Shown here in pieces: positions 1 through 64,000 of a DNA stretch of 64,000 nucleotides (positions are counted from its first letter, which is position 1; the number at the start of each line of letters is the position of its first letter). The translations under genes and the position numbers were made by a program. The stretch is from Archaeoglobus neptunius (lineage in GTDB: Archaea > Halobacteriota > Archaeoglobi > Archaeoglobales > Archaeoglobaceae): positions 62,001 through 126,000 of the forward strand of contig NZ_JAEKIW010000005.1 in NCBI RefSeq assembly GCF_016757965.1, in the 5' to 3' direction. The notes under the pieces were generated by a model. It did not search any database. It was given only the letters and a program-made list of their open reading frames with translations, and was not told the DNA's origin.

Positions 1-102
1 GATGTCGTCAATGAATTTCATTACTCTGTCTGGAGGAAATACTTTTTTTCGCCATTCTGACTCCAGGATATGGGCTTTTTCGGGGTCGAAGATGTGAGGC
101 AT
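1..102 (-). CDS. Probable class I SAM-dependent methyltransferase, N-terminal fragment
   Basis: Only the first 34 codons lie in the window; the gene runs off the left edge. It opens MPHIFDPEKAHIL and continues with a charged stretch and FPPDRVMKF. From memory this N-terminus (HxFDPEKA..L....R....PP..V) is typical of small archaeal methyltransferases of the UbiE/type 11 kind. None of the SAM-binding motifs is visible, so the assignment rests on the N-terminal signature alone. It is transcribed away from the gene at 244, with about 140 bp of AT-rich shared upstream DNA. Confidence 0.5.
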   Translation of the reverse strand, partial: MPHIFDPEKAHILESEWRKKVFPPDRVMKFIDDI

Positions 103-243
103 TCGTTCACATCTTTATGGCTGAACTTTAATTTTTCCCCAGTTTTCAACATTTTTGATTATTAGGAATAGTTGAAAGGTATTTAAAGTGCATGCTTTCA
201 AAATAATTCGGTAAGGTTAAATTAAGTAAAAATCAGGGATCAC

Positions 244-1041
244 ATGCTTCTGTCCAGAATGTACGGGGATGTCGAAGCGGTTAGGGTTGGCACTGAGGTT
301 CGGGGGAGAGTTTTTCACTGGGTTTATCTCTACCACTACAGAGGTCTTCTCTTCGATACCGGCTGTGTCAACACCGCACTGGAGGTTTTTCAGCATTTCA
401 GGGAAAGGGAAATAAAGGCTGTACTCATTACACACCACCATGAGGATCACATAGGAGCTGTCAGCCTTTTCAGGAACATTACTGAGGTGTATGTCCCACC
501 GGATTCGGTTGAAATACTCAAAAATCCGCCCGACATTCCGGAGTACAGAAAGATAAGCTGGGGTCAGCCCGAGAGCATCGTGGATGTGAAGGTTGCTGGA
601 GAAAAGATGGTTTTTGATGGACTGGAAGTTCTGATGATTAAAACTCCCGGTCACAGTTTTGACCATGTTAGTTATCTTGTTGATGACAAGCTTTTCTGCA
701 GTGATCTGGTGATCAACACCGCCCAGATGGTCTGCATGAGGGAGGAGGATTTGCTCGAAACCATCGCATCCATTGAGTGGGTTTTGGAATACGATTTTTC
801 CCGTGCGTACACAGGTGTTGGGGTTTCAACGAGAGAGGAAGTTGAGGAGTATGTGGATTATCTCAGAGGTTTGAAGGCGAGGGCCGAGGAACTTTATGCG
901 TCTGGCAGGGGTATCGATGATATTGTTAATGCAATCTTCCCCAGTCCTTCTCAAAAGGCAATTTTAATGGAATTTGTCAGCGAAAAAGAGTGGGCGAGAG
1001 AAAACATGGTGAAATCACTTCTCGGTTTGCCCAGAGAGTGA
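244..1041 (+). CDS. Metallo-beta-lactamase fold hydrolase
   Basis: This 265-residue protein has the zinc-binding HxHxDH signature of the MBL fold at residues 64-69 (THHHEDHIG), a preceding LLFDTGC strand-loop, and the downstream TPGHSFDHVSY histidine motif near residue 140. These indicate a binuclear metal hydrolase of the glyoxalase II/lactamase B type; the substrate cannot be told. The start is ATG preceded by AGGGATCAC, with a TATA-like TATTTAAA near 180. Its 3' end overlaps the convergent deoxyhypusine synthase gene by 27 bp. It is probably a single-gene transcript. Confidence 0.85.
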   Translation: MLLSRMYGDVEAVRVGTEVRGRVFHWVYLYHYRGLLFDTGCVNTALEVFQHFREREIKAVLITHHHEDHIGAVSLFRNITEVYVPPDSVEILKNPPDIPEYRKISWGQPESIVDVKVAGEKMVFDGLEVLMIKTPGHSFDHVSYLVDDKLFCSDLVINTAQMVCMREEDLLETIASIEWVLEYDFSRAYTGVGVSTREEVEEYVDYLRGLKARAEELYASGRGIDDIVNAIFPSPSQKAILMEFVSEKEWARENMVKSLLGLPRE

Positions 1042-1933
1042 TGAGTCGAGCATAAATGCATAGAGGAGAGGAAGTGCGATTGTTGCATCACAGTAGACTG
1101 TAACAGCTTTCGCATCTGGCTTAAGCTTGCACCAGCTTTTGGCTTCCTCAAGTGTTGCACCGCTAAGGCCACCCCACTGTGGAGAATCCGTGGTGATCTG
1201 CACCGCATAATCAAAGCCATCGGCCAGAAGCATGGCCTGAAGGGTGAAATTTTTTGGAACACCCCCTCCAACAATAATCACACCCATCCTCCTTTTCTGG
1301 AAGCAGAGGTCTATCATTCTGTTTACATCTCTAAAAAAATCTATCTGCAGGTCTTTTCTGTATATTGAGACATGCAGGCCGGCTATCGAGTCGTGGAGGG
1401 TGGGACAGAAAATAGGAATTTTCTTCTCCCAGGCTATTCTGAGAAAAGAACTGCTGTCGTCAAGTCTTTTTCCAATTTCCCACAGAAATTCGTAACTCGT
1501 GTAAGTTCCATCAAGCTCGGTGATAACCCCTGAAAGGAATTCCTCAATTTTCTCAAAAGCCTCCTGAGCTATGAACACGTCGTAAATTCTGTTTATGTTT
1601 CTTTCAGCCAGTTCCAGGTCATTGGCGTATGAGGAGCCGATCTCATGGCCAAGCCCCAGAGATTCAGAAATCTCATGCACGATATTTGCCCCGGTTGTTA
1701 CAAGGCAGTTTACGAACCCATTTTTGAGCATTCCTGCTATTATATTTCTCATACCGGCAGGAACCATCGCCCCTGCAACAGTCATAAAAACGAAGGTGTC
1801 GTTTTTTATCATCTCATTGCAAACCTGTGCGGCTTCACCAAGCCTTCTTGCATTGAATCCGGTTCTTTTCATCATTTCTATTAGTTCTGAAACTCTGATT
1901 CCCCCTCTGATTTCCGGACTCTGAACTTTCATG
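1015..1933 (-). CDS. dys: Deoxyhypusine synthase
   Basis: This enzyme transfers the aminobutyl group of spermidine to a lysine of aIF5A, the first step of hypusine formation. The NAD-binding fold is seen in VTTGANIVHE and in the C-terminal part with VGGGVPKNF, which carries the catalytic lysine. ITTDSPQWGGLSGAT also follows the family pattern. A TTG-start extension to 1950 is possible, but the ATG at 1933 sits about 22 nt from a TTTAAA box and gives about 305 residues, close to the family's length. The gene is divergent from mfnB with short intergenic DNA, and its 3' end overlaps the MBL gene. Confidence 0.92.
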
Positions 1934-2003
1934 AATCTGCATTTCGGCAAGGGTTTAAAGTTCTTTCAAAAGGCATATATACCAGCCAATAAACAACCTC
2001 TTG

Positions 2004-2711
2004 ATGAAGGTACTGGTTAGCCCCATGAGTATTGCTGAAGCTGTTGAGGCCATTGAGGGTGGGGCAGACATTATTGACGTGAAAAACCCCGCCGAAGGGT
2101 CTCTTGGAGCGAATTTTCCCTGGGTAATCAAAGAAATCTCTGAGCTCGCCAAAAAACATGGTAAGGAGATCAGCGCAACAACCGGGGACATGCCATACAA
2201 ACCGGGTACAGCGAGCCTTGCTGCATTGGGTGCTGCTGTTGCAGGGGCGGACTACATTAAAGTTGGACTCTATGGAGTTAGAAACGCAGAAGAAGCCTAT
2301 GAAATGATGATTGCGGTGACGAAGGCCGTGAAGGAGTACAATCCCGATAAAAAAGTTGTTGCCGCAGGGTATGGGGATTTCTATCGGATCAACTCCGTGA
2401 ATCCACTGGAACTTCCCGATGTGGTTTCAAAGGCTGGAGCGGATATTGTGATGGTGGATACGGCAATAAAGGATGGCACATCTCTTTTCGACCACATGAA
2501 GGTGGAGGATGTTAGAAAGTTCATTGGGCTGGCAAAGGACAGCGGTTTGATGGTTGCGTTAGCGGGGAACATCGGCTGGCATCACATAGACCTCCTGAAG
2601 GAACTTTCACCGGATATAATAGGCGTGAGGTCAATAGTCTGTGAGAGGGACAGGAACTCGATGATAAAAAGGGAATTCGTTGTAAAGCTCATGGAAGCTG
2701 TGCACGGGTAG
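2004..2711 (+). CDS. mfnB: (5-formylfuran-3-yl)methyl phosphate synthase
   Basis: MfnB condenses two glyceraldehyde-3-phosphates into the furan precursor of methanofuran, the C1 carrier used by the formylmethanofuran dehydrogenase encoded at 56.9-61.0 kb. It is a TIM-barrel protein of 235 residues starting MKVLVSPMS. The Schiff-base lysine is K27 within DIIDVKNPAEGSLGAN, a near-diagnostic family signature, and AGNIGWHHI occurs late in the barrel. The TTG at 2001 directly precedes the ATG chosen here. The last 23 bp overlap the convergent PhoU/TrkA-C gene. Confidence 0.93.
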   Translation: MKVLVSPMSIAEAVEAIEGGADIIDVKNPAEGSLGANFPWVIKEISELAKKHGKEISATTGDMPYKPGTASLAALGAAVAGADYIKVGLYGVRNAEEAYEMMIAVTKAVKEYNPDKKVVAAGYGDFYRINSVNPLELPDVVSKAGADIVMVDTAIKDGTSLFDHMKVEDVRKFIGLAKDSGLMVALAGNIGWHHIDLLKELSPDIIGVRSIVCERDRNSMIKREFVVKLMEAVHG

Positions 2712-3876
2712 AGCAGAGCTTCAGAAGCTCACTCTCCCCCTCTCTTGTTCCCTTTGCAATGAGTAAATCACCGCTGAAAATCTTGGTGTTGGCAGTGGGT
2801 TTTGTAATCCAGTCATTTTTCCTCTTTATGGCAATTACGTGCATGCCTGTGTTGCTCTCAACTCTTGCCTCTCCAAGTGTTTTTCCATGCAGCGGGGAGT
2901 TTTCCGAAACCGTTACCAGCGTGAGCACCTCGTCTGTCTCTCTCATTGCCGCTTTGAAGATCGCTGGAACATCCATTTTGTCCAGTAAAATCTCCGATAT
3001 GTCTCTTGCTGCATCTGCTATCTGTTCCGAGGAGTAGGCTATTTCGATAATGGACATGAGCGGTTTGAGCTGCTCTCTGTCGAAATATTTGCTGCAAAGC
3101 AGGATGTTTCTCTGAATTTCAAACTTCATATTGTCTATTATCTCTTCCAGATAAACTACCTCAAGGGCGATTTCATCATTTCCGTAAATTAAGGAGGAGT
3201 AGGCAAGGTCTATTGCGAGTTCGGATAGGTTTTTCATCTCTATAACCATATCAACAGCCCTGTCCAGCTCCTCAATCTGTATATCCTGCGGTTCCGGTGT
3301 TGCTGGCACAGGTTTACCCGTTACGTATTCGTAGAACTTCGGAACTGCAGAAGGATCACCTCTTGCAAAAATCAGGTCTTCCTTGTAAACGATCGTGTCT
3401 CTATCGGGATTGAAAATCCAGCTAAATCCCCTTTTTATCGCTATGATCCTCATACCTGTTTTGGTATGCAGTTTTAACTCGCCAAGTGTCTTCCCAGTTA
3501 TGTCCGAATCCTCCGGAACCCTAACTCTAACCACCGTCTCCTCGGAGTGGTAGAGTATCAGCTTCACTATTTCCTCGGAAAGCTTGAAGCCCCTTAAAAC
3601 GAGTGATGAGATATCTCCTGCAGCACTGCTTATCTTCTGTCCTGCATTGGCGATTGTGAGTATTGACGAAACCTTTTCTGCATCCTCCACCCTTCTTGCT
3701 GCAAGAACCGAAACGACCCGTATCTGCTTGAGCAGGTCAAGAACTCTCGATTCCAGCTCAAGAACTTCCTCAGCAATATCCTCGTTGTTGTAAAGAATTG
3801 CAGAATATGCGAGATCGACCATAAGTTCTGTTGTGTCTTTAATGTCCACAAGCAGATCTTTAACTGTTCGAGGCAT
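2689..3876 (-). CDS. PhoU/TrkA-C (RCK_C) tandem-repeat regulatory protein
   Basis: This 395-residue soluble protein is an internal duplication. A PhoU-like helical domain (residues ~5-110) and a TrkA-C domain (~115-190) are followed by a second PhoU-like domain (~205-310) and a second TrkA-C domain (~315-390). Matching motifs recur: GKTLGELKLHTKTGMRIIAIKRG in the first half and the similar GKTLGEARVESNTGMHVIAIKRK in the second. Such proteins are usually cytoplasmic ligand-sensing partners of ion transporters or channels. No transporter gene adjoins it, so its partner is unknown. The start is ATG, directly upstream of the JAMM-leuC operon's 3' end. Confidence 0.82.
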   Translation of the reverse strand: MPRTVKDLLVDIKDTTELMVDLAYSAILYNNEDIAEEVLELESRVLDLLKQIRVVSVLAARRVEDAEKVSSILTIANAGQKISSAAGDISSLVLRGFKLSEEIVKLILYHSEETVVRVRVPEDSDITGKTLGELKLHTKTGMRIIAIKRGFSWIFNPDRDTIVYKEDLIFARGDPSAVPKFYEYVTGKPVPATPEPQDIQIEELDRAVDMVIEMKNLSELAIDLAYSSLIYGNDEIALEVVYLEEIIDNMKFEIQRNILLCSKYFDREQLKPLMSIIEIAYSSEQIADAARDISEILLDKMDVPAIFKAAMRETDEVLTLVTVSENSPLHGKTLGEARVESNTGMHVIAIKRKNDWITKPTANTKIFSGDLLIAKGTREGESELLKLCSTRAQLP

Positions 3877-3905
3877 TTCAATTCCTATTAAATTCTTATC
3901 CTATA

Positions 3906-4271
3906 TTAATCTTCTTCAACCACCTCAAGTTCAACTTCTTTGCCGCTTCTGTCGTAACACTTCCAGTTGTTCTCTCCGTATGGATAGCAGACAATTATGT
4001 GGTATTTTCCAAATCTGGTGAACAGCGACATATCCTCATCCGATGGTCTGCAACTCGGCGATGGATGGCTGTGAACCGTTCCAAAAACCCTCATACCTAT
4101 CGGAAGCATGTCGAGATGTATGACCGCAGAGACCGAGCCTGAAACAAAAGGGAGGAAGATGAGTTCGCTCATCACTCCTTTGCTGCCACCGAGCAATGCT
4201 ATGAACTCGTCCGGGTGGGAACTTTTCGCTGCTTCGAGTATTGTCCTTAACAATTCTTTTGAGATCTTCAT
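3906..4271 (-). CDS. JAMM/MPN+ metalloprotease (AfJAMM-like)
   Basis: This 121-residue zinc isopeptidase/protease fold protein has the full JAMM site: E22, HSHP with H67 and H69, and the S77-D78 pair. From memory these positions and the surrounding sequence match the structurally known A. fulgidus JAMM protein. The family cleaves ubiquitin-like (SAMP) conjugates in archaea, though the target here is not shown. The start was set at the ATG that overlaps the leuC stop as ATGA; a longer open frame upstream lies inside leuC and is rejected. It is probably co-transcribed with the dehydratase gene. Confidence 0.93.
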   Translation of the reverse strand: MKISKELLRTILEAAKSSHPDEFIALLGGSKGVMSELIFLPFVSGSVSAVIHLDMLPIGMRVFGTVHSHPSPSCRPSDEDMSLFTRFGKYHIIVCYPYGENNWKCYDRSGKEVELEVVEED

Positions 4272-5518
4272 AGGAACTCTCTCGGATCTGCGATGACACC
4301 TTTTACAGCGCTTGCTGCCGCGGTTGCCGGGGATGAGAGGTAGATGTACGCATTTGGGTTTCCCATTCGTCCTTTGAAGTTTCTGTTCTGTGTTGAAATG
4401 CAAACTTCCCCATCAGCCAGAATTCCTTGGTGGATGCCAACACAAGGACCGCATCCGGGGGAGAGCACCATACCGCCCGCTTCAACAAAAATTCTGAGCA
4501 GCCCCATCTCCATTGCCTTCAGATAGACTCTTCTGCTGGCCGGGACAACGATGAGTCTCACACCATCCTTTACCTTTCTCCCTTTGAGGATCCTGGCCGC
4601 TATCTCCAGATCGGAAAGTCTACCATTTGTACAGGTACCTATATAGACCTGATTGACTTCCGTACCCTCCACATCCTCTATCTCCGCAACGTTGTCAACG
4701 TTGTGCGGTTTGGATACCATCGGGGCGAGGTTGGACACGTCAACGGTTATTTCTCTCTCGTATTCGGCATCCTCATCGGCAAAAATCTCTCTGAAATCCT
4801 GCTCTCTTCCAAGTTCCGCCAGAAATTGTCTTGTTCTTTCATCACTCTCAAAAAGTCCTGCCTTGGCACCGCATTCAACCGCCATGTTGGAGATTGTTAG
4901 CCTTTCTTCAACACTCATTCTCTCAGCACACGCTCCATGAAATTCCAGTGCTTTGTACGTCGCTCCACTAACACCAAGATCGCCAATAAGCTTCAGAATA
5001 ACGTCTTTAGCGTAAACGCCCTTCGGAAAGTAGCCGACAAGCTCGATCCGGAAAGACTCCGGAACCCTGAACCAGTTTTTACCCAGTGCGATGGCGATAG
5101 CAACATCGGTGGATCCCATTCCTGTTGAAAACGCCCCAATTCCGCCATATGTGCATGTGTGACTGTCAGCCCCAACCGCAAGGTCGCCCGGCTTAACGTA
5201 CCTCTCAACCATTAACTGGTGGATGATTCCCTCTCCAGGTGGGTTGAAATCCGCCCCAATCTTCTTTGCAAACTCGAATATTAGCTTCTGGTCGTTGCTC
5301 AGTTCTTTCCTTGGAGAGGGTGCTGCATGATCGACGAAGAAGTGCGCCCTTTCTGCTGCTTTGATCTCGGTTCCCAGTTCCGCAAGCTGTCTTATTGCCA
5401 GAGGAGCGGTCCCGTCCTGGAGAGCTATCTGGTTGATCTCAGCAACCACAAGATCGCCAGCATAAGCATCGCTTTTTGATTTTTCACTGAGTATCTTTTC
5501 CGCAATAGTTTTGCCCAT
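4268..5518 (-). CDS. leuC: 3-isopropylmalate dehydratase/homoaconitase-type large subunit
   Basis: This 416-residue aconitase-superfamily subunit starts MGKTIAEKILS. The [4Fe-4S] ligands are in YIGTCTNGR and in SPGCGPCVGIHQG; DSHTCTYGGIGAFSTGMGSTD is also characteristic. The large subunit isomerises 2- or 3-hydroxy acids by dehydration and hydration, most often in leucine biosynthesis, and needs a separate small subunit. A leuD-type gene lies at 24682-25179, but a second large subunit at 20598 competes for it, so the pairing is uncertain. The GCGPC signature is the usual LeuC form, making this the better candidate for true leucine synthesis. Confidence 0.87.
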   Translation of the reverse strand: MGKTIAEKILSEKSKSDAYAGDLVVAEINQIALQDGTAPLAIRQLAELGTEIKAAERAHFFVDHAAPSPRKELSNDQKLIFEFAKKIGADFNPPGEGIIHQLMVERYVKPGDLAVGADSHTCTYGGIGAFSTGMGSTDVAIAIALGKNWFRVPESFRIELVGYFPKGVYAKDVILKLIGDLGVSGATYKALEFHGACAERMSVEERLTISNMAVECGAKAGLFESDERTRQFLAELGREQDFREIFADEDAEYEREITVDVSNLAPMVSKPHNVDNVAEIEDVEGTEVNQVYIGTCTNGRLSDLEIAARILKGRKVKDGVRLIVVPASRRVYLKAMEMGLLRIFVEAGGMVLSPGCGPCVGIHQGILADGEVCISTQNRNFKGRMGNPNAYIYLSSPATAAASAVKGVIADPREFL

Positions 5519-5596
5519 ACATTAAAATCAATTCATGGCTTTTTAATCTTTTGAGTTGGAGGCAAACTTTATAGGGTTTCGTGAGTTGAGTAAATT

Positions 5597-6382
5597 ATGA
5601 GACATCCAAGAGTTGCTGGTAGCTTTTATCCCTCAAACAGACAGTCACTGATAGCGATGCTGGAGGAGTACACATCACCCTCCAAGGACGAAAGAGTGGT
5701 TTCATGTGTTTCCCCGCACGCAGGCTACGTATATTCTGGCAGAACGGCAGGAAGGGTCCATTCTCTTCTCCCCGATGCGGAGACTTTTGTAATACTCGGA
5801 CCGAACCACACGGGTATGGGGTTGCCGGTCGCAGTTTCGAAGGATACCTGGCTTACCCCCCTGGGGGAGGTTGAGGTTGATGAGGATTTCATAGAGGCGA
5901 TGCCGGGAATAATCATTGATGTTGACGAGACGGCTCACAGATACGAGCACTCCCTTGAGGTTCAGGTTCCGTTTCTGCAGTTTCTGCACGATAACTTCAA
6001 AATTGTTCCCATCTGTCTTGGATTGCAGGATGAAGAAACGGCCAGAGAGGTGGCGGAAGAGATAAGTGCGGCGGAAGAGGAAACAGGTAGAAAAATTGTT
6101 GTTATCGCATCCTCGGACATGCATCACTATTTGCCGGATGAGGAGTGCAGAAGACTTGATGAAAAGGTGATCGACGCAATACTTTCGATGGATGTTGGGA
6201 AGTACTACGATACAATCTATCGACTTCAGGCAAGTGTTTGTGGTTATGGCTGCATAGCTGTGGCAATGAACTATGCACTGAAAAAGGGGGCAAAAGCCGA
6301 GCTTGTGGACTACTCAACGAGCGGTGACGTTGCAGACAGAAACCAGGTTGTTGGTTATGCCGGGATAGTATTCAGGGTGTAA
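5597..6382 (+). CDS. Memo family protein
   Basis: This 261-residue protein starts MRHPRVAGSFYP and contains the family motifs SPHAGYVYSGRTAG, LGPNHTG, HRYEHSLEVQVPFL, ASSDMHHY and the late CGYGC. The histidines and cysteine line up with the metal/active site of Memo, which is related to extradiol dioxygenases. The function in archaea is unknown. In many prokaryotes Memo is a neighbour or fusion partner of AMMECR1 and a radical SAM protein; here AMMECR1 is 10.5 kb away at 16890. A TATA-like CTTTATAGG lies about 25 nt upstream of the start. Confidence 0.9.
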   Translation: MRHPRVAGSFYPSNRQSLIAMLEEYTSPSKDERVVSCVSPHAGYVYSGRTAGRVHSLLPDAETFVILGPNHTGMGLPVAVSKDTWLTPLGEVEVDEDFIEAMPGIIIDVDETAHRYEHSLEVQVPFLQFLHDNFKIVPICLGLQDEETAREVAEEISAAEEETGRKIVVIASSDMHHYLPDEECRRLDEKVIDAILSMDVGKYYDTIYRLQASVCGYGCIAVAMNYALKKGAKAELVDYSTSGDVADRNQVVGYAGIVFRV

Positions 6383-6433
6383 ATTTTATCAGTGCCATTC
6401 AACTACTTTAAATTACGAATTTCGAACAAAAAA

Positions 6434-6443
6434 CTTATATAAC
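6434..6443 (+). promoter_or_regulatory. TATA box of the wHTH-rubrerythrin operon
   Basis: CTTATATAAC is centred about 25 nt before the ATG at 6463, consistent with a leaderless transcript. Just upstream is the near-palindrome TTACGAATTTCGAA (about 6413-6426), a possible BRE or operator site. Confidence 0.6.
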
Positions 6444-6462
6444 TGGAAAAGTAGTTTTTATT

Positions 6463-6645
6463 ATGAGCGATGCGAAGCAGCTCGTGCTCGAAGCGATGAA
6501 GAAGGCTGGAAAACCTGTAAGACCGGGTGAGATAGCCAAGGAGACCGGACTAGACAGCAAGGAGGTGTCGAAAATTATAAAGGAACTCAAAAAAGAAGGT
6601 CTGGTCCACTCTCCTAAAAGATGCTATTATGCCGTTAAGGGGTGA
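6463..6645 (+). CDS. Small winged-helix DNA-binding protein
   Basis: This 60-residue protein is almost entirely one helix-turn-helix: KPVRPGEIAKETGLDSKEVSKIIKELKKEGLV, then a short wing SPKRCYYAVKG. It is basic and likely binds DNA as a dimer. It is the first gene before rubrerythrin, with only 9 nt between stop and next start, so it may be an autoregulator of the oxidative-defence operon. That role is inferred from position only. The wing carries a single cysteine which could, speculatively, be redox-sensitive. Confidence 0.75.
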   Translation: MSDAKQLVLEAMKKAGKPVRPGEIAKETGLDSKEVSKIIKELKKEGLVHSPKRCYYAVKG

Positions 6646-6654
6646 GGTGGTATT

Positions 6655-7140
6655 GTGAGTACGGATGAGAATTTAAGAAACGCATATGCGGGGGAAAGTC
6701 AGGCAATGGTCAGGTACAAAATATTTGCGGAGATTGCGAGAAATAAGGGACTGGAAGGTGTGGCAAGAGTATTTGAAGCAGCTTCCTTTTCAGAATTTAT
6801 CCATGCCAAAAACCATTTGAGGGTTCTGGAGGACTTGAACGACGTTAAAAAGAATCTGGAAACAGCACATGCAGGAGAAACCTATGAGATTACGGAGATG
6901 TATCCAAAATTTTACGAGGAGGCTTTGAAGGAAGGGAACAAAAGGGCGACGTCAAGCATAAGGTGGGCTCTTGAAACGGAGAAAGTTCATGCAGAAATAT
7001 TTAAAAAACTGATAGAGAGCGGAGAGGACTTTGAAGGCAAAATTTATGTCTGTCCTGTCTGCGGGTACGCAATGGAGGGCGAGCCACCGGAAACCTGTCC
7101 GCTGTGCAACACATCTAGGGATAGATTTGTTGAATTCTAA
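6655..7140 (+). CDS. rbr: Rubrerythrin
   Basis: This 161-residue non-haem diiron peroxidase detoxifies H2O2 in anaerobes. The four-helix ferritin-like domain (1-~130) carries carboxylate/ExxH iron ligands (AGESQAMVRY, EFIHAKNH, ETEKVHAEIF). A C-terminal rubredoxin-like domain binds iron through CPVCGY and CPLCNT. The start is GTG, nine bases after the preceding stop, preceded by a GGTGAGGTGG-like ribosome binding site. The electron donor would be rubredoxin or an NADH reductase not encoded nearby. The 3' end overlaps the convergent ogt stop by 4 nt. Confidence 0.93.
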   Translation: MSTDENLRNAYAGESQAMVRYKIFAEIARNKGLEGVARVFEAASFSEFIHAKNHLRVLEDLNDVKKNLETAHAGETYEITEMYPKFYEEALKEGNKRATSSIRWALETEKVHAEIFKKLIESGEDFEGKIYVCPVCGYAMEGEPPETCPLCNTSRDRFVEF

Positions 7141-7574
7141 TTTTTTAAATTTTTGAATTCCAGCTCAAGCAGTTTCATCTTGATTCTTAACCCGCTGGAA
7201 TATCCGCCAAGCCCGTTCTTTGCCACAACACGATGACACGGAATGATGACGGGGACGGGATTCCTTTTAACAGCCTGACCTACAGCTCGTGGTGAAGATT
7301 TCAGTTTTTCTGCAATTTCTGAGTAACTCAGTGTCTTCCCGTACGGTATTCTGGAAACCTCCTTCAGCACCTTACGGGTGAAATCCGAAACTTCAATGTT
7401 CAATGGTATCTTGAGCTTTTTTCTCGTGCCTTCGAAGTACTCCTCTATCTGGGATCTGTACTCACCGTCAGACATGTCGAAAGCGGGGGCAGCGGAAAAA
7501 AAGGATCGAATTACGGAACCATCTCTCACGACCACGTTGAAGTATATTCTGTCCCAGCAAACCGAAAAGCTCAT
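7137..7574 (-). CDS. ogt: Methylated-DNA--protein-cysteine methyltransferase
   Basis: This suicide enzyme removes O6-alkyl groups from guanine. The 145-residue protein has the active-site PCHRV motif (C113) preceded by the DNA-recognition helix RAVGQAVKRNPVPVIIP, with the asparagine hinge in RNP and the closing GGYSSG. The N-terminal domain is short, as in thermophilic archaeal forms. The start ATG overlaps the nadM stop (TGATG), so it is translated from the nadM transcript. Confidence 0.92.
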   Translation of the reverse strand: MSFSVCWDRIYFNVVVRDGSVIRSFFSAAPAFDMSDGEYRSQIEEYFEGTRKKLKIPLNIEVSDFTRKVLKEVSRIPYGKTLSYSEIAEKLKSSPRAVGQAVKRNPVPVIIPCHRVVAKNGLGGYSSGLRIKMKLLELEFKNLKN

Positions 7575-8101
7575 CAGAAATCCCTGCCGGATATATCCCT
7601 CAGCCTTTTTATGCCGTCGATTTCCCGTATTATCTCCGCCACGGCTTTGGGGACGTATTTCTCCCAGTCACCACCCTCGAGCATTTTCTTCCTTATTTCT
7701 GTACCGTGGTATTCATTTCTGTTGTACATTCTTGTGTGCATGACATTGAAACCTGCCTCTTTGAAAAGTCTGTAGACAAGCGGATTGTTCGTGTACACAA
7801 CATCGAAGGGCGGAACCATTGAGCATACATGAGATACCCACAGGCTGTTTCGGTAAATATCCTCAAGCGGAATAATGTAAATTTTCGTATTAACACCCAG
7901 CTCGTCCTTTATCTCATCCACAGCCCTTGAAATCATCAGAACTCTTTCGCCGGCTGTGAAGGGATTTTCAATGGAGTGGCTTTCCTGTGCGCTGCCAATC
8001 CCTATTATCAGTTCGTCCACCTCTGTGATGATGTTCCTTACAACCTCGTGATGTCCGAGATGGTAAGGCTGAAATCTGCCTACGAAGAAAGCCCTTTTCA
8101 T
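7574..8101 (-). CDS. nadM: Nicotinamide-nucleotide adenylyltransferase
   Basis: It makes NAD from NMN and ATP. The 175-residue protein has the nucleotidyltransferase alpha/beta-phosphodiesterase signature GRFQPYHLGH (HxGH at 14-17) and the archaeal-type IGSAQESHSIENPFTAGER loop; the ISGRDF tail is also near the family's usual C-terminus. It overlaps the upstream radical SAM gene by 4 nt (ATGA) and the downstream ogt by 1 nt, forming a three-gene operon. Confidence 0.93.
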   Translation of the reverse strand: MKRAFFVGRFQPYHLGHHEVVRNIITEVDELIIGIGSAQESHSIENPFTAGERVLMISRAVDEIKDELGVNTKIYIIPLEDIYRNSLWVSHVCSMVPPFDVVYTNNPLVYRLFKEAGFNVMHTRMYNRNEYHGTEIRKKMLEGGDWEKYVPKAVAEIIREIDGIKRLRDISGRDF

Positions 8102-9654
8102 CGTGGTCTCCGTACAGGTCTTTTTATGTCATCCTTTAGCTTTCTACCCGTTTTCCTTTCCCACTCCTCTATCGAGATTCCGTACTTTTCATGTATCGCA
8201 TCCCTGTATTTCTCGGGTATAACGTTGAAGGTGCAAAACGGAATTATTCTGCCGTCAGGACTGCCGTAGTGAATTTCGCACCTTTCAACCCTGGCTATGT
8301 CGTAATTGTACAGATCCTGGAAATGCATCATTCCGATGAACAGGGATTTGAGGTGGAACTCACCAAGAGTGGAGTAATCGTGCTTCACCAGCACATCGTA
8401 CAGTATTCTGGAGACGTTGAAACCTTTTGGCGCTTTTGAGCTATCAATGAACTTTCTCAAATCGATAACGTTTTTCAGTGCCTTTACGGTCTTCATTCTG
8501 CTCTTTGCAATTTCCTCTGCCTTCTCGTTCAGAAACTCAAACAAACCCTCAACATCCACAAATCTCGTGATCGGAATCAATCTGCCCCCATCTTTGAATA
8601 TGTATGTTGCCATTCCACATGCAAAGTGTGTCGTCAGCTCGTACTGAGGCTCTCCGGAAATAACCTCCACGAATCTCGATATGGGTGCTACACTCGGGAC
8701 AGGATAGAAGTCTTCTCTGCTTATTTCTCCGTTAGTTTGTTCTTCAATAGCCTTAATGCAGTCGGGAATTGTAATCCTGAACTCCTCTCTCTCCTTTTTC
8801 GGCATGCTGCCAACCAAGCTGACCGGCTGGAAGTTCACCCCTCTGACGATGTCTATGTTGTCAGCAGCGAATCTTATGATGTCCCCAAGCTGATGGTCGT
8901 TAACACCCTTGATTACTGTGGGGACGAGAACTATACCCAGCTGTGCCCTCCTGCAGTTTTCGAGAACTTTCGGAACTTCATGATGATTTTTCGGATTTGT
9001 TCTCTCATCCACACCGTCAAAGGAGAGGTAGACTGTATTGACACCTGCAACCCTTACTTTGAGGGCAAGGTCCTCATCCTCCGCAAGCCTCACACCATTG
9101 GTGTTGAGCTGGATGTGGTCGTAGCCTTCTTCCTTGATCACCTTTATAATTTCGATTAGATCGTCCCTCAGTGTTGGTTCACCACCCGTAAGCTGCACAG
9201 CGTTGCATCCGATAGGTTTCATGTTTTTCGCAATTCTGACCATTTGCCTAACTTGGTCAATCGTAGGCTCGTAGACATAACCGGCTCTTCTGGCATAGAA
9301 AAAGCAGTACCAGCAGGCCAGATCGCATCGATTGGTTAGTACTATGTTGAGCAGAGCGGTCTGGCTTTTGTGGTTGTTGCACAGACCGCAACTGAACGGG
9401 CAGGTCGTATTTTTTGTGATCGGAGTTGCGATTCCGTGACCGTCAGCAGCAAACCTTGCTGCTTTTTTGAACATCTCTGCGTCTCCCCAGTAGACATCGA
9501 CAACTTCTCCGTGCTCGTCGCAAATTTTTCTGATCATTATCTTTCCGTTTTCCTCGTAAACCTCAGCTTCCAGGACTTTCAGACATTCAGGACAGAGAGA
9601 TCTGGTTTTATAAGGAAGCCTGATATTCTTTAATTTCGATTCTGTATGCAACAT
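8098..9654 (-). CDS. Radical SAM protein of the tetraether lipid synthase (Tes, MJ0619-like) family
   Basis: Tes joins two archaeol lipids into the membrane-spanning tetraether. The 518-residue protein has the family layout: an N-terminal zinc-ribbon-like CPEC (21-24) and C45, an extra cysteine set CPFSCGLC (85-92), the radical SAM CxxxCxxC at C110, C114 and C117 (CDLACWYC), GGEPT, and a long C-terminal domain with further cysteines. Archaeoglobales are known to make tetraethers. Several paralogues usually occur per genome, and related enzymes join other C-H bonds, so the exact reaction is inferred. It is first gene of an operon with nadM and ogt. Confidence 0.82.
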   Translation of the reverse strand: MLHTESKLKNIRLPYKTRSLCPECLKVLEAEVYEENGKIMIRKICDEHGEVVDVYWGDAEMFKKAARFAADGHGIATPITKNTTCPFSCGLCNNHKSQTALLNIVLTNRCDLACWYCFFYARRAGYVYEPTIDQVRQMVRIAKNMKPIGCNAVQLTGGEPTLRDDLIEIIKVIKEEGYDHIQLNTNGVRLAEDEDLALKVRVAGVNTVYLSFDGVDERTNPKNHHEVPKVLENCRRAQLGIVLVPTVIKGVNDHQLGDIIRFAADNIDIVRGVNFQPVSLVGSMPKKEREEFRITIPDCIKAIEEQTNGEISREDFYPVPSVAPISRFVEVISGEPQYELTTHFACGMATYIFKDGGRLIPITRFVDVEGLFEFLNEKAEEIAKSRMKTVKALKNVIDLRKFIDSSKAPKGFNVSRILYDVLVKHDYSTLGEFHLKSLFIGMMHFQDLYNYDIARVERCEIHYGSPDGRIIPFCTFNVIPEKYRDAIHEKYGISIEEWERKTGRKLKDDIKRPVRRPR

Positions 9655-9715
9655 TAGGATTAAAACTGTGCGCTAAGTATATCAAGTTTTCTGTATGGCG
9701 TGGGTGATAACACTT

Positions 9716-10318
9716 TTATTCCCAATTCTGAGACTCTGTAGAGTCTTCAATTTCGAATCCGTCCATTATGAAGTGATTATCATAATACTTTCTCAAAAGT
9801 CTTGCTGCATTGTGTCTGGCCTTTACAATGTTGCATCCAAAAAACGAGAAGAATGTCTCGACCTGCTTTCTCGTCCTCATTTCGTACTCGTTTTCGGCCG
9901 CTGTTGTAACCACAAACGGCACGTCAAACTTGTTTATCACCGTGACCTCCTCTCTCAGCCTCTCAAACAGTTGCATTCTCCGGTAACCCCTGTTTCGGAT
10001 AAATTTGGCAATACCGAGCTCAATCAGAACGTCTTTTTCTGCAGCCAGCTTAATGGTTGCGTAGTCCAGCTGCCTGTCGTCGTGGTCAAGTATCATGTCA
10101 ACCTTCCTCCTCATCACAGCCTCCTTGCATACGGATTCACTGCCGGTAACCCCGACGATTTTCTCTCCTTTTATTTTTTTAAGCTTCTTCCTGAGCTCGT
10201 CTGGTGTGTTAGCCTTCACAACCACTCCGCAGGAATTTGGGTCTTCTAACATGAAAACATAGCCCCTGAAACCGAGATTCATGAGGTTACGTGGAATGAA
10301 CCTCAGGAAGTCGTACAT
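9716..10318 (-). CDS. rnp3: Ribonuclease P protein component 3 (Rpp30)
   Basis: This TIM-barrel-like RNase P protein helps the RNA subunit remove tRNA 5' leaders. The 200 residues contain the family pattern VDMILDHDDRQLDYATIKLAAEKDVLIEL and, late, a KARHNAARLLRKYYDNHF stretch. It overlaps the upstream COG1325 gene by 16 nt and closes the S3Ae-adjacent translation block, a gene order conserved in Euryarchaeota (L15e, COG1325, Rpp30). It ends with a short acidic tail. Confidence 0.88.
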   Translation of the reverse strand: MYDFLRFIPRNLMNLGFRGYVFMLEDPNSCGVVVKANTPDELRKKLKKIKGEKIVGVTGSESVCKEAVMRRKVDMILDHDDRQLDYATIKLAAEKDVLIELGIAKFIRNRGYRRMQLFERLREEVTVINKFDVPFVVTTAAENEYEMRTRKQVETFFSFFGCNIVKARHNAARLLRKYYDNHFIMDGFEIEDSTESQNWE

Positions 10319-10740
10319 AATTCCTTTGCAAGCTGAATGACGTTCTCTCTCTTTGCAGGAAATGTAACGAGCTTTACCTTGACCGCAATGGGGTCTCCTC
10401 TCTGACTCAGCACAACCTCTCCGAGATAGGCTTTCTGCTTATCAATGCGGATGTGCAAAACGTTCTGCTCGTCAACCCTGTCTTCAACGGTCTCGATGAC
10501 TTCCTTGACCTGTTCCCCCAGCAGATCAAGAAAATGATTCCAGAAGATCTTTATCTCCCTGTTCCTGCTCAGCTCAACCTCGAGGTATTCTATCGGGTTT
10601 CCGTAGTGTCCTTTGGCCTTGCTCACCGCAATTTCAAATTCAAAAGGAAAAAGAGTTGCTATTGCTTCACCAACCTTATTGCGATCTTCTGTAGAGTGGA
10701 CAACCGCGGATATTTTTATCCACTCTATTCTGCCCTTCAT
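10303..10740 (-). CDS. COG1325-type RNA-binding protein
   Basis: This 145-residue protein starts [19 protein letters not shown] and contains [15 protein letters not shown] and a [16 protein letters not shown]-like region. It belongs to the archaeal family (Pfam RNA_binding/DUF54) found between rpl15e and rnp3 and proposed to act with RNase P or the exosome. The start is the ATG overlapping the L15e stop as ATGA; the longer open frame upstream is the L15e coding DNA in another frame and is rejected. No catalytic residues are evident. Confidence 0.83.
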
Positions 10741-11321
10741 CTGTTTTTGTTCCTGAAATTGGACCTGAGGCTCGGTCTGACCTTCTCTGCTCCCCTGCCC
10801 TTTCTTCTTAGACCTCTGGCCTTTCTTCCTGCGGAGGTCAGGCCTCTGTAAACTCTCCCTCTGTGCCTGCTTATCCATGATAGCTGCCTGTCGGATCTGA
10901 TTGCGGGATGATCCCTGTCCACAAGTATCACCTCGAACCACTTGTATCTCCCGTCTTCTCCGACCCAGTAGGAATTCAGAACCTCCATGTTTGGATACTT
11001 TCTGTTTGCCCTCTCTTCCGCAATCCACTGAAGGTTCTTTTTAGGTGTCCTCTTGTTAACCATCAGTCCCTTGCTCTTCCTGCCCTTGTTGGGTCTCGTT
11101 GCCCTTCTTCCACCCCTTCTCACTCTAACTCTGACCACTATGATACCTTTCTTCGCCTTGTAGCCCAGAGACCTTGCCCTGTCCAACCTGGTTGGCCTCT
11201 CTATTCTAACCACAGCCGGTTCTCTCCTCCATTTTTGCAGTCTCTGCCACATGAGCTCCCCAACGTATCCCTCATACGGCCTCTTCCAGGCTTCCCTGAT
11301 GTACGCATACATTGATTTCAT
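10737..11321 (-). CDS. rpl15e: 50S ribosomal protein L15e
   Basis: This very basic protein of about 194 residues contains [23 protein letters not shown] at the N-terminus, [40 protein letters not shown] and a highly arginine-rich tail, all matching archaeal L15e. The start was placed at the ATG six bases after GGTGAT; GTG and ATG codons a few residues further upstream are possible. It is followed by the RNA-binding and RNase P genes in a tight operon. Confidence 0.95.
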
Positions 11322-11338
11322 ACTCATCACCACGCAAA

Positions 11339-11974
11339 CTAAGCTACTGCCTCGACAACAGCAGGCTGGGTTTCAATACCTTTAGGCTCTTCAAGAAGCT
11401 CTATTTTTCTTATCTCAACCCTTCTGATCGGGTAGATGTGTTTGGCATTTTTGTAGATCTCTGCCGGAACTTTGCCCAGTACGCACTCCTGCAGAAACTG
11501 GACGAAGTTAAGCGAACTGCTCTTTTCCAGAACAATGTTTCTCATTATGGCCCTGATTGCCCTCTTCTGACTTGTCTTGCATCTTCTAATTGTGAAAACC
11601 ACTGTCTTAACCCTTAGCCTGTAGCCGTCTGCTGTCGTAACATCAACAATGTCCTCTATTTTGCTCGTTCTTCTTCTGGTCAGACTGTTCAGATACTCCC
11701 TTGTGAGTTCGAACCTCCAGAATTTGGTATAGGCGTTTTCTCCAGCAACTCTGTACACTTTGAAAATTAGCTTCTTGTAGGTGTTCTGGTTTGAGTAATC
11801 GTTTGTCAGCTCGGCAAGCGTCGTTTCTACTGTCCTGCCAATGACCTTATTGGCATCATCCGCTGGAGTTTCGCCCAGCTCGGCCATTCCGAAGTACTCA
11901 GGAGCGATTAGCGTGAACCACTTTTTCATCGTCCACTTATCCTTAACTCTTGCAGCTCTTCTCTTTCTCGCCAT
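11339..11974 (-). CDS. rps3ae: 30S ribosomal protein S3Ae
   Basis: This archaeal/eukaryotic-specific small-subunit protein has 211 residues, starting [14 protein letters not shown] and containing [44 protein letters not shown] and a late [12 protein letters not shown] motif. A longer open frame begins upstream with non-conserved residues; the ATG at 11974 fits the family start. It is the promoter-proximal gene of the S3Ae-L15e-COG1325-Rpp30 block and is divergent from cobY. Confidence 0.95.
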
Positions 11975-12026
11975 GCTTTTGCAGTTTAGAGGGGACAATT
12001 AATAAAACTTTTGGAGACAATAAACC

Positions 12027-12575
12027 ATGAACGCTTTACTGATGTGTGGCGGAAAAGGGACGAGGCTTGGGAGTGGAGAGAAGCCACTTTTCGAAGTATG
12101 CGGTAAAAAGCTGGTTGATCATGCAATTTACGAGTTTGACAATTTTGAGATCGTAGCTGTAACCTCTCCGAATACCCCTCAGACTGAGAAATATCTGGAT
12201 GATTTTGGAATAGATTATTACAGAGCATCGGGAAAAGGCTTCATTGAAGACTACAGAGAGGCCTGCACAGAACTGTCAATTTGTGAGCCAGTTGTAGTTG
12301 CCTGCACGGATCTGATTTACTTAAAACGTGGAATTCCGGAAAAAATTGTTGAGGCTTATCTTAAATCGCCTAAAAGGGCTCTGGCTGTATATGTGGACTC
12401 CAGTCCGGCTGGGATAAACATAATTGATGCTTTTTTTATTGACGAGGAACAGGAAGAAGAGATATATATTCTCGGGAGAAACAGTATAGTTAATATAAAC
12501 ACAGTTGAAGACGTGAAGAGGGCTGAGGAGTTATGGACTACGATGAAAGGAGGGAGAGGCTCGCAGAAAGGCTGA
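12027..12575 (+). CDS. cobY: GTP:adenosylcobinamide-phosphate guanylyltransferase
   Basis: It activates adenosylcobinamide phosphate with GTP, the step before nucleotide-loop joining by CobS. The 182-residue MobA-like protein has the signature MCGGKGTRL (G8-G9-K10-G11-T12-R13), KPLFEVCGKKLVDHA and the late NINTVEDVKRAE. It replaces bacterial CobU in archaea. cobS is two genes downstream, which strongly supports the role. Its last 43 nt overlap the start of pcm. The expected leaderless start is close to a TTAATAAAAC-type TATA box near 12000. Confidence 0.9.
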   Translation: MNALLMCGGKGTRLGSGEKPLFEVCGKKLVDHAIYEFDNFEIVAVTSPNTPQTEKYLDDFGIDYYRASGKGFIEDYREACTELSICEPVVVACTDLIYLKRGIPEKIVEAYLKSPKRALAVYVDSSPAGINIIDAFFIDEEQEEEIYILGRNSIVNINTVEDVKRAEELWTTMKGGRGSQKG

Positions 12576-13189
12576 GGTATGAGCTCAACCTCAGTCAGAG
12601 AGTTTACAATGCGATGAAAAATGTGCCGAGACACATCTTCGTTCCCGAAAGGTATAAGATCGAGGCGTACTCCGATACACCTCTGCCCATTGGGTTCGGT
12701 CAGACGATCAGTGCCCCGCACATGGTTGCAATAATGTGCGAACTTCTTGATCTGAGGGAGGGGGACAAGGTGCTCGAGGTTGGGACTGGCTGTGGTTATC
12801 ATGCTGCCGTTGTGGCCGAACTTGTTGGTAAGAGTGGCAGGGTTATATCGGTGGAGTACATTCCGGAGCTTGCAGAAATGGCGAAAGCCAATCTGTCTGC
12901 ACTTGGTTATGACAACGTTTATGTCGTTGTCGGAGACGGCAGCAAAGGTTACCCTCCGGAAGCCCCATACGATAAAATCTACGTCACAGCATCTGCCCCG
13001 GATGTTCCGCAACCCCTGGTAGAGCAACTAAAGCCGGGTGGAAGGATGGTCATACCGGTTGGTGAACACGCTCAATGGCTTATAATTCTCGAAAAGGATA
13101 AAAAAGGAAACATAAGGAAGAAGAACTGGGGATCCGTTAGATTCGTGCCACTTCGAGGAGAGTATGGATTCAAGAGTGTGAGATACTGA
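12533..13189 (+). CDS. pcm: Protein-L-isoaspartate O-methyltransferase
   Basis: This repair enzyme methylates L-isoaspartyl residues in aged proteins. The 218 residues include VPRHIFVPE, PIGFGQTISAPHMVA, the SAM-binding LEVGTGCGYHAAV, VEYIPELAEMAKANL and LKPGGRMVIPVG, the complete PCMT set. The ATG lies inside the cobY 3' end, giving a 43-nt overlap, and the stop overlaps the cobS start. It is a housekeeping gene inserted between two cobamide genes; no functional tie to cobamide is implied by sequence. Confidence 0.94.
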   Translation: MDYDERRERLAERLRYELNLSQRVYNAMKNVPRHIFVPERYKIEAYSDTPLPIGFGQTISAPHMVAIMCELLDLREGDKVLEVGTGCGYHAAVVAELVGKSGRVISVEYIPELAEMAKANLSALGYDNVYVVVGDGSKGYPPEAPYDKIYVTASAPDVPQPLVEQLKPGGRMVIPVGEHAQWLIILEKDKKGNIRKKNWGSVRFVPLRGEYGFKSVRY

Positions 13190-13869
13190 TGCTGGGAGAC
13201 GCCTTATCCTTCCTGACAACGATTCCGGTTAGGGGCGATGTTGAGGTTCTTCGGAGAAACCTGTGGATGTTCCCATATGCAGCGATAGTAATCGGACTTG
13301 TAACCGCAATTCCCGCAATTGTCTATCGGTATGCTGGATTAGACATTCGATTTCTTGCTGTGGCATTTTATGTTGCGATTGAAGGGATCAACCACATAGA
13401 TGGCCTGGCAGATTTTGGGGACGCCCTCTTCGCTCCTGAAAGCAGAAAAATGGGAGCCTTAAAAGATCTCAACACCGGTACGGGAGGGGTGGTGACGCTC
13501 GCCATTTACTTCATTTTGTTGTTCCACATTCTGGCAAGGGCCGAATTCGTGGAAATCGTTTTTTCACAGGTTGTTGCGAAGTACTCAATGATTCTGATAA
13601 TGTTTGCCTCAAAACCAAGCTGGGAGGGGATGGCATCTTACATGATGGAGTTCACCAGTTTGAGAGATGTTGCTGCCGGAGCCATACCACTTATAGCTCT
13701 CTCGTACTTCACCGGCATTAAGTCGGTTTACGCTTTATTTTTTGCGTTTGTAGCTGTTTTTCTGCTGAAGAGATATTCCGAGGCTAAATTTGGTGGAATT
13801 AACGGCGATGTCATAGGTGCAGCAAACTGCATTACATTTGTCCTATCTCTCATCACCCTTGAGTTTTGA
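13189..13869 (+). CDS. cobS: Adenosylcobinamide-GDP ribazoletransferase (cobalamin synthase)
   Basis: This integral membrane enzyme joins AdoCbi-GDP with alpha-ribazole to finish the cobamide. The 226-residue protein has about six hydrophobic segments and the family signatures FLTTIPVRG, GINHIDGLADFGDALFA (metal-binding aspartates) and the C-terminal GGINGDVIGAANC. The ATG overlaps the pcm stop by one base. With cobY it completes nucleotide-loop assembly. Its 3' end overlaps the convergent rRNA methylase gene by 27 bp. Confidence 0.93.
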   Translation: MLGDALSFLTTIPVRGDVEVLRRNLWMFPYAAIVIGLVTAIPAIVYRYAGLDIRFLAVAFYVAIEGINHIDGLADFGDALFAPESRKMGALKDLNTGTGGVVTLAIYFILLFHILARAEFVEIVFSQVVAKYSMILIMFASKPSWEGMASYMMEFTSLRDVAAGAIPLIALSYFTGIKSVYALFFAFVAVFLLKRYSEAKFGGINGDVIGAANCITFVLSLITLEF

Positions 13870-15165
13870 AATGAAGAATCCTGAACTGTTGTGAAGGTGC
13901 GGAAACGACCTCACAACTCTGTTCCAGTCCCTAAAAACCTCGCCTCTAAATTCCTTTATACCTCTGGAAAAGGGTGAATCCAGTTTGACAACCCTGGCCC
14001 CAACAGCATTCAGGTTTCCCTCGTTTTCCTCAAACATAATCGAGCAGGTTGAGTAAACCACCTCGTCAGCACCGTTCAGAGCATTTTTCAGCATTTTCCT
14101 CTGAACAGCAACAGTCCCCTCAAACTTCCTCCAGTCGAAACTCCATTTAACATTGGGCTGTGATGCGTAGCTTCCTGTCGAGGAGCATGGTGCATCCACG
14201 AGAGCCTTATCAGCCATGAAACTAAATCTGCATCCATCACCAAGCTTTATTTCTACATTTTTTACACCGAGCTGTTTAATCTTACTTTTCATCCTTTTTA
14301 TCCGTTCTTCAGAATTGTCAACGGCAATAATCCTCCCTCTGTTTTCCATCAGCATTGCAATGTGGCTTGTCTTCATCCCCGGAGCGGCTGCAAGATCGAC
14401 CACAACATCCCCCGGTTCGGGGTTTAAAGCATGGGATACGAAGCAAGAAGCCAGATCCTGAATCACGTATTTTCCCTCAGCATGCCAGTCAAACGATGCC
14501 GGATGGACAGAATAGCTTTCAACTCTGAATACCTCATCCATAAATGTGGGAGAAAGCCTTACGCCACGATTTTCAAGATATCTCAGCACACCTTCAATCG
14601 ATCCCTTCAGCTCGTTAACCCTGATATATGCCGGCGGTTGCCGTAAATTGGCCCGGATTAACTCCAACGCTTCATCTTTTCCAAGAAGCTCTATGGTGTA
14701 TTTCACGAACCACTCTGGATGGAAGAAGTTAAGAGAAATTCTTTCAATATCGTTTTCGGCGTCAATTTCCAGCTTCTCGACATTCCTCAAAACTCCATTC
14801 ACGAGCCCCACCAGTTTTGGATTCCGTTTTTTCACAATCCTAACCGCCGAATCGGTGGCCAGTGCAGGATGAACGTCTTTGTACTTCATTTCATAAACGG
14901 CTATCCTCAGAAGGTTTTTGATGAAGGGATTGAGAAGGTCAAATTTTGGTACCGTTCTGCGGAGGAAGTGATCTATAGCATTCAACCTTCTCAGCGTTTC
15001 AATACTGTAGGCGTGGACGCTTCCTCTAATTTTGTAATCATATCTCCCGGCAACCCTTGCAACGGCTGTTTTAATCGATATTCTGCGTTCCTCAACAAGG
15101 GTCAGCACGTCGGCAGCAATCTCCTGAGTTGGGATCACATTACTACCATCTGGGCGTGGGGGCAT
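13843..15165 (-). CDS. RsmB/NOL1-type RNA cytosine-5 methyltransferase
   Basis: The 440-residue protein has an N-terminal NusB-like RNA-binding domain (to about residue 150) and a C-terminal Rossmann methyltransferase. Motifs are DLAAAPGMKTSHIA (SAM binding), the catalytic and release cysteines in DAPCSSTGS and YSTCS, and a late SGFF motif. The family makes m5C in rRNA or tRNA; the exact site is not predictable. The ATG at 15165 lies within the 3' end of the DUF424 gene (31-bp overlap), so it is likely coupled to the aIF2beta-DUF424 transcript. Confidence 0.88.
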   Translation of the reverse strand: MPPRPDGSNVIPTQEIAADVLTLVEERRISIKTAVARVAGRYDYKIRGSVHAYSIETLRRLNAIDHFLRRTVPKFDLLNPFIKNLLRIAVYEMKYKDVHPALATDSAVRIVKKRNPKLVGLVNGVLRNVEKLEIDAENDIERISLNFFHPEWFVKYTIELLGKDEALELIRANLRQPPAYIRVNELKGSIEGVLRYLENRGVRLSPTFMDEVFRVESYSVHPASFDWHAEGKYVIQDLASCFVSHALNPEPGDVVVDLAAAPGMKTSHIAMLMENRGRIIAVDNSEERIKRMKSKIKQLGVKNVEIKLGDGCRFSFMADKALVDAPCSSTGSYASQPNVKWSFDWRKFEGTVAVQRKMLKNALNGADEVVYSTCSIMFEENEGNLNAVGARVVKLDSPFSRGIKEFRGEVFRDWNRVVRSFPHLHNSSGFFISKLKGDER

Positions 15166-15428
15166 CCTGCTATTTTTAAAACCCGATTTTTGTCTATAAT
15201 TCCAATTTTAATTGCCAGATCCACAGCCCTGCTCCCCGTTATGTTGGCGATGGTTGCATTTCTCAGAGCCCTTTTAACTTCCTCTTCGTCAAATTCTTCA
15301 GTTCCGTAAAAGCTCTCCTTGACCTCCAGTTTCAGATCTCCCTCTCTGAAGACTTTACCAACTATGTCAGCATCACAAACCGCCACGAGCATTTCTCCCC
15401 TTATCCTGTAAACTTTCATTCTGAACAT
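15135..15428 (-). CDS. DUF424 family protein
   Basis: A small protein (97 residues; 94 if the second ATG at 15419 is used) containing VAVCDADIVGK, YGTEEFDEEEV and, near the end, GIIDKNRVLKIAGCPHAQMV. It matches the archaeal DUF424 family, which often lies beside translation genes and whose function is unknown. The start at 15428 is supported by AGGA seven bases upstream and by the TGATG overlap with the aIF2beta stop. The conserved cysteines suggest metal or RNA binding, but this is not established. Confidence 0.82.
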   Translation of the reverse strand: MFRMKVYRIRGEMLVAVCDADIVGKVFREGDLKLEVKESFYGTEEFDEEEVKRALRNATIANITGSRAVDLAIKIGIIDKNRVLKIAGCPHAQMVVM

Positions 15429-15838
15429 CAGATATTCCTGACGGGATGTTTGGCTCCGCAAGCAAGGCAGCGAATCATCAGAACCCTCTCTTCTTTGACG
15501 AACTCGGTATCAGGGGCACCGCATTCTTTGCAGAGAACGTAAAGTCTTACGTAATCGTCAATTTCCTTCTGTATTTCGCTTTCCGTAAACTTTCCGTTCA
15601 GAACAAGTCTACCATTATCAACAAAACCGGCGGTACCAAGAGACTTCACCATGTATTTGTAAAGGTGCTCTTCACTTCTGTTCAGGGCTTTTGCGATCTG
15701 CGAAAAGTTCTTGAGTGTTGTTCTCGCCCCCTCGCGAACAATGCTGACTCTCGGTATCTCGAACCTCTCTCTCCTTACAACATCCTTATCCGCCAGTTTT
15801 TCCAATGCTCTTTCAAGGAGTTCCTCATAGCTTCTCAT
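15428..15838 (-). CDS. Translation initiation factor aIF2 subunit beta
   Basis: This 136-residue protein starts MRSYEELLERALEKL and contains RTTLKNFSQIAKALNR, the central aIF2beta/aIF5 domain, and a C-terminal C4 zinc finger (CKECGAPDT...CLACGAKHPV). It is part of the heterotrimer that carries initiator tRNA to the ribosome. The open frame extends about 27 codons further upstream without family similarity, so the ATG at 15838 is preferred. It leads an operon with DUF424 and the RNA methylase. Confidence 0.94.
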   Translation of the reverse strand: MRSYEELLERALEKLADKDVVRRERFEIPRVSIVREGARTTLKNFSQIAKALNRSEEHLYKYMVKSLGTAGFVDNGRLVLNGKFTESEIQKEIDDYVRLYVLCKECGAPDTEFVKEERVLMIRCLACGAKHPVRNI

Positions 15839-15951
15839 CACCACTTGTTGGTGTGGAATGGATATATAATTATCGGGTTCCGAACAAATGAAGCTATTAA
15901 TCCTTACCGTAATCCTCAAAAAACTTTTAAATGCTGAAAATCAGTGTTTGC

Positions 15952-16893
15952 ATGGGTATTGAGAGGGAAGTTGAGAGGCTGATCCGGGAAGGCAAAATTT
16001 TTGACGCTTTTGAATATGTGAAGGAGAACGCTCCGGAAGATTTGAGAGACACAATAGAAAAATCATTCAGAGATGCAGAAGCCATAAAACAGCTTGATGG
16101 ATTCTGGAAGAAGATCATGCTGATTCTTCACTTTGCATACGCTTCGCAGGACGCTTTGGAGAGGAATGATAAGCAGTCACTTGTCTCTTGCGTCGTTTCG
16201 TCAGTTAATGCGATAAAGCTGAGCGTTGAACTCGGAATGAAGAGCATCACTCCGATGCTAATGAGAAATGCGGCGAGGGCACTTATAATGATGGATATGA
16301 AGGAGAATGCGGAGCGAATGTATCTCGAGGCGGAAAAAATGTGTGAGGAGCTTGGAGATGAAGAGCTGCTGGCAGCAGTGGAAAATGACCTTGCAACTCT
16401 CTATTACGACATGGGCAAGTACAATGAGGGGAAGGTAAAGGTAGAGGAGGCGCTTGAAATAAGAAGAAAGTTAGAGGACAAAGAGGCACTGGCGGAAACG
16501 CTCTCAACAGCATCGGAAATATACGTGAAACTGGGAAATTTTGATGAAGCGGAAAAGTGTTATTCTGAAGCGGAGGGCATCTACAGAGGGCTTGCCGAAG
16601 CAAAAGAGTCTTTCAAACTCAATCTTGCCATACTGTTGAGCAACTTCGCCATGTTTAGAAAGAAGCTTGGTAGGTATCACGATTCGGAAAAGATGCTTCT
16701 TGAAGCACTTGGCATATTCAAAGAACTGGAAAAAATCGATCCGGACTTTTCCCAGTTCGTGGCTACCGCCTACAAGCATCTGGGCGATCTTTACAGGGAA
16801 ATGAAGGAGTACGTAAAGGCGGAGGAGTACTACAAGCTGTCAAGAGAGAAGTTCAGAGACATACAATCAAGATGGGAGAGTATTGCGAGTTAA
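15952..16893 (+). CDS. Tetratricopeptide-repeat protein
   Basis: This soluble protein of about 313 residues is built of helical pairs. From residue ~110 on the repeats follow the TPR pattern ([75 protein letters not shown]). TPRs mediate protein-protein contacts; the partner is unknown. The ATG at 15952 lies about 25 nt after a CTTTTAAATG box, so a leaderless start there is preferred over the ATG at 15931. It stands alone between the aIF2beta operon and the convergent AMMECR1 gene. Confidence 0.8.
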
Positions 16894-17498
16894 ACGCTGC
16901 AACTTTTTATATCTACTTCTTCGATTTTTCCTCCCGGTTCCACTTCCTTGAAGATCTGCCCCTCAAAGCGGTAAACTTCTGCTCCTGTCAACCAGCAGTC
17001 AGGTGGTAGACCGGCTTTCATGCAGGTTTCGCTCAGAAACTCCTCGGGATCCATGCTGTACTCAACAGCAACCTGAGGGAGGAGCAATCCTGAAAATGGT
17101 CCCATTTTAACGATCAAACCGTGCCTGCCAATTTCAACATGCCTGGGCAGATCTTTGGGCTTGACATCGATCTTTTCGGGTGGTGTCAAGACCGTGACCT
17201 CCACAACAATTTCATTCATCTCGCTCAGCCTTACAGGATCAAATCTGGGGTCGTCAACCGCTGCAGCGATGGCGGATTCGATTATCGCCTCATCCAGCCT
17301 CTTTATAGGATAGGGGAAACCTATGCAGCCTCTCAGCTCACCGTGCTTTGTCAGGGTTGTGAAAACTCCTCTTTTTTCGGCAAAAACACCATCAAGCCTT
17401 TTCTGTAGCATTTTCCGCTCATCTAAGTAAACCTCAATAGCCTCCCTTGCAAGTCTAACAGCTTTCTCACCATCCTCCAGCGTTAGAAGTTTGACCAT
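16890..17498 (-). CDS. AMMECR1 domain protein
   Basis: This 202-residue protein carries the invariant [10 protein letters not shown] motif (about residues 56-65), preceded by [11 protein letters not shown] and followed by [37 protein letters not shown] and the late AGLPPDCW. These define the AMMECR1/PH0010 family, whose biochemical role is unsettled. It often co-occurs with Memo and a radical SAM enzyme. It overlaps the TPR gene stop by 4 bp, convergent. Confidence 0.9.
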
Positions 17499-17540
17499 GG
17501 GTGTAGTAGGTTTTAAAATTAATAACGTTGTTGCTGTTCT

Positions 17541-18308
17541 ATGATCCTTGGCATCGACATCGGGGGGACAAACACGGACATAGCTTTAATGGACGGCGAG
17601 AACTTCACGCTCAGAACCATTAAAACTTCCGATTTTCATGATATCCACGAAATCATCGACTTCAGCTCTGTCGAGGCTGTGGGAATTGGAATTGCCGCAT
17701 GGTTTGAGGAAGGTAGAATCATACATTCTCCCAACCTTCCTGCGATCCCGGAAACTGACTTCCCAAAGCCCACCGTAATCGACAACGATGCTAACTGCTT
17801 TGCATACTACGCATCAAGAATACTTAACTGCAGGAATCTACTCGGCATAACCGTCGGCACGGGAATTGGAGGTGGAATAATAACCGACGGGAAGATCTAC
17901 CGCGGTAGAGGGGCTGCGGGGGAGATAGGACACACCCATGTCGGCGGAAACAGAAGATGCAAGTGCGGTGGGACGGGACATCTTGAAACCTACTTCGGGG
18001 GGTGGGCCTTAAGCCAGTACGGTAAGGGGGCGGAGATGATGCTGGATACGGGAGAAATCTACGAGTGCGAGGGATTCAGGTTCTTCTGCATTTCCATCGC
18101 CAACGCCATAATGCTCCTGCATCCGGATGCTGTCGCTGTGGGTGGAAGAATCGGAGGGAGACTCGACCAGAAGGTTCTCCGGGAACGCATCAAAGAATGG
18201 CTGCCGGATGTAATAGAGGTGGAGGTGCACACCATAAAGGACGATCATGCAGTTGCAAAGGGTGCGGCTATGCTTGCCCGCGATACCATACTTCAAACTC
18301 ATCCATGA
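17541..18308 (+). CDS. ROK family sugar kinase
   Basis: This 255-residue ASKHA-fold kinase has the phosphate-1 loop [14 protein letters not shown], the [10 protein letters not shown] catalytic aspartate region, [13 protein letters not shown] (phosphate-2) and the ROK zinc motif GHTHVGG...[10 protein letters not shown]. The usual third cysteine of the zinc site is histidine here. ROK members phosphorylate glucose, N-acetylmannosamine or similar sugars; the substrate is not predictable. It has no HTH domain, so it is an enzyme rather than a repressor. The 3' end overlaps the convergent nucleotidyltransferase gene by 41 bp. Confidence 0.85.
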
Positions 18309-19230
18309 GACCTTCTTTTTCGAGCAGATCAAGTGAGACGATGAACTCGTCCTGAACTTCCCTTTTTGTTCCAACAACCAGATAGTAATCCCCATTTATC
18401 ACTTCAATATCGCCAGCGGCGAGTATCCTCTCTCCCTTAAAGGCCTGACCCACGAAAGTGTGGGTGAAGCAGAGCACAGCCCTTATCCTGTCATGTGCGA
18501 CCGGATAATACCCTGGATAGTCGAAGATCAGGGAATCATCGGTTAGCTCGGCTTCTACAACCCACTTACCAGCCTTCACACCCATATCTTCCGGCACATC
18601 TCTGTCTATCTCGCCGTAATCCCTGACATATAGAAGATCGAAGTACGTGCTGCCAATAAACGCCCTGTGGTACTTCCTGCGCTCATGGGCAAGGAAAACC
18701 TCGTAGGGCATCGAGATTTTCCTTTTCCTGTATATGAAGTCCCACGTGTCGCTGTCCGGCTCCTGAACTCTGCCCGTCTCGATACCCTTTTTCAGTTTTT
18801 CCCTTGCCTCAAACCACCACTTCCCGTAGACGACGAAATCAACATCGGAATCTTCACCCTCCAGTCCAATCAACCTTGATCCTGTGACTCCCATTTTACT
18901 TTCAGGAATTCCCTCAAAAAAATCAACTATCTTTCTAATCTCCGCGGCCCTCTCCGCAAAACCCAACCTCTCCTCAGGTTTGTAAACTTCATCTATGTCC
19001 CGGTGCGGGACGTAGAAAATACCATTTTTGACGTACTTGCCCATCCCGATGGCCTCGTCGTGGGTAAGCTTTCTGTACCTTCTCCCGTCCAGAATCCTGT
19101 CCCCGCTCTCATCCGGGACATACCTCAGAAAACATTTTACCTCAGGGTCATTTCTGTACCCGATAACTGAGAAAAACCAGTCACCCACCCTGAGAAAATC
19201 CCTCAGTCTTATCGGTTTACCTGCCCTCAT
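18268..19230 (-). CDS. Nucleotidyltransferase-fold protein (archaeal COG1665-like)
   Basis: This 320-residue protein has a Pol-beta-type nucleotidyltransferase motif at about residues 116-135 (VTGSRLIGLEGEDSDVDFVV: GS then DxD), within a longer archaeal-specific protein containing RLRDFLRVGDWFFSVIGYRN at the N-terminus and HDRIRAVLCFTHTF later. I recognise it only as an archaeal predicted nucleotidyltransferase; its substrate is unknown. It overlaps the upstream zinc-ribbon gene by 14 nt, so the two are probably co-transcribed. Confidence 0.7.
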   Translation of the reverse strand: MRAGKPIRLRDFLRVGDWFFSVIGYRNDPEVKCFLRYVPDESGDRILDGRRYRKLTHDEAIGMGKYVKNGIFYVPHRDIDEVYKPEERLGFAERAAEIRKIVDFFEGIPESKMGVTGSRLIGLEGEDSDVDFVVYGKWWFEAREKLKKGIETGRVQEPDSDTWDFIYRKRKISMPYEVFLAHERRKYHRAFIGSTYFDLLYVRDYGEIDRDVPEDMGVKAGKWVVEAELTDDSLIFDYPGYYPVAHDRIRAVLCFTHTFVGQAFKGERILAAGDIEVINGDYYLVVGTKREVQDEFIVSLDLLEKEGLMDEFEVWYRGQA

Positions 19231-19789
19231 ACTTGGCGTAGACCCTCCTTATATCTCTTGCCCTCGCCCTGCTACCTTCTTTCCTCAAAACACCGCCGTT
19301 AATCAGCTTTATCCTGTGTATTCTGTATCTTCTACCATTCACCACCAGTGTCTCCCCGACTTCAAACTCCGCCTCACCATCCACCACCATCTTGAAGGGT
19401 GTGGTGACACTCCTCTTATGCAGACTCATTCTGAGTTCAACCTCTCCAACATCTCTCAACCACAGCGTTTCAATTTTCTCCACATCGCTGCTTTCCACCC
19501 TCTGACCGTTTTTAAGTTCAATTGAGGTAATTTCTCCGATTTTGTGTCCCCTGTCAGTATCGACTATGTATTCCTCTCCCTTTTCAATCCTGTCTCCCTT
19601 GCGAACCCTGACCGTCCCTCTTACGGATTCGGGGCCAGAACTGATTATGGCTCTAAGCTCGATTTCTTTTCTTGGAGTGTATGTGGTGTAGCTTCCGCAC
19701 TCCGTGCATCTGTAAAGGTTCCTTTCAGCTCTCACGAGTTCGTGGAGTGTTTCCTCCTTGCATGTGTCGCAGTAAATGTATTCCCTCAT
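19217..19789 (-). CDS. HVO_0476-type zinc-ribbon protein
   Basis: This 190-residue archaeal protein has an N-terminal zinc ribbon (CDTCKEETLHEL...YRCTECGSY, four cysteines, residues 7-31) followed by a beta-rich region with repeated charged strands (RVRKGDRIEKGEEYIV). It matches the archaeal COG1326/HVO_0476 family, whose role is unknown though often listed as RNA-associated. The start is ATG. It lies between hjc and the nucleotidyltransferase gene on the same strand. Confidence 0.75.
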   Translation of the reverse strand: MREYIYCDTCKEETLHELVRAERNLYRCTECGSYTTYTPRKEIELRAIISSGPESVRGTVRVRKGDRIEKGEEYIVDTDRGHKIGEITSIELKNGQRVESSDVEKIETLWLRDVGEVELRMSLHKRSVTTPFKMVVDGEAEFEVGETLVVNGRRYRIHRIKLINGGVLRKEGSRARARDIRRVYAKYEGR

Positions 19790-19815
19790 CCTCCCACCCT
19801 ACATCGCCAGTGAAG

Positions 19816-20226
19816 TTAAACTTTCTCACCAAGTCTCTTCTGAATTGTCCTTTCAGCAACTTCTTCGATGTCGAGTCCGTGATGGTAAAGCTCCTCATCA
19901 ACCTTGAAGCTTTTTTCCGTCTTTTCAAGCATCTGGATTGTGAAAAACTTCCACTTCTTTCTTGGGAGCTTTAGAGCTATATAGGGTTTTGCACCAAAAC
20001 TCTCTGAAAACATCTCGAGCTGCCTGATCTCGTCTTCGGAGAGGTACAGGGGCAGGTTGGACCTCATTTTAACTTCTATTGCCAGAAAGAGCTTTCCGTT
20101 TCCCGCCACGATGTCAGGGCATGGAAAGGGAGACACTCCGCTTCCTGCGACTCTTATGGCTGCAAATCCTTCCTTCCACAACTGTGCGATCAGATCCCTC
20201 TCAAACCTCGTTCCCTTATTTTTCAT
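19816..20226 (-). CDS. hjc: Archaeal Holliday junction resolvase Hjc
   Basis: This 136-residue PD-(D/E)XK nuclease resolves four-way DNA junctions. Motifs are KGTRFERDLIAQLWKEGFAAIRVAGSG (the E and the serine/RVAGSG loop), PCPDIVAGNG (catalytic D) and LAIEVKMR (ExK). These fit Hjc well. The A. fulgidus orthologue, as I recall, is also beside a leuC-type gene and a small DsrE-like gene, the same arrangement seen here. It is divergent from the DsrE-like gene with a 38-bp spacer rich in A/T. Confidence 0.92.
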   Translation of the reverse strand: MKNKGTRFERDLIAQLWKEGFAAIRVAGSGVSPFPCPDIVAGNGKLFLAIEVKMRSNLPLYLSEDEIRQLEMFSESFGAKPYIALKLPRKKWKFFTIQMLEKTEKSFKVDEELYHHGLDIEEVAERTIQKRLGEKV

Positions 20227-20264
20227 TTAACAAAAAATTTTTAAATTATTTATTAACTTTACGT

Positions 20265-20594
20265 ATGGCGAAGCTGCTCGTTATAATTGCAAGCGGGAAG
20301 GAAGCGAAAGAGAAGGCCGTTGCCGGACTGCTTTTCGCTGCAAACACAATCAAATTCAACTGGGCCGAGAGTGTTGAGATCATTTTCTTTGGACCTTCTG
20401 AAGACATGCTTGCAGAGGATGAGGAGTTCAGGAACCTGGTTGTAAATAGTCTGGGAGAATACAAGCCCCTTGCCTGCAAGTTCATCGCCGACGCAAAAGG
20501 GTATTCGGATAAACTCGATTTCGCACGGCTTGAGTACATTGGTGATCTCGTAAACAAGCTGATTGACGAAGGATACGTCCCAATGGTCTTCTGA
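20265..20594 (+). CDS. DsrE/DsrF-like small protein
   Basis: This 109-residue protein starts MAKLLVIIASGKEAKEKAVAGLLFAANTI, with the strand-loop-helix of DsrE/DsrF/YchN folds and VEIIFFGPSEDMLA in the next strand. A single cysteine (LACKF) lies near the position where DsrE proteins carry the persulfide residue, but I am not certain it is equivalent. The longer open frame starting at 20079 runs through hjc and is rejected; the ATG at 20265 follows a TTTTTAAATTATTT promoter. Sulfur trafficking is plausible but unproven. Confidence 0.7.
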   Translation: MAKLLVIIASGKEAKEKAVAGLLFAANTIKFNWAESVEIIFFGPSEDMLAEDEEFRNLVVNSLGEYKPLACKFIADAKGYSDKLDFARLEYIGDLVNKLIDEGYVPMVF

Positions 20595-20597
20595 CCT

Positions 20598-21854
20598 TTA
20601 TTTTATTTCTCTGGGGTCAGTTATTTCTCCGTAAATTGCCGTTGCTGCAGCAACTGCAGGATTTACGAGGTAGATTTTGCCTTCAGGGCTCCCCTGTCTT
20701 CCTATGAAATTCCTGTTGGATGTGGATACGCTCACCTCCCCACCTGCAATGAGTCCAAAGCTACCTCCCATACACGGTCCACAACATGGAGCTTCAACCA
20801 GAGCACCGGCCTCCACGAATACATCCAGAAGCCCGTCTTTCAGGGCTCTGATGTATTCCCTTTTGCTTGCCGGTATGACGATCAGTCTTACGTTTTTTGC
20901 AACCTCTTCACCCTTCAGCAATTCTGCAGCGATCTTCAGGTCCTCATACCTGCCGTTTGTGCAGGAGCCGATGAAAACCTGGTCGACCTTTGTTCCCTTC
21001 ACTTCTGAAATGTCAGCAACATTGTCCACCCTGTGCGGCACAGCTATCTGTGGCTCCATGCCTGTAACGTCCAGTTCGATACTGTGAAATTCGGCATCCT
21101 CATCACTTGTCAGAAGTTCCCCATCAAATTCTCTTCCCATTGATTTGATGTAGTTCAGAGTGACGTCGTCGGGCTCCACGATTCCCGCCTTGCCTCCCAT
21201 CTCTATGGCCATATTGCACATGGTCAGCCTGTCCGCCATGCCAAGCTTCTCAACAACCTCACCGGAGTATATGCAGGCTTTGTAATTTGCCCCATCTGCT
21301 CCAACCATTCCGATTAACTTCAGAACGACATCCTTGCCATAAACGAATTTATCAAGCTTTCCGCTTATGTTGAATCTGATGGATTCAGGAACCTTAAACC
21401 AGAGCTTACCAAGAGCAAGCACGCATCCCATGTCAGTAGAGCCGATCCCAGTCGCAAATGCTCCCAGTGCACCGTACATGCACGTGTGGCTATCTGCCCC
21501 AACAACAAGCATTCCGGGTTCAACGTGGTTTTCCACCATAATCTGGTGGGCGATGCCACCCCTGACATCATAGTTGAGTATACCCTGCTCTTCTGCAAAT
21601 TTTCTCAACATCCTGTGGTTTTCGGCTGCCTGAACACTGTCAGCGGGTACCTGATGGTCAAAGGCCATTATCACCCTGCCAGAATCCCAAACCCTTGCCC
21701 CATCACCAGAAATTTCTTTGAATGCCTTAATTGCAAGAGGAGCTGTAATATCGTGAATCATTGCGAGGTCGATATTGGCAAATACGAAATCCCCTGCTCT
21801 CACATCTTTTCCACTTGCCCTCGAGAATATCTTCTCAACCAGAGTCTGAGCCAT
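20598..21854 (-). CDS. Aconitase-superfamily hydro-lyase large subunit, LeuC-like with unusual cysteine loop
   Basis: This 418-residue protein starts [15 protein letters not shown]. Cluster ligands are in FIGSCTNGR and in [34 protein letters not shown] matches LeuC/HacA. The loop has CCGPCMGG where typical LeuC has GCGPCLGAHQG, as does the other copy at 4268, so this may act on a different hydroxy acid (homoaconitate, dimethylmalate or another). The leuD-type subunit at 24682 is the only small subunit in the window. The gene converges on the DsrE-like gene and is followed upstream by tRNA-Tyr on the other strand. Confidence 0.8.
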
Positions 21855-21965
21855 GCTGAAAGGCAGGTGGGTTGGGTTAAAAATATTGCTGCCTCGTCAA
21901 ATATAGGCCGACCCATTTGATTGCAGCGTAATGCTTTTAAGCAAATTGGCTTAGTAGGAATTGTA

Positions 21966-22062
21966 CCCGCCTTAGCTCAGAGGTAGAGCGTGGGACTGTA
22001 GTTTGCCACTCCGCTGGCAAGCGGAGATCCCATGGTCCCCGGTTCAAATCCGGGAGGCGGGA
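21966..22062 (+). tRNA. tRNA-Tyr (anticodon GUA) with 25-nt intron
   Basis: Acceptor stem CCCGCCT pairs with AGGCGGG (21966-21972 with 22055-22061), discriminator A at 22062. The C1-G72 pair is typical of archaeal tRNA-Tyr. D-arm GCTC-AGAGGTA-GAGC, anticodon stem TGGGA/TCCCA, T-arm CCCGG-TTCAAAT-CCGGG. The loop becomes CTGTAGA only if 22002-22026 is removed; that insert, at canonical position 37/38, can fold with the flanking stem into a bulge-helix-bulge for the tRNA endonuclease. No CCA is encoded. The 175 bp to the next gene (22238) show no gene that I can recognise. Confidence 0.95.
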
Positions 22063-22237
22063 CTCCTACACCCACTTTGGGTCCTGTTTCCTAATTTCCA
22101 TATTTTTTGTCGTTGGAATCTCAGCACCATGCTGGTTTTGAGGCGTTCTTCAGACTGACAAGGCAAAAATCACTGGGCGGGATAAGACGTATCCATGGCC
22201 TGTAGCAATCCTGATTTAGAAATCCACGCATGATCCG

Positions 22238-23344
22238 TTATATTTCAGCTCTATATCTGCTCAGAATCAGCCCCCTCATCTCCCTTATCATTCGTGGCAT
22301 GTCAATTTTCATCGGACAGACTTCCCTGCACTTTCCGCAGAGGGTGGATAGGAAGCAGTTTTCTGTTATACCTTCAGTTATCGCACTCCATATAATACCC
22401 ATCGGACCACCGTAAACATCACCTCCCCAGATGTTGCCTGCGAGCTGGAAAACGGGGCACTCAAGCTGGCATCTTCCACATCTGATACACAGGAGCTGTT
22501 CTTTAAACCGGGTGCTTTTCCTTCCATTGTCGAGGAATATCACGTGCATTTCCTGATCTTTGACCTTCTTGTTGACATTGAGGTATGCCGGGGGAAAGGT
22601 ACCGAAAAATGCCGCCTGAACGAATACGGACTTTAGGCAAAGTTCGTCCGAGGGCAGAATTTTCTCTATGCCAGTGAATACGAGATATGTCTTCGTGAGG
22701 GATGTGGACAACCGTATATTCCCCTCGTTTTCTATCAGAAATATTCTTCCGGTTTTTGCTGAGAGGGCATTGCAGCCAGACATTCCGACATCAGCTTTCA
22801 AAAACTTTTCTCTCATGAACTTTCTTACATTCTCTGTCATCTCCTTGGCATTTTTCCCCTCAATCCCTATTTTCCTGAGAATGAGCCTAACATCATCCTC
22901 AGAGTAGTGCAGAGCAGGAATGATCATATGCATGGGCCTATCATTTGCGAGCTGAACTATCAGCTCTCCCAGGTCTGTTTCCCACACTTCGTTGCCAAGC
23001 TTTTCGAGATATTCTCGCAGATGGATTTCCTCGGAAACCATAGACTTCGCCTTTACAACCACCTTTTCTTTTCCCACAATCCTGCCAGCAATCTTCCTCG
23101 CTTCTCTAGCATCATTTGCGTAATAGACCCACGCTCCCTGCGATTCCAGCACCGATATGGCTTTATCAATCCAGAAATCGTAGTTTTCAGCCACTTCAAG
23201 CTTCGCTCTCCTGACATCCTCGGCGAAGTTCAGTAAATATGGGTGGTTCTGGATGTTCTTCTTGACAGCACCGCTCAGGTTCCCAAGGGACCTCAATATT
23301 CCATCTCTGATTGACCTTTTTTGAAGGGCGTCGTAGATGTTCAT
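22238..23344 (-). CDS. LutB-like iron-sulfur protein (lactate-utilisation type)
   Basis: This 368-residue protein has an N-terminal LUD-type domain (to about residue 280; KAKSMVSEEIHLREYLEKLG, VGMSGCNALSAKTGRIFLIEN) and a ferredoxin-like pair of clusters CIRCGRCQLECP and CGKCREVCP. It resembles LutB/YkgF, part of the LutABC complex that oxidises lactate. It is shorter than bacterial LutB (about 470). It follows lutC-like and lutA-like genes with 4-nt overlaps, so the three form one operon. No lactate dehydrogenase or permease gene is adjacent, so the substrate is inferred. Confidence 0.82.
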   Translation of the reverse strand: MNIYDALQKRSIRDGILRSLGNLSGAVKKNIQNHPYLLNFAEDVRRAKLEVAENYDFWIDKAISVLESQGAWVYYANDAREARKIAGRIVGKEKVVVKAKSMVSEEIHLREYLEKLGNEVWETDLGELIVQLANDRPMHMIIPALHYSEDDVRLILRKIGIEGKNAKEMTENVRKFMREKFLKADVGMSGCNALSAKTGRIFLIENEGNIRLSTSLTKTYLVFTGIEKILPSDELCLKSVFVQAAFFGTFPPAYLNVNKKVKDQEMHVIFLDNGRKSTRFKEQLLCIRCGRCQLECPVFQLAGNIWGGDVYGGPMGIIWSAITEGITENCFLSTLCGKCREVCPMKIDMPRMIREMRGLILSRYRAEI

Positions 23345-23712
23345 TTCCTAACCTCCACTATCACAGTAAACTTTTGCGGCCCGTGGACACCGGAGACTGT
23401 CTTCCCTTCAATGTCAGCAGTCTTTGAAGCGCTGCTTGAGGCAAAAACGACATCAGATTTGCTGACAGCATGCCTGTAAGCAGAAACAATACCGTTCTTC
23501 ACGTCCTCCTCCTTCAGTACCACAACGTGGTGCTCTGCTAGGCCAGCCTTTATCCTTTCCTCGAAACCCCCAAAGAAGATTACTCCCGTCTTCTCATCTG
23601 CACTCAGCGCTATGCTGATATGGGCACCCTCAAACTTTCCGATCACCTCTCCCGCCTCTGCAGTAACCACCACTTCAACTCCATTTCTCTTCAGCGATTC
23701 GATGATCTTCAT
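23341..23712 (-). CDS. LUD-domain protein, LutC-like
   Basis: This 123-residue LUD-domain protein has a C-terminal HGPQKFTVIVEVRK motif (the GPxxxxV..V signature of LutC) and the middle EHHVVVLKEEDVKNGIVSAYRHA. It is shorter than bacterial LutC (about 220-240), having lost most of the N-terminal helical region, but shows no frameshift. It is translationally coupled to lutB- and lutA-like genes on both sides. It likely forms part of the same complex. Confidence 0.78.
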   Translation of the reverse strand: MKIIESLKRNGVEVVVTAEAGEVIGKFEGAHISIALSADEKTGVIFFGGFEERIKAGLAEHHVVVLKEEDVKNGIVSAYRHAVSKSDVVFASSSASKTADIEGKTVSGVHGPQKFTVIVEVRK

Positions 23713-24599
23713 TTCACCACCATTGAAAAATCAACAGCATTCCCGCCACACCTTCTCAGATTGGCAAGACATATTGGACATAATGTAATTATTTTCGAAT
23801 TTCCAAGCTTCTCAACTCTTAATCTCGCAATTTCTTTAGAAATTTTTGGAGATAGTGATTCAATTGGACCTCCACAGCAGTTCGTCATATTTTTTGAGCA
23901 ACTTGTCTCCCGGTAATCAACACCAGCGGCGTTTAGAATATTTCTCACATTGTCAGACAGCTCGAGATATCTGCCGTAATAGCAGGGGTCGTGAATTACA
24001 TACTCTCCGCTCTCGCCCTCAACGTCTTTCAGCAGTTCAATGTAACTTTTGACCTCAAACTCCACTCCCGTGTATCTTGGATACAGGATCTTTAGCGTGT
24101 AGGTTGTATGGGGGTCTGGAGTAACGATCCTTTCGATTCCCGCTGATTTGAGGTTTTTGCAAACGAATTTTGCATGATCCTCAAACACCCTGTCACAACC
24201 GAGGTCGTAGAGCAGGGCTCCGCTGTAAAAGTCAAGATACGGGGAGTAGAAAACATCCACACCCGACTTCATAAGGAGAGAATGGATGTTTTGGAGAATG
24301 GTTTTGGCCTCTCTTTTTGCTTTTCTTGGCGTAATCAGATTCAGGAGCGGTGAACATTTTGAGAAAAACAGAGGCTTCTGAAATTTTGAGTTTTCGATCA
24401 TTTCTAAAAATCTCACGGAAGCTTCTATATATGGTGTGAGCTGATAGAGCATCCCAGTAAACAGAAACCACTCGCCTTTTTTCCTGATTTCGCACTCTTT
24501 CCACCAGGTGTTAATCTTCTCCTTCCCGATTCCTAGGGGGTCCCCTGTTTTCCTTAAGTTTTTTGAAAGAGTCCCGGCCATGTATTCCGGTCTGATCAT
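23709..24599 (-). CDS. LutA/GlpC-like CCG-domain protein
   Basis: The 296-residue protein matches CCG (cysteine-rich) Fe-S proteins such as LutA, GlpC and HdrB-like subunits. The C-terminal CCG domain is intact: DPCYYGRYL (about 205), then TNCCGGP and TLCPICLANL. The N-terminal half has only KCSPLLN with no CCG, so the first domain looks degenerate, unlike the usual two-domain LutA. It is the first gene of the lut-like operon, and the ATG at 24599 follows an AT-rich promoter region. Confidence 0.78.
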   Translation of the reverse strand: MIRPEYMAGTLSKNLRKTGDPLGIGKEKINTWWKECEIRKKGEWFLFTGMLYQLTPYIEASVRFLEMIENSKFQKPLFFSKCSPLLNLITPRKAKREAKTILQNIHSLLMKSGVDVFYSPYLDFYSGALLYDLGCDRVFEDHAKFVCKNLKSAGIERIVTPDPHTTYTLKILYPRYTGVEFEVKSYIELLKDVEGESGEYVIHDPCYYGRYLELSDNVRNILNAAGVDYRETSCSKNMTNCCGGPIESLSPKISKEIARLRVEKLGNSKIITLCPICLANLRRCGGNAVDFSMVVK

Positions 24600-24681
24600 T
24601 TATCCACTTCCAACATCATTTAACATATACTTTTTGAATGCGATAGTACATGTTGAAGAAACTTTAAAGCAGAAAAAATAA

Positions 24682-25179
24682 TTAAATTTTTATATCACCA
24701 TATTTTTTAACATAGGCAACGAGACCCCCCTCGTTCAGGATTTTCAGCATGACCTCTGGCAGAGGTTTGGCCCTGATCTCAAGTTTCTTGGTCAGGTCTG
24801 TTATCCTTCCCTCACTCAGATCGACTTCGAGCTCATCTCCGCTGTCAATTCCACTCGTATCTGCAATAAGCAGTGGAAGACCGATGTTTATTGCATTTCT
24901 GTAGAATATTCTCGCAAAGGATTTGGCTATAACAGCAGAAACCCCTGCAATTTTTAGAGCCAGCGGTGCGTGTTCCCTGCTGCTCCCCATTCCGAAGTTC
25001 TCGCCAGCAACTATGAAGTCACCCGGTTTGAACTTATTTGCAAAATCTGGATCGGCATCCTCCATTATGTGCTTTGCCAGTTCGGGCATGTTACTTCTCA
25101 GGTGATAGTATCTTCCCGGTGTGATGTGATCGGTGGAAATATCGTCTCCGAACTTCCAGCATCTTCCCCTTACCTTCAT
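24682..25179 (-). CDS. leuD: 3-isopropylmalate dehydratase-type small subunit
   Basis: This 165-residue swivel-domain subunit starts [22 protein letters not shown]. The family motif [18 protein letters not shown] is intact. The specificity loop reads GRYYHLRSN, different from the common PAxYL of LeuD, as in the broader homoaconitase/dimethylmalate group. It must pair with one of the large subunits at 4268 or 20598. A strong GAGGGTGG ribosome binding site lies 5 nt before the ATG. A longer upstream open frame runs into the usp gene and is rejected. Confidence 0.87.
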
Positions 25180-25180
25180 C

Positions 25181-26002
25181 TTAACCACCCTCTTTGACAA
25201 CAAAGACGGGAACCGGTGAGTGTCTTATAACTGTATCTGAAGTGCTTCCGAGAAGCAGGGATTGCAGCACACCTCTACCTCTGGATCCCATGAAAACTGT
25301 TGTTATCCCAACCTTTTTGATCATGGCCAGTATTACCTTGTGTGGAACTCCCGCCTCGACATATACGTTTGCATTGTACCCCTTAACGACCTCCTCAATT
25401 CTTTTCATATCCTCTGCTCTGTCTTCAGGTTCTGAAACATGCAAAACGTGCAGCTCTCCTCCTGTTTTGCTGACTACCATTTTGGCGTAGTCAAGAGCCC
25501 TTTCTGAACTTTTTGAAAAATCGTATGCAACGAGCACCTTGCTGAAGAGCTTTCTAGCTATCGGGCAGTCATCGTGAAATTTGAAAATGTAAACGGGCTT
25601 CTTAGACTCTCTCACAACACCTTCCGAAACACTACCGAGCAGTATTTTTTTGAACGTGCTCGTTCCCCTTGAGTTCAGGACTATAAAGTCATATTCCTTC
25701 GAGTTGTTCAGGATTTCGGCCACAGGATCACCGATCGGAAAAGGCTCAATAATTTTTGTTTTTATCCCGGCATTTTCGATTTTTTCAGCAATAGCTCTGG
25801 TTTTTTCCTCTCCTTTTTTTGTTTCCTCTTCAATGTAGTGGTCAATATCTATACCCCCGCTGACATCGCTGAGCTTTGTGGTGTTCACCACAAATAGTAT
25901 TCCTATTTCTTTGACCCCAATTTCTTTAAAGTCATCGATATGGTTCAGAATTCTGAGGCAGCTTTCGGAAAGGTCTGTTGGGTACAACATTTTTTCGAGC
26001 AT
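25181..26002 (-). CDS. Universal stress protein, tandem UspA domains
   Basis: This 273-residue protein has two Usp domains. The N-terminal one (to ~145) begins MLYPTDLSESC with an ATP-loop-like SRGTSTFKKILLGSVSEGV. The C-terminal one (150-273) begins VLVAYDFSKSSERAL and has the full GSRGRGVLQSLLLGSTSDTV ATP-binding loop. The ATP-binding loop is therefore clearest in the second domain. It precedes leuD on the same strand with one base between, so it is probably co-transcribed. The stress role is by family only. Confidence 0.88.
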   Translation of the reverse strand: MLEKMLYPTDLSESCLRILNHIDDFKEIGVKEIGILFVVNTTKLSDVSGGIDIDHYIEEETKKGEEKTRAIAEKIENAGIKTKIIEPFPIGDPVAEILNNSKEYDFIVLNSRGTSTFKKILLGSVSEGVVRESKKPVYIFKFHDDCPIARKLFSKVLVAYDFSKSSERALDYAKMVVSKTGGELHVLHVSEPEDRAEDMKRIEEVVKGYNANVYVEAGVPHKVILAMIKKVGITTVFMGSRGRGVLQSLLLGSTSDTVIRHSPVPVFVVKEGG

Positions 26003-26055
26003 GTAAATTTTGTGGGCGTTAAGTTTAAAACTGTTTCATACATTTTTAGTGTGTC

Positions 26056-26892
26056 ATGTTAACCACATTAATGAGAAGTGCTGAGATTATAGCACGGGAA
26101 AACGGAATTGAAACGATAGCCGTAGTCAGTAAGGCAGATTTTGATGGTTATATTCACGGTCTGGAAGTCATTCAGGCGCCCAAAAAGTTTGCGACCCTTC
26201 TAGACAGCATGATTCATTACTTTGAGGAAAGCACCGAGAAGATAATCGCTGAAAAGTTTTCGCAGATATACCGGACGAAGGAGTACATATCGTCCTATAT
26301 GTATCTCAAGGGATTTGAGATTGACAGGGCGGTTGTTGTCATCGACACTGAAATGCTGAAAGGGATCACAATTTTCGAGTCGGAAAAGAGTGCTTTTTTA
26401 AAAGCAGTGGAGGAATGTGTTGAAAGGATTGATCCCGAGGCCCTTCGGGCGGTGCTTACCGTTGCCATCAATATTGCCCATAAGGGGAGAGAAGGGAGGA
26501 AGATAGGGACAGCGTTCGTTATCGGGGATGTGGAGGAGGTTATGAGCAGATCCAGCCAGCTTATTATAAACCCGTACGAAGGGCACAGGGAAGCTGACAG
26601 AGATATCAAAAACCCTGAAAACTGGGAGAGTGTGATGGAGTTTGCTCAGATAGACGGTGTTTTTGTGTTGGATGAAAAGGGCATCATAATCTCGTGTGGC
26701 CGCTATATCGAGGCTTCAGCCAGAGATCTGGTTGCGAAGATCAGGCGCGGGCTTGGCGGTAGACATATAGCCTGTGCATCGATCACAAAAGAGACTGAAG
26801 CCATTGCGGTTGTTGTTTCGGAGACCGGAGGAGACATCACCGTTTACAAGGATGGCGTGGAGGTAATACACATACCGTCGCTGCTTTTCTGA
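26056..26892 (+). CDS. dacZ: DacZ-type diadenylate cyclase (c-di-AMP synthase), atypical motifs
   Basis: This 278-residue protein has the layout of archaeal DacZ: an N-terminal domain, then GREGRKIGTAFVIGD, then the DAC catalytic region. The family's DGA motif is D200-G-V and the RHR motif reads R236-H-I, followed by ASITKETEAIAVVVSE. The catalytic aspartate is present, but the second arginine is lost, so activity needs testing. DacZ makes c-di-AMP, which controls osmotic balance. The ATG lies about 30 nt after GTTTAAAAC, consistent with a leaderless transcript. Confidence 0.82.
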   Translation: MLTTLMRSAEIIARENGIETIAVVSKADFDGYIHGLEVIQAPKKFATLLDSMIHYFEESTEKIIAEKFSQIYRTKEYISSYMYLKGFEIDRAVVVIDTEMLKGITIFESEKSAFLKAVEECVERIDPEALRAVLTVAINIAHKGREGRKIGTAFVIGDVEEVMSRSSQLIINPYEGHREADRDIKNPENWESVMEFAQIDGVFVLDEKGIIISCGRYIEASARDLVAKIRRGLGGRHIACASITKETEAIAVVVSETGGDITVYKDGVEVIHIPSLLF

Positions 26893-26925
26893 AAAATTTT
26901 TAAGGTGCTGCGGGTGCATAAAAGC

Positions 26926-27267
26926 ATGAAGGATGTTTTTATAGTTGGATGCGGGAGTTACATGGACACCACGTATGGCTGCCCTGGCGAATGGAGGTGC
27001 TTGAAAGCGGCAGCACTGGGTGAAGGAAAGTTTGAAGAGCCGGTCAGGGTTGTCGGGTTTGTGAGATGCGAGTGTCCGGGAAACACGCTGATACCCAACA
27101 TTGGGATGACGATGAAACTATCCGGGATAACTCCTGAAGAGATATACATGAGTTCCTGCATGCTGCGTGATCCGGGATGCCCTTACAGAAGTGCTGAGGA
27201 ATGGGCAAAAATAATTGAGGAGAACACAGGAATCCCTGTAAGGATGGGAACTCACCAGTACAAGTAG
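26926..27267 (+). CDS. CGGC-domain-like cysteine-rich protein
   Basis: This 113-residue protein has cysteines arranged GCGSYMDTTYGCPGEWRC, VRCECPGN and SSCMLRDPGCPY, which fits the CGGC family of putative metal-binding proteins found in anaerobes. Its function is unknown. The start is the ATG at 26926, about 27 nt after an AAAAATTTTTAAGG box, rather than an upstream GTG in the same frame. It ends exactly where the convergent metG gene ends. Confidence 0.68.
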   Translation: MKDVFIVGCGSYMDTTYGCPGEWRCLKAAALGEGKFEEPVRVVGFVRCECPGNTLIPNIGMTMKLSGITPEEIYMSSCMLRDPGCPYRSAEEWAKIIEENTGIPVRMGTHQYK

Positions 27268-29241
27268 TCAGCAAACCCTCGTTCCCGGATCCACATCCTT
27301 CTCGGGAGTTAACAGTATTGCTCTTCCATCTTTCTCGGCTGCCAGTATCATGCCCTTGCTCTCAACTCCCATGAACTTTGCAGGTCTGAGGTTGGCGAGT
27401 ACGACCACAAGCTTGCCTTCGAGCTCTTCAGGTTTGTAGTCTTCAGCAATTCCTGAAACGATCTGTCTCTGCTCGTCTCCAATGTCCACTATAAGCTTAA
27501 TCAGTTTTTTACTCTTTTTGATTTTTTCAGCTTTCAGAACTTTTCCGATTCTGATATCGAGCTTCTGGAAATCTTCAATGGTAACCTCTTCCTTCTCTTC
27601 CTTTTCTTTTTCTCCCATGAACCTTTTTTCCATGATTTTCTGAAGCCTCTCGATAACATCATCCTCAATCTTTGTAAAGGGAACTTCCGGTTTGTCCAGC
27701 TTCATAACCGAATCAACCGAGTAGGCATCGCTTAGCCTGCAGTGCTCGATGTCCAAACTCATCGCTCTGGCCATCTTTTCCATGCTTCTTGGCATAACTG
27801 GATAGGCGAAAATGATGAGGGCCTTGGCAAGCTGCAGACATGATGCAACGGCTTTCCTTGCAGCCTCTCTGTCGGTTTTGATAAGCTCCCAGGGCTTTGC
27901 ACTCTGGAAGTAAACGTTTCCATAAGTTGCGAGTTCCATGAATGCGTCGCTTGCGATCTTGAATTCCCATTCTTCCAGCGCTGTTAAAATCTTCTTCTCC
28001 GTCTCTTTGATTTTTTCAATGACCTCTTCATCCACACCTTCCATATTTACCTCGCCAAAGTTCTTCCAGGCAAAGAGCAAAACCCTGTAGAGGAAGTTCC
28101 CGAGGGTTGCGATAATCTCATTGTTGACCTTCTCCCTGAACACATCCCATGAGAAGTTCAGGTCTTTCTGATGAGAGGTGTAGTTGACGATGTAGTATCT
28201 CAGATAGTCCGGACTGAGGTTGGATTTGAGGTAGTCCTCTTCAACCCACACAACGTAACCCCTTGATTTGGAGAAGGTCTTGCCCTCGACCTTTACCATC
28301 CCGCTCGCCACGATGGCGGATGGCAGTGTGTAATCTGCACCTTTCAGCATTGCAGGCCAGAATATGCAGTGATGATAGACGATATCCAGACCTATGAAGT
28401 GTATTATTTCTCCCTCTCCATCGATCCAGATCTTTCTCCAGTCACAGTCCTTTTTTTCACAGGCTTTTTCGGTGAAACTTATGTATCCGATTGGGGCATC
28501 AACCCAGACGTAAACCACGAGCCCCTCCTCTTTCGGAAACCTCACACCCCATTCCAGGTTCCGGGTTATGCACCAGTCCCTCAAATTTTTTACCCAGTTT
28601 CTGGCGTAGTTCAGTGCGTTTTCTGTTCCCTTTAAACTGGACAGATAGTCCTCAAGAAAGTCCCTGAATTCAGTAAGCTTGAAGAAATAGTGCTTCTGGC
28701 TTCTGAACTCAGCCTTTGAACCACAGATCTTGCACCTCGGCTCTTTTATTTCCCCTGGCTCCAGATGCCTTCCACATCCCTGATCGCACTCATCACCCCT
28801 TGCCACTGCGCCGCAGTGTGGACAGATTCCCTCAACGTATCTGTCAGGAAGAAATCTCTTGCATTTGGGACAGTAGGCGAGCATTATCTCTTTTGGGTAA
28901 ATATAGCCCTTGTCAATCAGTCTGCTGACGATTTCGGCCGTCCTTCTGTGGTGATATTCTGCGTCAGTCCTGCCGTAATAGTCAAATTTTATGTCCAGTG
29001 CATCAAAGATTTTTATAAAATGATTGTGGTAAATGTCTATCAACTCTCTTGGACTAAGACCCTGCTGTTCGGCGTTGACAACTATCGGTGTACCATGACA
29101 GTCGCTTCCGCATACGAAAACGACGTCTTCTCCAGCCATTCTGAGGTATCTAACATAAACATCCGCCGGAACGTAGGTTCGGAGATGACCGATATGTGCC
29201 TTACCGTTAGCGTAAGGGAGTCCACAGGTTACGAGCTTCAT
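27268..29241 (-). CDS. metG: Methionyl-tRNA synthetase
   Basis: This 657-residue class I synthetase has the HIGH-type motif [12 protein letters not shown], a zinc domain with CPKCKRF, CPHCG and further CxxC, and the KMSKS-type TFSKSRGYV. After about residue 545 a C-terminal EMAP/Trbp111-like domain follows ([28 protein letters not shown]), used for tRNA binding. Length and order are those of archaeal and bacterial MetRS with fused C-terminal domain. It lies just downstream of the PAS kinase gene on the same strand. Confidence 0.96.
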
Positions 29242-29276
29242 GGAGTGGAAAGAAACGGAGGGGTAAATAACGTTTT

Positions 29277-30593
29277 TTAATCAGCGGTTTTCAACCTGAC
29301 CTCGAACACCGTACCACTGGGAGTATTGTCATAGACTGTAATAAACCCATCATAAAATTCAATCAGCTTTTTGGTTATGAAGAGTCCCACTCCAGACCCT
29401 GATGTTGAGAACCCCTCATCAAATATCTTCGCTTTGATTTCGTCGGGAATCCCCCTACCATCGTCCCTGACCCTCAGAATCCCCCAGCTCCCGTCCCTCT
29501 CCACCTCAACTTCAACGCTTCCCCCTGAATGCTGAACAGCATTCTGAACGAGATTGAACACAATGGTCCTCAACCCCTCATTTGCCAGAACCAGAACCTC
29601 CTCACCATTATATGCCACGTCAAAGTTCTCCGCCACCTCCTTCGCAATTAAGTCCATTCTTGTTGGAAACAGCTCTCCAGCCGCCTTCTCGAGATTTGCC
29701 ATCTCTCTTATCATTTTGGTGATAAAGTCAATGCTCCTTATAGCCTTTTGAGAGAGGTCATCCCCGGTGACTTCAAGAACTGCTCTCACATACGTCAACG
29801 CATTTGCTATATCATGTCTGAGTGTTTTATTGAGGAGCTTCAGATACTCCTCCCTTTTACTGAGCTTCTCGTTTAAACTGTGAATCTCAGTTGTCTCAAC
29901 AACTGTTGCAGCAACGGCAGGAAGCCCCTTGTACATGATTCGATTTGGTCTGGCTGTAATCCACTTGACCTTCCCATCTTTAGTAACTATTCTCCAGCTG
30001 TATGTTTCCAGCCTCCTTTTGCCCGTAACCCTCTCAAGGAATCTGGTGTAGACCGTATCCCGATCTGCCGGATGGATGATGGAGAACGGATTTTTTCCCA
30101 GAAGCTCCTCTTTGGTATATCCTGTTAGCTCTTCCAGAGCCTTGTTAACGTAAACAAACTTTTCGTTCTGGATGATATAAACTGCAGAGAGAGACTCTTC
30201 TATCAGAGCTCTGTAAAACTCCTCGCTCTCTTTCAGCCTGTTCTCAAGCTTTTTCATTTTTGTGATGTCTATCCAGTTTCCGAGGACAAGGTTCTCATCA
30301 CCGATTTTTATTGGTCTTGCAAATCCGAGAACCCACCTGACCTTGCCATCTTTTCTCACATACCTGGCTTCATAAAAAGCTTCTTCACCTTTTATGGCTT
30401 TCCTTGACGCACCAACCACCTTTGGCAAATCCTCTTCATAGGCAAGATCGACGATTTTCATGCTGTAGAGTTCCTTTTTACTGTATTTTGTGGCCTTCTC
30501 TACTATGTCATTTACGTAAATTACATTGAAATTCCTGTCATGAACATACACGGCCACCAGAGCCTTGTCCACAAGATCCCTGAACTCGATCAC
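29277..30593 (-). CDS. PAS-domain sensor histidine kinase
   Basis: The 438-residue cytoplasmic kinase has PAS 1 (residues ~1-115), PAS 2 (~125-240), a dimerisation/H-box ([18 protein letters not shown], phosphoacceptor H) and a HATPase domain with [23 protein letters not shown] and [15 protein letters not shown]. No membrane segment or receiver domain is seen and no response regulator is adjacent, so it is an orphan kinase. Two PAS domains point to intracellular sensing of redox, oxygen or a small ligand, which is not identifiable from sequence. Confidence 0.9.
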
Positions 30594-30638
30594 GTAAAAG
30601 AGTTCACTTACAGGTTTTTAAAAATTTTTCAAAAAAAA

Positions 30639-32270
30639 TTAGAATTCAGGCATTTCGGGCATATCACTGCCCTTGCCCTTTTCCTTCTCGAGACCTTTTG
30701 CTGCTATAACGTCGTCGATTCTCAGGATCATTACCGCCACTTCTGTGGCTGACCCTATGGCCTGTGTCTTGACTCTGAGAGGCTCAAAGACACCTTTTTC
30801 CTTCATGTCAACAACTTTTCCACTCTCAACGTCGACTCCTGCGTATGTCTGTCCGTTTTCATGGGCGGACTTCAGCTCGACAAGGACATCAATCGGGTCA
30901 ATTCCTGCGTTTTCAGCAAGGGTTCTTGGAATGATCTCAAGGGCTGTGGCGAATGCCTCAACTGCAAGCTGCTCCCTTCCACCGAGGGACGGCGCCCACT
31001 CCCTGAGCTTCAGGCTGACTTCGATTTCAGGAGCCCCTGCGCCAACAACGACCTTACCATCCTCTACGGCGCAGGCCACAACTCTGACAGCATCTTCAAG
31101 CCCTCTTGCGATCTCCTCAACCACGTGTTCGGTTCCTCCCCTGACGAGTATTGTTACGGCCTTCGGGTTCTTGCAGCCAGTTACGAAAACCATCTTCTCA
31201 TCGCCAACCTTTCTCTCCTCGACCACTGCCGCCTCTCCGAGGTCTTCACCGCTTATATCTCTGAGGTCTGTCAGAATCTTTGCTCCGGTTGCCTTTGAAA
31301 GTTTCTCCATGTCGCTCTTCTTAACTCTTCTCACTGCGAGAACTCCTGCCTTCGCCAGATAGTACTGGGCAAGGTCATCAATACCCTTCTGGCAGAACAG
31401 CACGTTCGCACCGGCGTTGACGATCTTGTCCACCATCTCCTTGAGCATCGCCTCTTCCTGCTCAATGAACTTCTGGAGCTTCTCCGGGTCGGTAATTCTT
31501 ATCTTTGCATCTATTTCAGTCTCCTTAACCTCAAGGGCTGAGTCAAGGAGCAGGATTTTTGCGTTTTCTATTTTCTTGGGCATTCCGGGGTGCACAACCT
31601 CTTTATCAAGAACGATGCCGTCAACAAGTTCGGTCTCCTCAATACTTCCACCCTGCCTCTTTTCGATCTTGATGAAGTCAGTGTTGACCTCCACCTTACC
31701 GTCCTTCTCCTCTGCAATCATTTTAACCGCTCTAACCGCAATGTCTGCAAGTTTCTCCAGTGCAACCTCTGCACCCTTGCCCGTCATTGCGGTTGAGGCA
31801 ATCTTCCTCAGAACATCGTCGTCATCCCTGCTGATCGGGATTGCCACCTCACTCAAGATTTGAAGAGCTTTTTCTGCTGCAAGCCTGTAACCATTTGCGA
31901 TTATTGCAGGATGGATATCCTGATCAAGCAACTCCTCAGCCCTTTTCAGCAGCTCTCCAGCCAGAACTACCGCCGTTGTGGTACCATCTCCAACCTCGTT
32001 GTCCTGGGTCTTTGCAACCTCTATTATCATTTTGGCCGCCGGATGCTCCACATCAATTTCCTTCAAAATCGTGACACCGTCATTGGTTATGACCACATCT
32101 CCGAGGCTATCGACAAGCATCTTATCCATTCCTTTTGGCCCGAGAGTACTCCTCACAGCCTCTGAAATCACTCTTGCGGCCATAATATTCATCCTCTGAG
32201 CATCTCTACCAATCGTCCTCTGAGTTCCCTCTCTCAATATCAACACAGGTTGACCCTGTAACGTTGCCAT
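30639..32270 (-). CDS. thsA: Thermosome (group II chaperonin) subunit
   Basis: This 543-residue HSP60-family subunit has the archaeal start [39 protein letters not shown], the ATPase motif [12 protein letters not shown] and the usual late [12 protein letters not shown]. It ends [10 protein letters not shown], a charged version of the usual GGM tail. Archaeoglobus normally has two subunits; whether this one is alpha or beta cannot be decided here. The start is ATG after a strong AAGGAGGTGAT site, and a strong TATA box lies upstream. Confidence 0.95.
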
Positions 32271-32312
32271 TTACATCACCTCCTTATTTGCAGATATTGG
32301 TGGATTGGGACT

Positions 32313-32327
32313 TCTATATAAACTTTT
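32313..32327 (-). promoter_or_regulatory. TATA box of the thermosome gene
   Basis: On the minus strand the sequence reads AAAAGTTTATATAGA, a strong archaeal BRE/TATA. The transcript would carry a leader of roughly 20 nt including AAGGAGGTGAT before the ATG at 32270. No clear heat-shock operator was found by eye. Confidence 0.6.
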
Positions 32328-32436
32328 CGCTCAGTAAGATGACCTGTCTTTTCCCGAAATTATCTCCCAACTTCAACAAACCCATATGTGAAACTCGACG
32401 AGATGCGATCACTTACGCTCAGCATAGGAGTGTTAA

Positions 32437-32760
32437 CGACAGGAAGCGATAAAATGGATAAGGAAGAAAGAGAAGGGAACACCAACCAGAACAATAGCAG
32501 AGATTGAAAACATAACACCAAGAAGAGTAAACGATTACAGGCAATACAAAGAAGCTGGAGAAATTCCCGAACTAAGAAGGCCGGGGAGACCTAAAAAAGA
32601 ATTATCAGAAGAAGAAATAGAAGCTATTAAAGACGCCTAGGAGGAATACATGTGCAATGCAATAGTTCTCCAGAAAATACTAAAGGAACGAGGTTACAGC
32701 ATAAGCAAGAACAAAATCCATGTTGAAAATGGTTGAAGAAGTTATGTGGTCACGGCCTTG
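32437..32760 (+). pseudogene. IS481-like transposase, N-terminal remnant
   Basis: Reading the plus strand from 32437, translation gives a helix-turn-helix with TRTIAEIENITPRRVNDY, then ELRRPGRPKKELSEEEIEA, a classic signature of archaeal IS481-type transposases. An in-frame TAG (32638-32640) stands where a tryptophan is expected, and reading through continues EEYMCNAIVLQKILKERGYS. After about 32720 the frame shifts. The catalytic DDE region is absent here but a C-terminal piece of a similar protein lies at 33745-34079. No start codon or terminal inverted repeat was identified, so the element is dead. Confidence 0.75.
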
Positions 32761-32881
32761 TTTTATTTGTTGTATTTTGTTATATTTTTGATTATTTATT
32801 TAGTTAAGATATCGATCACTGGTAATATCAAATAAGATAAAGTTCCGAAATATTAATATTTCGATTAACCTAAATTTAACT

Positions 32882-33217
32882 ATGGACAAGAGCGAACTGC
32901 TGAAGAGAAAGCAGGAGTGGCTCGAAAAGATTAAAAAGGAAGGGAAGCTGAGAGATCCAACGGAAGATCACAAAATAGGTTTGATCGCTCTGCAGAACAA
33001 GATAAGAAGAGAGATCCTAAAATTTATCGGAATCGGTAGCAAAAGGACTTTTGGTGAGATAAAAGAGATGTTCAGACTCAGCGATACTCAAGCCAAGATG
33101 CATTTGGATTTACTTGAGCAAGCTTTGTTTGTCGAATCTTTCGATGAGAATGGCAAGAAGTGTTATGCACTAACGCCAAGAGGAAAAGCTTATCTTGAAA
33201 ATGTGGAGTGGAGGTGA
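32882..33217 (+). CDS. Winged-helix transcriptional regulator (ArsR/MarR-like)
   Basis: This 111-residue protein has a charged N-terminal helix (LLKRKQEWLEKIKKEGKL), then a winged helix: IRREILKFIGIGSKRTFGEIKEMFRLSDTQAKMHLDLLEQALFVE and a wing ending YALTPRGKAYLEN. It is immediately upstream of the broken AhpD-like gene, whose ribosome binding site overlaps its last codons (GGAGGTGA), so it may have regulated that operon. It is intact while its neighbours are decayed. The upstream promoter region near 32850-32880 is very AT-rich. Confidence 0.72.
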   Translation: MDKSELLKRKQEWLEKIKKEGKLRDPTEDHKIGLIALQNKIRREILKFIGIGSKRTFGEIKEMFRLSDTQAKMHLDLLEQALFVESFDENGKKCYALTPRGKAYLENVEWR

Positions 33218-33220
33218 ATT

Positions 33221-33506
33221 ATGGTTTATGAAGTGTTAAAAAAGAAGGGATAGACTTTGAAGTTTCAGCAAAGAGATCATGAAAGATGGAGCGATACCGG
33301 CAAGGATGAAGAGGCTAATTGCGATCGCAAGTGCGGTAGCTGTTGGCTGCGACTTTTGCGTTGATCACCATGTAAAGCTTGCGTATCAAGAGGGAATAAG
33401 CAGAAAGGAGATTGTAGAGGTGATATTAGTGGCATCCCTTGTCAGATTCGGCTCTGGAGTTAGATATGTTTTGGGTGAAAGCGATGAAAATACTGGTGTG
33501 CGGTAA
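33221..33506 (+). pseudogene. AhpD/carboxymuconolactone-decarboxylase-like gene with two frameshifts
   Basis: From the ATG at 33221 (after GGAGGTGA) the frame reads MVYEVLKKKG then stops. Adding one A in the A-run at 33238-33243 and one T in the T-run at 33263-33265 joins it, exactly in phase, to the frame from 33279: KDGAIPARMKRLIAIASAVAV and CDFCVDHHVKLAYQEG, the CxxC-xx-HH redox motif of AhpD-like proteins. The intact family member would be about 95 residues. It is either a decayed gene or two homopolymer sequencing errors. A shorter product from the ATG at 33279 would keep the CxxC but lose the N-terminal helix. Confidence 0.72.
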
Positions 33507-33760
33507 AGGTGCTTGCGGAAAGAGTGTTGTGGTTGCCTTAATTGCAAAAGAACTTGCGAAAGAAGGTAGGGTTCTTGTTGTTGATACAGATGAGTCCAAT
33601 TTCGGTATGTACAGAAATTTCGGTGTTGAGTATCCCAAAGACTTTATGGAGTTCTTAGGAGGCAAGGATGTCGTAAGAACAAAAGTAGTGATAGAACAAA
33701 GATGTTCAAAGAAATTACGAAATTCCAGATGATTACCTCGTTAGCTGGAGGTAAACCAAA
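33484..33760 (+). pseudogene. CooC-like ATPase, truncated
   Basis: The start ATG at 33484 has GGTGA upstream and overlaps the AhpD-like stop. MKILVCGKGACGKSVVVALIAKEL contains the deviant Walker A (GKGACGKS) of MinD/CooC-type ATPases, and VLVVDTDESNFGMYRNFG is the switch region. The usual GGKxxVR follows, then the frame shifts and stops at 33732. Fragments in other frames (KMFKEITKF, PDDYLVSWR) continue the family to about 33760, where transposase sequence begins. CooC loads nickel into CO dehydrogenase; this copy cannot be functional, as about three quarters of the protein is missing. Confidence 0.68.
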
Positions 33761-34079
33761 ACCAACTTAACTGACCGTGTGAATCACGTAAATAGATGCA
33801 GATGCCGTATTATCTCAACAGAGCATAGATTAACCACATCGTATGGAATCTCCTGGTACAAAGCTGGTAACTTCCAGAATAAAGCATCCCCAAACAAACG
33901 GCAAGATAGAGAAATCTTTGACTGCCACAGCAGGTACAGAGATGGCTTCGTTTACTGGTACAACAACGTTATAACGTTAGATTCCATGAGAACCTTGCAC
34001 CAAACACCATCTCCAGACGCCAGAAGATGCATTCTGGAGCAGGTAGCCTGTTGAAGTTAAGGGTTTGTTTGGCAGCTAA
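33745..34079 (+). pseudogene. IS481-like transposase, C-terminal remnant
   Basis: Three forward frames together give the end of a DDE transposase: GKPKPT-LTDR, SRIKHPQTNGKIEK, EIFDCHSRYRDGF, VYWYNNV and TPEDAFWSR, ending at TAA 34077-34079. Several frameshifts and internal stops disrupt it. KHPQTNGKIEK and the WYNN motif are hallmarks of the IS481/IS3-like catalytic core around the glutamate. It is in the same orientation as the N-terminal remnant at 32437, with about 90 residues of the protein lacking between the two pieces. Confidence 0.75.
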
Positions 34080-34187
34080 GCTTTTCGATGAGATGTTGGG
34101 GAATGAGTGAGTTTAGAAGGGTTTAAAAGGTCAAAAATTTTTGGACCATATAAACCCACTAGCTTTACAAAAACTTTATAAACGTTT

Positions 34188-34204
34188 ATTTAACAGCGTT
34201 TAAT
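34188..34204 (+). promoter_or_regulatory. Putative AACAGYGTT operator before the DsrE-like gene
   Basis: ATTTAACAGCGTTTAAT is a near-perfect palindrome immediately before the ATG at 34205. A TATA box CTTTATAAAC at 34174-34183 puts the expected transcription start at about its 3' edge. Similar boxes lie at the starts of the 36173 and 39158 transcripts. Confidence 0.5.
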
Positions 34205-34597
34205 ATGGAGCAGGACAGGATAAACGGCATCATCATCCACAGCGGTGAGTGGGATAGGATATATCACGGATTCAGCATCGCGAGCGTTCTTGCATCAATG
34301 GGGGAGGAAACACAGGTGTTCCTGTCATACTGGGCATTGAAAAACCTGTGCAGAGGATATGAGGTGTTTGAAAGCGAAGAGGCTGAAAGGGAGATACGAG
34401 AGGGTATGAAAAAGGGAATTGTGAAAAGAATCGAGCAGGTTGTGAATGTTGGCAAAGCTTTCGGAACACTCAGGGTCATTGCCTGTTCCGGAAGCATGGC
34501 CCTTTTCAACATCAGGGAAGATGAACTTCCATCCTGGGTTGATAAAGTGGGGGGCCTAACCGAGGTTCTCGGTGCAGATAATGTGATCTTTATTTAA
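34205..34597 (+). CDS. DsrE-family sulfur-transfer-like protein
   Basis: This 130-residue protein has the DsrE/DsrE2 fold pattern: GIIIHSGEWDRIYHGFSIASVLASMGEETQVFLSYWAL in the first half and LRVIACSGSMALFNIRED with the conserved cysteine (about residue 95) later, then a C-terminal ADNVIFI. DsrE2-like proteins carry persulfide in sulfur relays and accompany TusA and rhodanese-like proteins. The gene starts immediately after a palindromic operator and heads the 34.2-39.2 kb island. It is monocistronic unless the 101-bp gap to 34699 is read through. Confidence 0.78.
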   Translation: MEQDRINGIIIHSGEWDRIYHGFSIASVLASMGEETQVFLSYWALKNLCRGYEVFESEEAEREIREGMKKGIVKRIEQVVNVGKAFGTLRVIACSGSMALFNIREDELPSWVDKVGGLTEVLGADNVIFI

Positions 34598-34698
34598 ACT
34601 TCTTTATTCAAAATAATTGAATTTGACTGCAGCAAATTTGGAGTAAACCGAAAGTTTTAGGGAAAAAGTAGACATCCACTGAAATCTCAGGTTATTCC

Positions 34699-35103
34699 AT
34701 GAGACAGTGGCCGGTTAAGATACTGCTTGTCCATCCGAAGGCGGAATTTATGCAGGATAGGAAGCTAACACTCGCCGCAGATTGCGCTGTGCTTATAAAC
34801 AGAGAACTTGGAGATCGATTCGCCAAGGAGACAGTTATAATAGGCTGTCCGATGCTTGAAGACCCGAAAAGAACGTTTGAGAAAATAAAAATGATAATGG
34901 CCGAATCCAGTGCTGAAGAGATAGACGTCTACACCATGGAGGTGCCCTGCTGCATTGCCATGCAGATGATGGTTGAAAAATCTGCAGGGGATAAGAAGGT
35001 TAACAGGTATATTGTGAGAGTGGGAGGAGAGGTCGAGGATTACAGGGGGTTTATAGATGAGAGGATGATTGAGGCAGAGAAGAGAGCTCACAGAGGACAT
35101 TGA
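34699..35103 (+). CDS. Cysteine-rich WPV-domain partner of a ferredoxin
   Basis: This 134-residue protein starts MRQWPVKILLVHPKAEFMQD. It has cysteines at C29 (LAADCA), C50 (IIGCPMLEDP) and C84-C85 (EVPCC). From memory these are the landmarks of the domain that usually follows a 2[4Fe-4S] ferredoxin domain in one polypeptide in many anaerobes. Here the ferredoxin half is a separate downstream gene, so the domain order is reversed and the protein split. It probably binds an Fe-S cluster or metal. Its function is unknown. Confidence 0.65.
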   Translation: MRQWPVKILLVHPKAEFMQDRKLTLAADCAVLINRELGDRFAKETVIIGCPMLEDPKRTFEKIKMIMAESSAEEIDVYTMEVPCCIAMQMMVEKSAGDKKVNRYIVRVGGEVEDYRGFIDERMIEAEKRAHRGH

Positions 35104-35122
35104 GATTGGACAGGTGATCGGT

Positions 35123-35407
35123 GTGAGGAGGAAGATAATAGCGATCGATAGAGAGATGTGCATAGGGTGTGGCAGGTGCGTCAATGCCTGCCCCACATCA
35201 GCCTTAACTCTCGAAGACGAAAAGGCGAAGCTCGTTGATGAGAAACTGTGCGATGGATATGGATCATGCATAGCAGTCTGCCCCAGCAATGCTCTGTACA
35301 TCGAAATCAGAGATGCCGAACCGTTTGACTGGAGCATTCTGGAGAGAATAGATTTTGATTCCTTCCTTGAAAAGCTTGCGAAGCACCACAAGCCTGCAGA
35401 GCTATGA
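35123..35407 (+). CDS. Ferredoxin-type 4Fe-4S protein
   Basis: About 94 residues, starting GTG (35123) four bases after GGTGAT; upstream open-frame extension is not supported. The first cluster has C13-x2-C-x2-C-x3-CP (CIGCGRCVNACP). The second has only three cysteines in CDGYGSCIAVCP (C43, C49, C53), with Tyr46 in place of the expected cysteine. This pattern is normal for the family whose other half is the gene at 34699. It follows that gene after a 19-nt gap and is 4 nt overlapped with the membrane gene after it. It likely passes electrons to the preceding protein. Confidence 0.8.
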   Translation: MRRKIIAIDREMCIGCGRCVNACPTSALTLEDEKAKLVDEKLCDGYGSCIAVCPSNALYIEIRDAEPFDWSILERIDFDSFLEKLAKHHKPAEL

Positions 35408-36093
35408 AACTGCAGAAATTTAAGCTGGAAAATCGCAAGCGGTTCTTGAATCTGATTCCGCGAATGGGTGGAGCATGGAGTATATGGCTCGCATCCACAA
35501 TTATGGGATTGAAATTTTTCTCGATAGAAGGTCTGACTGCCAGCCTGCTGGTTCTTCTCTCTGTCAACTCTCTGCTGGATAAAAGGCCGGGTAAAAGGGG
35601 TCGTGTCTTTCTGCTGATGCTTGCAGCTCTCATCACGTTCGGAATTTTTAAAAATTCGGATTTTCTGGTTGTTGTTATCCCGTACTCCTTGCTCTTTGCC
35701 ATTAACAGACTTACCAGTTCACAGAGATTGTTCATTGTAACCGGTTCTCTGCTTCTTACATTTCCCTTTCCGCTTATGGCAGGATTGTCTGGCGAAATTA
35801 GCCTGAAAATTCTCAGTCCGCTGGTACTGCTCATATCACTGACTATCTTTAACCTGCTCACGGCGGAGTCAGCAATCTTCAGAAAAAGAACAGACTGGAG
35901 GAACTATCTGAGTCTGACAGTTCTCTCATCACTGTTTTACATTCTCGCTCCAGTTTTTGTATTTGCTGCCGTTACGGCCTGCTCACTGTTCGTTCTCATT
36001 TTCTCATCACGCATCACTCTGAAGAAGCTTGGTTTCTCTCTTTTAGGACTGCATCTACTTTATGCGGTTACCTATCTAATCTATATCGATTAA
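35404..36093 (+). CDS. Polytopic membrane protein, weakly YwiC-like
   Basis: This 229-residue protein has about seven predicted membrane segments. The N-terminal segment RMGGAWSIWLASTIMGLKFF resembles the YwiC-like pattern PREHGAWxxxxxPxxxGL, but several residues differ. Loops are basic at the N-terminus and at RPGKRGR. No catalytic residues or known transporter motif are evident. Its start overlaps the ferredoxin stop by 4 nt, so it is translated as part of the same operon, which suggests a membrane anchor or partner for the ferredoxin pair. Function unknown. Confidence 0.65.
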   Translation: MKLQKFKLENRKRFLNLIPRMGGAWSIWLASTIMGLKFFSIEGLTASLLVLLSVNSLLDKRPGKRGRVFLLMLAALITFGIFKNSDFLVVVIPYSLLFAINRLTSSQRLFIVTGSLLLTFPFPLMAGLSGEISLKILSPLVLLISLTIFNLLTAESAIFRKRTDWRNYLSLTVLSSLFYILAPVFVFAAVTACSLFVLIFSSRITLKKLGFSLLGLHLLYAVTYLIYID

Positions 36094-36135
36094 TAGTTTT
36101 ATTTAAATTAACCATCAAAAAATTTAAATATTTTG

Positions 36136-36160
36136 TAAACACAGTTAATAACACTGTTTA
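36136..36160 (+). promoter_or_regulatory. Putative operator before the membrane pair (36173)
   Basis: TAAACACAG and CACTGTTTA form an imperfect inverted repeat around TTAATAA. The right half (ATAACACTGTTTA) is the reverse complement of the AACAGTGTTA box upstream of thiF. It overlaps the expected start site about 25 nt after the TTTAAATA box at 36123-36130, and GGAGGTGG follows just before the ATG. Confidence 0.5.
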
Positions 36161-36172
36161 GGAGGTGGTAGT

Positions 36173-36643
36173 ATGGTAGCACCGGGTATGGAAGCGGGGA
36201 TTCACGTATTTTTTGCACTCCTTTCAGGTTTACTTGGAGCAGCAACTCTTGCTTTACTTGTCAAAAAAGCTGGAGATCTGTCTACAATCAGAATTCTGAG
36301 CTTATTGATTGCCATATTCGTCTGGTTATCCTGGGTAACAGTTATACCGGTCTACACAACAGAGTACGGCACGGACAAGGCAGTGATAAAATCTTTCGAT
36401 GATACGAGAGCAGCACATTCTCTGGGGATGGAGACCAAGGAACACATATTTTACACTGGTCTGATACTTTCTGCACTTCTGCCGATAACTGCTTATTCTG
36501 TAAATCCGGCAGGTGAAGCTGGAAGGAGACTGCTGATATCAATTCTGATCATCCTTCTGCTGGGATTCCTTCTGATGGATGCGCTTGGAGCCTGGATAGG
36601 TCTAGCGGCAAAGCAGGCGTGGATGATGAGGGCAGGTGGTTGA
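36173..36643 (+). CDS. Unassigned membrane protein with conserved-looking histidines
   Basis: This 156-residue protein has four hydrophobic segments. Histidines in membrane-facing positions (AGIHVFFALLSG near 11; AHSLG and KEHIFYTGLIL near 82-93) could be haem or metal ligands, but I do not recognise the family. It has a strong GGAGGTGG ribosome binding site and its own operator-like promoter. The next gene starts 1 nt past its stop, so the two likely form a complex. Possibly a small quinone or cytochrome module; that is a guess. Confidence 0.6.
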   Translation: MVAPGMEAGIHVFFALLSGLLGAATLALLVKKAGDLSTIRILSLLIAIFVWLSWVTVIPVYTTEYGTDKAVIKSFDDTRAAHSLGMETKEHIFYTGLILSALLPITAYSVNPAGEAGRRLLISILIILLLGFLLMDALGAWIGLAAKQAWMMRAGG

Positions 36644-36644
36644 G

Positions 36645-36968
36645 ATGGCGGAGATGAACAGGCCGGGCGTTGTTGTCGGATCCGTTGCAGGATTTGCAGT
36701 GGCAGCGTTATTCAATGCGATACTGGTGGTTGCCAAGGAAACTGACGAGAGCATCTACAAATGGCTGGCAGATACCTTTGGCCATCACTGGGTGGGGCAG
36801 GGAATCCTCGTCATCGCTGTATTCGTGGCTGTCACTCTTGTGAGCATGTGGGGTTATAGAGGGGAGGAGCTTACGGAGAGAGCTGCAAGCAAGCTGGCTG
36901 TAGTAGTTGCAGTATTCTCGCTGCTGAGCGTTGTAATAATAGCAGGTTTCTTCGCCCTGCACCTTTAA
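36645..36968 (+). CDS. Unassigned small membrane protein, partner of the 36173 gene
   Basis: This 107-residue protein has three hydrophobic segments (VVGSVAGFAVAALFNAILVV; GILVIAVFVAVTLVSMWG; LAVVVAVFSLLSVVIIAGFF). A GHHWVGQG motif follows the first segment. The start ATG has GGTGG five bases before it; an upstream GTG in the same frame is less likely. The gene is directly downstream of the other membrane gene and 29 nt from larE. I do not recognise it. Confidence 0.6.
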   Translation: MAEMNRPGVVVGSVAGFAVAALFNAILVVAKETDESIYKWLADTFGHHWVGQGILVIAVFVAVTLVSMWGYRGEELTERAASKLAVVVAVFSLLSVVIIAGFFALHL

Positions 36969-36997
36969 TTTTTTAACTGAGGCAGCGGAAATTAAGC

Positions 36998-37822
36998 ATG
37001 GAGGAAAAACTCGAAAAGTTGAGGAACTTCATTTCCAGTTTTGAGAGCGTAGCTGTCGCTTTTAGCGGAGGGGTTGACAGCTCAACACTGCTTGCTCTCA
37101 CCAAGGAGGTCAATGAGGAAGTTATCGCAGTTACAGCCATCTCCCCCACAACCCCAAGAAAAGATTTGAGGGATGCGGAAAGAATTGCCCGGGAGATCGG
37201 TGTTAAACACGAGTTTATCGAGACAAATGAACTGGAAATTGATGAATTTGTCAGGAATCCCCCTGACAGGTGTTACTACTGTAAAAAGAATCTTCTGACA
37301 GCTCTGGTCAATTTTGCCAGGAGAAGGGGCATTCAGGCAGTGTTCGAGGGTACGAATGCCGATGAGCTGAAAGGACACAGACCGGGATTCAGGGCTGTTG
37401 AGGAGTTCGGGATGGTTTATTCTCCATGGGCAATGTTTGGATTTGCTAAAAAGGAGATCCGTGAGATAGCAAGACAGAGAGGTTTCTCGTTTGCCGACAA
37501 ACCCTCAATGGCCTGTCTGGCGTCAAGAATACCGTTTGGAGAGAGCATAACACAGGAAAGGCTCAGGAGGGTGGAGAAGGCGGAGGAGTTAATTGTGGAA
37601 ATAGTAAATGTCAGGGAGTTAAGGGTGAGGGATTTTGGCAGCATGGCTGTGATTGAGGTTGGCAAAAGTGAGAGGAGAAAACTGTTCAGTGAGGTGGTTA
37701 TGGACTCAATCGTCGATGGTCTGAAGAAGCTCGGATATGAGTATATCCTCTTTGATATGGAGGGATACAGAACCGGTAAACTCTCCGGGTTTAAAGGTCA
37801 CCGTCGCTCGGAGGAGGGTTAG
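36998..37822 (+). CDS. larE: LarE-family sulfur transferase (nickel-pincer nucleotide synthesis)
   Basis: This 274-residue PP-loop enzyme has the ATP motif AFSGGVDSSTLL (23-31), LRDAERIAREIGV, CYYCKKNLL (C92, C95), EGTNADELKGHRPG and the MACLASRIPFG motif with C173. Lactobacillus LarE sacrifices one cysteine at the last position. The additional C92/C95 pair resembles the three-cysteine, [4Fe-4S]-carrying LarE known from other microbes, which is reusable. LarB and LarC are not in the window. It is next to thiF/tusA genes, in keeping with sulfur supply. The start is ATG, 29 nt after the membrane pair. Confidence 0.88.
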   Translation: MEEKLEKLRNFISSFESVAVAFSGGVDSSTLLALTKEVNEEVIAVTAISPTTPRKDLRDAERIAREIGVKHEFIETNELEIDEFVRNPPDRCYYCKKNLLTALVNFARRRGIQAVFEGTNADELKGHRPGFRAVEEFGMVYSPWAMFGFAKKEIREIARQRGFSFADKPSMACLASRIPFGESITQERLRRVEKAEELIVEIVNVRELRVRDFGSMAVIEVGKSERRKLFSEVVMDSIVDGLKKLGYEYILFDMEGYRTGKLSGFKGHRRSEEG

Positions 37823-37842
37823 CAGCGTGGTTTGGAGAGATG

Positions 37843-38127
37843 TCATCTCTGCACGAGCTTTGCCAGTACCTCTCCTTCTTTCGTCAGCCTGATCGACTCC
37901 CCGTCATAAACTATGCAGTCTGCCTTCTCCAGCGTGTCGAGATGGTACTTGAGCAGCTTTACGTCCAGTCCAAGTTCAGCTCTGAGTTCTTCAACTTTTC
38001 TGGGACTTTTTGATAGCTCTTCAAGAATTTTTCTTCTTGTAGAGTTGGCTATTGCCATTTTAAACCTTTTCCGGTACTCTTCCGCCTCCTCCGGAGACCC
38101 GGCTGCAATCCAATCCTCGAACTTCAC
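37843..38127 (-). CDS. ArsR-type winged-helix regulator
   Basis: This 94-residue protein has the ArsR/MarR-like winged helix: FKMAIANSTRRKILEELSKSPRKVEELRAELGLDVKLLKYHLDTLEKADCIV, wing YDGESIRLT. A single cysteine lies in the recognition region (KADCIV), and no metal-binding CxC motif is seen. It is the third gene of the thiF-tusA operon, with 40 bp after the tusA stop. I infer that it binds the palindromic AACAGYGTT boxes, including one at its own operon promoter. Its effector is unknown. Confidence 0.78.
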   Translation of the reverse strand: MKFEDWIAAGSPEEAEEYRKRFKMAIANSTRRKILEELSKSPRKVEELRAELGLDVKLLKYHLDTLEKADCIVYDGESIRLTKEGEVLAKLVQR

Positions 38128-38167
38128 ATATCACCTTCTCAAGAGCGGGATTAAATTTTTTCCGAAT

Positions 38168-38401
38168 CTACTTCTTTCTCACAACTATTCTCCATACATC
38201 GCCATCTCTGCGAACGTCAATAACCTCATGCCCCTCACTTTCAATGCTTTTTGGCACATCTCTCGCTGCAGGCTCGTGATCCACAATAACCTCCAGAACT
38301 TCTCCGCTTTTCATCTCTTCAAGCTTCAATTTTGTCTCGATGAATGTGAAGGGACATACTTCTCCTCTCAGATCAAGCTCGAAGTCTGCATGTTTCCTCA
38401 T
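38168..38401 (-). CDS. TusA-family sulfur carrier
   Basis: This 77-residue protein starts MRKHADFELDLRGEVCPFTFIETKLKLEEM; the CP motif (C16) is the persulfide-carrying cysteine of TusA/SirA. The second half has VIVDHEPAARDVPKSIESEGHEV, the DHEPA stretch of the family. The ATG at 38401 is supported by GAGG six bases upstream; the ATG at 38407 also fits. It overlaps the thiF gene by 29 nt, showing close coupling. It likely hands sulfur from ThiF/other donors to a target such as molybdopterin, tRNA or a sulfur reductase. Confidence 0.85.
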   Translation of the reverse strand: MRKHADFELDLRGEVCPFTFIETKLKLEEMKSGEVLEVIVDHEPAARDVPKSIESEGHEVIDVRRDGDVWRIVVRKK

Positions 38402-39158
38402 ATGCATCCTCTCTCATCTCCTTAATCCCATTTTTTCCACATGCGGGGCAGAATTCGTTTTTACTCACCTCCACAATATCGAAATCGTAGCTGAGCAGGT
38501 CAGCACACAGGATTCTGTTTGTCATCAATTCTCCCATGTTCAGAAAAAGCTTTATGATCTCGTTGGCCTGGAGAAGACCGAAAAATCCGGTTGTAATCCC
38601 AGTAATTCCGGCCTCTCTGCATGTTTGGTAGTCTGAGGGTGCCTCGGGAAGAAAGCACCTGTAGCACGCTGTACCGGGCAGAACCGTCATCAGCTGACCG
38701 AAAAATCTCAGAACTGCAGCGTGAACGAGCGGAACCTTTTCGAGCACGCATGCATCATTGAGGATATATCTCGGCGTGAAACCGTCCGTACAGTCAGCCA
38801 CCACATCATAGCACCTTACAATTTCTCTTGCATTTCTCGGTGTGATGTTGAAGGGGTAAACCTTAACACTCACATCTGGATTCAGCCTTTCAACAAACAT
38901 CGCTGCTGACTCTGCCTTGTTCATTCCCAGATTACCTGCGTGGATCGTCTGTCTGTTCAGATTGGAGATTTCGACAACGTCTCCGTCTGCTATCCCTATC
39001 TTTCCCACCCCCGCAGCGGCAAGATACTGAATCACCGGGCTGCCAAGCCCTCCAGCACCCACCACAAGAACGCTTGAACTAAGCAACCTTTCTTGCTTGT
39101 CTCCTCCAAAGATTATCAACTGTCTGCCGTATCTTTTTATCTGCTCTTTTGAAAGCAT
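38373..39158 (-). CDS. ThiF/MoeB/HesA-type adenylyltransferase
   Basis: This protein of about 261 residues activates the C-terminus of a sulfur-carrier protein by adenylation. It has RYGRQLIIFGG, the ATP motif VVGAGGLGSPVIQYLAAAGVG, DGDVVEISNLNRQTIH, the CYRC and CPACGK zinc pairs, and TCREAGITGITTGFFG with the conserved cysteine. The start is the ATG at 39158 after GGTGA; a GTG three codons upstream is possible. It leads the thiF-tusA-arsR operon, whose promoter carries the AACAGTGTTA operator. The usual carrier (ThiS or MoaD-like) is not nearby. Confidence 0.88.
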   Translation of the reverse strand: MLSKEQIKRYGRQLIIFGGDKQERLLSSSVLVVGAGGLGSPVIQYLAAAGVGKIGIADGDVVEISNLNRQTIHAGNLGMNKAESAAMFVERLNPDVSVKVYPFNITPRNAREIVRCYDVVADCTDGFTPRYILNDACVLEKVPLVHAAVLRFFGQLMTVLPGTACYRCFLPEAPSDYQTCREAGITGITTGFFGLLQANEIIKLFLNMGELMTNRILCADLLSYDFDIVEVSKNEFCPACGKNGIKEMREDAYEETCRLRA

Positions 39159-39177
39159 ACCTCTCACCGATGTATCT

Positions 39178-39198
39178 TAATTATAACAGTGTTAAGTA
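39178..39198 (-). promoter_or_regulatory. Putative operator of the thiF-tusA-arsR operon
   Basis: On the minus strand TTAACACTGTTATAATTAA contains the core of the boxes at 34188 and 36136. It lies about 20 nt before the ATG at 39158 and just downstream of a TTTTAAG TATA-like box (about 39206-39213), covering the expected transcription start. Binding by the operon's own ArsR protein is inferred. Confidence 0.5.
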
Positions 39199-39295
39199 AG
39201 GACTTAAAATTTTTGGTTGGTCAAGAACCTGTAAAATACGTTCAGGCTGTGAGCAGTATCGCAAACTATTAAATGTTTCTCCCGGTACTACCATC

Positions 39296-40450
39296 ATGAA
39301 CTTTGAGCTTACTCAGGAACAGAGGGATATTAAGAATGCTGCAAGAGAGTTTGCAACAAATGAATTCACCAAGGAGAGAGCTGAAGAGTATGACAGAAAC
39401 GAGGAGTTCCCATTTGATCTGTGGAAAAAAGCCTGCGAGCTGGGTTTTATCGGGGTACACTTCCCCGAAGAGTATGGTGGAGCAGGAATGGGCGTTCTTG
39501 AGAACATTTTGATAGTCGAGGAATTCTGCAGAGCGGACAGCACGATAGGCAGTGCCATAATTCTCTCGGATTTCTCGTCTGAGGTTGTGATGAGGTTTGG
39601 CAGCGAGGAACAGAAAAAGGAGGTTCTGCCAAAGGTCGCATCGGGAAATGCCATAACTGCCGGCTGTTATACAGAACCTGAGGCTGGCAGCGATTTGACT
39701 GCAATAAAAACGAAGGCGGAGAAAGATGGCGATGAATGGGTGATTAACGGTACGAAGACGTTCATCACAAACGGCCCGATAGCCGATTATTACGTGGTGC
39801 TGGCTGTAACAAATCCCGATGCTCAGCCCCGCTACAGAGGCTTCACAACATTTCTGGTAAAAAAGGATACTCCCGGACTCAGCACGAACAAGATCACAGG
39901 AAAACTTGGTATAAGGTCGTCTCCAACAGCCGAGGTTGTTTTCAAGGATGTCAGGGTTGACGATTCAGCGGTAATCGGGGAACTGAACAGGGGATTCTAT
40001 CAGGTTCTTGAGTTCTTCGATGAAAGCAGGATTGAGATCGCAGCTCAGGCCTTGGGCATTGCTCAGGGTGCTTTTGACAGAATTGTTGGTTACGTTAAGC
40101 AGAGGAAGCAGTTTGGGCAACCAATAGGAGCTTTTCAGGCACTTCAGCACAGAATAGCCGACATGAAAACTCAGCTTGAAGCAGCAAGACTGCTTATCTA
40201 CAAGGCAGCCTGGAATTATGATCAGGGCAGGATTGATCCGGAGCTGACCTCAATGGCGAAATACTATGCAGGAAAGCTCGCTGTCAGGATATCTGATGAG
40301 GCTGTGCAGATGCACGGTGGGTATGGTTATATAGCTGAATACGAGGTCGAGAGATTTTTCAGGGACGCAAAGATAACAGAAATTTATGAGGGCACGAAGG
40401 AAGTCCAGTTAAACACAATAGCGAGAAGCGTAATAGGCAAATTCAAGTAG
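39296..40450 (+). CDS. Acyl-CoA dehydrogenase
   Basis: This 384-residue FAD enzyme of the acyl-CoA dehydrogenase family has the N-terminal helical domain, YTEPEAGSDLTAIKT, INGTKTFITNGPIADYYVV, the LDESRIEIAAQALGIAQGAF-like region (with F), RKQFGQPIGAFQALQHRIADM, and QMHGGYGYIAEYEVERFFRDAKITEIYEGT with the catalytic glutamate. Substrate chain length is not predictable. It is monocistronic. Archaeoglobus oxidises fatty acids; the ligase at 43132 would supply substrates but is not in the same operon. Confidence 0.93.
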   Translation: MNFELTQEQRDIKNAAREFATNEFTKERAEEYDRNEEFPFDLWKKACELGFIGVHFPEEYGGAGMGVLENILIVEEFCRADSTIGSAIILSDFSSEVVMRFGSEEQKKEVLPKVASGNAITAGCYTEPEAGSDLTAIKTKAEKDGDEWVINGTKTFITNGPIADYYVVLAVTNPDAQPRYRGFTTFLVKKDTPGLSTNKITGKLGIRSSPTAEVVFKDVRVDDSAVIGELNRGFYQVLEFFDESRIEIAAQALGIAQGAFDRIVGYVKQRKQFGQPIGAFQALQHRIADMKTQLEAARLLIYKAAWNYDQGRIDPELTSMAKYYAGKLAVRISDEAVQMHGGYGYIAEYEVERFFRDAKITEIYEGTKEVQLNTIARSVIGKFK

Positions 40451-40492
40451 CACATCAGATACCTTTTTATATATTTTTAAGACTTTGTTTTA

Positions 40493-41527
40493 ATGGTGAA
40501 AAAGGTTGTTCTGGTTATAGACAGGGACGATGACCTCGGTCAAAAAGCTGGCATATCTTCACCTGTAATCGGAAAGGATAATGTGGTTTCTGCGGCAGTA
40601 AGGCTTGGAACTGCTGATCCCGAAGATTCGGATGTGAACGCTCTGTTTGCGGCTGTTAAGGTTTATGATGAACTCAAGAATGCCGGAGAAGATGTGGAGG
40701 TTGTGGTGGTTTGCGGGGACAAGAGTGTTGGTGTCGTTTCGGATTCTAAAATTGCCGACCAGCTGGACAGGGTGATGATGCGCCTCCACCCGTCAAGTGC
40801 GATTGTTGTTACAGACGGATCGGAGGACGAGTTCGTGCTGCCAATAATTTCATCGAGGGTTAAGATCGATTCAGTTCACAGGGTGGTGGTAAAGCAAAGC
40901 AGGACGATAGAGAGCACGTACTTCATGATCAGAAGAATGTTAAACGATCCGAAAATTGCAAGAATTACCCTCGCACCGATAGGTATGATATTTCTCGTGT
41001 ATGCCATATTTCTGGTTTTACAGCATCCTGAGTGGGGTCTGGGAGGTATAATCTTCTTCCTGGGGATTTATTTCATGGTAAAAGCCTATGGCTGGGAGAA
41101 GAATATCGGCGAGTTCTTGGATTCTGTAAGGATATCTCTTGTTGAGGGTAGACTATCGTTTGTGTTTTACGTCACATCTGCAATTCTGCTTATCATCAGT
41201 ATAGTCAACGGATTCAATGCTTCTGCGAACATCATAAATCCGTCGGAGGCTGTGGCAAACTTCGTATTTTTCAGCACCTGGTGGTTTGTTCTTTCGGGCA
41301 TATTTTCCCTGCTGGCAAAGGCTGCCGATGCCTACGCAGAGAACAGAAAGGTTTCAAAGTACTTTACGATGATATTCCTTCTCATCGCCTTTGGTCTGCT
41401 CGTCTGGGCGTCCTCGTCATATGTGCTGAACCCCAAATCTCCAAACTCTATCCAGCAGCTAGGAGGTGCTATATTTGGAGCGATACTTATCGCTGCTATC
41501 GGAGTTTTCACTCTAAGAAGGTTTTGA
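40493..41527 (+). CDS. DUF373 family membrane protein
   Basis: This 344-residue archaeal protein has an N-terminal soluble alpha/beta domain (to ~150: VVLVIDRDDDLGQKAGI, KVDELKNAG-like, VVVVCGDKSVG, KVDSVHRVVVKQSRTIESTY) and about six membrane segments after residue 155. It matches DUF373, an archaeal family of unknown function with a conserved RDDDLG motif. The start ATG follows CTTTTTATATATTTTTAAG, a clear promoter. It overlaps the convergent taw3 gene by 20 bp. Confidence 0.83.
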   Translation: MVKKVVLVIDRDDDLGQKAGISSPVIGKDNVVSAAVRLGTADPEDSDVNALFAAVKVYDELKNAGEDVEVVVVCGDKSVGVVSDSKIADQLDRVMMRLHPSSAIVVTDGSEDEFVLPIISSRVKIDSVHRVVVKQSRTIESTYFMIRRMLNDPKIARITLAPIGMIFLVYAIFLVLQHPEWGLGGIIFFLGIYFMVKAYGWEKNIGEFLDSVRISLVEGRLSFVFYVTSAILLIISIVNGFNASANIINPSEAVANFVFFSTWWFVLSGIFSLLAKAADAYAENRKVSKYFTMIFLLIAFGLLVWASSSYVLNPKSPNSIQQLGGAIFGAILIAAIGVFTLRRF

Positions 41528-42083
41528 GAGCTTTTATCTCCTTGAACAGTCTTTCGAGTTTCTGCTTTCCCTTACTTAGCTTTTTGTTGGCCAGCGCAAC
41601 AACCTCTTCAAGATAACTCTCCGAAATTATTAACCGACCACTCCTCGCTATCGGCAGTTCGATTCTTTCAAGTGAGGCTATTTCGACGACATGGTTCTTC
41701 AGAGAAATGATACCGGATCTTCTGAAACCGGTGTTGTTCGCCACCTTCATAATAACTTCCGCAAATTCAATATTTTTGCACGAGAGGTGGATTATGGGTG
41801 GATACTGAATAAACCAGCTTAGAAATCTCCCCCTCTTCGCGGCCTCCACAACTTCCTCCTTGCCCACCTTACAGTGCCACTTGCCCAGAAAGGATGATCT
41901 CTGCTTATCTCCGATCTCAGGAGTATCTATAACAGCTATCCTCCCGCTGCAGCTTGAGAGAGTTACAAGACCTTCGATGGAGTTGATCAGATCAAGAAGC
42001 GGTACTATGTCTTTATCAACCTCTCCACTTCTTTTCGCTGCAATGTACCTTTCAAGTTTGTCTTTCCTGTAGCGCTCCCACAT
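41508..42083 (-). CDS. taw3: tRNA wybutosine-synthesis protein Taw3/Tyw3
   Basis: This 191-residue enzyme methylates the N-4 of 4-demethylwyosine at position 37 of tRNA-Phe. Motifs are the LVTLSSCSGRIAVID region with the conserved SSCSGR, GKWHCKVG, PIIHLSCKN and a C-terminal coiled coil. The start ATG overlaps the rfcS stop (TGATG); the preceding GTG in frame is disfavoured. It is expected to be co-transcribed with rfcS. Confidence 0.88.
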   Translation of the reverse strand: MWERYRKDKLERYIAAKRSGEVDKDIVPLLDLINSIEGLVTLSSCSGRIAVIDTPEIGDKQRSSFLGKWHCKVGKEEVVEAAKRGRFLSWFIQYPPIIHLSCKNIEFAEVIMKVANNTGFRRSGIISLKNHVVEIASLERIELPIARSGRLIISESYLEEVVALANKKLSKGKQKLERLFKEIKALKTFLE

Positions 42084-43042
42084 CACTTCTTTGCAAGTGT
42101 GCAGAGATACGCTAAATATGCATCAAGCTGAATCCTCTCGTTTGCTCCTTCTGTGAGTCTGAAGTCAATCTCTCCGAGCTTGTCTATCAGGTAAACTTTT
42201 ACCTTCTCGTTTACTGGCAGCGATATGATCTCTCTGAAAAGCTGCGATACTATGTCCTCTCCACTCATCCCGTATTCAATCATGAGTCTGTCAAGCATCT
42301 GTCTTGCCTCAAGGAAGTTGCCCTTCAGAGCAGTTTCTATGAGCTGGCCAAGTTCTTCAGGTTTGGCAGTTGCTGTTATCTGATAGATTGTATCAGCATT
42401 GATTTCCTCGCCGATGGCAGCAGCTCCCTGCAGGGCGTTGATTGCTTTTCTAAAATCTCCGCCGGAGATATACAGCAGGGCCTCAAGCCCATCCTCGGTT
42501 ATCTTCACACCCTCCTTTTCGCATATCTCCAGTAACCTTTTTTTCATCGCCTCTTTAGGAACAGGACGGAATTTGAACACTGCACACCTGCTCTGTATCG
42601 GCTCTATAATGCGGCTGACATAATTACAGCTGAGAATAAACCTGCAACTCTTTGAATACATCTCCATGGTTCTTCTCAAGGCAGCCTGAGCATCTGCAGT
42701 CAGTGCATCAGCCTCATCGAGAAATATTATTTTGAATGGAGCGCCACCAATCGGTGCAGTTCTGGCGAATTCCTTTATTTTGTGCCTCACCACGTCTATT
42801 CCTCTTTCATCGCTGGCGTTCATCTCTATGAAGTTGTCTCTCCAGTTTTCGCCGAACAGGTCTCTTGCGAGGGCTATGGATGTTGCAGTCTTGCCAGTAC
42901 CGGGTGGACCTGAAAACAGAAGGTGAGGAATGTTTTTCCTTTCAGCGTAACCCCTGAGTCTTCTGATAACATCCTCCTGACCAACGACCTCATCAAGCGT
43001 CCGGGGGCGGTATTTTTCTACCCAGATCTCAAAGTTTTCCAT
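42083..43042 (-). CDS. rfcS: Replication factor C small subunit
   Basis: This 319-residue AAA+ clamp-loader subunit has the Walker A motif SGPPGTGKTATS, the DEADALT Walker B, the sensor RFILSCNYVSRIIEPIQSRC with the arginine finger SRC, and the C-terminal collar region. It loads the PCNA clamp. Length and order are those of archaeal RfcS. The large subunit gene is not in the window. The gene starts just upstream of the taw3 gene and reads from its own promoter region near 43050. Confidence 0.96.
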   Translation of the reverse strand: MENFEIWVEKYRPRTLDEVVGQEDVIRRLRGYAERKNIPHLLFSGPPGTGKTATSIALARDLFGENWRDNFIEMNASDERGIDVVRHKIKEFARTAPIGGAPFKIIFLDEADALTADAQAALRRTMEMYSKSCRFILSCNYVSRIIEPIQSRCAVFKFRPVPKEAMKKRLLEICEKEGVKITEDGLEALLYISGGDFRKAINALQGAAAIGEEINADTIYQITATAKPEELGQLIETALKGNFLEARQMLDRLMIEYGMSGEDIVSQLFREIISLPVNEKVKVYLIDKLGEIDFRLTEGANERIQLDAYLAYLCTLAKK

Positions 43043-43131
43043 CGGTGCTATTTATCGTCTCATGCATAAAAACTCTGCTGTTACAAAACCAAGGTGGATG
43101 GAAAAGTTTAATGACGTGATGATGACCCATG

Positions 43132-44919
43132 TTATTCGCTGCCGGATATTTGCTCGTACTCTCTGACCAGCTCCTCTCTTATCACTTTTCCGGTTGCCGT
43201 AAGCGGTAACTGCTCGCGAATTATTATCCGTTTTGGAACGTTATAGGGTGCCATGTTTTCTCTACACCATTTCAGCAAATCCTGCTCGGTGAGCTGATAT
43301 CCCGGTTTTAATTTTACAAAAGCTATGGGTACCTGTCCTTTTTCAGGGTCTGGAGCTCCAATAACCCCGACCATCTCCACAGCCGGATGGCTGAGCATTA
43401 TGAACTCTATCTGTGTTGGATAAACACTGATTCCGGACACTTTGAGCATGTATTTTTTACGGGATATGTAATAGAAGAAACCGTCCTCATCGTACATGCC
43501 GATATCTCCGGTGAACAGCCAGCCATTTTTGAAGGATTTTGCGGTCTCCTCTGGCCTTTCAACATACTCACTGACTACCGAGGGGGATTTTATTACGACC
43601 TCCCCTTTCTCTCCAAGTGGAACCGGATTGCCATTTTCGTCGACAATTTTTATGTATGTTTCTGGAATAGGAATACCGCAAAAGGATCCGCCATACCTTT
43701 CCGATCTTTCGATGTCCATGTCATTTTTGTGAAAGCCGGCAGTAAATGTATCGCTGGTGTAGGTTTCTGTTAAACCGTAAGCAGCCTCTCTGAGTATTGC
43801 ACCCGTGAGCTCTCTCCATTTTTGTCTGAGATCTTTCGTAAGGCTCTTAACAAAACTGGAGCCGGTGCAGCTTCTCAGAGATGTAAGATCATACTTTCCA
43901 ACATCCGGATAGTTTATGATTTCCCAGTAGAGGTCAAACGGGGCGTAGAAGGTTGTTACCCTGTACCTGTCAATTGCCTCAACTGCCGCCCTCACATCCC
44001 ATCTCGTGAGCAACACCACGGTTGAACCCGAAATTGTGGGAGAAACGATGCCCATGTTGTTGCCCGCAACCCAGAATATCGGCATCGCTGCCAGTGCTAC
44101 ATCGCTTTCCGCAACTTCTTTCGCAAATTTTTCAAAGTCAACATTTCGATCAGGGTAGAGCTCTACAAGCAGATGTGCATTGTAATATGTGTACATACCG
44201 GCACCGGTGTATATGATGTCCAGATGCCTGTGGTAGACTCCTTTGGGTAAACCGGTGGTGCCTCCGGTGAAATTCATCGTTGCGTAGTCCTCAATTGTTG
44301 TTGTTATGCTGACTTTTTTTGGAGAACTGTCTGATAGCAGGTCTTGCAGGCAAGGAGCATCATCAATTTGTGACTCCGTCTTCATTGATGGGTGGGGCGG
44401 GATTTCCGGGGTTTCGGGCAGGAAATCTTGAAAGGATGCCGCTACAACATGACTTCTGTTTGAGACCTTTTTTGCGGCTCTGTCCACCAGGGGATATAGC
44501 AAGTCCAGAGTCAGTACAAATTTGGGTTTGGATTGCTTGAGAAAGTATTCCAGTTCCATTTCCTTAAGCATTGGGTTGAGAAACACACAAACTCCGCCAG
44601 CTTTTAGCGTACCAAAAAATCCAATGTAAAACTGCGGCATGTTTGGGAGGATAAGGGCCACCTTGTCTCCTTTCCCGAAGCCATTTTGAAGCAGGTAGTT
44701 TGCGAGTCTGTTACTCAGTTCATCCATTTCCTTGTAAGATATTCTCCTACCGTAGTATATTATGTAGTCTTTCTGAGGCTGCATTTCGGCGTATTTTTCC
44801 AGATATTCGTGTATTGGTATCTTTCCCAGAGGATAAATAGGTTTTCTGGGAAGCGATGGATGTGGCCATACTCTACTCCACCTTTCTTCTAAAATGCTGA
44901 AATATTCTGTTTCGTTCAT
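43132..44919 (-). CDS. AMP-forming acyl-CoA ligase (long-chain type)
   Basis: This 595-residue adenylate-forming enzyme has FTGGTTGLPKGVYHRH (AMP/ATP binding), the AAYGLTETYTSDT segment and YDEDGFFYYISRKKYMLKVSGISVYPTQIE, plus the late LTATGKVIREEL lysine motif. It activates a carboxylic acid as acyl-AMP then acyl-CoA; substrate specificity is unknown, but length and N-terminus suit fatty or aromatic acids. It is monocistronic and follows tRNA-Leu by about 75 bp. Confidence 0.88.
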   Translation of the reverse strand: MNETEYFSILEERWSRVWPHPSLPRKPIYPLGKIPIHEYLEKYAEMQPQKDYIIYYGRRISYKEMDELSNRLANYLLQNGFGKGDKVALILPNMPQFYIGFFGTLKAGGVCVFLNPMLKEMELEYFLKQSKPKFVLTLDLLYPLVDRAAKKVSNRSHVVAASFQDFLPETPEIPPHPSMKTESQIDDAPCLQDLLSDSSPKKVSITTTIEDYATMNFTGGTTGLPKGVYHRHLDIIYTGAGMYTYYNAHLLVELYPDRNVDFEKFAKEVAESDVALAAMPIFWVAGNNMGIVSPTISGSTVVLLTRWDVRAAVEAIDRYRVTTFYAPFDLYWEIINYPDVGKYDLTSLRSCTGSSFVKSLTKDLRQKWRELTGAILREAAYGLTETYTSDTFTAGFHKNDMDIERSERYGGSFCGIPIPETYIKIVDENGNPVPLGEKGEVVIKSPSVVSEYVERPEETAKSFKNGWLFTGDIGMYDEDGFFYYISRKKYMLKVSGISVYPTQIEFIMLSHPAVEMVGVIGAPDPEKGQVPIAFVKLKPGYQLTEQDLLKWCRENMAPYNVPKRIIIREQLPLTATGKVIREELVREYEQISGSE

Positions 44920-44992
44920 TTTACACCTCTATTTATCTTGTTTGATTTTGTTAAAAATCTCTACCTTAAAACCCTTTCGCTGGAAACAAATA

Positions 44993-45090
44993 TGCGGGGG
45001 GAGGGATTCGAACCCTCGAACCCCTGCGGGAGTGGATTTCTCCCCTTCAGGTCTTGAGTCCACCGCCTTTGGCCACTCGGCAACCCCCGC
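44993..45090 (-). tRNA. tRNA-Leu (anticodon CAA) with 15-nt intron
   Basis: On the minus strand the acceptor stem GCGGGGG (45090-45084) pairs with CCCCCGC, and the discriminator A is at 44993. The D-arm begins TTGCCGAGTGGCC, the anticodon stem is GTGGA/TCCAC and the long class II variable arm contains TCCCGCAGGGG. The T-loop is GAGGG-TTCGAAT-CCCTC. The loop becomes CTCAAGA after removing 45038-45052, an insert at position 37/38. Intron-bearing tRNA-Leu(CAA) is known in many archaea. No CCA is encoded. Confidence 0.95.
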
Positions 45091-45129
45091 TCATGTCTAC
45101 TTCTATAATCTGCTTATCAAAATTTTGGT

Positions 45130-45417
45130 TCACAGGAGAGATTCGAGTTTCTCAATCACCTCTTCTTTTCTTGCCCTAACTCTCACCTTCTTGAACCGTG
45201 ATTTTTCCCCGCCAACAATTTCTGCCTCGCCAAAAATCTCGCTCAGAATCTGTAAAAGCTCTTTATTTGCTCTGCCCCCCCTGGGTGGGCTTTTAAGCCG
45301 TATTTCTATTGTTTTTCTCCACTGATTGTAGCCAAAACCAACGCTTTTTGAATTCGGTGTGACTTCCACACTCAGAACAGTCCACTCTCCTGCCTCGTTT
45401 AAGGCCTTCTCTATCAT
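45130..45417 (-). CDS. DUF167 (YggU-like) small protein
   Basis: This 95-residue protein has VEVTPNSKSVGFGYNQWRKTIEIRLKSPPRGGRANKEL, the RANKELL helix and FKKVRVRARKEEVIEKL, the DUF167/YggU fold, a small domain of unknown function. A longer reading in another frame is rejected. It lies between tRNA-Leu and the divergent argC, with about 40 bp to argC. Often found near rRNA or translation genes, but not assigned here. Confidence 0.82.
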   Translation of the reverse strand: MIEKALNEAGEWTVLSVEVTPNSKSVGFGYNQWRKTIEIRLKSPPRGGRANKELLQILSEIFGEAEIVGGEKSRFKKVRVRARKEEVIEKLESLL

Positions 45418-45457
45418 CCTCAGAAAACTCTATATTAAGCCTCTTAATCTTTTCCTC

Positions 45458-46456
45458 ATGAAGGTCGGAATAATAGGAGCAAGCGGGTACACGGGTTCTG
45501 AACTTCTCCGAATTCTCGTCACACACCCCGAGGCGAATGTTACGGCAGCATCCTCAAGAAGATACGAGGGAAGGGAAATTTGGAGGATTCACAGATTTCT
45601 CAAGGGATTTTATGACCTGAAATTTTGCAGTCCCGATATTGACAACTTCACGGATTGTGATGTTGTGTTTACTGCCGTTCCTCATGGAGAGGCGATGAAG
45701 TATGTTCCCGATCTTCTGAATTCCGGAATTAAGGTTGTGGATATCTCGGCAGATTACAGGCTGGATAAGGAAACATACGAGAGAGTTTACGGAAAAGAGC
45801 ATGTTGGTTATGTTGAGGCGGTTTATGGTCTGCCCGAACTTCACAGAGAAAAGATAAAAAGGGCAAACCTTGTTGCAAATCCCGGGTGCTACCCTACAGG
45901 CACAGTACTTGCTGTGGCCCCTCTTGCAAAACTTGAACTTGTTGAGAGGGTGGTTTTTGACTGCAAGAGCGGAATAACGGGTGCGGGGGATTCTCCGTCG
46001 GCCTTTACACACTATCCCAATCTTCACGAGTCGATAGTCCCATACAAGATTACGGCCCACCGGCATTACTATGAGATGGTCCAGGAGCTGGGAAAGCTTC
46101 AGAGCGACATAAGGATATCGTTCACACCTCAGGTGTTTCCGGGTTCAAGGGGGATTCTGACCAACGCTCATGTTTTTCTCAGGGGAGAGCTGGACAGGGA
46201 TGAGTTATACAAGATTTATGAAAAATTTTACAGCAACTGCTTTTTCATCAGACTGCAGGAAGGTGTGAGCCTCTCTCAGGTTAGAGGTAGCAACTTCTGC
46301 GACATATCGATTCATCCTGGAGAAGACAGGGTAGTTGTGGTTTCAGCAATCGATAATCTTGTGAAAGGTGCCAGCGGGCAGGCTGTGCAGAACATGAATC
46401 TCATTACTGGCCTTGATGAGGAAACGGGACTAAAACTGCCACCACTCTTCCCCTGA
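45458..46456 (+). CDS. argC: N-acetyl-gamma-glutamyl-phosphate reductase
   Basis: This 332-residue NADPH enzyme of arginine synthesis has the Rossmann GASGYTGSELLRIL motif, the catalytic PGCYPTGTVLA cysteine, KSGITGAGDSPSAF and the late HPGEDRVVVVSAIDNLVKGASGQAVQNMN. The ATG at 45458 follows a TATA-like TATATTAAGC. The longer open frame from 45359 lies in the DUF167 gene's antisense and is rejected. In archaea that use LysW-dependent lysine or arginine synthesis the enzyme may be dual; no LysW gene is visible here. Confidence 0.93.
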   Translation: MKVGIIGASGYTGSELLRILVTHPEANVTAASSRRYEGREIWRIHRFLKGFYDLKFCSPDIDNFTDCDVVFTAVPHGEAMKYVPDLLNSGIKVVDISADYRLDKETYERVYGKEHVGYVEAVYGLPELHREKIKRANLVANPGCYPTGTVLAVAPLAKLELVERVVFDCKSGITGAGDSPSAFTHYPNLHESIVPYKITAHRHYYEMVQELGKLQSDIRISFTPQVFPGSRGILTNAHVFLRGELDRDELYKIYEKFYSNCFFIRLQEGVSLSQVRGSNFCDISIHPGEDRVVVVSAIDNLVKGASGQAVQNMNLITGLDEETGLKLPPLFP

Positions 46457-46516
46457 CTGGAGAAAATTTTTTAGACCGCCAGTAGATGAGATAAGGTATA
46501 AGGCAGGGAAAAGAGT

Positions 46517-46750
46517 ATGACGGGTAAAGATGTGGTAACGATAAATGTTGGAAAAAATGGTGTAACGGAAAGCTTAATAAGCGAGATAAATCTCCTGCTT
46601 GAGAAACGTGGAGCTGTGAGGGTTAAAATGCTCAAAAATTTCAGGGAATCGTCTGGCAAGCATAAAAAAGAGCTTGCAGACGAGATAGCCTCTAAAGTTA
46701 AGGGGAGGCTTGTGGATTTCAGAGGATTCGTGCTAACCTTTGAGAGGTGA
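46517..46750 (+). CDS. YhbY/CRM-domain RNA-binding protein
   Basis: This 77-residue protein has the CRM pattern: [31 protein letters not shown]-like opening ([12 protein letters not shown]), then [22 protein letters not shown]. The bacterial homologue YhbY binds pre-50S rRNA. It starts a translation operon; its stop is just before the S19e gene, and the GAGGTGA ribosome binding site for S19e overlaps its last codon. Confidence 0.85.
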
Positions 46751-46754
46751 AGAT

Positions 46755-47198
46755 ATGGCGACAGTATATGATGTTCCGGCGGAATTGCTGATTAAGAAAG
46801 TTGCTGAAAAATTGAAAGACATGGTGGCCCCTCCCGAATGGGCGAAGTACGTTAAGACGGGTGTGCATAAGGAGAGAAGCCCCGAACAGGAAGACTGGTG
46901 GTATCTCCGATTAGCTTCAGTGTTCAGGAGAATCTATGTGGATGGGCCGGTTGGAATCGAGAGGCTGAGGACGTACTATGGTGGTAGAAAGAGAAGAGGA
47001 TCAAAGCCTCCGAAGTTTAGAAAAGGGAGCGGTGCAATAGTCAGAAATGCACTTCACCAGCTTGAGCAGCTCGGCTTTGTTAAGAAGACAAGGGAGGGGA
47101 GAGTTGTTACGCCAATGGGAAGATCATTCCTCGATAAAGTGGCAACAGAGCTGAAATCAGAGCTTGTTTCCGAGATCCCCGCTCTCGAAAAATACTAA
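46755..47198 (+). CDS. rps19e: 30S ribosomal protein S19e
   Basis: This 147-residue protein starts [20 protein letters not shown] and contains [76 protein letters not shown] and a C-terminal [13 protein letters not shown], matching archaeal S19e. The start is the ATG preceded by GAGGTGA. Confidence 0.96.
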
Positions 47199-47218
47199 AT
47201 TTATTTTAGGTGGTAAAA

Positions 47219-47545
47219 ATGGATGACCTTGAGGAGATAAGGCGAAGGAAGCTGATGGAGTTGCAGAGACAAAAGGAGCTCGAGGAGATCCAGAAAGAAG
47301 AGATGAGAAGGCAGTATGAGGCGCAAAAAAAGGCAATATTGAGGGCGATACTCGAGCCGGAGGCGAAGGAGAGACTTTCGCGAGTTAAGCTTGCCCATCC
47401 GGAACTTGCAGAGGCCGTTGAAAATCAGCTCATTTACCTTGCCCAATCCGGAAGGTTGCAGAGCAAAATTACTGATAAAATGCTTGTTGAAATTTTGAGA
47501 AGAGTTCAGCCCAAAAAGAGGGAGACAAAAATTATTAGGAAGTGA
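47219..47545 (+). CDS. PDCD5-like DNA-binding protein
   Basis: This 108-residue helical protein starts [23 protein letters not shown], then has [34 protein letters not shown] and a basic tail. This is the archaeal homologue of programmed cell death 5 (TFAR19), a three-helix protein that binds DNA nonspecifically. The ATG at 47219 is preceded by AGGTGG; upstream GTG codons in frame are disfavoured. Confidence 0.88.
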
Positions 47546-47549
47546 GATT

Positions 47550-47702
47550 ATGGGTAAGAAGACGATTGGTGTGAAAAAGAGACTGGCAAAGGCCTGCAAA
47601 CAGAACAGAAGGGCGCCGGTGTGGATTACGATGAAGACCAAGAGAAGTGTGTTTGGAAGCCCTAAGAGAAGGCACTGGAGGAGGAACAAGTTGAAGGCGT
47701 GA
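47550..47702 (+). CDS. rpl39e: 50S ribosomal protein L39e
   Basis: A 50-residue very basic protein too short for a simple ORF cut-off. It reads [20 protein letters not shown] then [20 protein letters not shown] and ends [11 protein letters not shown], all hallmark L39e segments. The ATG is 4 nt after the PDCD5-like stop. It sits in the standard position before L31e. Confidence 0.97.
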
Positions 47703-47711
47703 GGTGACATC

Positions 47712-47978
47712 ATGGCGAAGGTTGTTGTTGAACGGGTGTACACTATCAGACTGAAGCACAAAATGAAGAAGTATCCCAGATGGTTGAGGTCCAAAAAGGC
47801 CGCAAAGTACCTCAGAAGGTTCCTGAGCAGACACATGAAAGTTGAACCGGAGAACGTCAAGATAGACACGGCTGTTAATGAGAAAATATGGGAAAGAGGG
47901 GCTGAGAAACCGCCAGCGAGAATCAGAGTGAGAGCTGTGAAGTTTGACGATGGAATAGTTGAGGTTGAACTTGCCTAA
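47712..47978 (+). CDS. rpl31e: 50S ribosomal protein L31e
   Basis: This 88-residue basic protein starts MAKVVVERVYTIRLKH and has SKKAAKYLRRFLSRHMKVEPENVKIDTAVNEKIWERGAEKPPARIRVRAVKFDDG, matching L31e. GAGGTGAC lies upstream of the ATG. Its stop directly adjoins the aIF6 start. Confidence 0.95.
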   Translation: MAKVVVERVYTIRLKHKMKKYPRWLRSKKAAKYLRRFLSRHMKVEPENVKIDTAVNEKIWERGAEKPPARIRVRAVKFDDGIVEVELA

Positions 47979-48629
47979 ATGAGGATTGCTGTTAACGGTA
48001 ACCCACTCGTAGGACTGTACGCAAAGGTTTCAGAAGAATTCGCTGTAATTGGGGTTAACAGTGAGAACCTGATCACGGCAGTGGAAGAGAGGCTTGATGT
48101 TGAAGTGATAATAACGAAAATTGCGGGTTCAGAGCTCGTTGGTGCGATGATGGCCATGAATTCCAGAGGCGCCGTTGTGAGCAATCATATTCTTTCCACC
48201 GAGCTTGAAAAGCTCCAAAGCAAGATGGATGTTATGGTGGTGGATACGCCCATGACGTGCTTTGGTAACAATCTGTGCATCAATGACAGGGGCGGTGTGG
48301 CGAATCCAGAGATGGGTAACGAGGTCCTTGAAAAAATTTCCGATTTTCTCGACATTGATCTGGCGAAAGGTACTGTTGGGGGGATAAAGACGGTGGGAAT
48401 GGCTGCTGTAATCACGAACTCCGGGGGGATCGCAAACCCAAACATTAACGAGTGGGAACTCAAGAAACTGGAAGATGTTTCGGGAGTTGAGGTGCTCACC
48501 GGCACCGTTAACTTCGGCACTGATATGGTGGGGTCAAGCTTAATTGCGAACTCAAAGGGATATGTTGTTGGTAGAGATACGACAGGCTTTGAACTTGGTA
48601 TAGTTGAGGAGGCTCTGTTTCCGAGGTGA
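47979..48629 (+). CDS. Translation initiation factor aIF6
   Basis: This 216-residue protein prevents premature joining of ribosomal subunits by binding the 50S. It has the five-fold pseudo-repeat typical of eIF6, with recurring NSRGAVVSNHI, NDRGGVANPEM, TNSGGIANPNINEW and ANSKGYVVGRDTTGFEL motifs. It follows L31e without a gap. Confidence 0.96.
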   Translation: MRIAVNGNPLVGLYAKVSEEFAVIGVNSENLITAVEERLDVEVIITKIAGSELVGAMMAMNSRGAVVSNHILSTELEKLQSKMDVMVVDTPMTCFGNNLCINDRGGVANPEMGNEVLEKISDFLDIDLAKGTVGGIKTVGMAAVITNSGGIANPNINEWELKKLEDVSGVEVLTGTVNFGTDMVGSSLIANSKGYVVGRDTTGFELGIVEEALFPR

Positions 48630-48634
48630 TGGGG

Positions 48635-48811
48635 ATGAAATTTGAGATAGTAGGCATGTTTAGGACTTCAGAAGGGTGGCAGAACTTTAAAAAGATAATC
48701 GATGCACATAACGAAAAATATGCCATGGAGAAGGTTTATTCACTGATTGGGAGCAATCACAAGGTCAAGAGGCATTTGATAAAAATTGAGTCCGTAAAGC
48801 AGGTGGAGTAA
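48635..48811 (+). CDS. 50S ribosomal protein L18Ae/LX
   Basis: This 58-residue protein starts MKFEIVGMFRTSEGWQNFKK and contains NEKYAMEKVYSLIGSNHKVKRHLIKIE, the archaeal LX/L20a signature. The ATG at 48635 has GAGGTGAT just upstream; an ATG two codons earlier is also possible. It comes between aIF6 and prefoldin in the standard archaeal order. Confidence 0.92.
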   Translation: MKFEIVGMFRTSEGWQNFKKIIDAHNEKYAMEKVYSLIGSNHKVKRHLIKIESVKQVE

Positions 48812-48813
48812 AA

Positions 48814-49224
48814 ATGGCGTCGGAAAAAGAAGTTCAGGAGAAGATTGCGGTTCTGCAGTACTTACAGGGGGAAGCAGAAACCCTGCAGAGGAGAATTGTC
48901 GAGATGGAGGTTCTTGAGAGCGAGTACAGGAAAACACTTGAAACGCTTGAATTTTTCGAGTCCATTGACGGGGATGTCGAGGCACTGATGAATCTTGGTG
49001 GTGGAGTGTTTGCGTATGTGGATGTCAAAAATAGCAGGAAGATGCTCGTGGACATTGGTTCGGGTGTTGTGGTGGAAAGAGAGGTCAAAGATGCGATTGA
49101 GTTTGTCAAAAACAGGATAAAGAGGATAGAGGAGAATACGGAGAAGCTCACATCCATGCTGCAGCAGGTTCTGTCTCAGGCTTCGAAAATTCAGGAAGAA
49201 CTGGCTTCACAGGAGAGAAAGTAA
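48814..49224 (+). CDS. pfdA: Prefoldin alpha subunit
   Basis: This 136-residue coiled-coil chaperone subunit has an N-terminal helix with AVLQYLQGEAETLQRRIVEMEVLESEYR, the beta-hairpin region LMNLGGGVFAYVDVK and VDIGSGVVVER, and a C-terminal coil. It forms the jellyfish-shaped hexamer with the beta subunit, which is not encoded here, and hands unfolded proteins to the thermosome encoded at 30639. The gene lies just upstream of ftsY. Confidence 0.93.
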   Translation: MASEKEVQEKIAVLQYLQGEAETLQRRIVEMEVLESEYRKTLETLEFFESIDGDVEALMNLGGGVFAYVDVKNSRKMLVDIGSGVVVEREVKDAIEFVKNRIKRIEENTEKLTSMLQQVLSQASKIQEELASQERK

Positions 49225-50271
49225 ATGTTTAAGGCTCTAAAGGAGAAATTAAAGGGGCTCAGAAAGAAAATAGAGGAGGAAGAGAGGGAAGAGGAGGAAA
49301 AGATAATAGCAGAAATTGAAAGGAAATCGAAAGAGGCTGAAATAGAGTCCAAGAGGTCGAAAGAGCAGAAGGTGAAGGTAGGACTAAAGGACAAGATCAC
49401 GGCACTGGTAGTGAGCAGAGAGGTGGTCATAGACGAAAAGAAGGTTGACAGGATTCTTGATGAGCTCGAGATAATTCTCCTGGAGAGCGACGTGGCTTTT
49501 GAGGTTGTGGATGCAATTTCTGAAGCCTTGAAGAGCAGGCTCGTTGGAAAAAGAAAGAAAATTACGGAGAAACTCTCAGATATTGTGATTGAAGAACTCA
49601 AAAAAATTCTTCTTGAAATTCTGGAAAGGGAGAGGTTCGATTTTGATGAATTTGTTGCAGAAAGACTGAAGAAGAAAAAACCTCTCAACATTGCATTTGT
49701 TGGTGTCAATGGAACGGGTAAAACAACAACGATCGCAAAGATTGCCAACAGACTGATGAAAAAGGGTTACTCAGTAGTTCTGGCTGCGGGTGATACCTTC
49801 AGGGCTGGGGCAATAGAGCAGCTTGAGGAGCATGCAAAAAAGCTGGGCGTCAGGATTATCAAGCACAGACAGGGTGCAGATCCGGCGGCGGTAATTTACG
49901 ATGCTATAAAGCATGCGGAGAGCAAGGGAATAGACATCGTTCTCGCAGATACTGCTGGAAGGATGCATACAAAGAAAAACCTGCTCGATCAGCTTGAAAA
50001 GATCAAGAGAGTTACCAAACCTGATCTGATAATCTTCGTTGATGAGAGTATTGCAGGCAACGATGCCGTTGAGAGGGCGAAAATGTTTGCTGAAACAGTG
50101 GGTATTGACGGTAGCATCCTGACCAAACTCGATGCGGATCCGAAGGGAGGATCAGCGATATCCATCAGCTACGTAACCGGAAAGCCAGTGCTGTTTTTCG
50201 GCGTAGGTCAGAGTTACGATGATCTCGTGAAGTTCGATTCGAAATGGCTTATTGAGAGAATTTTCTCATGA
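49225..50271 (+). CDS. ftsY: Signal recognition particle receptor FtsY
   Basis: This 348-residue protein has a highly charged N-terminal A-like region (acidic/basic helices to ~60), the N domain, and the SRP-type GTPase: GVNGTGKTTTIAK, DTFRAGAIEQLEEHA, DTAGRMHTKKNLLDQLEKI, LTKLDADPKGGSAISI. It docks the SRP-ribosome complex at the membrane. The start directly follows the pfdA stop and the end overlaps cofC by 4 nt. The charged N-terminus is typical of archaeal FtsY, which lacks a long bacterial A domain. Confidence 0.95.
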   Translation: MFKALKEKLKGLRKKIEEEEREEEEKIIAEIERKSKEAEIESKRSKEQKVKVGLKDKITALVVSREVVIDEKKVDRILDELEIILLESDVAFEVVDAISEALKSRLVGKRKKITEKLSDIVIEELKKILLEILERERFDFDEFVAERLKKKKPLNIAFVGVNGTGKTTTIAKIANRLMKKGYSVVLAAGDTFRAGAIEQLEEHAKKLGVRIIKHRQGADPAAVIYDAIKHAESKGIDIVLADTAGRMHTKKNLLDQLEKIKRVTKPDLIIFVDESIAGNDAVERAKMFAETVGIDGSILTKLDADPKGGSAISISYVTGKPVLFFGVGQSYDDLVKFDSKWLIERIFS

Positions 50272-50876
50272 GAATACTGATTCCTTTCAAGGCCACGAAT
50301 CCAAAATCGAGACTTTCCGGAATTCTGGATTTTGAAGAAAGAAAAAAACTTGCTGAGCTGATGCTTCTGGATGTTGTCGAAGCTGTGAGTAGATTCGGTA
50401 GTGTAAAGGTAGTTTCACCTGCAAAAATAAATATCGAAGGTGTTGATGTGGTCGTTGATAGCTCAGACCTGAATACTGTTGTTAATAGTGAGATCAACAA
50501 CGTACCGCTGGCCGTTGTGATGTCCGATCTTCCTCTTTTGAGTGGTGACATCCTCCAGAGATTTTTCAATTCTGAAGGGGATGTTGTCATAGCCCCCGGC
50601 AGGAAGGGGGGAACCAACATGCTCCTTGTGAGAAGGGAAGGGTTCAGAGTTTCTTACCATTACGGAAGCTTTTTCAAACACGTTGAGTATGCCAGAAAGA
50701 TCGGCTTCTCGGTTTCGATTTTTGACTCCTTTTATTCCTCGGTTGACATAGATGATGAAAGCGATTTGCTGGAGCTGATCATGCATGGGAAAGGAAAGAG
50801 ATCATGGAAGTTCCTAACACAACTGGGTTTCAGGGTCAGCTTTGAGAAAACACCCAGGCTTGAGCGGGTATCCTGA
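50268..50876 (+). CDS. cofC: 2-phospho-L-lactate guanylyltransferase
   Basis: CofC makes lactyl-2-diphospho-5'-guanosine for coenzyme F420 assembly. The 202-residue MobA-like protein starts MRILIPFKATNPKSRLSGIL, the signature of CofC, and has VVMSDLPLLSGDI, VIAPGRKGGTNMLLV and SVDIDDESDLLEL. Its start overlaps ftsY by 4 nt, an unusual but efficient coupling. F420 is the hydride carrier used together with the methanofuran pathway encoded elsewhere in the window. CofD is not in the window. Confidence 0.93.
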   Translation: MRILIPFKATNPKSRLSGILDFEERKKLAELMLLDVVEAVSRFGSVKVVSPAKINIEGVDVVVDSSDLNTVVNSEINNVPLAVVMSDLPLLSGDILQRFFNSEGDVVIAPGRKGGTNMLLVRREGFRVSYHYGSFFKHVEYARKIGFSVSIFDSFYSSVDIDDESDLLELIMHGKGKRSWKFLTQLGFRVSFEKTPRLERVS

Positions 50877-50890
50877 TCATAGCATGTATT

Positions 50891-51098
50891 TTATATCGTA
50901 GCAGGCGGTAGACGTAGATAACGTAAGAGATTGATAACTTCATCTGCGTTGTAACCCAGAATGTGTGCCCCGATTATTCTGTTCTCCAGCAATATCTTGT
51001 AGGCCGAATGCTTCAATCCGATGCCAGTTTGATGTGCCCCGTGCTAGGTTTCTATCCCCATCCGCGACACCCGTCCCCACAACGATAAGATTGTACAT
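50891..51098 (-). pseudogene. Flavin disulfide oxidoreductase remnant with internal deletion
   Basis: On the minus strand from ATG 51098 the frame begins MYNLIVVGTGVADGDRNLA, the FAD-binding start of the glutathione-reductase family (VVGxGxA). It then passes, after a loss of most of the protein and a frameshift, into AYKILLENRIIGAHILGYNADEVINLL, the conserved C-terminal dimerisation segment (GAHILGxxADE), ending at TAA 50891-50893. About 350-400 residues are missing. No CxxxxC redox pair remains. It lies between cofC and the phosphoesterase gene in what would otherwise be about 300 bp of intergenic DNA. Confidence 0.7.
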
Positions 51099-51178
51099 GA
51101 TTCATCATGTTTTTCTAAGTCTAAATCGCTTTACTTTAAAGAAGAATTTTTAAAGATTAATAACCAAACATTAACTCC

Positions 51179-52297
51179 ATGGAAATTGTCCACATATCCG
51201 ATGTGCACTTTGGCTCCGAGTTGATAAGGGGCAAAATCGAAGAGGCCGTGAGGCAGATAAATGCAATGGAACCCGATCTGGTTATCCTAACCGGGGATAT
51301 AGGTATGTGGGGAATTCACCACGAATTCAGGGAGGCTTATGAAACTTTATCCAATCTCAAACCGGAGCTTTTTGCAGTTCCCGGAAATCATGACGCCAGA
51401 AATGACGGTATCAAATACTTCAAGCTGTACTTCGGTAGGAACAGAAAGGTGCTGAAATTTGATGATTTTGTTTTTGTTGGGGTTGACAGCACTCTCCCGG
51501 ATTCCGATGATGGCTATATTGGTCCTGAGCAAAGGCAGTGGATCACCGAAAAAGTCAGAGGGAGCTGCATAAACTTCATAACGCTCCATCACCACGTCGT
51601 CCCGGTTCCCCATACAGGGCGAAACATGAATGTTCTTATTGATGCAGCGGAGTTTGTCGAAACCCTGACTCTGAACTGCCATGGTGCGATAGTTCTGGCC
51701 GGACACAGACACGTGCCGTACTCAACAAAGCTTCTCAGGACACACATAATCCATGCCGGTTCGGTAAGCTCGTACAAAGTACTGATGCCAGACAACAACT
51801 ACAACATACTAAAGGTTGGTGGGGGTAGGATAGACCTGAAGCTAAGATTTGTCGATCTGGGGGAGGTGGAAATCGGAAGCTTTCAGCTCAAGCCAGTAAC
51901 TCCTGAATCAATGCTCAGATACCACAGGCTCACCTCAACGAGGAAAGTTCTGCTTTTATCCAGAAGAAACGACTGCAGATCTAAAATTGCCGAGGCTCTG
52001 TTTAACAAACTCTCTCCGGGCAACATGCATGCTGTCAGTGCCGGGCTTGAACCTTCTGCCAGTCTCAATCCTATGGTTTCCAGAATACTGGGTGAACTGG
52101 GTCTCAGTGTTACCAAACCGAAAAAATTTGTGGAGGAAATGGCTAAGGATGCAGACTACGTGGTCTCTTTTGATGAGGATATCACGGCAGATGAGATCTG
52201 GAAGGTTAAAAGACCCAATAACGAAGACGAGTGCAGGAAGCTCGTCAAAATGCTGGAGGAAAACATCAGGGATCTGGTGTGGAGAATTTTACTTTAG
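51179..52297 (+). CDS. Metallophosphoesterase fused to a degenerate LMW tyrosine-phosphatase-like domain
   Basis: This 372-residue protein has an N-terminal calcineurin-like phosphoesterase with all metal motifs: [31 protein letters not shown] and AGHRHVPY (to about residue 190). From about residue 250 a low-molecular-weight protein tyrosine phosphatase/ArsC-like domain follows ([32 protein letters not shown]). The catalytic CX5R loop reads S261-RRNDC-R267, so the nucleophile is serine, and the distal acid is absent. The domain may bind ligand rather than catalyse. The substrate of the front domain is unknown. The ATG is at 51179. Confidence 0.82.
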
Positions 52298-52747
52298 TTC
52301 GCAGCACGGAAAGTACTCCACTTCAACTCTGGCCTCTTTCAGAAGCTCAAGCCCCCTTTTGTCCGCATACTCTTTGCCGTACACGACTCTCTTTATACCT
52401 GCGTTGATTATTATTTTTGCACAGGTTATGCACGGACAGTGGGTGGAATACAGGGTACCACCATCAACACTGATCCCAAACTTTGCAGCCTGAATTATGG
52501 CGTTTTGCTCCGCATGAACACCCCTGCAGAGTTCCTGCCGCTCTCCGCTCGGAACGGACATTCTGTCCCTTAAACATCCGACCTCATCGCAGTGCAGCAG
52601 ACCCGAAGGCGCACCGTTATAGCCGGTTGCGAGAATTCTCTTGTCCCTGACAATCACAGCTCCAACTCGCTGTCTCAAACATGTTGATCTCCTGGCAACA
52701 ACGCTGGCTATCTCCATAAAATACTCGTCCAGTGTTGGTCTGTTCAT
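52289..52747 (-). CDS. Deoxycytidylate (dCMP) deaminase
   Basis: This 152-residue zinc deaminase makes dUMP for dTMP synthesis. Motifs are [34 protein letters not shown] (HAE) and [17 protein letters not shown] (CxxC). The additional [10 protein letters not shown] is typical of ComEB/dCMP deaminases. The start ATG at 52747 has GAGGTTGTGAT upstream; a GTG two codons earlier overlaps the tatD stop. The 3' end overlaps the convergent phosphoesterase gene by 9 bp. Confidence 0.92.
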
Positions 52748-52749
52748 TA

Positions 52750-53496
52750 TCACAACCTCAGAAACTTTCTGGCGTTTTTCAATGCAACCTTCTTTGCCTC
52801 ATCCTGGCCAACGCTCCCGGCAATTTTTTCTGCAGCGATCGCCACAGTCGTGAATTCCGTATCTCTGTATCCAACATCGCTGTTTAGCATGAATCTCTCG
52901 CAGCCGTACTCTTCAATTATCTTCACAACGTCCTCAGGAGAGAGTTTTCCGGACTGTACGGTCAGGCCAATCCAGCACTCAGTTTTTAAAGCCAGATCGA
53001 GATTTTCAAAATTCACGTGATCAATGACTGCCAGCTCATCCGGGAACCCCGAATCGCCCAGAATTTTCAAAATTTTCTCAGTGATCTCTCTTTTGTTTTT
53101 CCTTGGGGTGTGAATTATGCAGGGGATGTCGAGTTTTTTTGCAATTTCGAGCTGGGATTTTAATACATTCTTCTCTTCATCAGTGGCAGATTCAAGCCCT
53201 ATCTCTCCAAAAACCAGCCATTCGCCTCTTTCGAGGTAGTCAAAGGCCACTCCGTAGTTCGGTGGAATGCATCGGGGATGGATGCCAACTGCCGGGTACA
53301 TTTTTATTCCTGCAGCTTCGCATCTTTGCGTTTCGAACTCCACAAGCTTTCTGAAGGAGTCTATCATTGTCTGAGGATACATGGGTTTTATTGGGTAGAA
53401 AGAGAGGCTGCATATCTCCTTAATTCCGACCTCGCTCATCATTGCCAGCTCACTGAAACCGAGCCCCTCAGAATGAAGATGGGAGTCGAAATACAT
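52750..53496 (-). CDS. TatD-family metal-dependent hydrolase
   Basis: This 248-residue TIM-barrel protein starts [13 protein letters not shown] (HxH metal motif). It has [30 protein letters not shown] and the late [14 protein letters not shown] with an aspartate. It resembles the archaeal TatD-like group more than the bacterial nucleases, and its activity is unproven. The ATG at 53496 lies about 26 nt after a GTTTAATAA box, fitting a leaderless start; the longer frame upstream has no family similarity. Confidence 0.84.
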
Positions 53497-53572
53497 GTTG
53501 ATTTGAAATGATGAAGGATTATTAAACGTTTTCATCCAAAAATTTATAACGTTTTAAAACTCCGTCCTTTTA

Positions 53573-55351
53573 ATGAGGCTGATTGTAATGCTGGCCATTG
53601 TATTTCTGGCCACGATCCCTCCAGCAATGGCCCTCAGGGTCGGCGTTTATGATAATCCACCTCTCGTTTTTAAGGAGGATTCAGGATTTAAAGGTTTTTA
53701 TATTGATATTCTTAATCATATCGCGGAGCAGGAAGGATGGGATGTGGAGTATGTGTACGGAAACTTTCCATCTCTTTTAAAGATGCTCAGGAACGGGGAT
53801 ATCGACCTGCTGGTCGCAGTGGCATATACCGAAGGAAGAGCAAAGGAATTCAACTACAGTAACGAGTCTGTTATCACCAACTGGGGGGTTGTTGTTACCA
53901 AATCCAAGCTTGACTCCATCCTTGACCTCAGGGGGCTAAGGGTGGCTGGTGTTGTTGGGGATGTTTATTTTGAAAGTTTAAAGCAACTCGCAAAGAAATT
54001 TAACATTGACTGCCAGTTTGTTGGGATTGAGGGAGATTACAGGGAAGTCTTTGATGCAGTCAATTCCGGTGATGCTGATGCAGGAGTTGTCTCGAGAATT
54101 TATGCCTCGTTTTATGCCAGAGACTCCGGTCTGAAGGAGACAGGTATCATATTCAATCCGGTGGAGCTGCGATTTGTTGGTAACGACAGGGAGGTTCTGC
54201 AGAAGATAGATAGAGATCTTGCCATACTGAAAGAAGACCCAAATTCGATCTATTACCAGTCCCTTGAACGCTGGTTTGGGGCCAAGGTCGAGTTCATTCC
54301 CGAATGGGTGTACAGAGTCATAGCAGTCCTCCTCGTGCTGTTTATCTTTGCCTTTGCAATTGACGCTTACTTGAGCAGGGAGGTGAGAAAGAGGACTGCA
54401 GAAGTTAAAAAAAGCGAAATGTTTCTCAGAGCAGTTTTTAATGCCATTCAGGACGGTATATCTGTGCTGGATGTAAATATGAACGTACTGATGGTCAATC
54501 ACGCAATGGAGAGGTGGTACGGCGATGTTGTAGGAAAAAAGTGTTACCAAGCCTATTATGGCCGAAACGAACCCTGTGAGAACTGTCCAACTTTTGAGGC
54601 AATAAAAAGCAGAGAGTTGAGGAGAGGGGTGGTGCCCGGTTCTCCGGATTCGGATTTGGAGTGTCTGGAGATCTTTAGCTATCCTATGGTGGAGAACAAT
54701 GAGGTTAAAATGATTGTTGAGTTTGTCAGAGATATAACTGAGAAGAAGAAGGTTGAAGAGGATTTGATGAAGTCCCTGGAGAGGTACGAGTACCTGTGGA
54801 ACAGCACAAACGATATACTTTACATCCATAATCTGGAAGGTTGTTTTGTCAGTGTAAACAGGAGGGCTTTGGAACTTTTGGGGTATGGTGTGGACGACAA
54901 TGTTGAGGTGTGGGATGTAATTCCCGAATCTTACGTGGATTTTGTGAAAGAGAAAATTGAGGAGATTTGCAGTACAAAAGGTCCAGCAGGGCCTTTTGAG
55001 TTGCCTGTTAAAGCAAAGGATGGAAGAGAGCTGTGGCTTGAAATTGTAGCGCACCCTGTGATTGAGAATGGAGATGTTGTGGCAGTATACGGAGTGGCGA
55101 GAGATATAACGGAAAGAAAAGCTGTTCTTGAAGAAATAGAGAAGAACATTGCACTCATCTCTTATCTTGTCGACAGGATAAGAAACCCTCTAGCTGCTGC
55201 GAGGGCGTACTGCGAGGTTAAGGAAAAGCTGGGTGAAGACGTGTTTGACAGAATCATTGAGAATATCGACAGAGTCACATATCTCATTGTTGATCTCGAT
55301 AAAGTATGGGAAAATATGGACAGACTCAGGGGAAGGTTAAGGAAAAAATAA
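53573..55351 (+). CDS. Extracytoplasmic solute-binding (SBP3) and PAS sensor lacking a kinase domain
   Basis: This 592-residue protein has a signal peptide (residues 1-20), an SBP3-type periplasmic ligand-binding domain (~21-235; RVGVYDNPPLVFKEDSGFKGFY, GDIDLLVAVAYTEGRA), a membrane helix (~243-265), a PAS domain (~285-395) with a C..CENC motif, a second PAS (~405-520) and a helical tail with RIRNPLAAARAYCEV where a kinase has its H-box histidine; here it is R/N. No HATPase domain follows. It may pass the signal to another protein. The start is ATG; the neighbouring permease gene lies 35 nt downstream. Confidence 0.82.
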   Translation: MRLIVMLAIVFLATIPPAMALRVGVYDNPPLVFKEDSGFKGFYIDILNHIAEQEGWDVEYVYGNFPSLLKMLRNGDIDLLVAVAYTEGRAKEFNYSNESVITNWGVVVTKSKLDSILDLRGLRVAGVVGDVYFESLKQLAKKFNIDCQFVGIEGDYREVFDAVNSGDADAGVVSRIYASFYARDSGLKETGIIFNPVELRFVGNDREVLQKIDRDLAILKEDPNSIYYQSLERWFGAKVEFIPEWVYRVIAVLLVLFIFAFAIDAYLSREVRKRTAEVKKSEMFLRAVFNAIQDGISVLDVNMNVLMVNHAMERWYGDVVGKKCYQAYYGRNEPCENCPTFEAIKSRELRRGVVPGSPDSDLECLEIFSYPMVENNEVKMIVEFVRDITEKKKVEEDLMKSLERYEYLWNSTNDILYIHNLEGCFVSVNRRALELLGYGVDDNVEVWDVIPESYVDFVKEKIEEICSTKGPAGPFELPVKAKDGRELWLEIVAHPVIENGDVVAVYGVARDITERKAVLEEIEKNIALISYLVDRIRNPLAAARAYCEVKEKLGEDVFDRIIENIDRVTYLIVDLDKVWENMDRLRGRLRKK

Positions 55352-55386
55352 TGAAATTTTTATGACCTTTCCTCCTCTGATTCTTT

Positions 55387-56964
55387 ATGCGAAAAGACAT
55401 TGGGTTCAAAGAGGCATTCAGCATCGGCGTTGGAGGTATGATTGGAGGAGGGATTTTCGCTGTTCTTGGGCTGAGCGTTCAGCTCTCAAAAAGCTCAGCG
55501 CCAATAGCCTTTCTACTTGCAGGTTTAATTGCTCTGATCACGTCTTACTCGTATGCCAAACTGTCGATAAGATTTCCCAGTGAAGGTGGAACTGTTGAGT
55601 TTTTGGTGAAGGCTTTCGGAAATGGTATATTTTCGGGAGGGCTGAACATCCTGCTCCTGTTGGGGTATATTGTTATGGTTTCCCTCTACGCCTATGCTTT
55701 CGGGAGTTATGGGGCGAACTTGCTGTCTGATTATGTGGTGGTAAGACACATTCTGATAACTGCCGTAATCTCGCTGTTTACATTCATAAACGCATATGGG
55801 GCACTCGTAAGCGGTAAGACCGAAGACCTTCTTGTGGCATTTAAGCTCACCATCCTTATTGTTGTTGCAGGGGTGGGATTAACGCTTGTCAACCCGGAAA
55901 GGCTCCAGCCATCCACGTGGGTCGATCCGGTGAGTATAGTGGCAGGTGGAATGATCATATTTCTTGCATATGAGGGTTTTGAGCTCATCGCAAATACCGG
56001 AAATGATGTCAAGGATCCGAAGATACTACCTAAAGCCTTATATTCGGCCGTGATTGTTGTGATAGCCGTTTACGTTCTTGTAGCGGTTGTGACGGTGGGC
56101 ACCCTTCCCTACGAGACCATTGTGGAGTCAAGGGACTATGCGCTGGCAAAGGCTGCAGAACCATCAATGGGAGAGGCAGGTTTTCTTCTCGTAACTCTTG
56201 CAGCTCTGGCATCAACTGGTTCTGCCATTAATGCAACGCTCTACGGGACAGCACGAATCAGCTATATGGTTGCAAAGTACGGTGAGCTACCCCAGATTGT
56301 GGAAAGGAGGGTTTGGAAACAGGCTCATGAGGGTTTACTGGTCATAAGCATCATTTCGCTGATTCTAGCCAATACCGCAAACCTTGAGTCCATTTCCGTT
56401 GCAGGTAGCGGTAGCTTTCTCATCATCTTCTTTTTTGTAAATGTCGCAGCTTTGAAACTGAGACATAAGCTTAAGATAAATCCAGCAATCCCCGCTGCTG
56501 GGGCAATCCTCACATTTGCGGCTCTGTCAATACTGGTTTACAGGATGGCAGCAGAGGCAACGAACCTTGCAATTCTTGTTGGTTTGGTTCTGGCATCCTT
56601 TTTAATTGAGGCCCTCTACAGAACAACCACTGGTAGAAAAATAAGCGTTTATGTGGACAGCAGACTCAAAAAGAGGGAGGAAACCATCAGAAACTGGGAG
56701 GGATGGATAGCTGGGGTGGTGGATGGAGTATCCGGCCTGATTAAAGATGCTGAGATATATCTCGCAGGCAGCGTTGCAAGGGGGGAGGTTGATAAAGCCC
56801 ACGATGTTGACCTGCTGGTTTTTGTAGATGATGTTAGTGATGACATGCAGCATGAGTGTCAGAAAGCCATGCGCAACCTTCCAGTGGACCTTCATTTTAT
56901 AAGCAGAGAGGATAAAGAATCCGCCCTGAAAAAGGCAAAGCACTACAAGCGACTCGAGATCTAA
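55387..56964 (+). CDS. APC-type amino acid permease fused to a nucleotidyltransferase domain
   Basis: This 525-residue protein has an N-terminal APC-superfamily transporter with about 12 membrane segments (to ~420: GGMIGGGIFAVLGLSVQ, the GxxxGxGIF motif, ITSYSYAKLSIRFPSEGGTVEF). From about 454 comes a minimal nucleotidyltransferase: AGSVARGEVDKAHDVDLLVFV with G461-S462, D473-V-D475, and a third aspartate D501 (VDLHF). It follows the sensor gene at 53573 by 35 nt and may form a transcript with it, so a solute-sensing to transport link is conceivable. Confidence 0.8.
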   Translation: MRKDIGFKEAFSIGVGGMIGGGIFAVLGLSVQLSKSSAPIAFLLAGLIALITSYSYAKLSIRFPSEGGTVEFLVKAFGNGIFSGGLNILLLLGYIVMVSLYAYAFGSYGANLLSDYVVVRHILITAVISLFTFINAYGALVSGKTEDLLVAFKLTILIVVAGVGLTLVNPERLQPSTWVDPVSIVAGGMIIFLAYEGFELIANTGNDVKDPKILPKALYSAVIVVIAVYVLVAVVTVGTLPYETIVESRDYALAKAAEPSMGEAGFLLVTLAALASTGSAINATLYGTARISYMVAKYGELPQIVERRVWKQAHEGLLVISIISLILANTANLESISVAGSGSFLIIFFFVNVAALKLRHKLKINPAIPAAGAILTFAALSILVYRMAAEATNLAILVGLVLASFLIEALYRTTTGRKISVYVDSRLKKREETIRNWEGWIAGVVDGVSGLIKDAEIYLAGSVARGEVDKAHDVDLLVFVDDVSDDMQHECQKAMRNLPVDLHFISREDKESALKKAKHYKRLEI

Positions 56965-56979
56965 AAAGAAAAAATTGGT

Positions 56980-57684
56980 TTATAGTTTTTTAACTACACC
57001 CTCACCCTTCACATTCATGTCTCCAGACCAGCCGTCCTCACCCTTAACAAATGTAGGCATGAGTTCAAAATCCCCGCCAATTCTGATTTCTCCAGCCTTC
57101 ATATCCCCTCCGACGAACCCGCAGGAACCGTGGATTTTGATCACACCACCTTTCATTTCCGTACCTATGAAATCGCCAGCATTTCCCTTTATTTCGATCT
57201 CTCCTCCAGCCATTTTCTCTCCTATATAGTTTCCGGCATTACCCTCAATGGTTATCTTTCCACCGTTCATGCCGGTGGCATTGCCATAGTAAGCACATCC
57301 AACAAGGTTTCCGGCGTTACCCATGACAGTTATCTCTCCGTCCTTCATCTCCGCACCAAGCCAGTCGTCCGCATCGCCCTCAATTACTATCCTGCCCCCT
57401 GCCATATATGCTCCGCAGTTGGCGCCAACGCTCCCTTTAACTACGATCTCTCCCTCAGCCATCCTGCAGCCAATCCATTTGACCTTGCTGAAGTCACCTT
57501 CAAGGACAAGCTTTTTGTCGTCTCCCTCTCTCACAACCTCGAAAAGCTCTCCCAGTTCCACGAGGTCTTTGCCATAGTAAACCTTGAATTTCTTTACTTC
57601 CTCTATATCCTTCTCTGCCAGATCGGGTGTGAGTTCCGCCTCAACGGTTACCACAAACTCCGCTTTCGGTTTTATGATGATCAT
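56980..57684 (-). CDS. fwdC: Formylmethanofuran dehydrogenase subunit C
   Basis: This 234-residue beta-helical subunit starts MIIIKPKAEF. Its repeats follow GxGNAGNxxG and GGxIxIxGNAG (NAGNLVGCAYYGNATGMNGG, EMKGGVIKIHGSCGFVGG), the glycine-rich pattern of FwdC/GltB C-terminal domains. It is the last gene of fwdDBAC. The ATG at 57684 has a strong GAGGAGGTGG site upstream. Confidence 0.95.
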   Translation of the reverse strand: MIIIKPKAEFVVTVEAELTPDLAEKDIEEVKKFKVYYGKDLVELGELFEVVREGDDKKLVLEGDFSKVKWIGCRMAEGEIVVKGSVGANCGAYMAGGRIVIEGDADDWLGAEMKDGEITVMGNAGNLVGCAYYGNATGMNGGKITIEGNAGNYIGEKMAGGEIEIKGNAGDFIGTEMKGGVIKIHGSCGFVGGDMKAGEIRIGGDFELMPTFVKGEDGWSGDMNVKGEGVVKKL

Positions 57685-57697
57685 TTTTACCACCTCC

Positions 57698-59383
57698 TCA
57701 GATTACTATTCTTTCTGGTTTCTTCAGCCAGCTTTCCTCCACTCCGTAGTTCTGAAGTTCCACACTGTAGTACCTGAAGTAGTCCTCCAGATCTGCTTTT
57801 ATTGCCTCAAGGTCCACTCTGCCCGTAGCATCGACCCAGTACGTCTTGCCCCAGTACTCCTCTACGAGATTTCCGTCCTTGGCCACGATTATACCATCTT
57901 TTATGGTGTAGACAGCCGTCTTGAACGTCTTGTAGATTTTTTCAAAGTCATTTGAAGTGTCCACATTCAGTGGATCGAGGTCGTAGATTGCGATGTCTGC
58001 ATCAGCCCCTATCCCGAGATGTCCCTTATTCGGCAATCCTAGAATTCTTGCTGGCAGCGATCTGGTCATGTGGATAACCTCTTCGAGCGTTTTCTCCACA
58101 TCAATTGCCGGCAGATTCGAAGCTTTCTGGACGAATGGACTCACCTTCTCAAGCTCACCTTCTCTCATTTTCCTGCTCATCAGCATGGCCATTATATACG
58201 GATACTCGGTGAATGGTCCACCGTTTGGATAGTCCGTGGTGAGCACGACTTTATCACTATCCGTAAGAAGTCCAAGCTCCATACCAATAGCCCACTGGAG
58301 AGCGTGTACGGGATTCTTTGGCAGATATGCGATCGGCACAATGCCAGCTCCCCCCTCAACCTCACTGTCCTTGTTACTCCATCTGGAGCCTGTAAGCCTG
58401 TGAAGGGTGAACTGGAAGGGTGCATCTCCGGTCATGGCTGTTGCATGGCCGAATATCGGCTGACCCATGTCGATTGTGACGTTGTCCATTGCATTTACGG
58501 TCTTCGCTATCTCCTCGGCACCGCTTGCGACCGTTCTCCAGCTATCTCCTGCATATGAATTGAACTGCACATGGGTAACGTGCAGCACCTGTCTGGCGTC
58601 GTTGCTGAACTTGCTTGCCAGCCTGATGCTCTCTATGGTCGTCTCGTAGTTTCCGGGCACTCCGAGTCTGTTGCAGTGCAGGTGGACTGAATGGTTCAGC
58701 TTGAGCTCTTCTGTGGCCTGTATGAGTGACAGGATGATCTCTCTCGGTGTTACGTTGAATCCCGGTACCTGGTCGTCCAGGCTGCTCACGTTTCCTCCGT
58801 ACATCCACGCTTCAACGCCGCCAGGATTGACGACTTTAACACCAAATCCTTTAGTTCTCTCAATAGCCCATGCTATGAAGGCTTTAAGCTTTTCCATCTC
58901 CTTTTCAGCCACGTATTTCAGCACGAAGTGCCAGTTCCCAAAAACAGGCAGCGCTGCTTTGTCCAGCATGGGGATCGCATCAAGCTCCTCATGAGTGTGA
59001 AGAGCTCCGATCGGTGGCTGAGCAGCTTCGAATACTGATGTGTAGCCCATCTTAGTGTACTCATATCCGATCGCAGGGGATGTGAGCAGAACTCTTCCAA
59101 TAGCGGCCCTGAATTTATTCGCAATGTTCCTGACAACCCTCATTTCCTCAGGACGCATGGTTCTTCCGGTGTTCATTTTGCTTCCCGCTATGTGTGCATG
59201 CATGTCCACTCCACCGGCCACGACGAGCTTGTTGGTGGCGTCTATAACCTTTACATCCTCCCCTTTCAATTCACTCTCTTCAACAATTTTTCCATTTTTA
59301 ACGAAAATATCCATTTTCTCAGCTTTAACACCATTTTTAGGGTCAATTACTATCCCGTTTTTAATATGAAGTGCATGATGCAT
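57698..59383 (-). CDS. fwdA: Formylmethanofuran dehydrogenase subunit A
   Basis: This 561-residue amidohydrolase-fold subunit starts MHHALHIKNGIVIDPKNG and has the metal-binding HAHIAGSK near residue 60, HLHCNRLG, HVTHVQFN and TTDYPNGGPF. It hydrolyses formylmethanofuran to formate inside the complex, passing it to the FwdB site. It is the third gene of fwdDBAC. GGTGAT lies before the ATG at 59383; GTG codons just upstream are less likely. Confidence 0.95.
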   Translation of the reverse strand: MHHALHIKNGIVIDPKNGVKAEKMDIFVKNGKIVEESELKGEDVKVIDATNKLVVAGGVDMHAHIAGSKMNTGRTMRPEEMRVVRNIANKFRAAIGRVLLTSPAIGYEYTKMGYTSVFEAAQPPIGALHTHEELDAIPMLDKAALPVFGNWHFVLKYVAEKEMEKLKAFIAWAIERTKGFGVKVVNPGGVEAWMYGGNVSSLDDQVPGFNVTPREIILSLIQATEELKLNHSVHLHCNRLGVPGNYETTIESIRLASKFSNDARQVLHVTHVQFNSYAGDSWRTVASGAEEIAKTVNAMDNVTIDMGQPIFGHATAMTGDAPFQFTLHRLTGSRWSNKDSEVEGGAGIVPIAYLPKNPVHALQWAIGMELGLLTDSDKVVLTTDYPNGGPFTEYPYIMAMLMSRKMREGELEKVSPFVQKASNLPAIDVEKTLEEVIHMTRSLPARILGLPNKGHLGIGADADIAIYDLDPLNVDTSNDFEKIYKTFKTAVYTIKDGIIVAKDGNLVEEYWGKTYWVDATGRVDLEAIKADLEDYFRYYSVELQNYGVEESWLKKPERIVI

Positions 59384-59388
59384 CACAA

Positions 59389-60648
59389 TCACCCCTTAAA
59401 TTCCTCAACTTTTTCAAGCAGCTTCTCAAGAATCTGCTCGTCACTCCAGTATTCTGAGTCAACCACTTTCTTCACTCTGAGCGGTATTCCATCCATTCTG
59501 TATGCGGTACCCTCAGCCTCCAGTCCGGCAACTGCAGAGGGAATGACAACGTTGGCGAGCAGGGTCGTCATGTTGGGAAATGGATCAATCTGGATAACCG
59601 GTATGTCTTTCAGGTGTTTCACTGCAGCCTTCGGGAAGTGAGCTGCAGGATCGGAAGCTATTATCAGGGCCGCATCACAGTCTTTTCTCTTCAGAACTTC
59701 TACAGCTGAGAATTCTGCAGGAGAGAATCTGGGATATCCCCGGCTGAAATCTATTGCGTACTGATATCCAGCTTCCCATGCTGGAACCTCACCAGCACCA
59801 ACGACGTTGTAATGTCCCCTCATGGGCCAGATTACCCATCTTGTGGTGCGATTGAGAAGTTGAATGAGCTTAACGGCATTTTCTATGTTTCTGTCTCTTC
59901 CTCTCGACTGCGTAACGCCAAGACCGTATAGTATGGCACCATATTTGGCGTTCTTCATCGTTTCAGCAAGCTCCATTAACTTTTCCTTGCTTACTCCGCC
60001 CACCTCGTCCGGCACAACATCTGCGTTTCCGGAGATAATCGCTCTTAGAGCGGAGATAATTGGATAGTCATATCCCGGTTTAATCTGTATGAAATCGTCC
60101 GCAAGTTTGGCGGTCTTTGTCGGTCTGACGTCAACAACAATAACCTTCCTCTGCTTTCTGTCTTTTATCAGCAAACCTTTTGCAGAGATTGAATACCTCA
60201 TCCCGTGCCTTGGATGGGCCTCCATCGGGTTTGCTCCCCAGAAAATCACAACATCTGCCCTGTTCTTTATTGCTCCAAGCGATCCACCGGGCAAACCCTC
60301 CTCAATAACGGCGAGAGTTCCGGGTGCATGGCAAACACTTGCACACTGATCGTAAATTCCACGAACCTTCTCAGTCAGAATCACACCCAGTCTTATGGCC
60401 TCATTAACTGTAGAGGCCCATCCGTAAAGCAGTGGTTTTTTGGCGTTTACAAGAATTTCTGCAGCTTTTTCGATCGCCTTTTCGTAGCTTACTTCTTTAC
60501 CATCAATCATTGGAGCCTTAATTCTTTCCTTCTTCGAGAACTTGCTGCTACCAAGCTTGCAGAGCTTTTTTGACTTGAACTGTTCAATGTCAAACTGTCC
60601 GTCGTCACAAACACTTCCACAAAACGTGCAGATTACATTCTCAACCAT
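59389..60648 (-). CDS. fwdB: Formylmethanofuran dehydrogenase subunit B
   Basis: This 419-residue molybdo/tungstopterin subunit oxidises or reduces CO2/formate. The N-terminal VICTFCGSVCDDG (C7, C10, C14, then C30) binds a [4Fe-4S] cluster; the QCASVCHAPGT motif holds the metal-ligand cysteine C106, and VIFWGANPMEAHPRHGMRYS and the GHYNVVGAGEVPAWEAGYQ region complete the family. Cysteine, not selenocysteine, is encoded. It follows fwdD with 1 nt spacing and precedes fwdA. Confidence 0.95.
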   Translation of the reverse strand: MVENVICTFCGSVCDDGQFDIEQFKSKKLCKLGSSKFSKKERIKAPMIDGKEVSYEKAIEKAAEILVNAKKPLLYGWASTVNEAIRLGVILTEKVRGIYDQCASVCHAPGTLAVIEEGLPGGSLGAIKNRADVVIFWGANPMEAHPRHGMRYSISAKGLLIKDRKQRKVIVVDVRPTKTAKLADDFIQIKPGYDYPIISALRAIISGNADVVPDEVGGVSKEKLMELAETMKNAKYGAILYGLGVTQSRGRDRNIENAVKLIQLLNRTTRWVIWPMRGHYNVVGAGEVPAWEAGYQYAIDFSRGYPRFSPAEFSAVEVLKRKDCDAALIIASDPAAHFPKAAVKHLKDIPVIQIDPFPNMTTLLANVVIPSAVAGLEAEGTAYRMDGIPLRVKKVVDSEYWSDEQILEKLLEKVEEFKG

Positions 60649-60649
60649 C

Positions 60650-61018
60650 TTAAATCGCCTCCAGAAGTTCCTTAACACTCAAAACTTTATCATCGGTCTT
60701 TTCAACCGTGCCCTTCACGCCCTTAAACTGGGGCATTCCTGTTCCGTCGGTAGAGGGGTCGATAACCATGTTTGCATACGGGCCCATTGGGATGAATATC
60801 ATTCCTTTCGGCACATTCCCTTTTTTTGCGAAAACTACTACCTCCCCAAACTCTGTTTTTACCTTTACCCTGTCTCCTTCCTGTAACCCAAGGGTGTCCC
60901 AGTCCTCCTCGTTAAGCTCAGCGTAATTGACGGCGTTGAAGTATTCTTCTGTCAATTTTTCCTCAACAGTGGCCCCCTGATTGAGGGTTCTGCCAGATAT
61001 AACTTCTACTTCCAGCAT
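60650..61018 (-). CDS. fwdD: Formylmethanofuran dehydrogenase subunit D
   Basis: This 122-residue molybdopterin-dinucleotide-binding subunit starts MLEVEVISGRTLNQG and contains LNEEDWDTLGLQEGDRVKVKTEFGEVVV and IPMGPYANMVIDPSTDGTGMPQFKGV. It is the first gene of fwdDBAC, with GGTGAT before the ATG at 61018; upstream in-frame sequence has no family similarity. With MfnB and CofC it marks the C1/methanofuran pathway, which Archaeoglobus runs in the oxidative direction to CO2. Confidence 0.94.
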   Translation of the reverse strand: MLEVEVISGRTLNQGATVEEKLTEEYFNAVNYAELNEEDWDTLGLQEGDRVKVKTEFGEVVVFAKKGNVPKGMIFIPMGPYANMVIDPSTDGTGMPQFKGVKGTVEKTDDKVLSVKELLEAI

Positions 61019-61057
61019 GCTATCACCAAAAGTTTTTGATATCGTCAAATGAAATAC

Positions 61058-61064
61058 TATTTAA
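61058..61064 (-). promoter_or_regulatory. TATA box of the fwdDBAC operon
   Basis: The minus strand reads GTTAAATAGTA, placing the expected transcription start about 17 nt upstream of the fwdD ribosome binding site and ATG (61018). The leader would be short. The SPOUT gene at 61147 is transcribed divergently from the same intergenic DNA. Confidence 0.5.
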
Positions 61065-61146
61065 CTATTCTCTTTTTAGCCGATATTACTGATTGTTCAT
61101 ATCGTTGGAAAAAGAGGTAAATAATCGTGAGGGCTAGTGAGCGTAC

Positions 61147-61917
61147 ATGCTGTCCATAGCCATCCCATCATCAAGCCTGATTAATGAAAAAGACGAGAAA
61201 ATCAAAACATATAAGGTCGGCATAATTGCAAGGGCCGCAGCAGTTTTCAGAGTTGATGAGATAATTATATATTACGACCCTATTCTTGATGAATCCGATT
61301 TTATTGCAGGGATACTCGAATATCTTGAAACCCCCCAGTATCTGAGAAAGCACATATTCCCCATCAAAAAATCGTTACAGTATGCGGGTTTGCTTCCCCC
61401 TTTGGGAATCCCATCTCACAGGTCGAAACATTTAAAAGTCGGTGAAACAAGGGAGGGCGTTGTAAGACATGTTGCCCCTGACGGGACGCGATGGGTGGAT
61501 ATCGGCACCGATGCCCTGGCGCCCTTGAAGTGTGGTAGGGAAAAGGGCGCCCGCGTGACCGTCAGGATCTGTTCGAAGAAGCCGTTGCGGGTGGAAGAAG
61601 CGGAGCCTCAGGAGTACTGGGGCTACAGGATAAGGAAGCTCGAACTGAAAGAGCTGGTAAGAAGAAAGAATCTGGTGGTAACTTCCCGAAAATGCGGGGT
61701 TCCAAAACCGCCGGAAATAAAGCGAAATGTCACGCTGGTATTCGGAAATCCGGAAGAAGGTGTGTTCGAAATAGCAGAAAGGTTGGGGATAAAAATGGAA
61801 GCAAAATGCTGGAATGTGGTGCCTCAGCAGGGAACACGAACTGTTAGGTTAGAGGAAGCTATATTCGCAGCTCTCTCACTCGTTAATTTTGCAGACTACT
61901 GGGGTGGTTTAGAATGA
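61147..61917 (+). CDS. SPOUT-type RNA methyltransferase (DUF171/C9orf114-like)
   Basis: This 256-residue protein starts MLSIAIPSSSLINEKDEK and contains RHIFPIKKSLQYAGLLPPLGIPSHR-like sequence, VVRHVAPDGTRWVDIG, an inserted OB-like stretch, and LVFGNPEEGVFEIAE and WNVVPQQGTRTVRLEEAIFAALSLVN, the SAM-binding trefoil-knot end. Such proteins sit before rpl3 in Euryarchaeota and probably methylate rRNA. The end overlaps rpl3 by 4 nt. Confidence 0.88.
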   Translation: MLSIAIPSSSLINEKDEKIKTYKVGIIARAAAVFRVDEIIIYYDPILDESDFIAGILEYLETPQYLRKHIFPIKKSLQYAGLLPPLGIPSHRSKHLKVGETREGVVRHVAPDGTRWVDIGTDALAPLKCGREKGARVTVRICSKKPLRVEEAEPQEYWGYRIRKLELKELVRRKNLVVTSRKCGVPKPPEIKRNVTLVFGNPEEGVFEIAERLGIKMEAKCWNVVPQQGTRTVRLEEAIFAALSLVNFADYWGGLE

Positions 61918-62909
61918 AGTATCACAGACCAAGAAGGGGTTCTTTAGCGTTTTCCCCGAGAAAGAGGGCTAAGAGCATCATACCAAGAGTTAGGTCCTGG
62001 CCGGAATGTGACAGGGTTAGGATGCAGGGGTTTGCTGGCTACAAGGCAGGGATGACCCATGTGGTGATGATAGACGACAGAAAGAATTCTCCAACGTATG
62101 GGGAAGAGGTGGTTGTACCAGTAACGGTAATAGAGACTCCGCCGATGAAAGTCGCAGCGGTTAGGGTGTACAGGAGAACTCAATATGGCTTGCAGATTGC
62201 TGCAGAAGTCTGGAGCGACAATCTCGATGACTTTCTTGACAGAAGGCTGAACCTTCCAAAGAAAAAACCTGATGTGGAAAGGCTGAAGGAAGCAGTGGAA
62301 GATGGAGCATCAGAAATTAGAGTTGTAACGTACACTCAGCCGTATATGATTACCGGGGTTCCAAAGAAGGTTCCCGATGTGATGGAGCACAGAATTGGTG
62401 GAAATGTTGAGGAGGCTCTTGATTATGCAGTTTCCAAACTTGGAAATGAAATTGCGATTTCGGAAGTTTTTGAGGAAGGGGCTTTGATCGATGTTATTTC
62501 AATTACGAAGGGTAAGGGCTTTCAGGGACCGGTTAAGAGATGGGGCGTTATAACGCTGGATGCAAAGCATGCGAGAAGCAGCAAACACAGGAGGGTTGGG
62601 AATCTCGGTCCATGGAACCCGCACCACGTCAGGTGGACTGTGCCGCAGGCAGGCCAGATGGGTTTCCACCAGAGGACGGAGTACAATAAGAGGTTGATAA
62701 AGATTGGTGATAATGGGGAGGAAATCACGCCTAGAGGAGGATTCCTGCACTATGGCGTCGTCAGAACTCAGTACGTTCTGGTTACCGGATCAGTTCCGGG
62801 AAGTGTGAAGAGGCTCGTGAGGATGAGAGATGCGATAAGACCGCCAAAGGTTCAGTTTGATGGTGTTAACATTGTGTATGTGAGCACAACGTCCAAACAG
62901 GGGAGATGA
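61914..62909 (+). CDS. rpl3: 50S ribosomal protein L3
   Basis: This 331-residue protein starts MKYHRPRRGSLAFSPRKRA. It has RMQGFAGYKAGMTHVVMID, VISITKGKGFQGPVKRWG and the signature GMKARSSKHRRVGNLGPWNP-like AKHARSSKHRRVGNLGPWNPHHVRW, matching archaeal L3. The ATG overlaps the SPOUT stop, opening the universal L3-L4-L23-L2 order. Confidence 0.97.
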   Translation: MKYHRPRRGSLAFSPRKRAKSIIPRVRSWPECDRVRMQGFAGYKAGMTHVVMIDDRKNSPTYGEEVVVPVTVIETPPMKVAAVRVYRRTQYGLQIAAEVWSDNLDDFLDRRLNLPKKKPDVERLKEAVEDGASEIRVVTYTQPYMITGVPKKVPDVMEHRIGGNVEEALDYAVSKLGNEIAISEVFEEGALIDVISITKGKGFQGPVKRWGVITLDAKHARSSKHRRVGNLGPWNPHHVRWTVPQAGQMGFHQRTEYNKRLIKIGDNGEEITPRGGFLHYGVVRTQYVLVTGSVPGSVKRLVRMRDAIRPPKVQFDGVNIVYVSTTSKQGR

Positions 62910-62911
62910 GT

Positions 62912-63670
62912 ATGAAGGCCAGAGTATTGGGCTTGAACGGTGAAGTTGTGGAGGAAATAGACCTTCCTGAAGTTTTCAACGAGGAGTTCAGACCGGACAT
63001 CATAAAGAAGGCTGTACTTGCAATTCAGTCTCATAGGAGACAGCCTTATGGTCCAAACCCGCTCAGCGGTGTCAACTATGCCTGGGAAAACTGGGGACCG
63101 GGACACGGATATGCAAGGGTTCCGAGATGGAAACTTGGAAGAAGGGCCGTGGTCGTCCCTCAAGCCGTAGGAGGGAGGAGAGCGCATCCTCCAAAGCCAC
63201 AGAGAAAGTGGGCAGAGAAAATAAACAAAAAGGAGATGAGAAAGGCCCTGAAATCGGCGATAGCTGCAACAGCCAGTGAGGAGCTTGTAAAGGCGAGAAA
63301 TCATCTTTTTGAAGGAGAACTGCCCAAGATTGTGAGTGACGAGCTGAATGCGGTCAAGAGAACAAAGGATGTTGCCGAGGTTTTAAAGGCAGTTGGTGTT
63401 TACATGGACGTTGAAAGGGCAAAGGAAAGAAAGAGGTACAGGGCTGGAAAAGGGAAAATGAGGGGAAGAAGATATATCGGAAAGAAAAGCGTTCTGATCG
63501 TTGTGGATAAGGATGATGGAATAATCAAGGCAGCAAAGAACCTTCCGGGAGTTGACGCGGTCCTCGTTAAAGATCTTAATGTTGAACTCCTTGCTCCCGG
63601 ATGCCATGCCGGAAGATTGACCGTGTGGACGAAATCGGCTGTGAATTATCTGGGTGAGTGGTTATGCTGA
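62912..63670 (+). CDS. rpl4: 50S ribosomal protein L4
   Basis: This 252-residue protein starts [35 protein letters not shown] and has [20 protein letters not shown] and [11 protein letters not shown] later, the L4e pattern. The ATG at 62912 is 4 nt after GGGGAGAT; the ATG at 62906, overlapping the L3 stop, is also possible. The end overlaps L23 by 7 nt. Confidence 0.96.
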
Positions 63671-63909
63671 TCAGATGTTTTCTCGTAACAGAAAAGAGCG
63701 TTGCGGAGCTTGAAAAAAATGTTCTCACGGCTATAGTGGACATAAGGGCAAGAAAGCAGGACATCAAAAGGGAGATCGAGAGGCTGTTTAACGTTGAGGT
63801 TGACAGGGTGAACACCCTGATAACACCAAAAGGTGAGAAGAAGGCCTACATAAAATTAAAGCCGGATTATTCGGCTGAAGAGGTTCTTTCAAAGCTGGGA
63901 GTGTTCTGA
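63664..63909 (+). CDS. rpl23: 50S ribosomal protein L23
   Basis: This 81-residue protein starts [65 protein letters not shown], a standard archaeal L23. The ATG lies within the end of L4, and GGTGAGTGG-type sequence precedes it. L2 follows after 11 nt. Confidence 0.95.
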
Positions 63910-63920
63910 GGTGGTGTAAA

Positions 63921-64000
63921 ATGGGTAAAAGAATAATCTCTCAAAATAGGGGGAAAGGAACCCCAACTTACAGGGCTCCGTCTCACAAATACAGGGCCGA
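63921..64000 (+). CDS. rpl2: 50S ribosomal protein L2, N-terminal fragment
   Basis: The first 26 codons are in the window: [20 protein letters not shown] then SHKYRA, the archaeal L2 N-terminus. GAGGTGGTG lies upstream of the ATG. The gene runs off the right edge, as expected for the S10/spc-type operon order. Confidence 0.93.

Follow-up and report, generated by a model that had tools for sequence, protein, structure and literature searches.

Within the 64,000-nucleotide stretch of Archaeoglobus neptunius DNA analysed here (the window), a single gene on the plus strand (55387..56964) encodes what is predicted to be an ApcT-type APC amino acid transporter fused to a C-terminal minimal nucleotidyltransferase (MNT-type NTase) domain, and this fusion is a real, conserved transporter-MNT architecture. 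Archaeoglobaceae are heat-loving archaea, and MNT-type domains elsewhere inactivate a toxin by attaching AMP. On the transporter, the added domain is most likely an AMPylating or nucleotide-sensing domain that was exapted and would regulate transport from the cytosol. If active, it would tie AMPylation of the toxin-antitoxin MNT type to the control of nutrient transport in archaea, and would represent a mobile conflict domain recruited for housekeeping regulation. Both domains are well known and it is their pairing that appears to be new, although the architecture has probably long been on view in domain databases. The preliminary description had not recognised it from described systems, no account of an APC transporter-MNT fusion was found in the open-access literature searched, and the words 'permease' and 'transporter' are both absent from a survey of HEPN proteins (PMC3710099).

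Gene structure and predicted fold of the fused protein

The gene starts with ATG and consists of a single open reading frame for 525 amino acids plus a stop; translation of the window confirms 525 uninterrupted codons, in agreement with the preliminary description, which had read the transporter and the NTase domain as one continuous frame. When Pfam matches were judged against curated cut-offs, both domains of the fusion gene lay above them, with AA_permease_2 covering residues 5-383 (E 1.5e-35; 123 bits against a cut-off of 27) and NTP_transf_2 (PF01909) covering residues 448-516 (E 1.3e-8; 35.6 bits against a cut-off of 21). The transporter domain (residues ~1-415, 55387..56631, plus strand) was delimited from Pfam, phmmer and Foldseek results. 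Its closest solved relative is the archaeal H+-coupled transporter ApcT of Methanocaldococcus jannaschii (MJ0609, PDB 3GIA/3GI8/3GI9), which it resembles over the whole transporter part: residues 3-420 match ApcT (3gi9) in phmmer with E 5.6e-65, bearing out the roughly 420 residues of APC transporter originally proposed, and Foldseek with the full-length predicted model returned 3gi9/3gia as top matches, with TM values of 0.88-0.89 by target length. K153 (55843-55845, plus strand), invariant in the alignment of fused transporter parts (A1), is a candidate H+-coupling lysine that aligns with ApcT K158, a TM5 residue whose protonation is believed to accompany transport (PMC5983779). By sequence comparison, with homology extending across the 12-helix core, the transporter part is classified as an ApcT-type APC amino acid transporter, with transport activity predicted.

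ApcT ends just after its last helix, whereas the window protein adds ~105 presumptively cytosolic residues containing the MNT domain. APC transporters have their C-terminus on the cytosolic side; since ApcT homology reaches approximately residue 420, the added domain should be cytosolic, by analogy with ApcT topology. The extension begins with putative cytosolic linker helices (residues ~416-450, 56632..56736, plus strand), recognised from the alignment and from the predicted model, which places helices at 419-435 and 437-451, with pLDDT below 50 at 419-424; linker residues W437 and W440 are invariant among the aligned fused proteins. It continues into the MNT-type NTase domain (residues ~452-522, 56740..56952, plus strand; GS461-462, D473, D475, D501, H503), assigned by Pfam, AF2 and Foldseek. 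The GS pair, the DxD motif (DVD in the window protein) and the third aspartate lie exactly where they had first been located, at 461-462, 473-475 and 501, and the spacing of 10 residues between GS and DxD gives a GSX10DXD motif. The AF2 model of linker plus domain (mean pLDDT 88.8) has its best Foldseek match in 1ylq (AF0614, E 1.7e-5), followed by HI0073 (1no5) and the MntA/MNT antitoxins 6m6w, 8xeo and 7bxo; the profile of linker plus domain (A2) likewise finds 1YLQ as its best sequence match (E 1.4e-6). These matches point to a polymerase-beta-type NTase fold of the MNT kind, with nucleotide transfer itself predicted. AF0614, the minimal nucleotidyltransferase closest in both sequence and structure, is itself a stand-alone protein of 96 residues.

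AadA and AAD(9), superfamily members that modify small molecules, are also among the fold matches, and the domain would lie at the exit side of the transporter if ApcT topology holds. Both observations would suit group translocation, in which the NTase would nucleotidylate an imported amino acid or small hydroxyl compound at the exit and thereby trap the substrate. However, the domain is minimal and carries no added substrate-binding domain, and we know of no nucleotidylated free amino acids of such a kind, which makes this mechanism very unlikely. The specificity of ApcT, described as broad (PMC5983779), also speaks against it.

Distribution and conservation

The fused frame is shared by 26 of the 57 Archaeoglobales genomes, spanning seven genera, with the same junction and a conserved linker in all 26, several of which are single-contig assemblies. 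A sequencing frameshift or a misassembly joining two neighbouring genes is thereby refuted, with only a negligible chance left to it. The recurrence of the same frame, together with core residues that are invariant against a mean column identity of 57% in A2, places the fusion beyond chance. Unfused orthologues of ~415-436 residues, ending where the linker begins, are found in genera g6, g7, g9 and g13 and in the sister family f2, and those of the sister genera represent natural unfused controls for the family. When the tree was built from the transporter part only, the fused proteins fell into a single clade (support 97/100), and the fusion arose once on this tree. No such fusion was found elsewhere in the phylum among the best matches listed from 393 genomes, in a search that scored at most 11 candidates per genome and could miss rare or diverged fusions; coverage of other phyla was shallow, by a peptide-pattern scan of contigs.

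Residue conservation was counted over 28 fused rows, two of which duplicate another row. G461, S462, A464, D473, D475 and H503 are identical in 28/28, and the GS and DxD residues have thus not been lost in fused relatives. Conservation is looser at R465, which is replaced by K in some g2 copies, by E in the eroding copy of genome G014 and by S in that of G067, and at G466, where a few fused copies have D or N. In close pairs, dN/dS ranges from ~0.03 to 0.30 for the NTase domain versus 0.03-0.15 for the transporter; the NTase domain is under purifying selection but less constrained than the transporter part, from which it also differs in diverging faster. Three fused copies are damaged, one by an in-frame TGA within the transporter part (G017, L018), one by a frame change near the start (G003, L019) and one by erosion of the NTase domain, with R465E and deletions (G014, L014).

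The eroded G014 copy is among the features that would be expected if the domain were a functionless relic, that is, a captured toxin-antitoxin domain kept by chance. The same applies to the window copy, which has a deletion, lacking the seven-residue stretch AGLTPQH found in most relatives directly before D501 in the alignment, and to the absence of the domain from orthologues that presumably transport. Nevertheless, retention of the domain across all these genomes and genera, invariance of its core residues and dN/dS values well below 1 render a relic highly improbable.

Origin and genomic context of the NTase domain

Within the same order and class, the stand-alone proteins that score best with the domain profile are MNTs whose genes mostly adjoin HEPN (PF05168) genes, and profile-profile comparison links the fused domain to HEPN-paired Archaeoglobales MNTs (99.4%, E 2.9e-21). 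Some of these HEPN-paired proteins carry AGLPxVHPFEFH, the counterpart of AGLTPQHxVDIHF in the fusion; they have E or N at the third acidic position while keeping GS, DxD and the histidine two residues further on. In the NTase-domain tree, 27 of 28 fused rows group together and one long branch falls outside, a topology compatible with a single capture, the domain being short and the resolution weak. One locus in G004 (L086, G004:C1:64000-69500) contains three adjacent HEPN-MNT pairs, including the best-scoring stand-alone match to the fused-domain profile.

The fused domain resembles MntA of the HEPN/MNT (HepT/MntA, type VII) toxin-antitoxin system in fold (6m6w, 7bxo, 8xeo) and in its GSX10DXD motif, and the third acid of MntA, D71, is matched by D501 in the window copy. 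In that system, however, a small stand-alone MNT protein pairs with an adjacent cognate HEPN toxin gene, whereas every member of the present group is fused to a membrane transporter and has no such gene as its neighbour. Across the flanks of the window and 21 other loci (15 other genomes and six contigs, with a few genomes represented twice and five loci holding unfused orthologues), no neighbouring gene recurs, and an operon partner was rejected on these grounds. A HEPN toxin partner in cis was rejected as well: a HEPN profile search of the 22 flank sets, the window included, detected none except in G017, where the HEPN gene belongs to a separate HEPN-MNT pair kilobases from the fusion. As neither a HEPN partner nor any conserved neighbour accompanies it, the domain has the transporter as its sole fixed partner. 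These absences also weigh against a transceptor, in which the transporter would report amino acid flow while the NTase modified a separate cytosolic target such as a HEPN protein in trans, a metabolic enzyme, a PII-like regulator or RNA. Relatives of the domain do act on a separate protein (PMC7641770), and Archaeoglobales genomes contain many HEPN/MNT genes, but on balance we consider a transceptor unlikely.

Regulatory readings of the fusion

In the MntA protein of S. oneidensis, the GSX10DXD motif is the site of ATP binding and, together with D71, holds two Mg2+ ions; AMP is moved onto Tyr104 of HepT, and mutation of GS or DxD abolishes AMP transfer (PMC7641770). The MntA metal site D39/D41/D71 corresponds to D473/D475/D501 in the window protein, and because GS and DxD are intact in the fused proteins, catalysis is favoured. 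On the simplest view the added domain would be a cytosolic regulator, and the leading model, tentative though it is, has the fused MNT domain AMPylating either in cis or on a docked partner. An ancestor within Archaeoglobaceae would have carried a proton-coupled ApcT-type transporter that gained a C-terminal MNT domain out of the pool of HEPN/MNT (type VII) toxin-antitoxin systems, the domain then serving as a built-in regulator. We infer ATP use, AMP transfer, the target and the effect on transport as follows: the GSX10DXD motif of the fused domain would bind ATP and two metal ions, AMP would be moved onto a hydroxyl-bearing residue (a tyrosine, if the analogy holds) of the transporter itself, a neighbouring protomer or a docked partner, and AMPylation would alter transport in step with ATP or amino acid supply. 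In a more specific and more doubtful form, the exapted toxin-antitoxin AMPylating domain would allow the transporter to switch its own amino acid uptake through self-nucleotidylation, a mode of transporter control of which, to our knowledge, no example exists.

Several observations count against AMPylation. No acceptor tyrosine both invariant in and unique to the fused transporters was identified, and the missing AGLTPQH stretch of the window copy, the erosion in G014 and the faster divergence of the NTase domain point in the same direction. A further one concerns the complete three-aspartate catalytic set of the preliminary description, which is present in the window copy but does not extend across the family: residue 501 is Asp in the window and most members and His in five genomes (three of g2 and two of g11), a substitution that may weaken the second metal site. 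Given this replacement and the E or N of the HEPN-paired relatives, the third acid is, at the level of sequence, not a strict feature of the family.

The D501H lineages, in which GS and DxD remain, keep alive a pure nucleotide-sensor reading, in which the domain would bind ATP, ADP or another nucleotide and gate the transporter allosterically with no transfer. Precedents for a regulatory domain come from an APC paralogue in the same genome that carries two Usp domains and from the KUP-type transporter KimA, which is inactivated by c-di-AMP (PMC10284832). Both APC-Usp transporters and KimA, the closest analogues of the fusion, share with the window protein an APC fold bearing a C-terminal cytosolic nucleotide-binding domain, but their domain is of the Usp type whereas that of the fusion is a polymerase-beta-type nucleotidyltransferase. 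Pure sensing is possible but doubtful, as the invariance of both DxD aspartates in the fused rows is better explained by catalysis than by binding, and HEPN-paired relatives vary at the third position too.

The APC paralogue with two C-terminal Usp domains is encoded at 1471-3684 of locus L002 (G000:C3), and in genomes G017, G019 and G025 the gene of ApcT type has as its neighbour a paralogue similar in length to this APC-2xUsp protein (740-757 amino acids). Upstream of the fusion in the window, a plus-strand gene (53573-55351) ending 35 bases before it encodes a sensor-like protein with an extracellular solute-binding domain (SBP_bac_3), PAS domains and a HisKA-like stub lacking an ATPase domain, and is not conserved beside the fusion elsewhere. 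Further upstream on the same strand, a 372-amino-acid frame (51179-52297) joins a metallophosphoesterase (residues 1-180) to a domain resembling low-molecular-weight phosphatases (LMWPc, residues 257-338).
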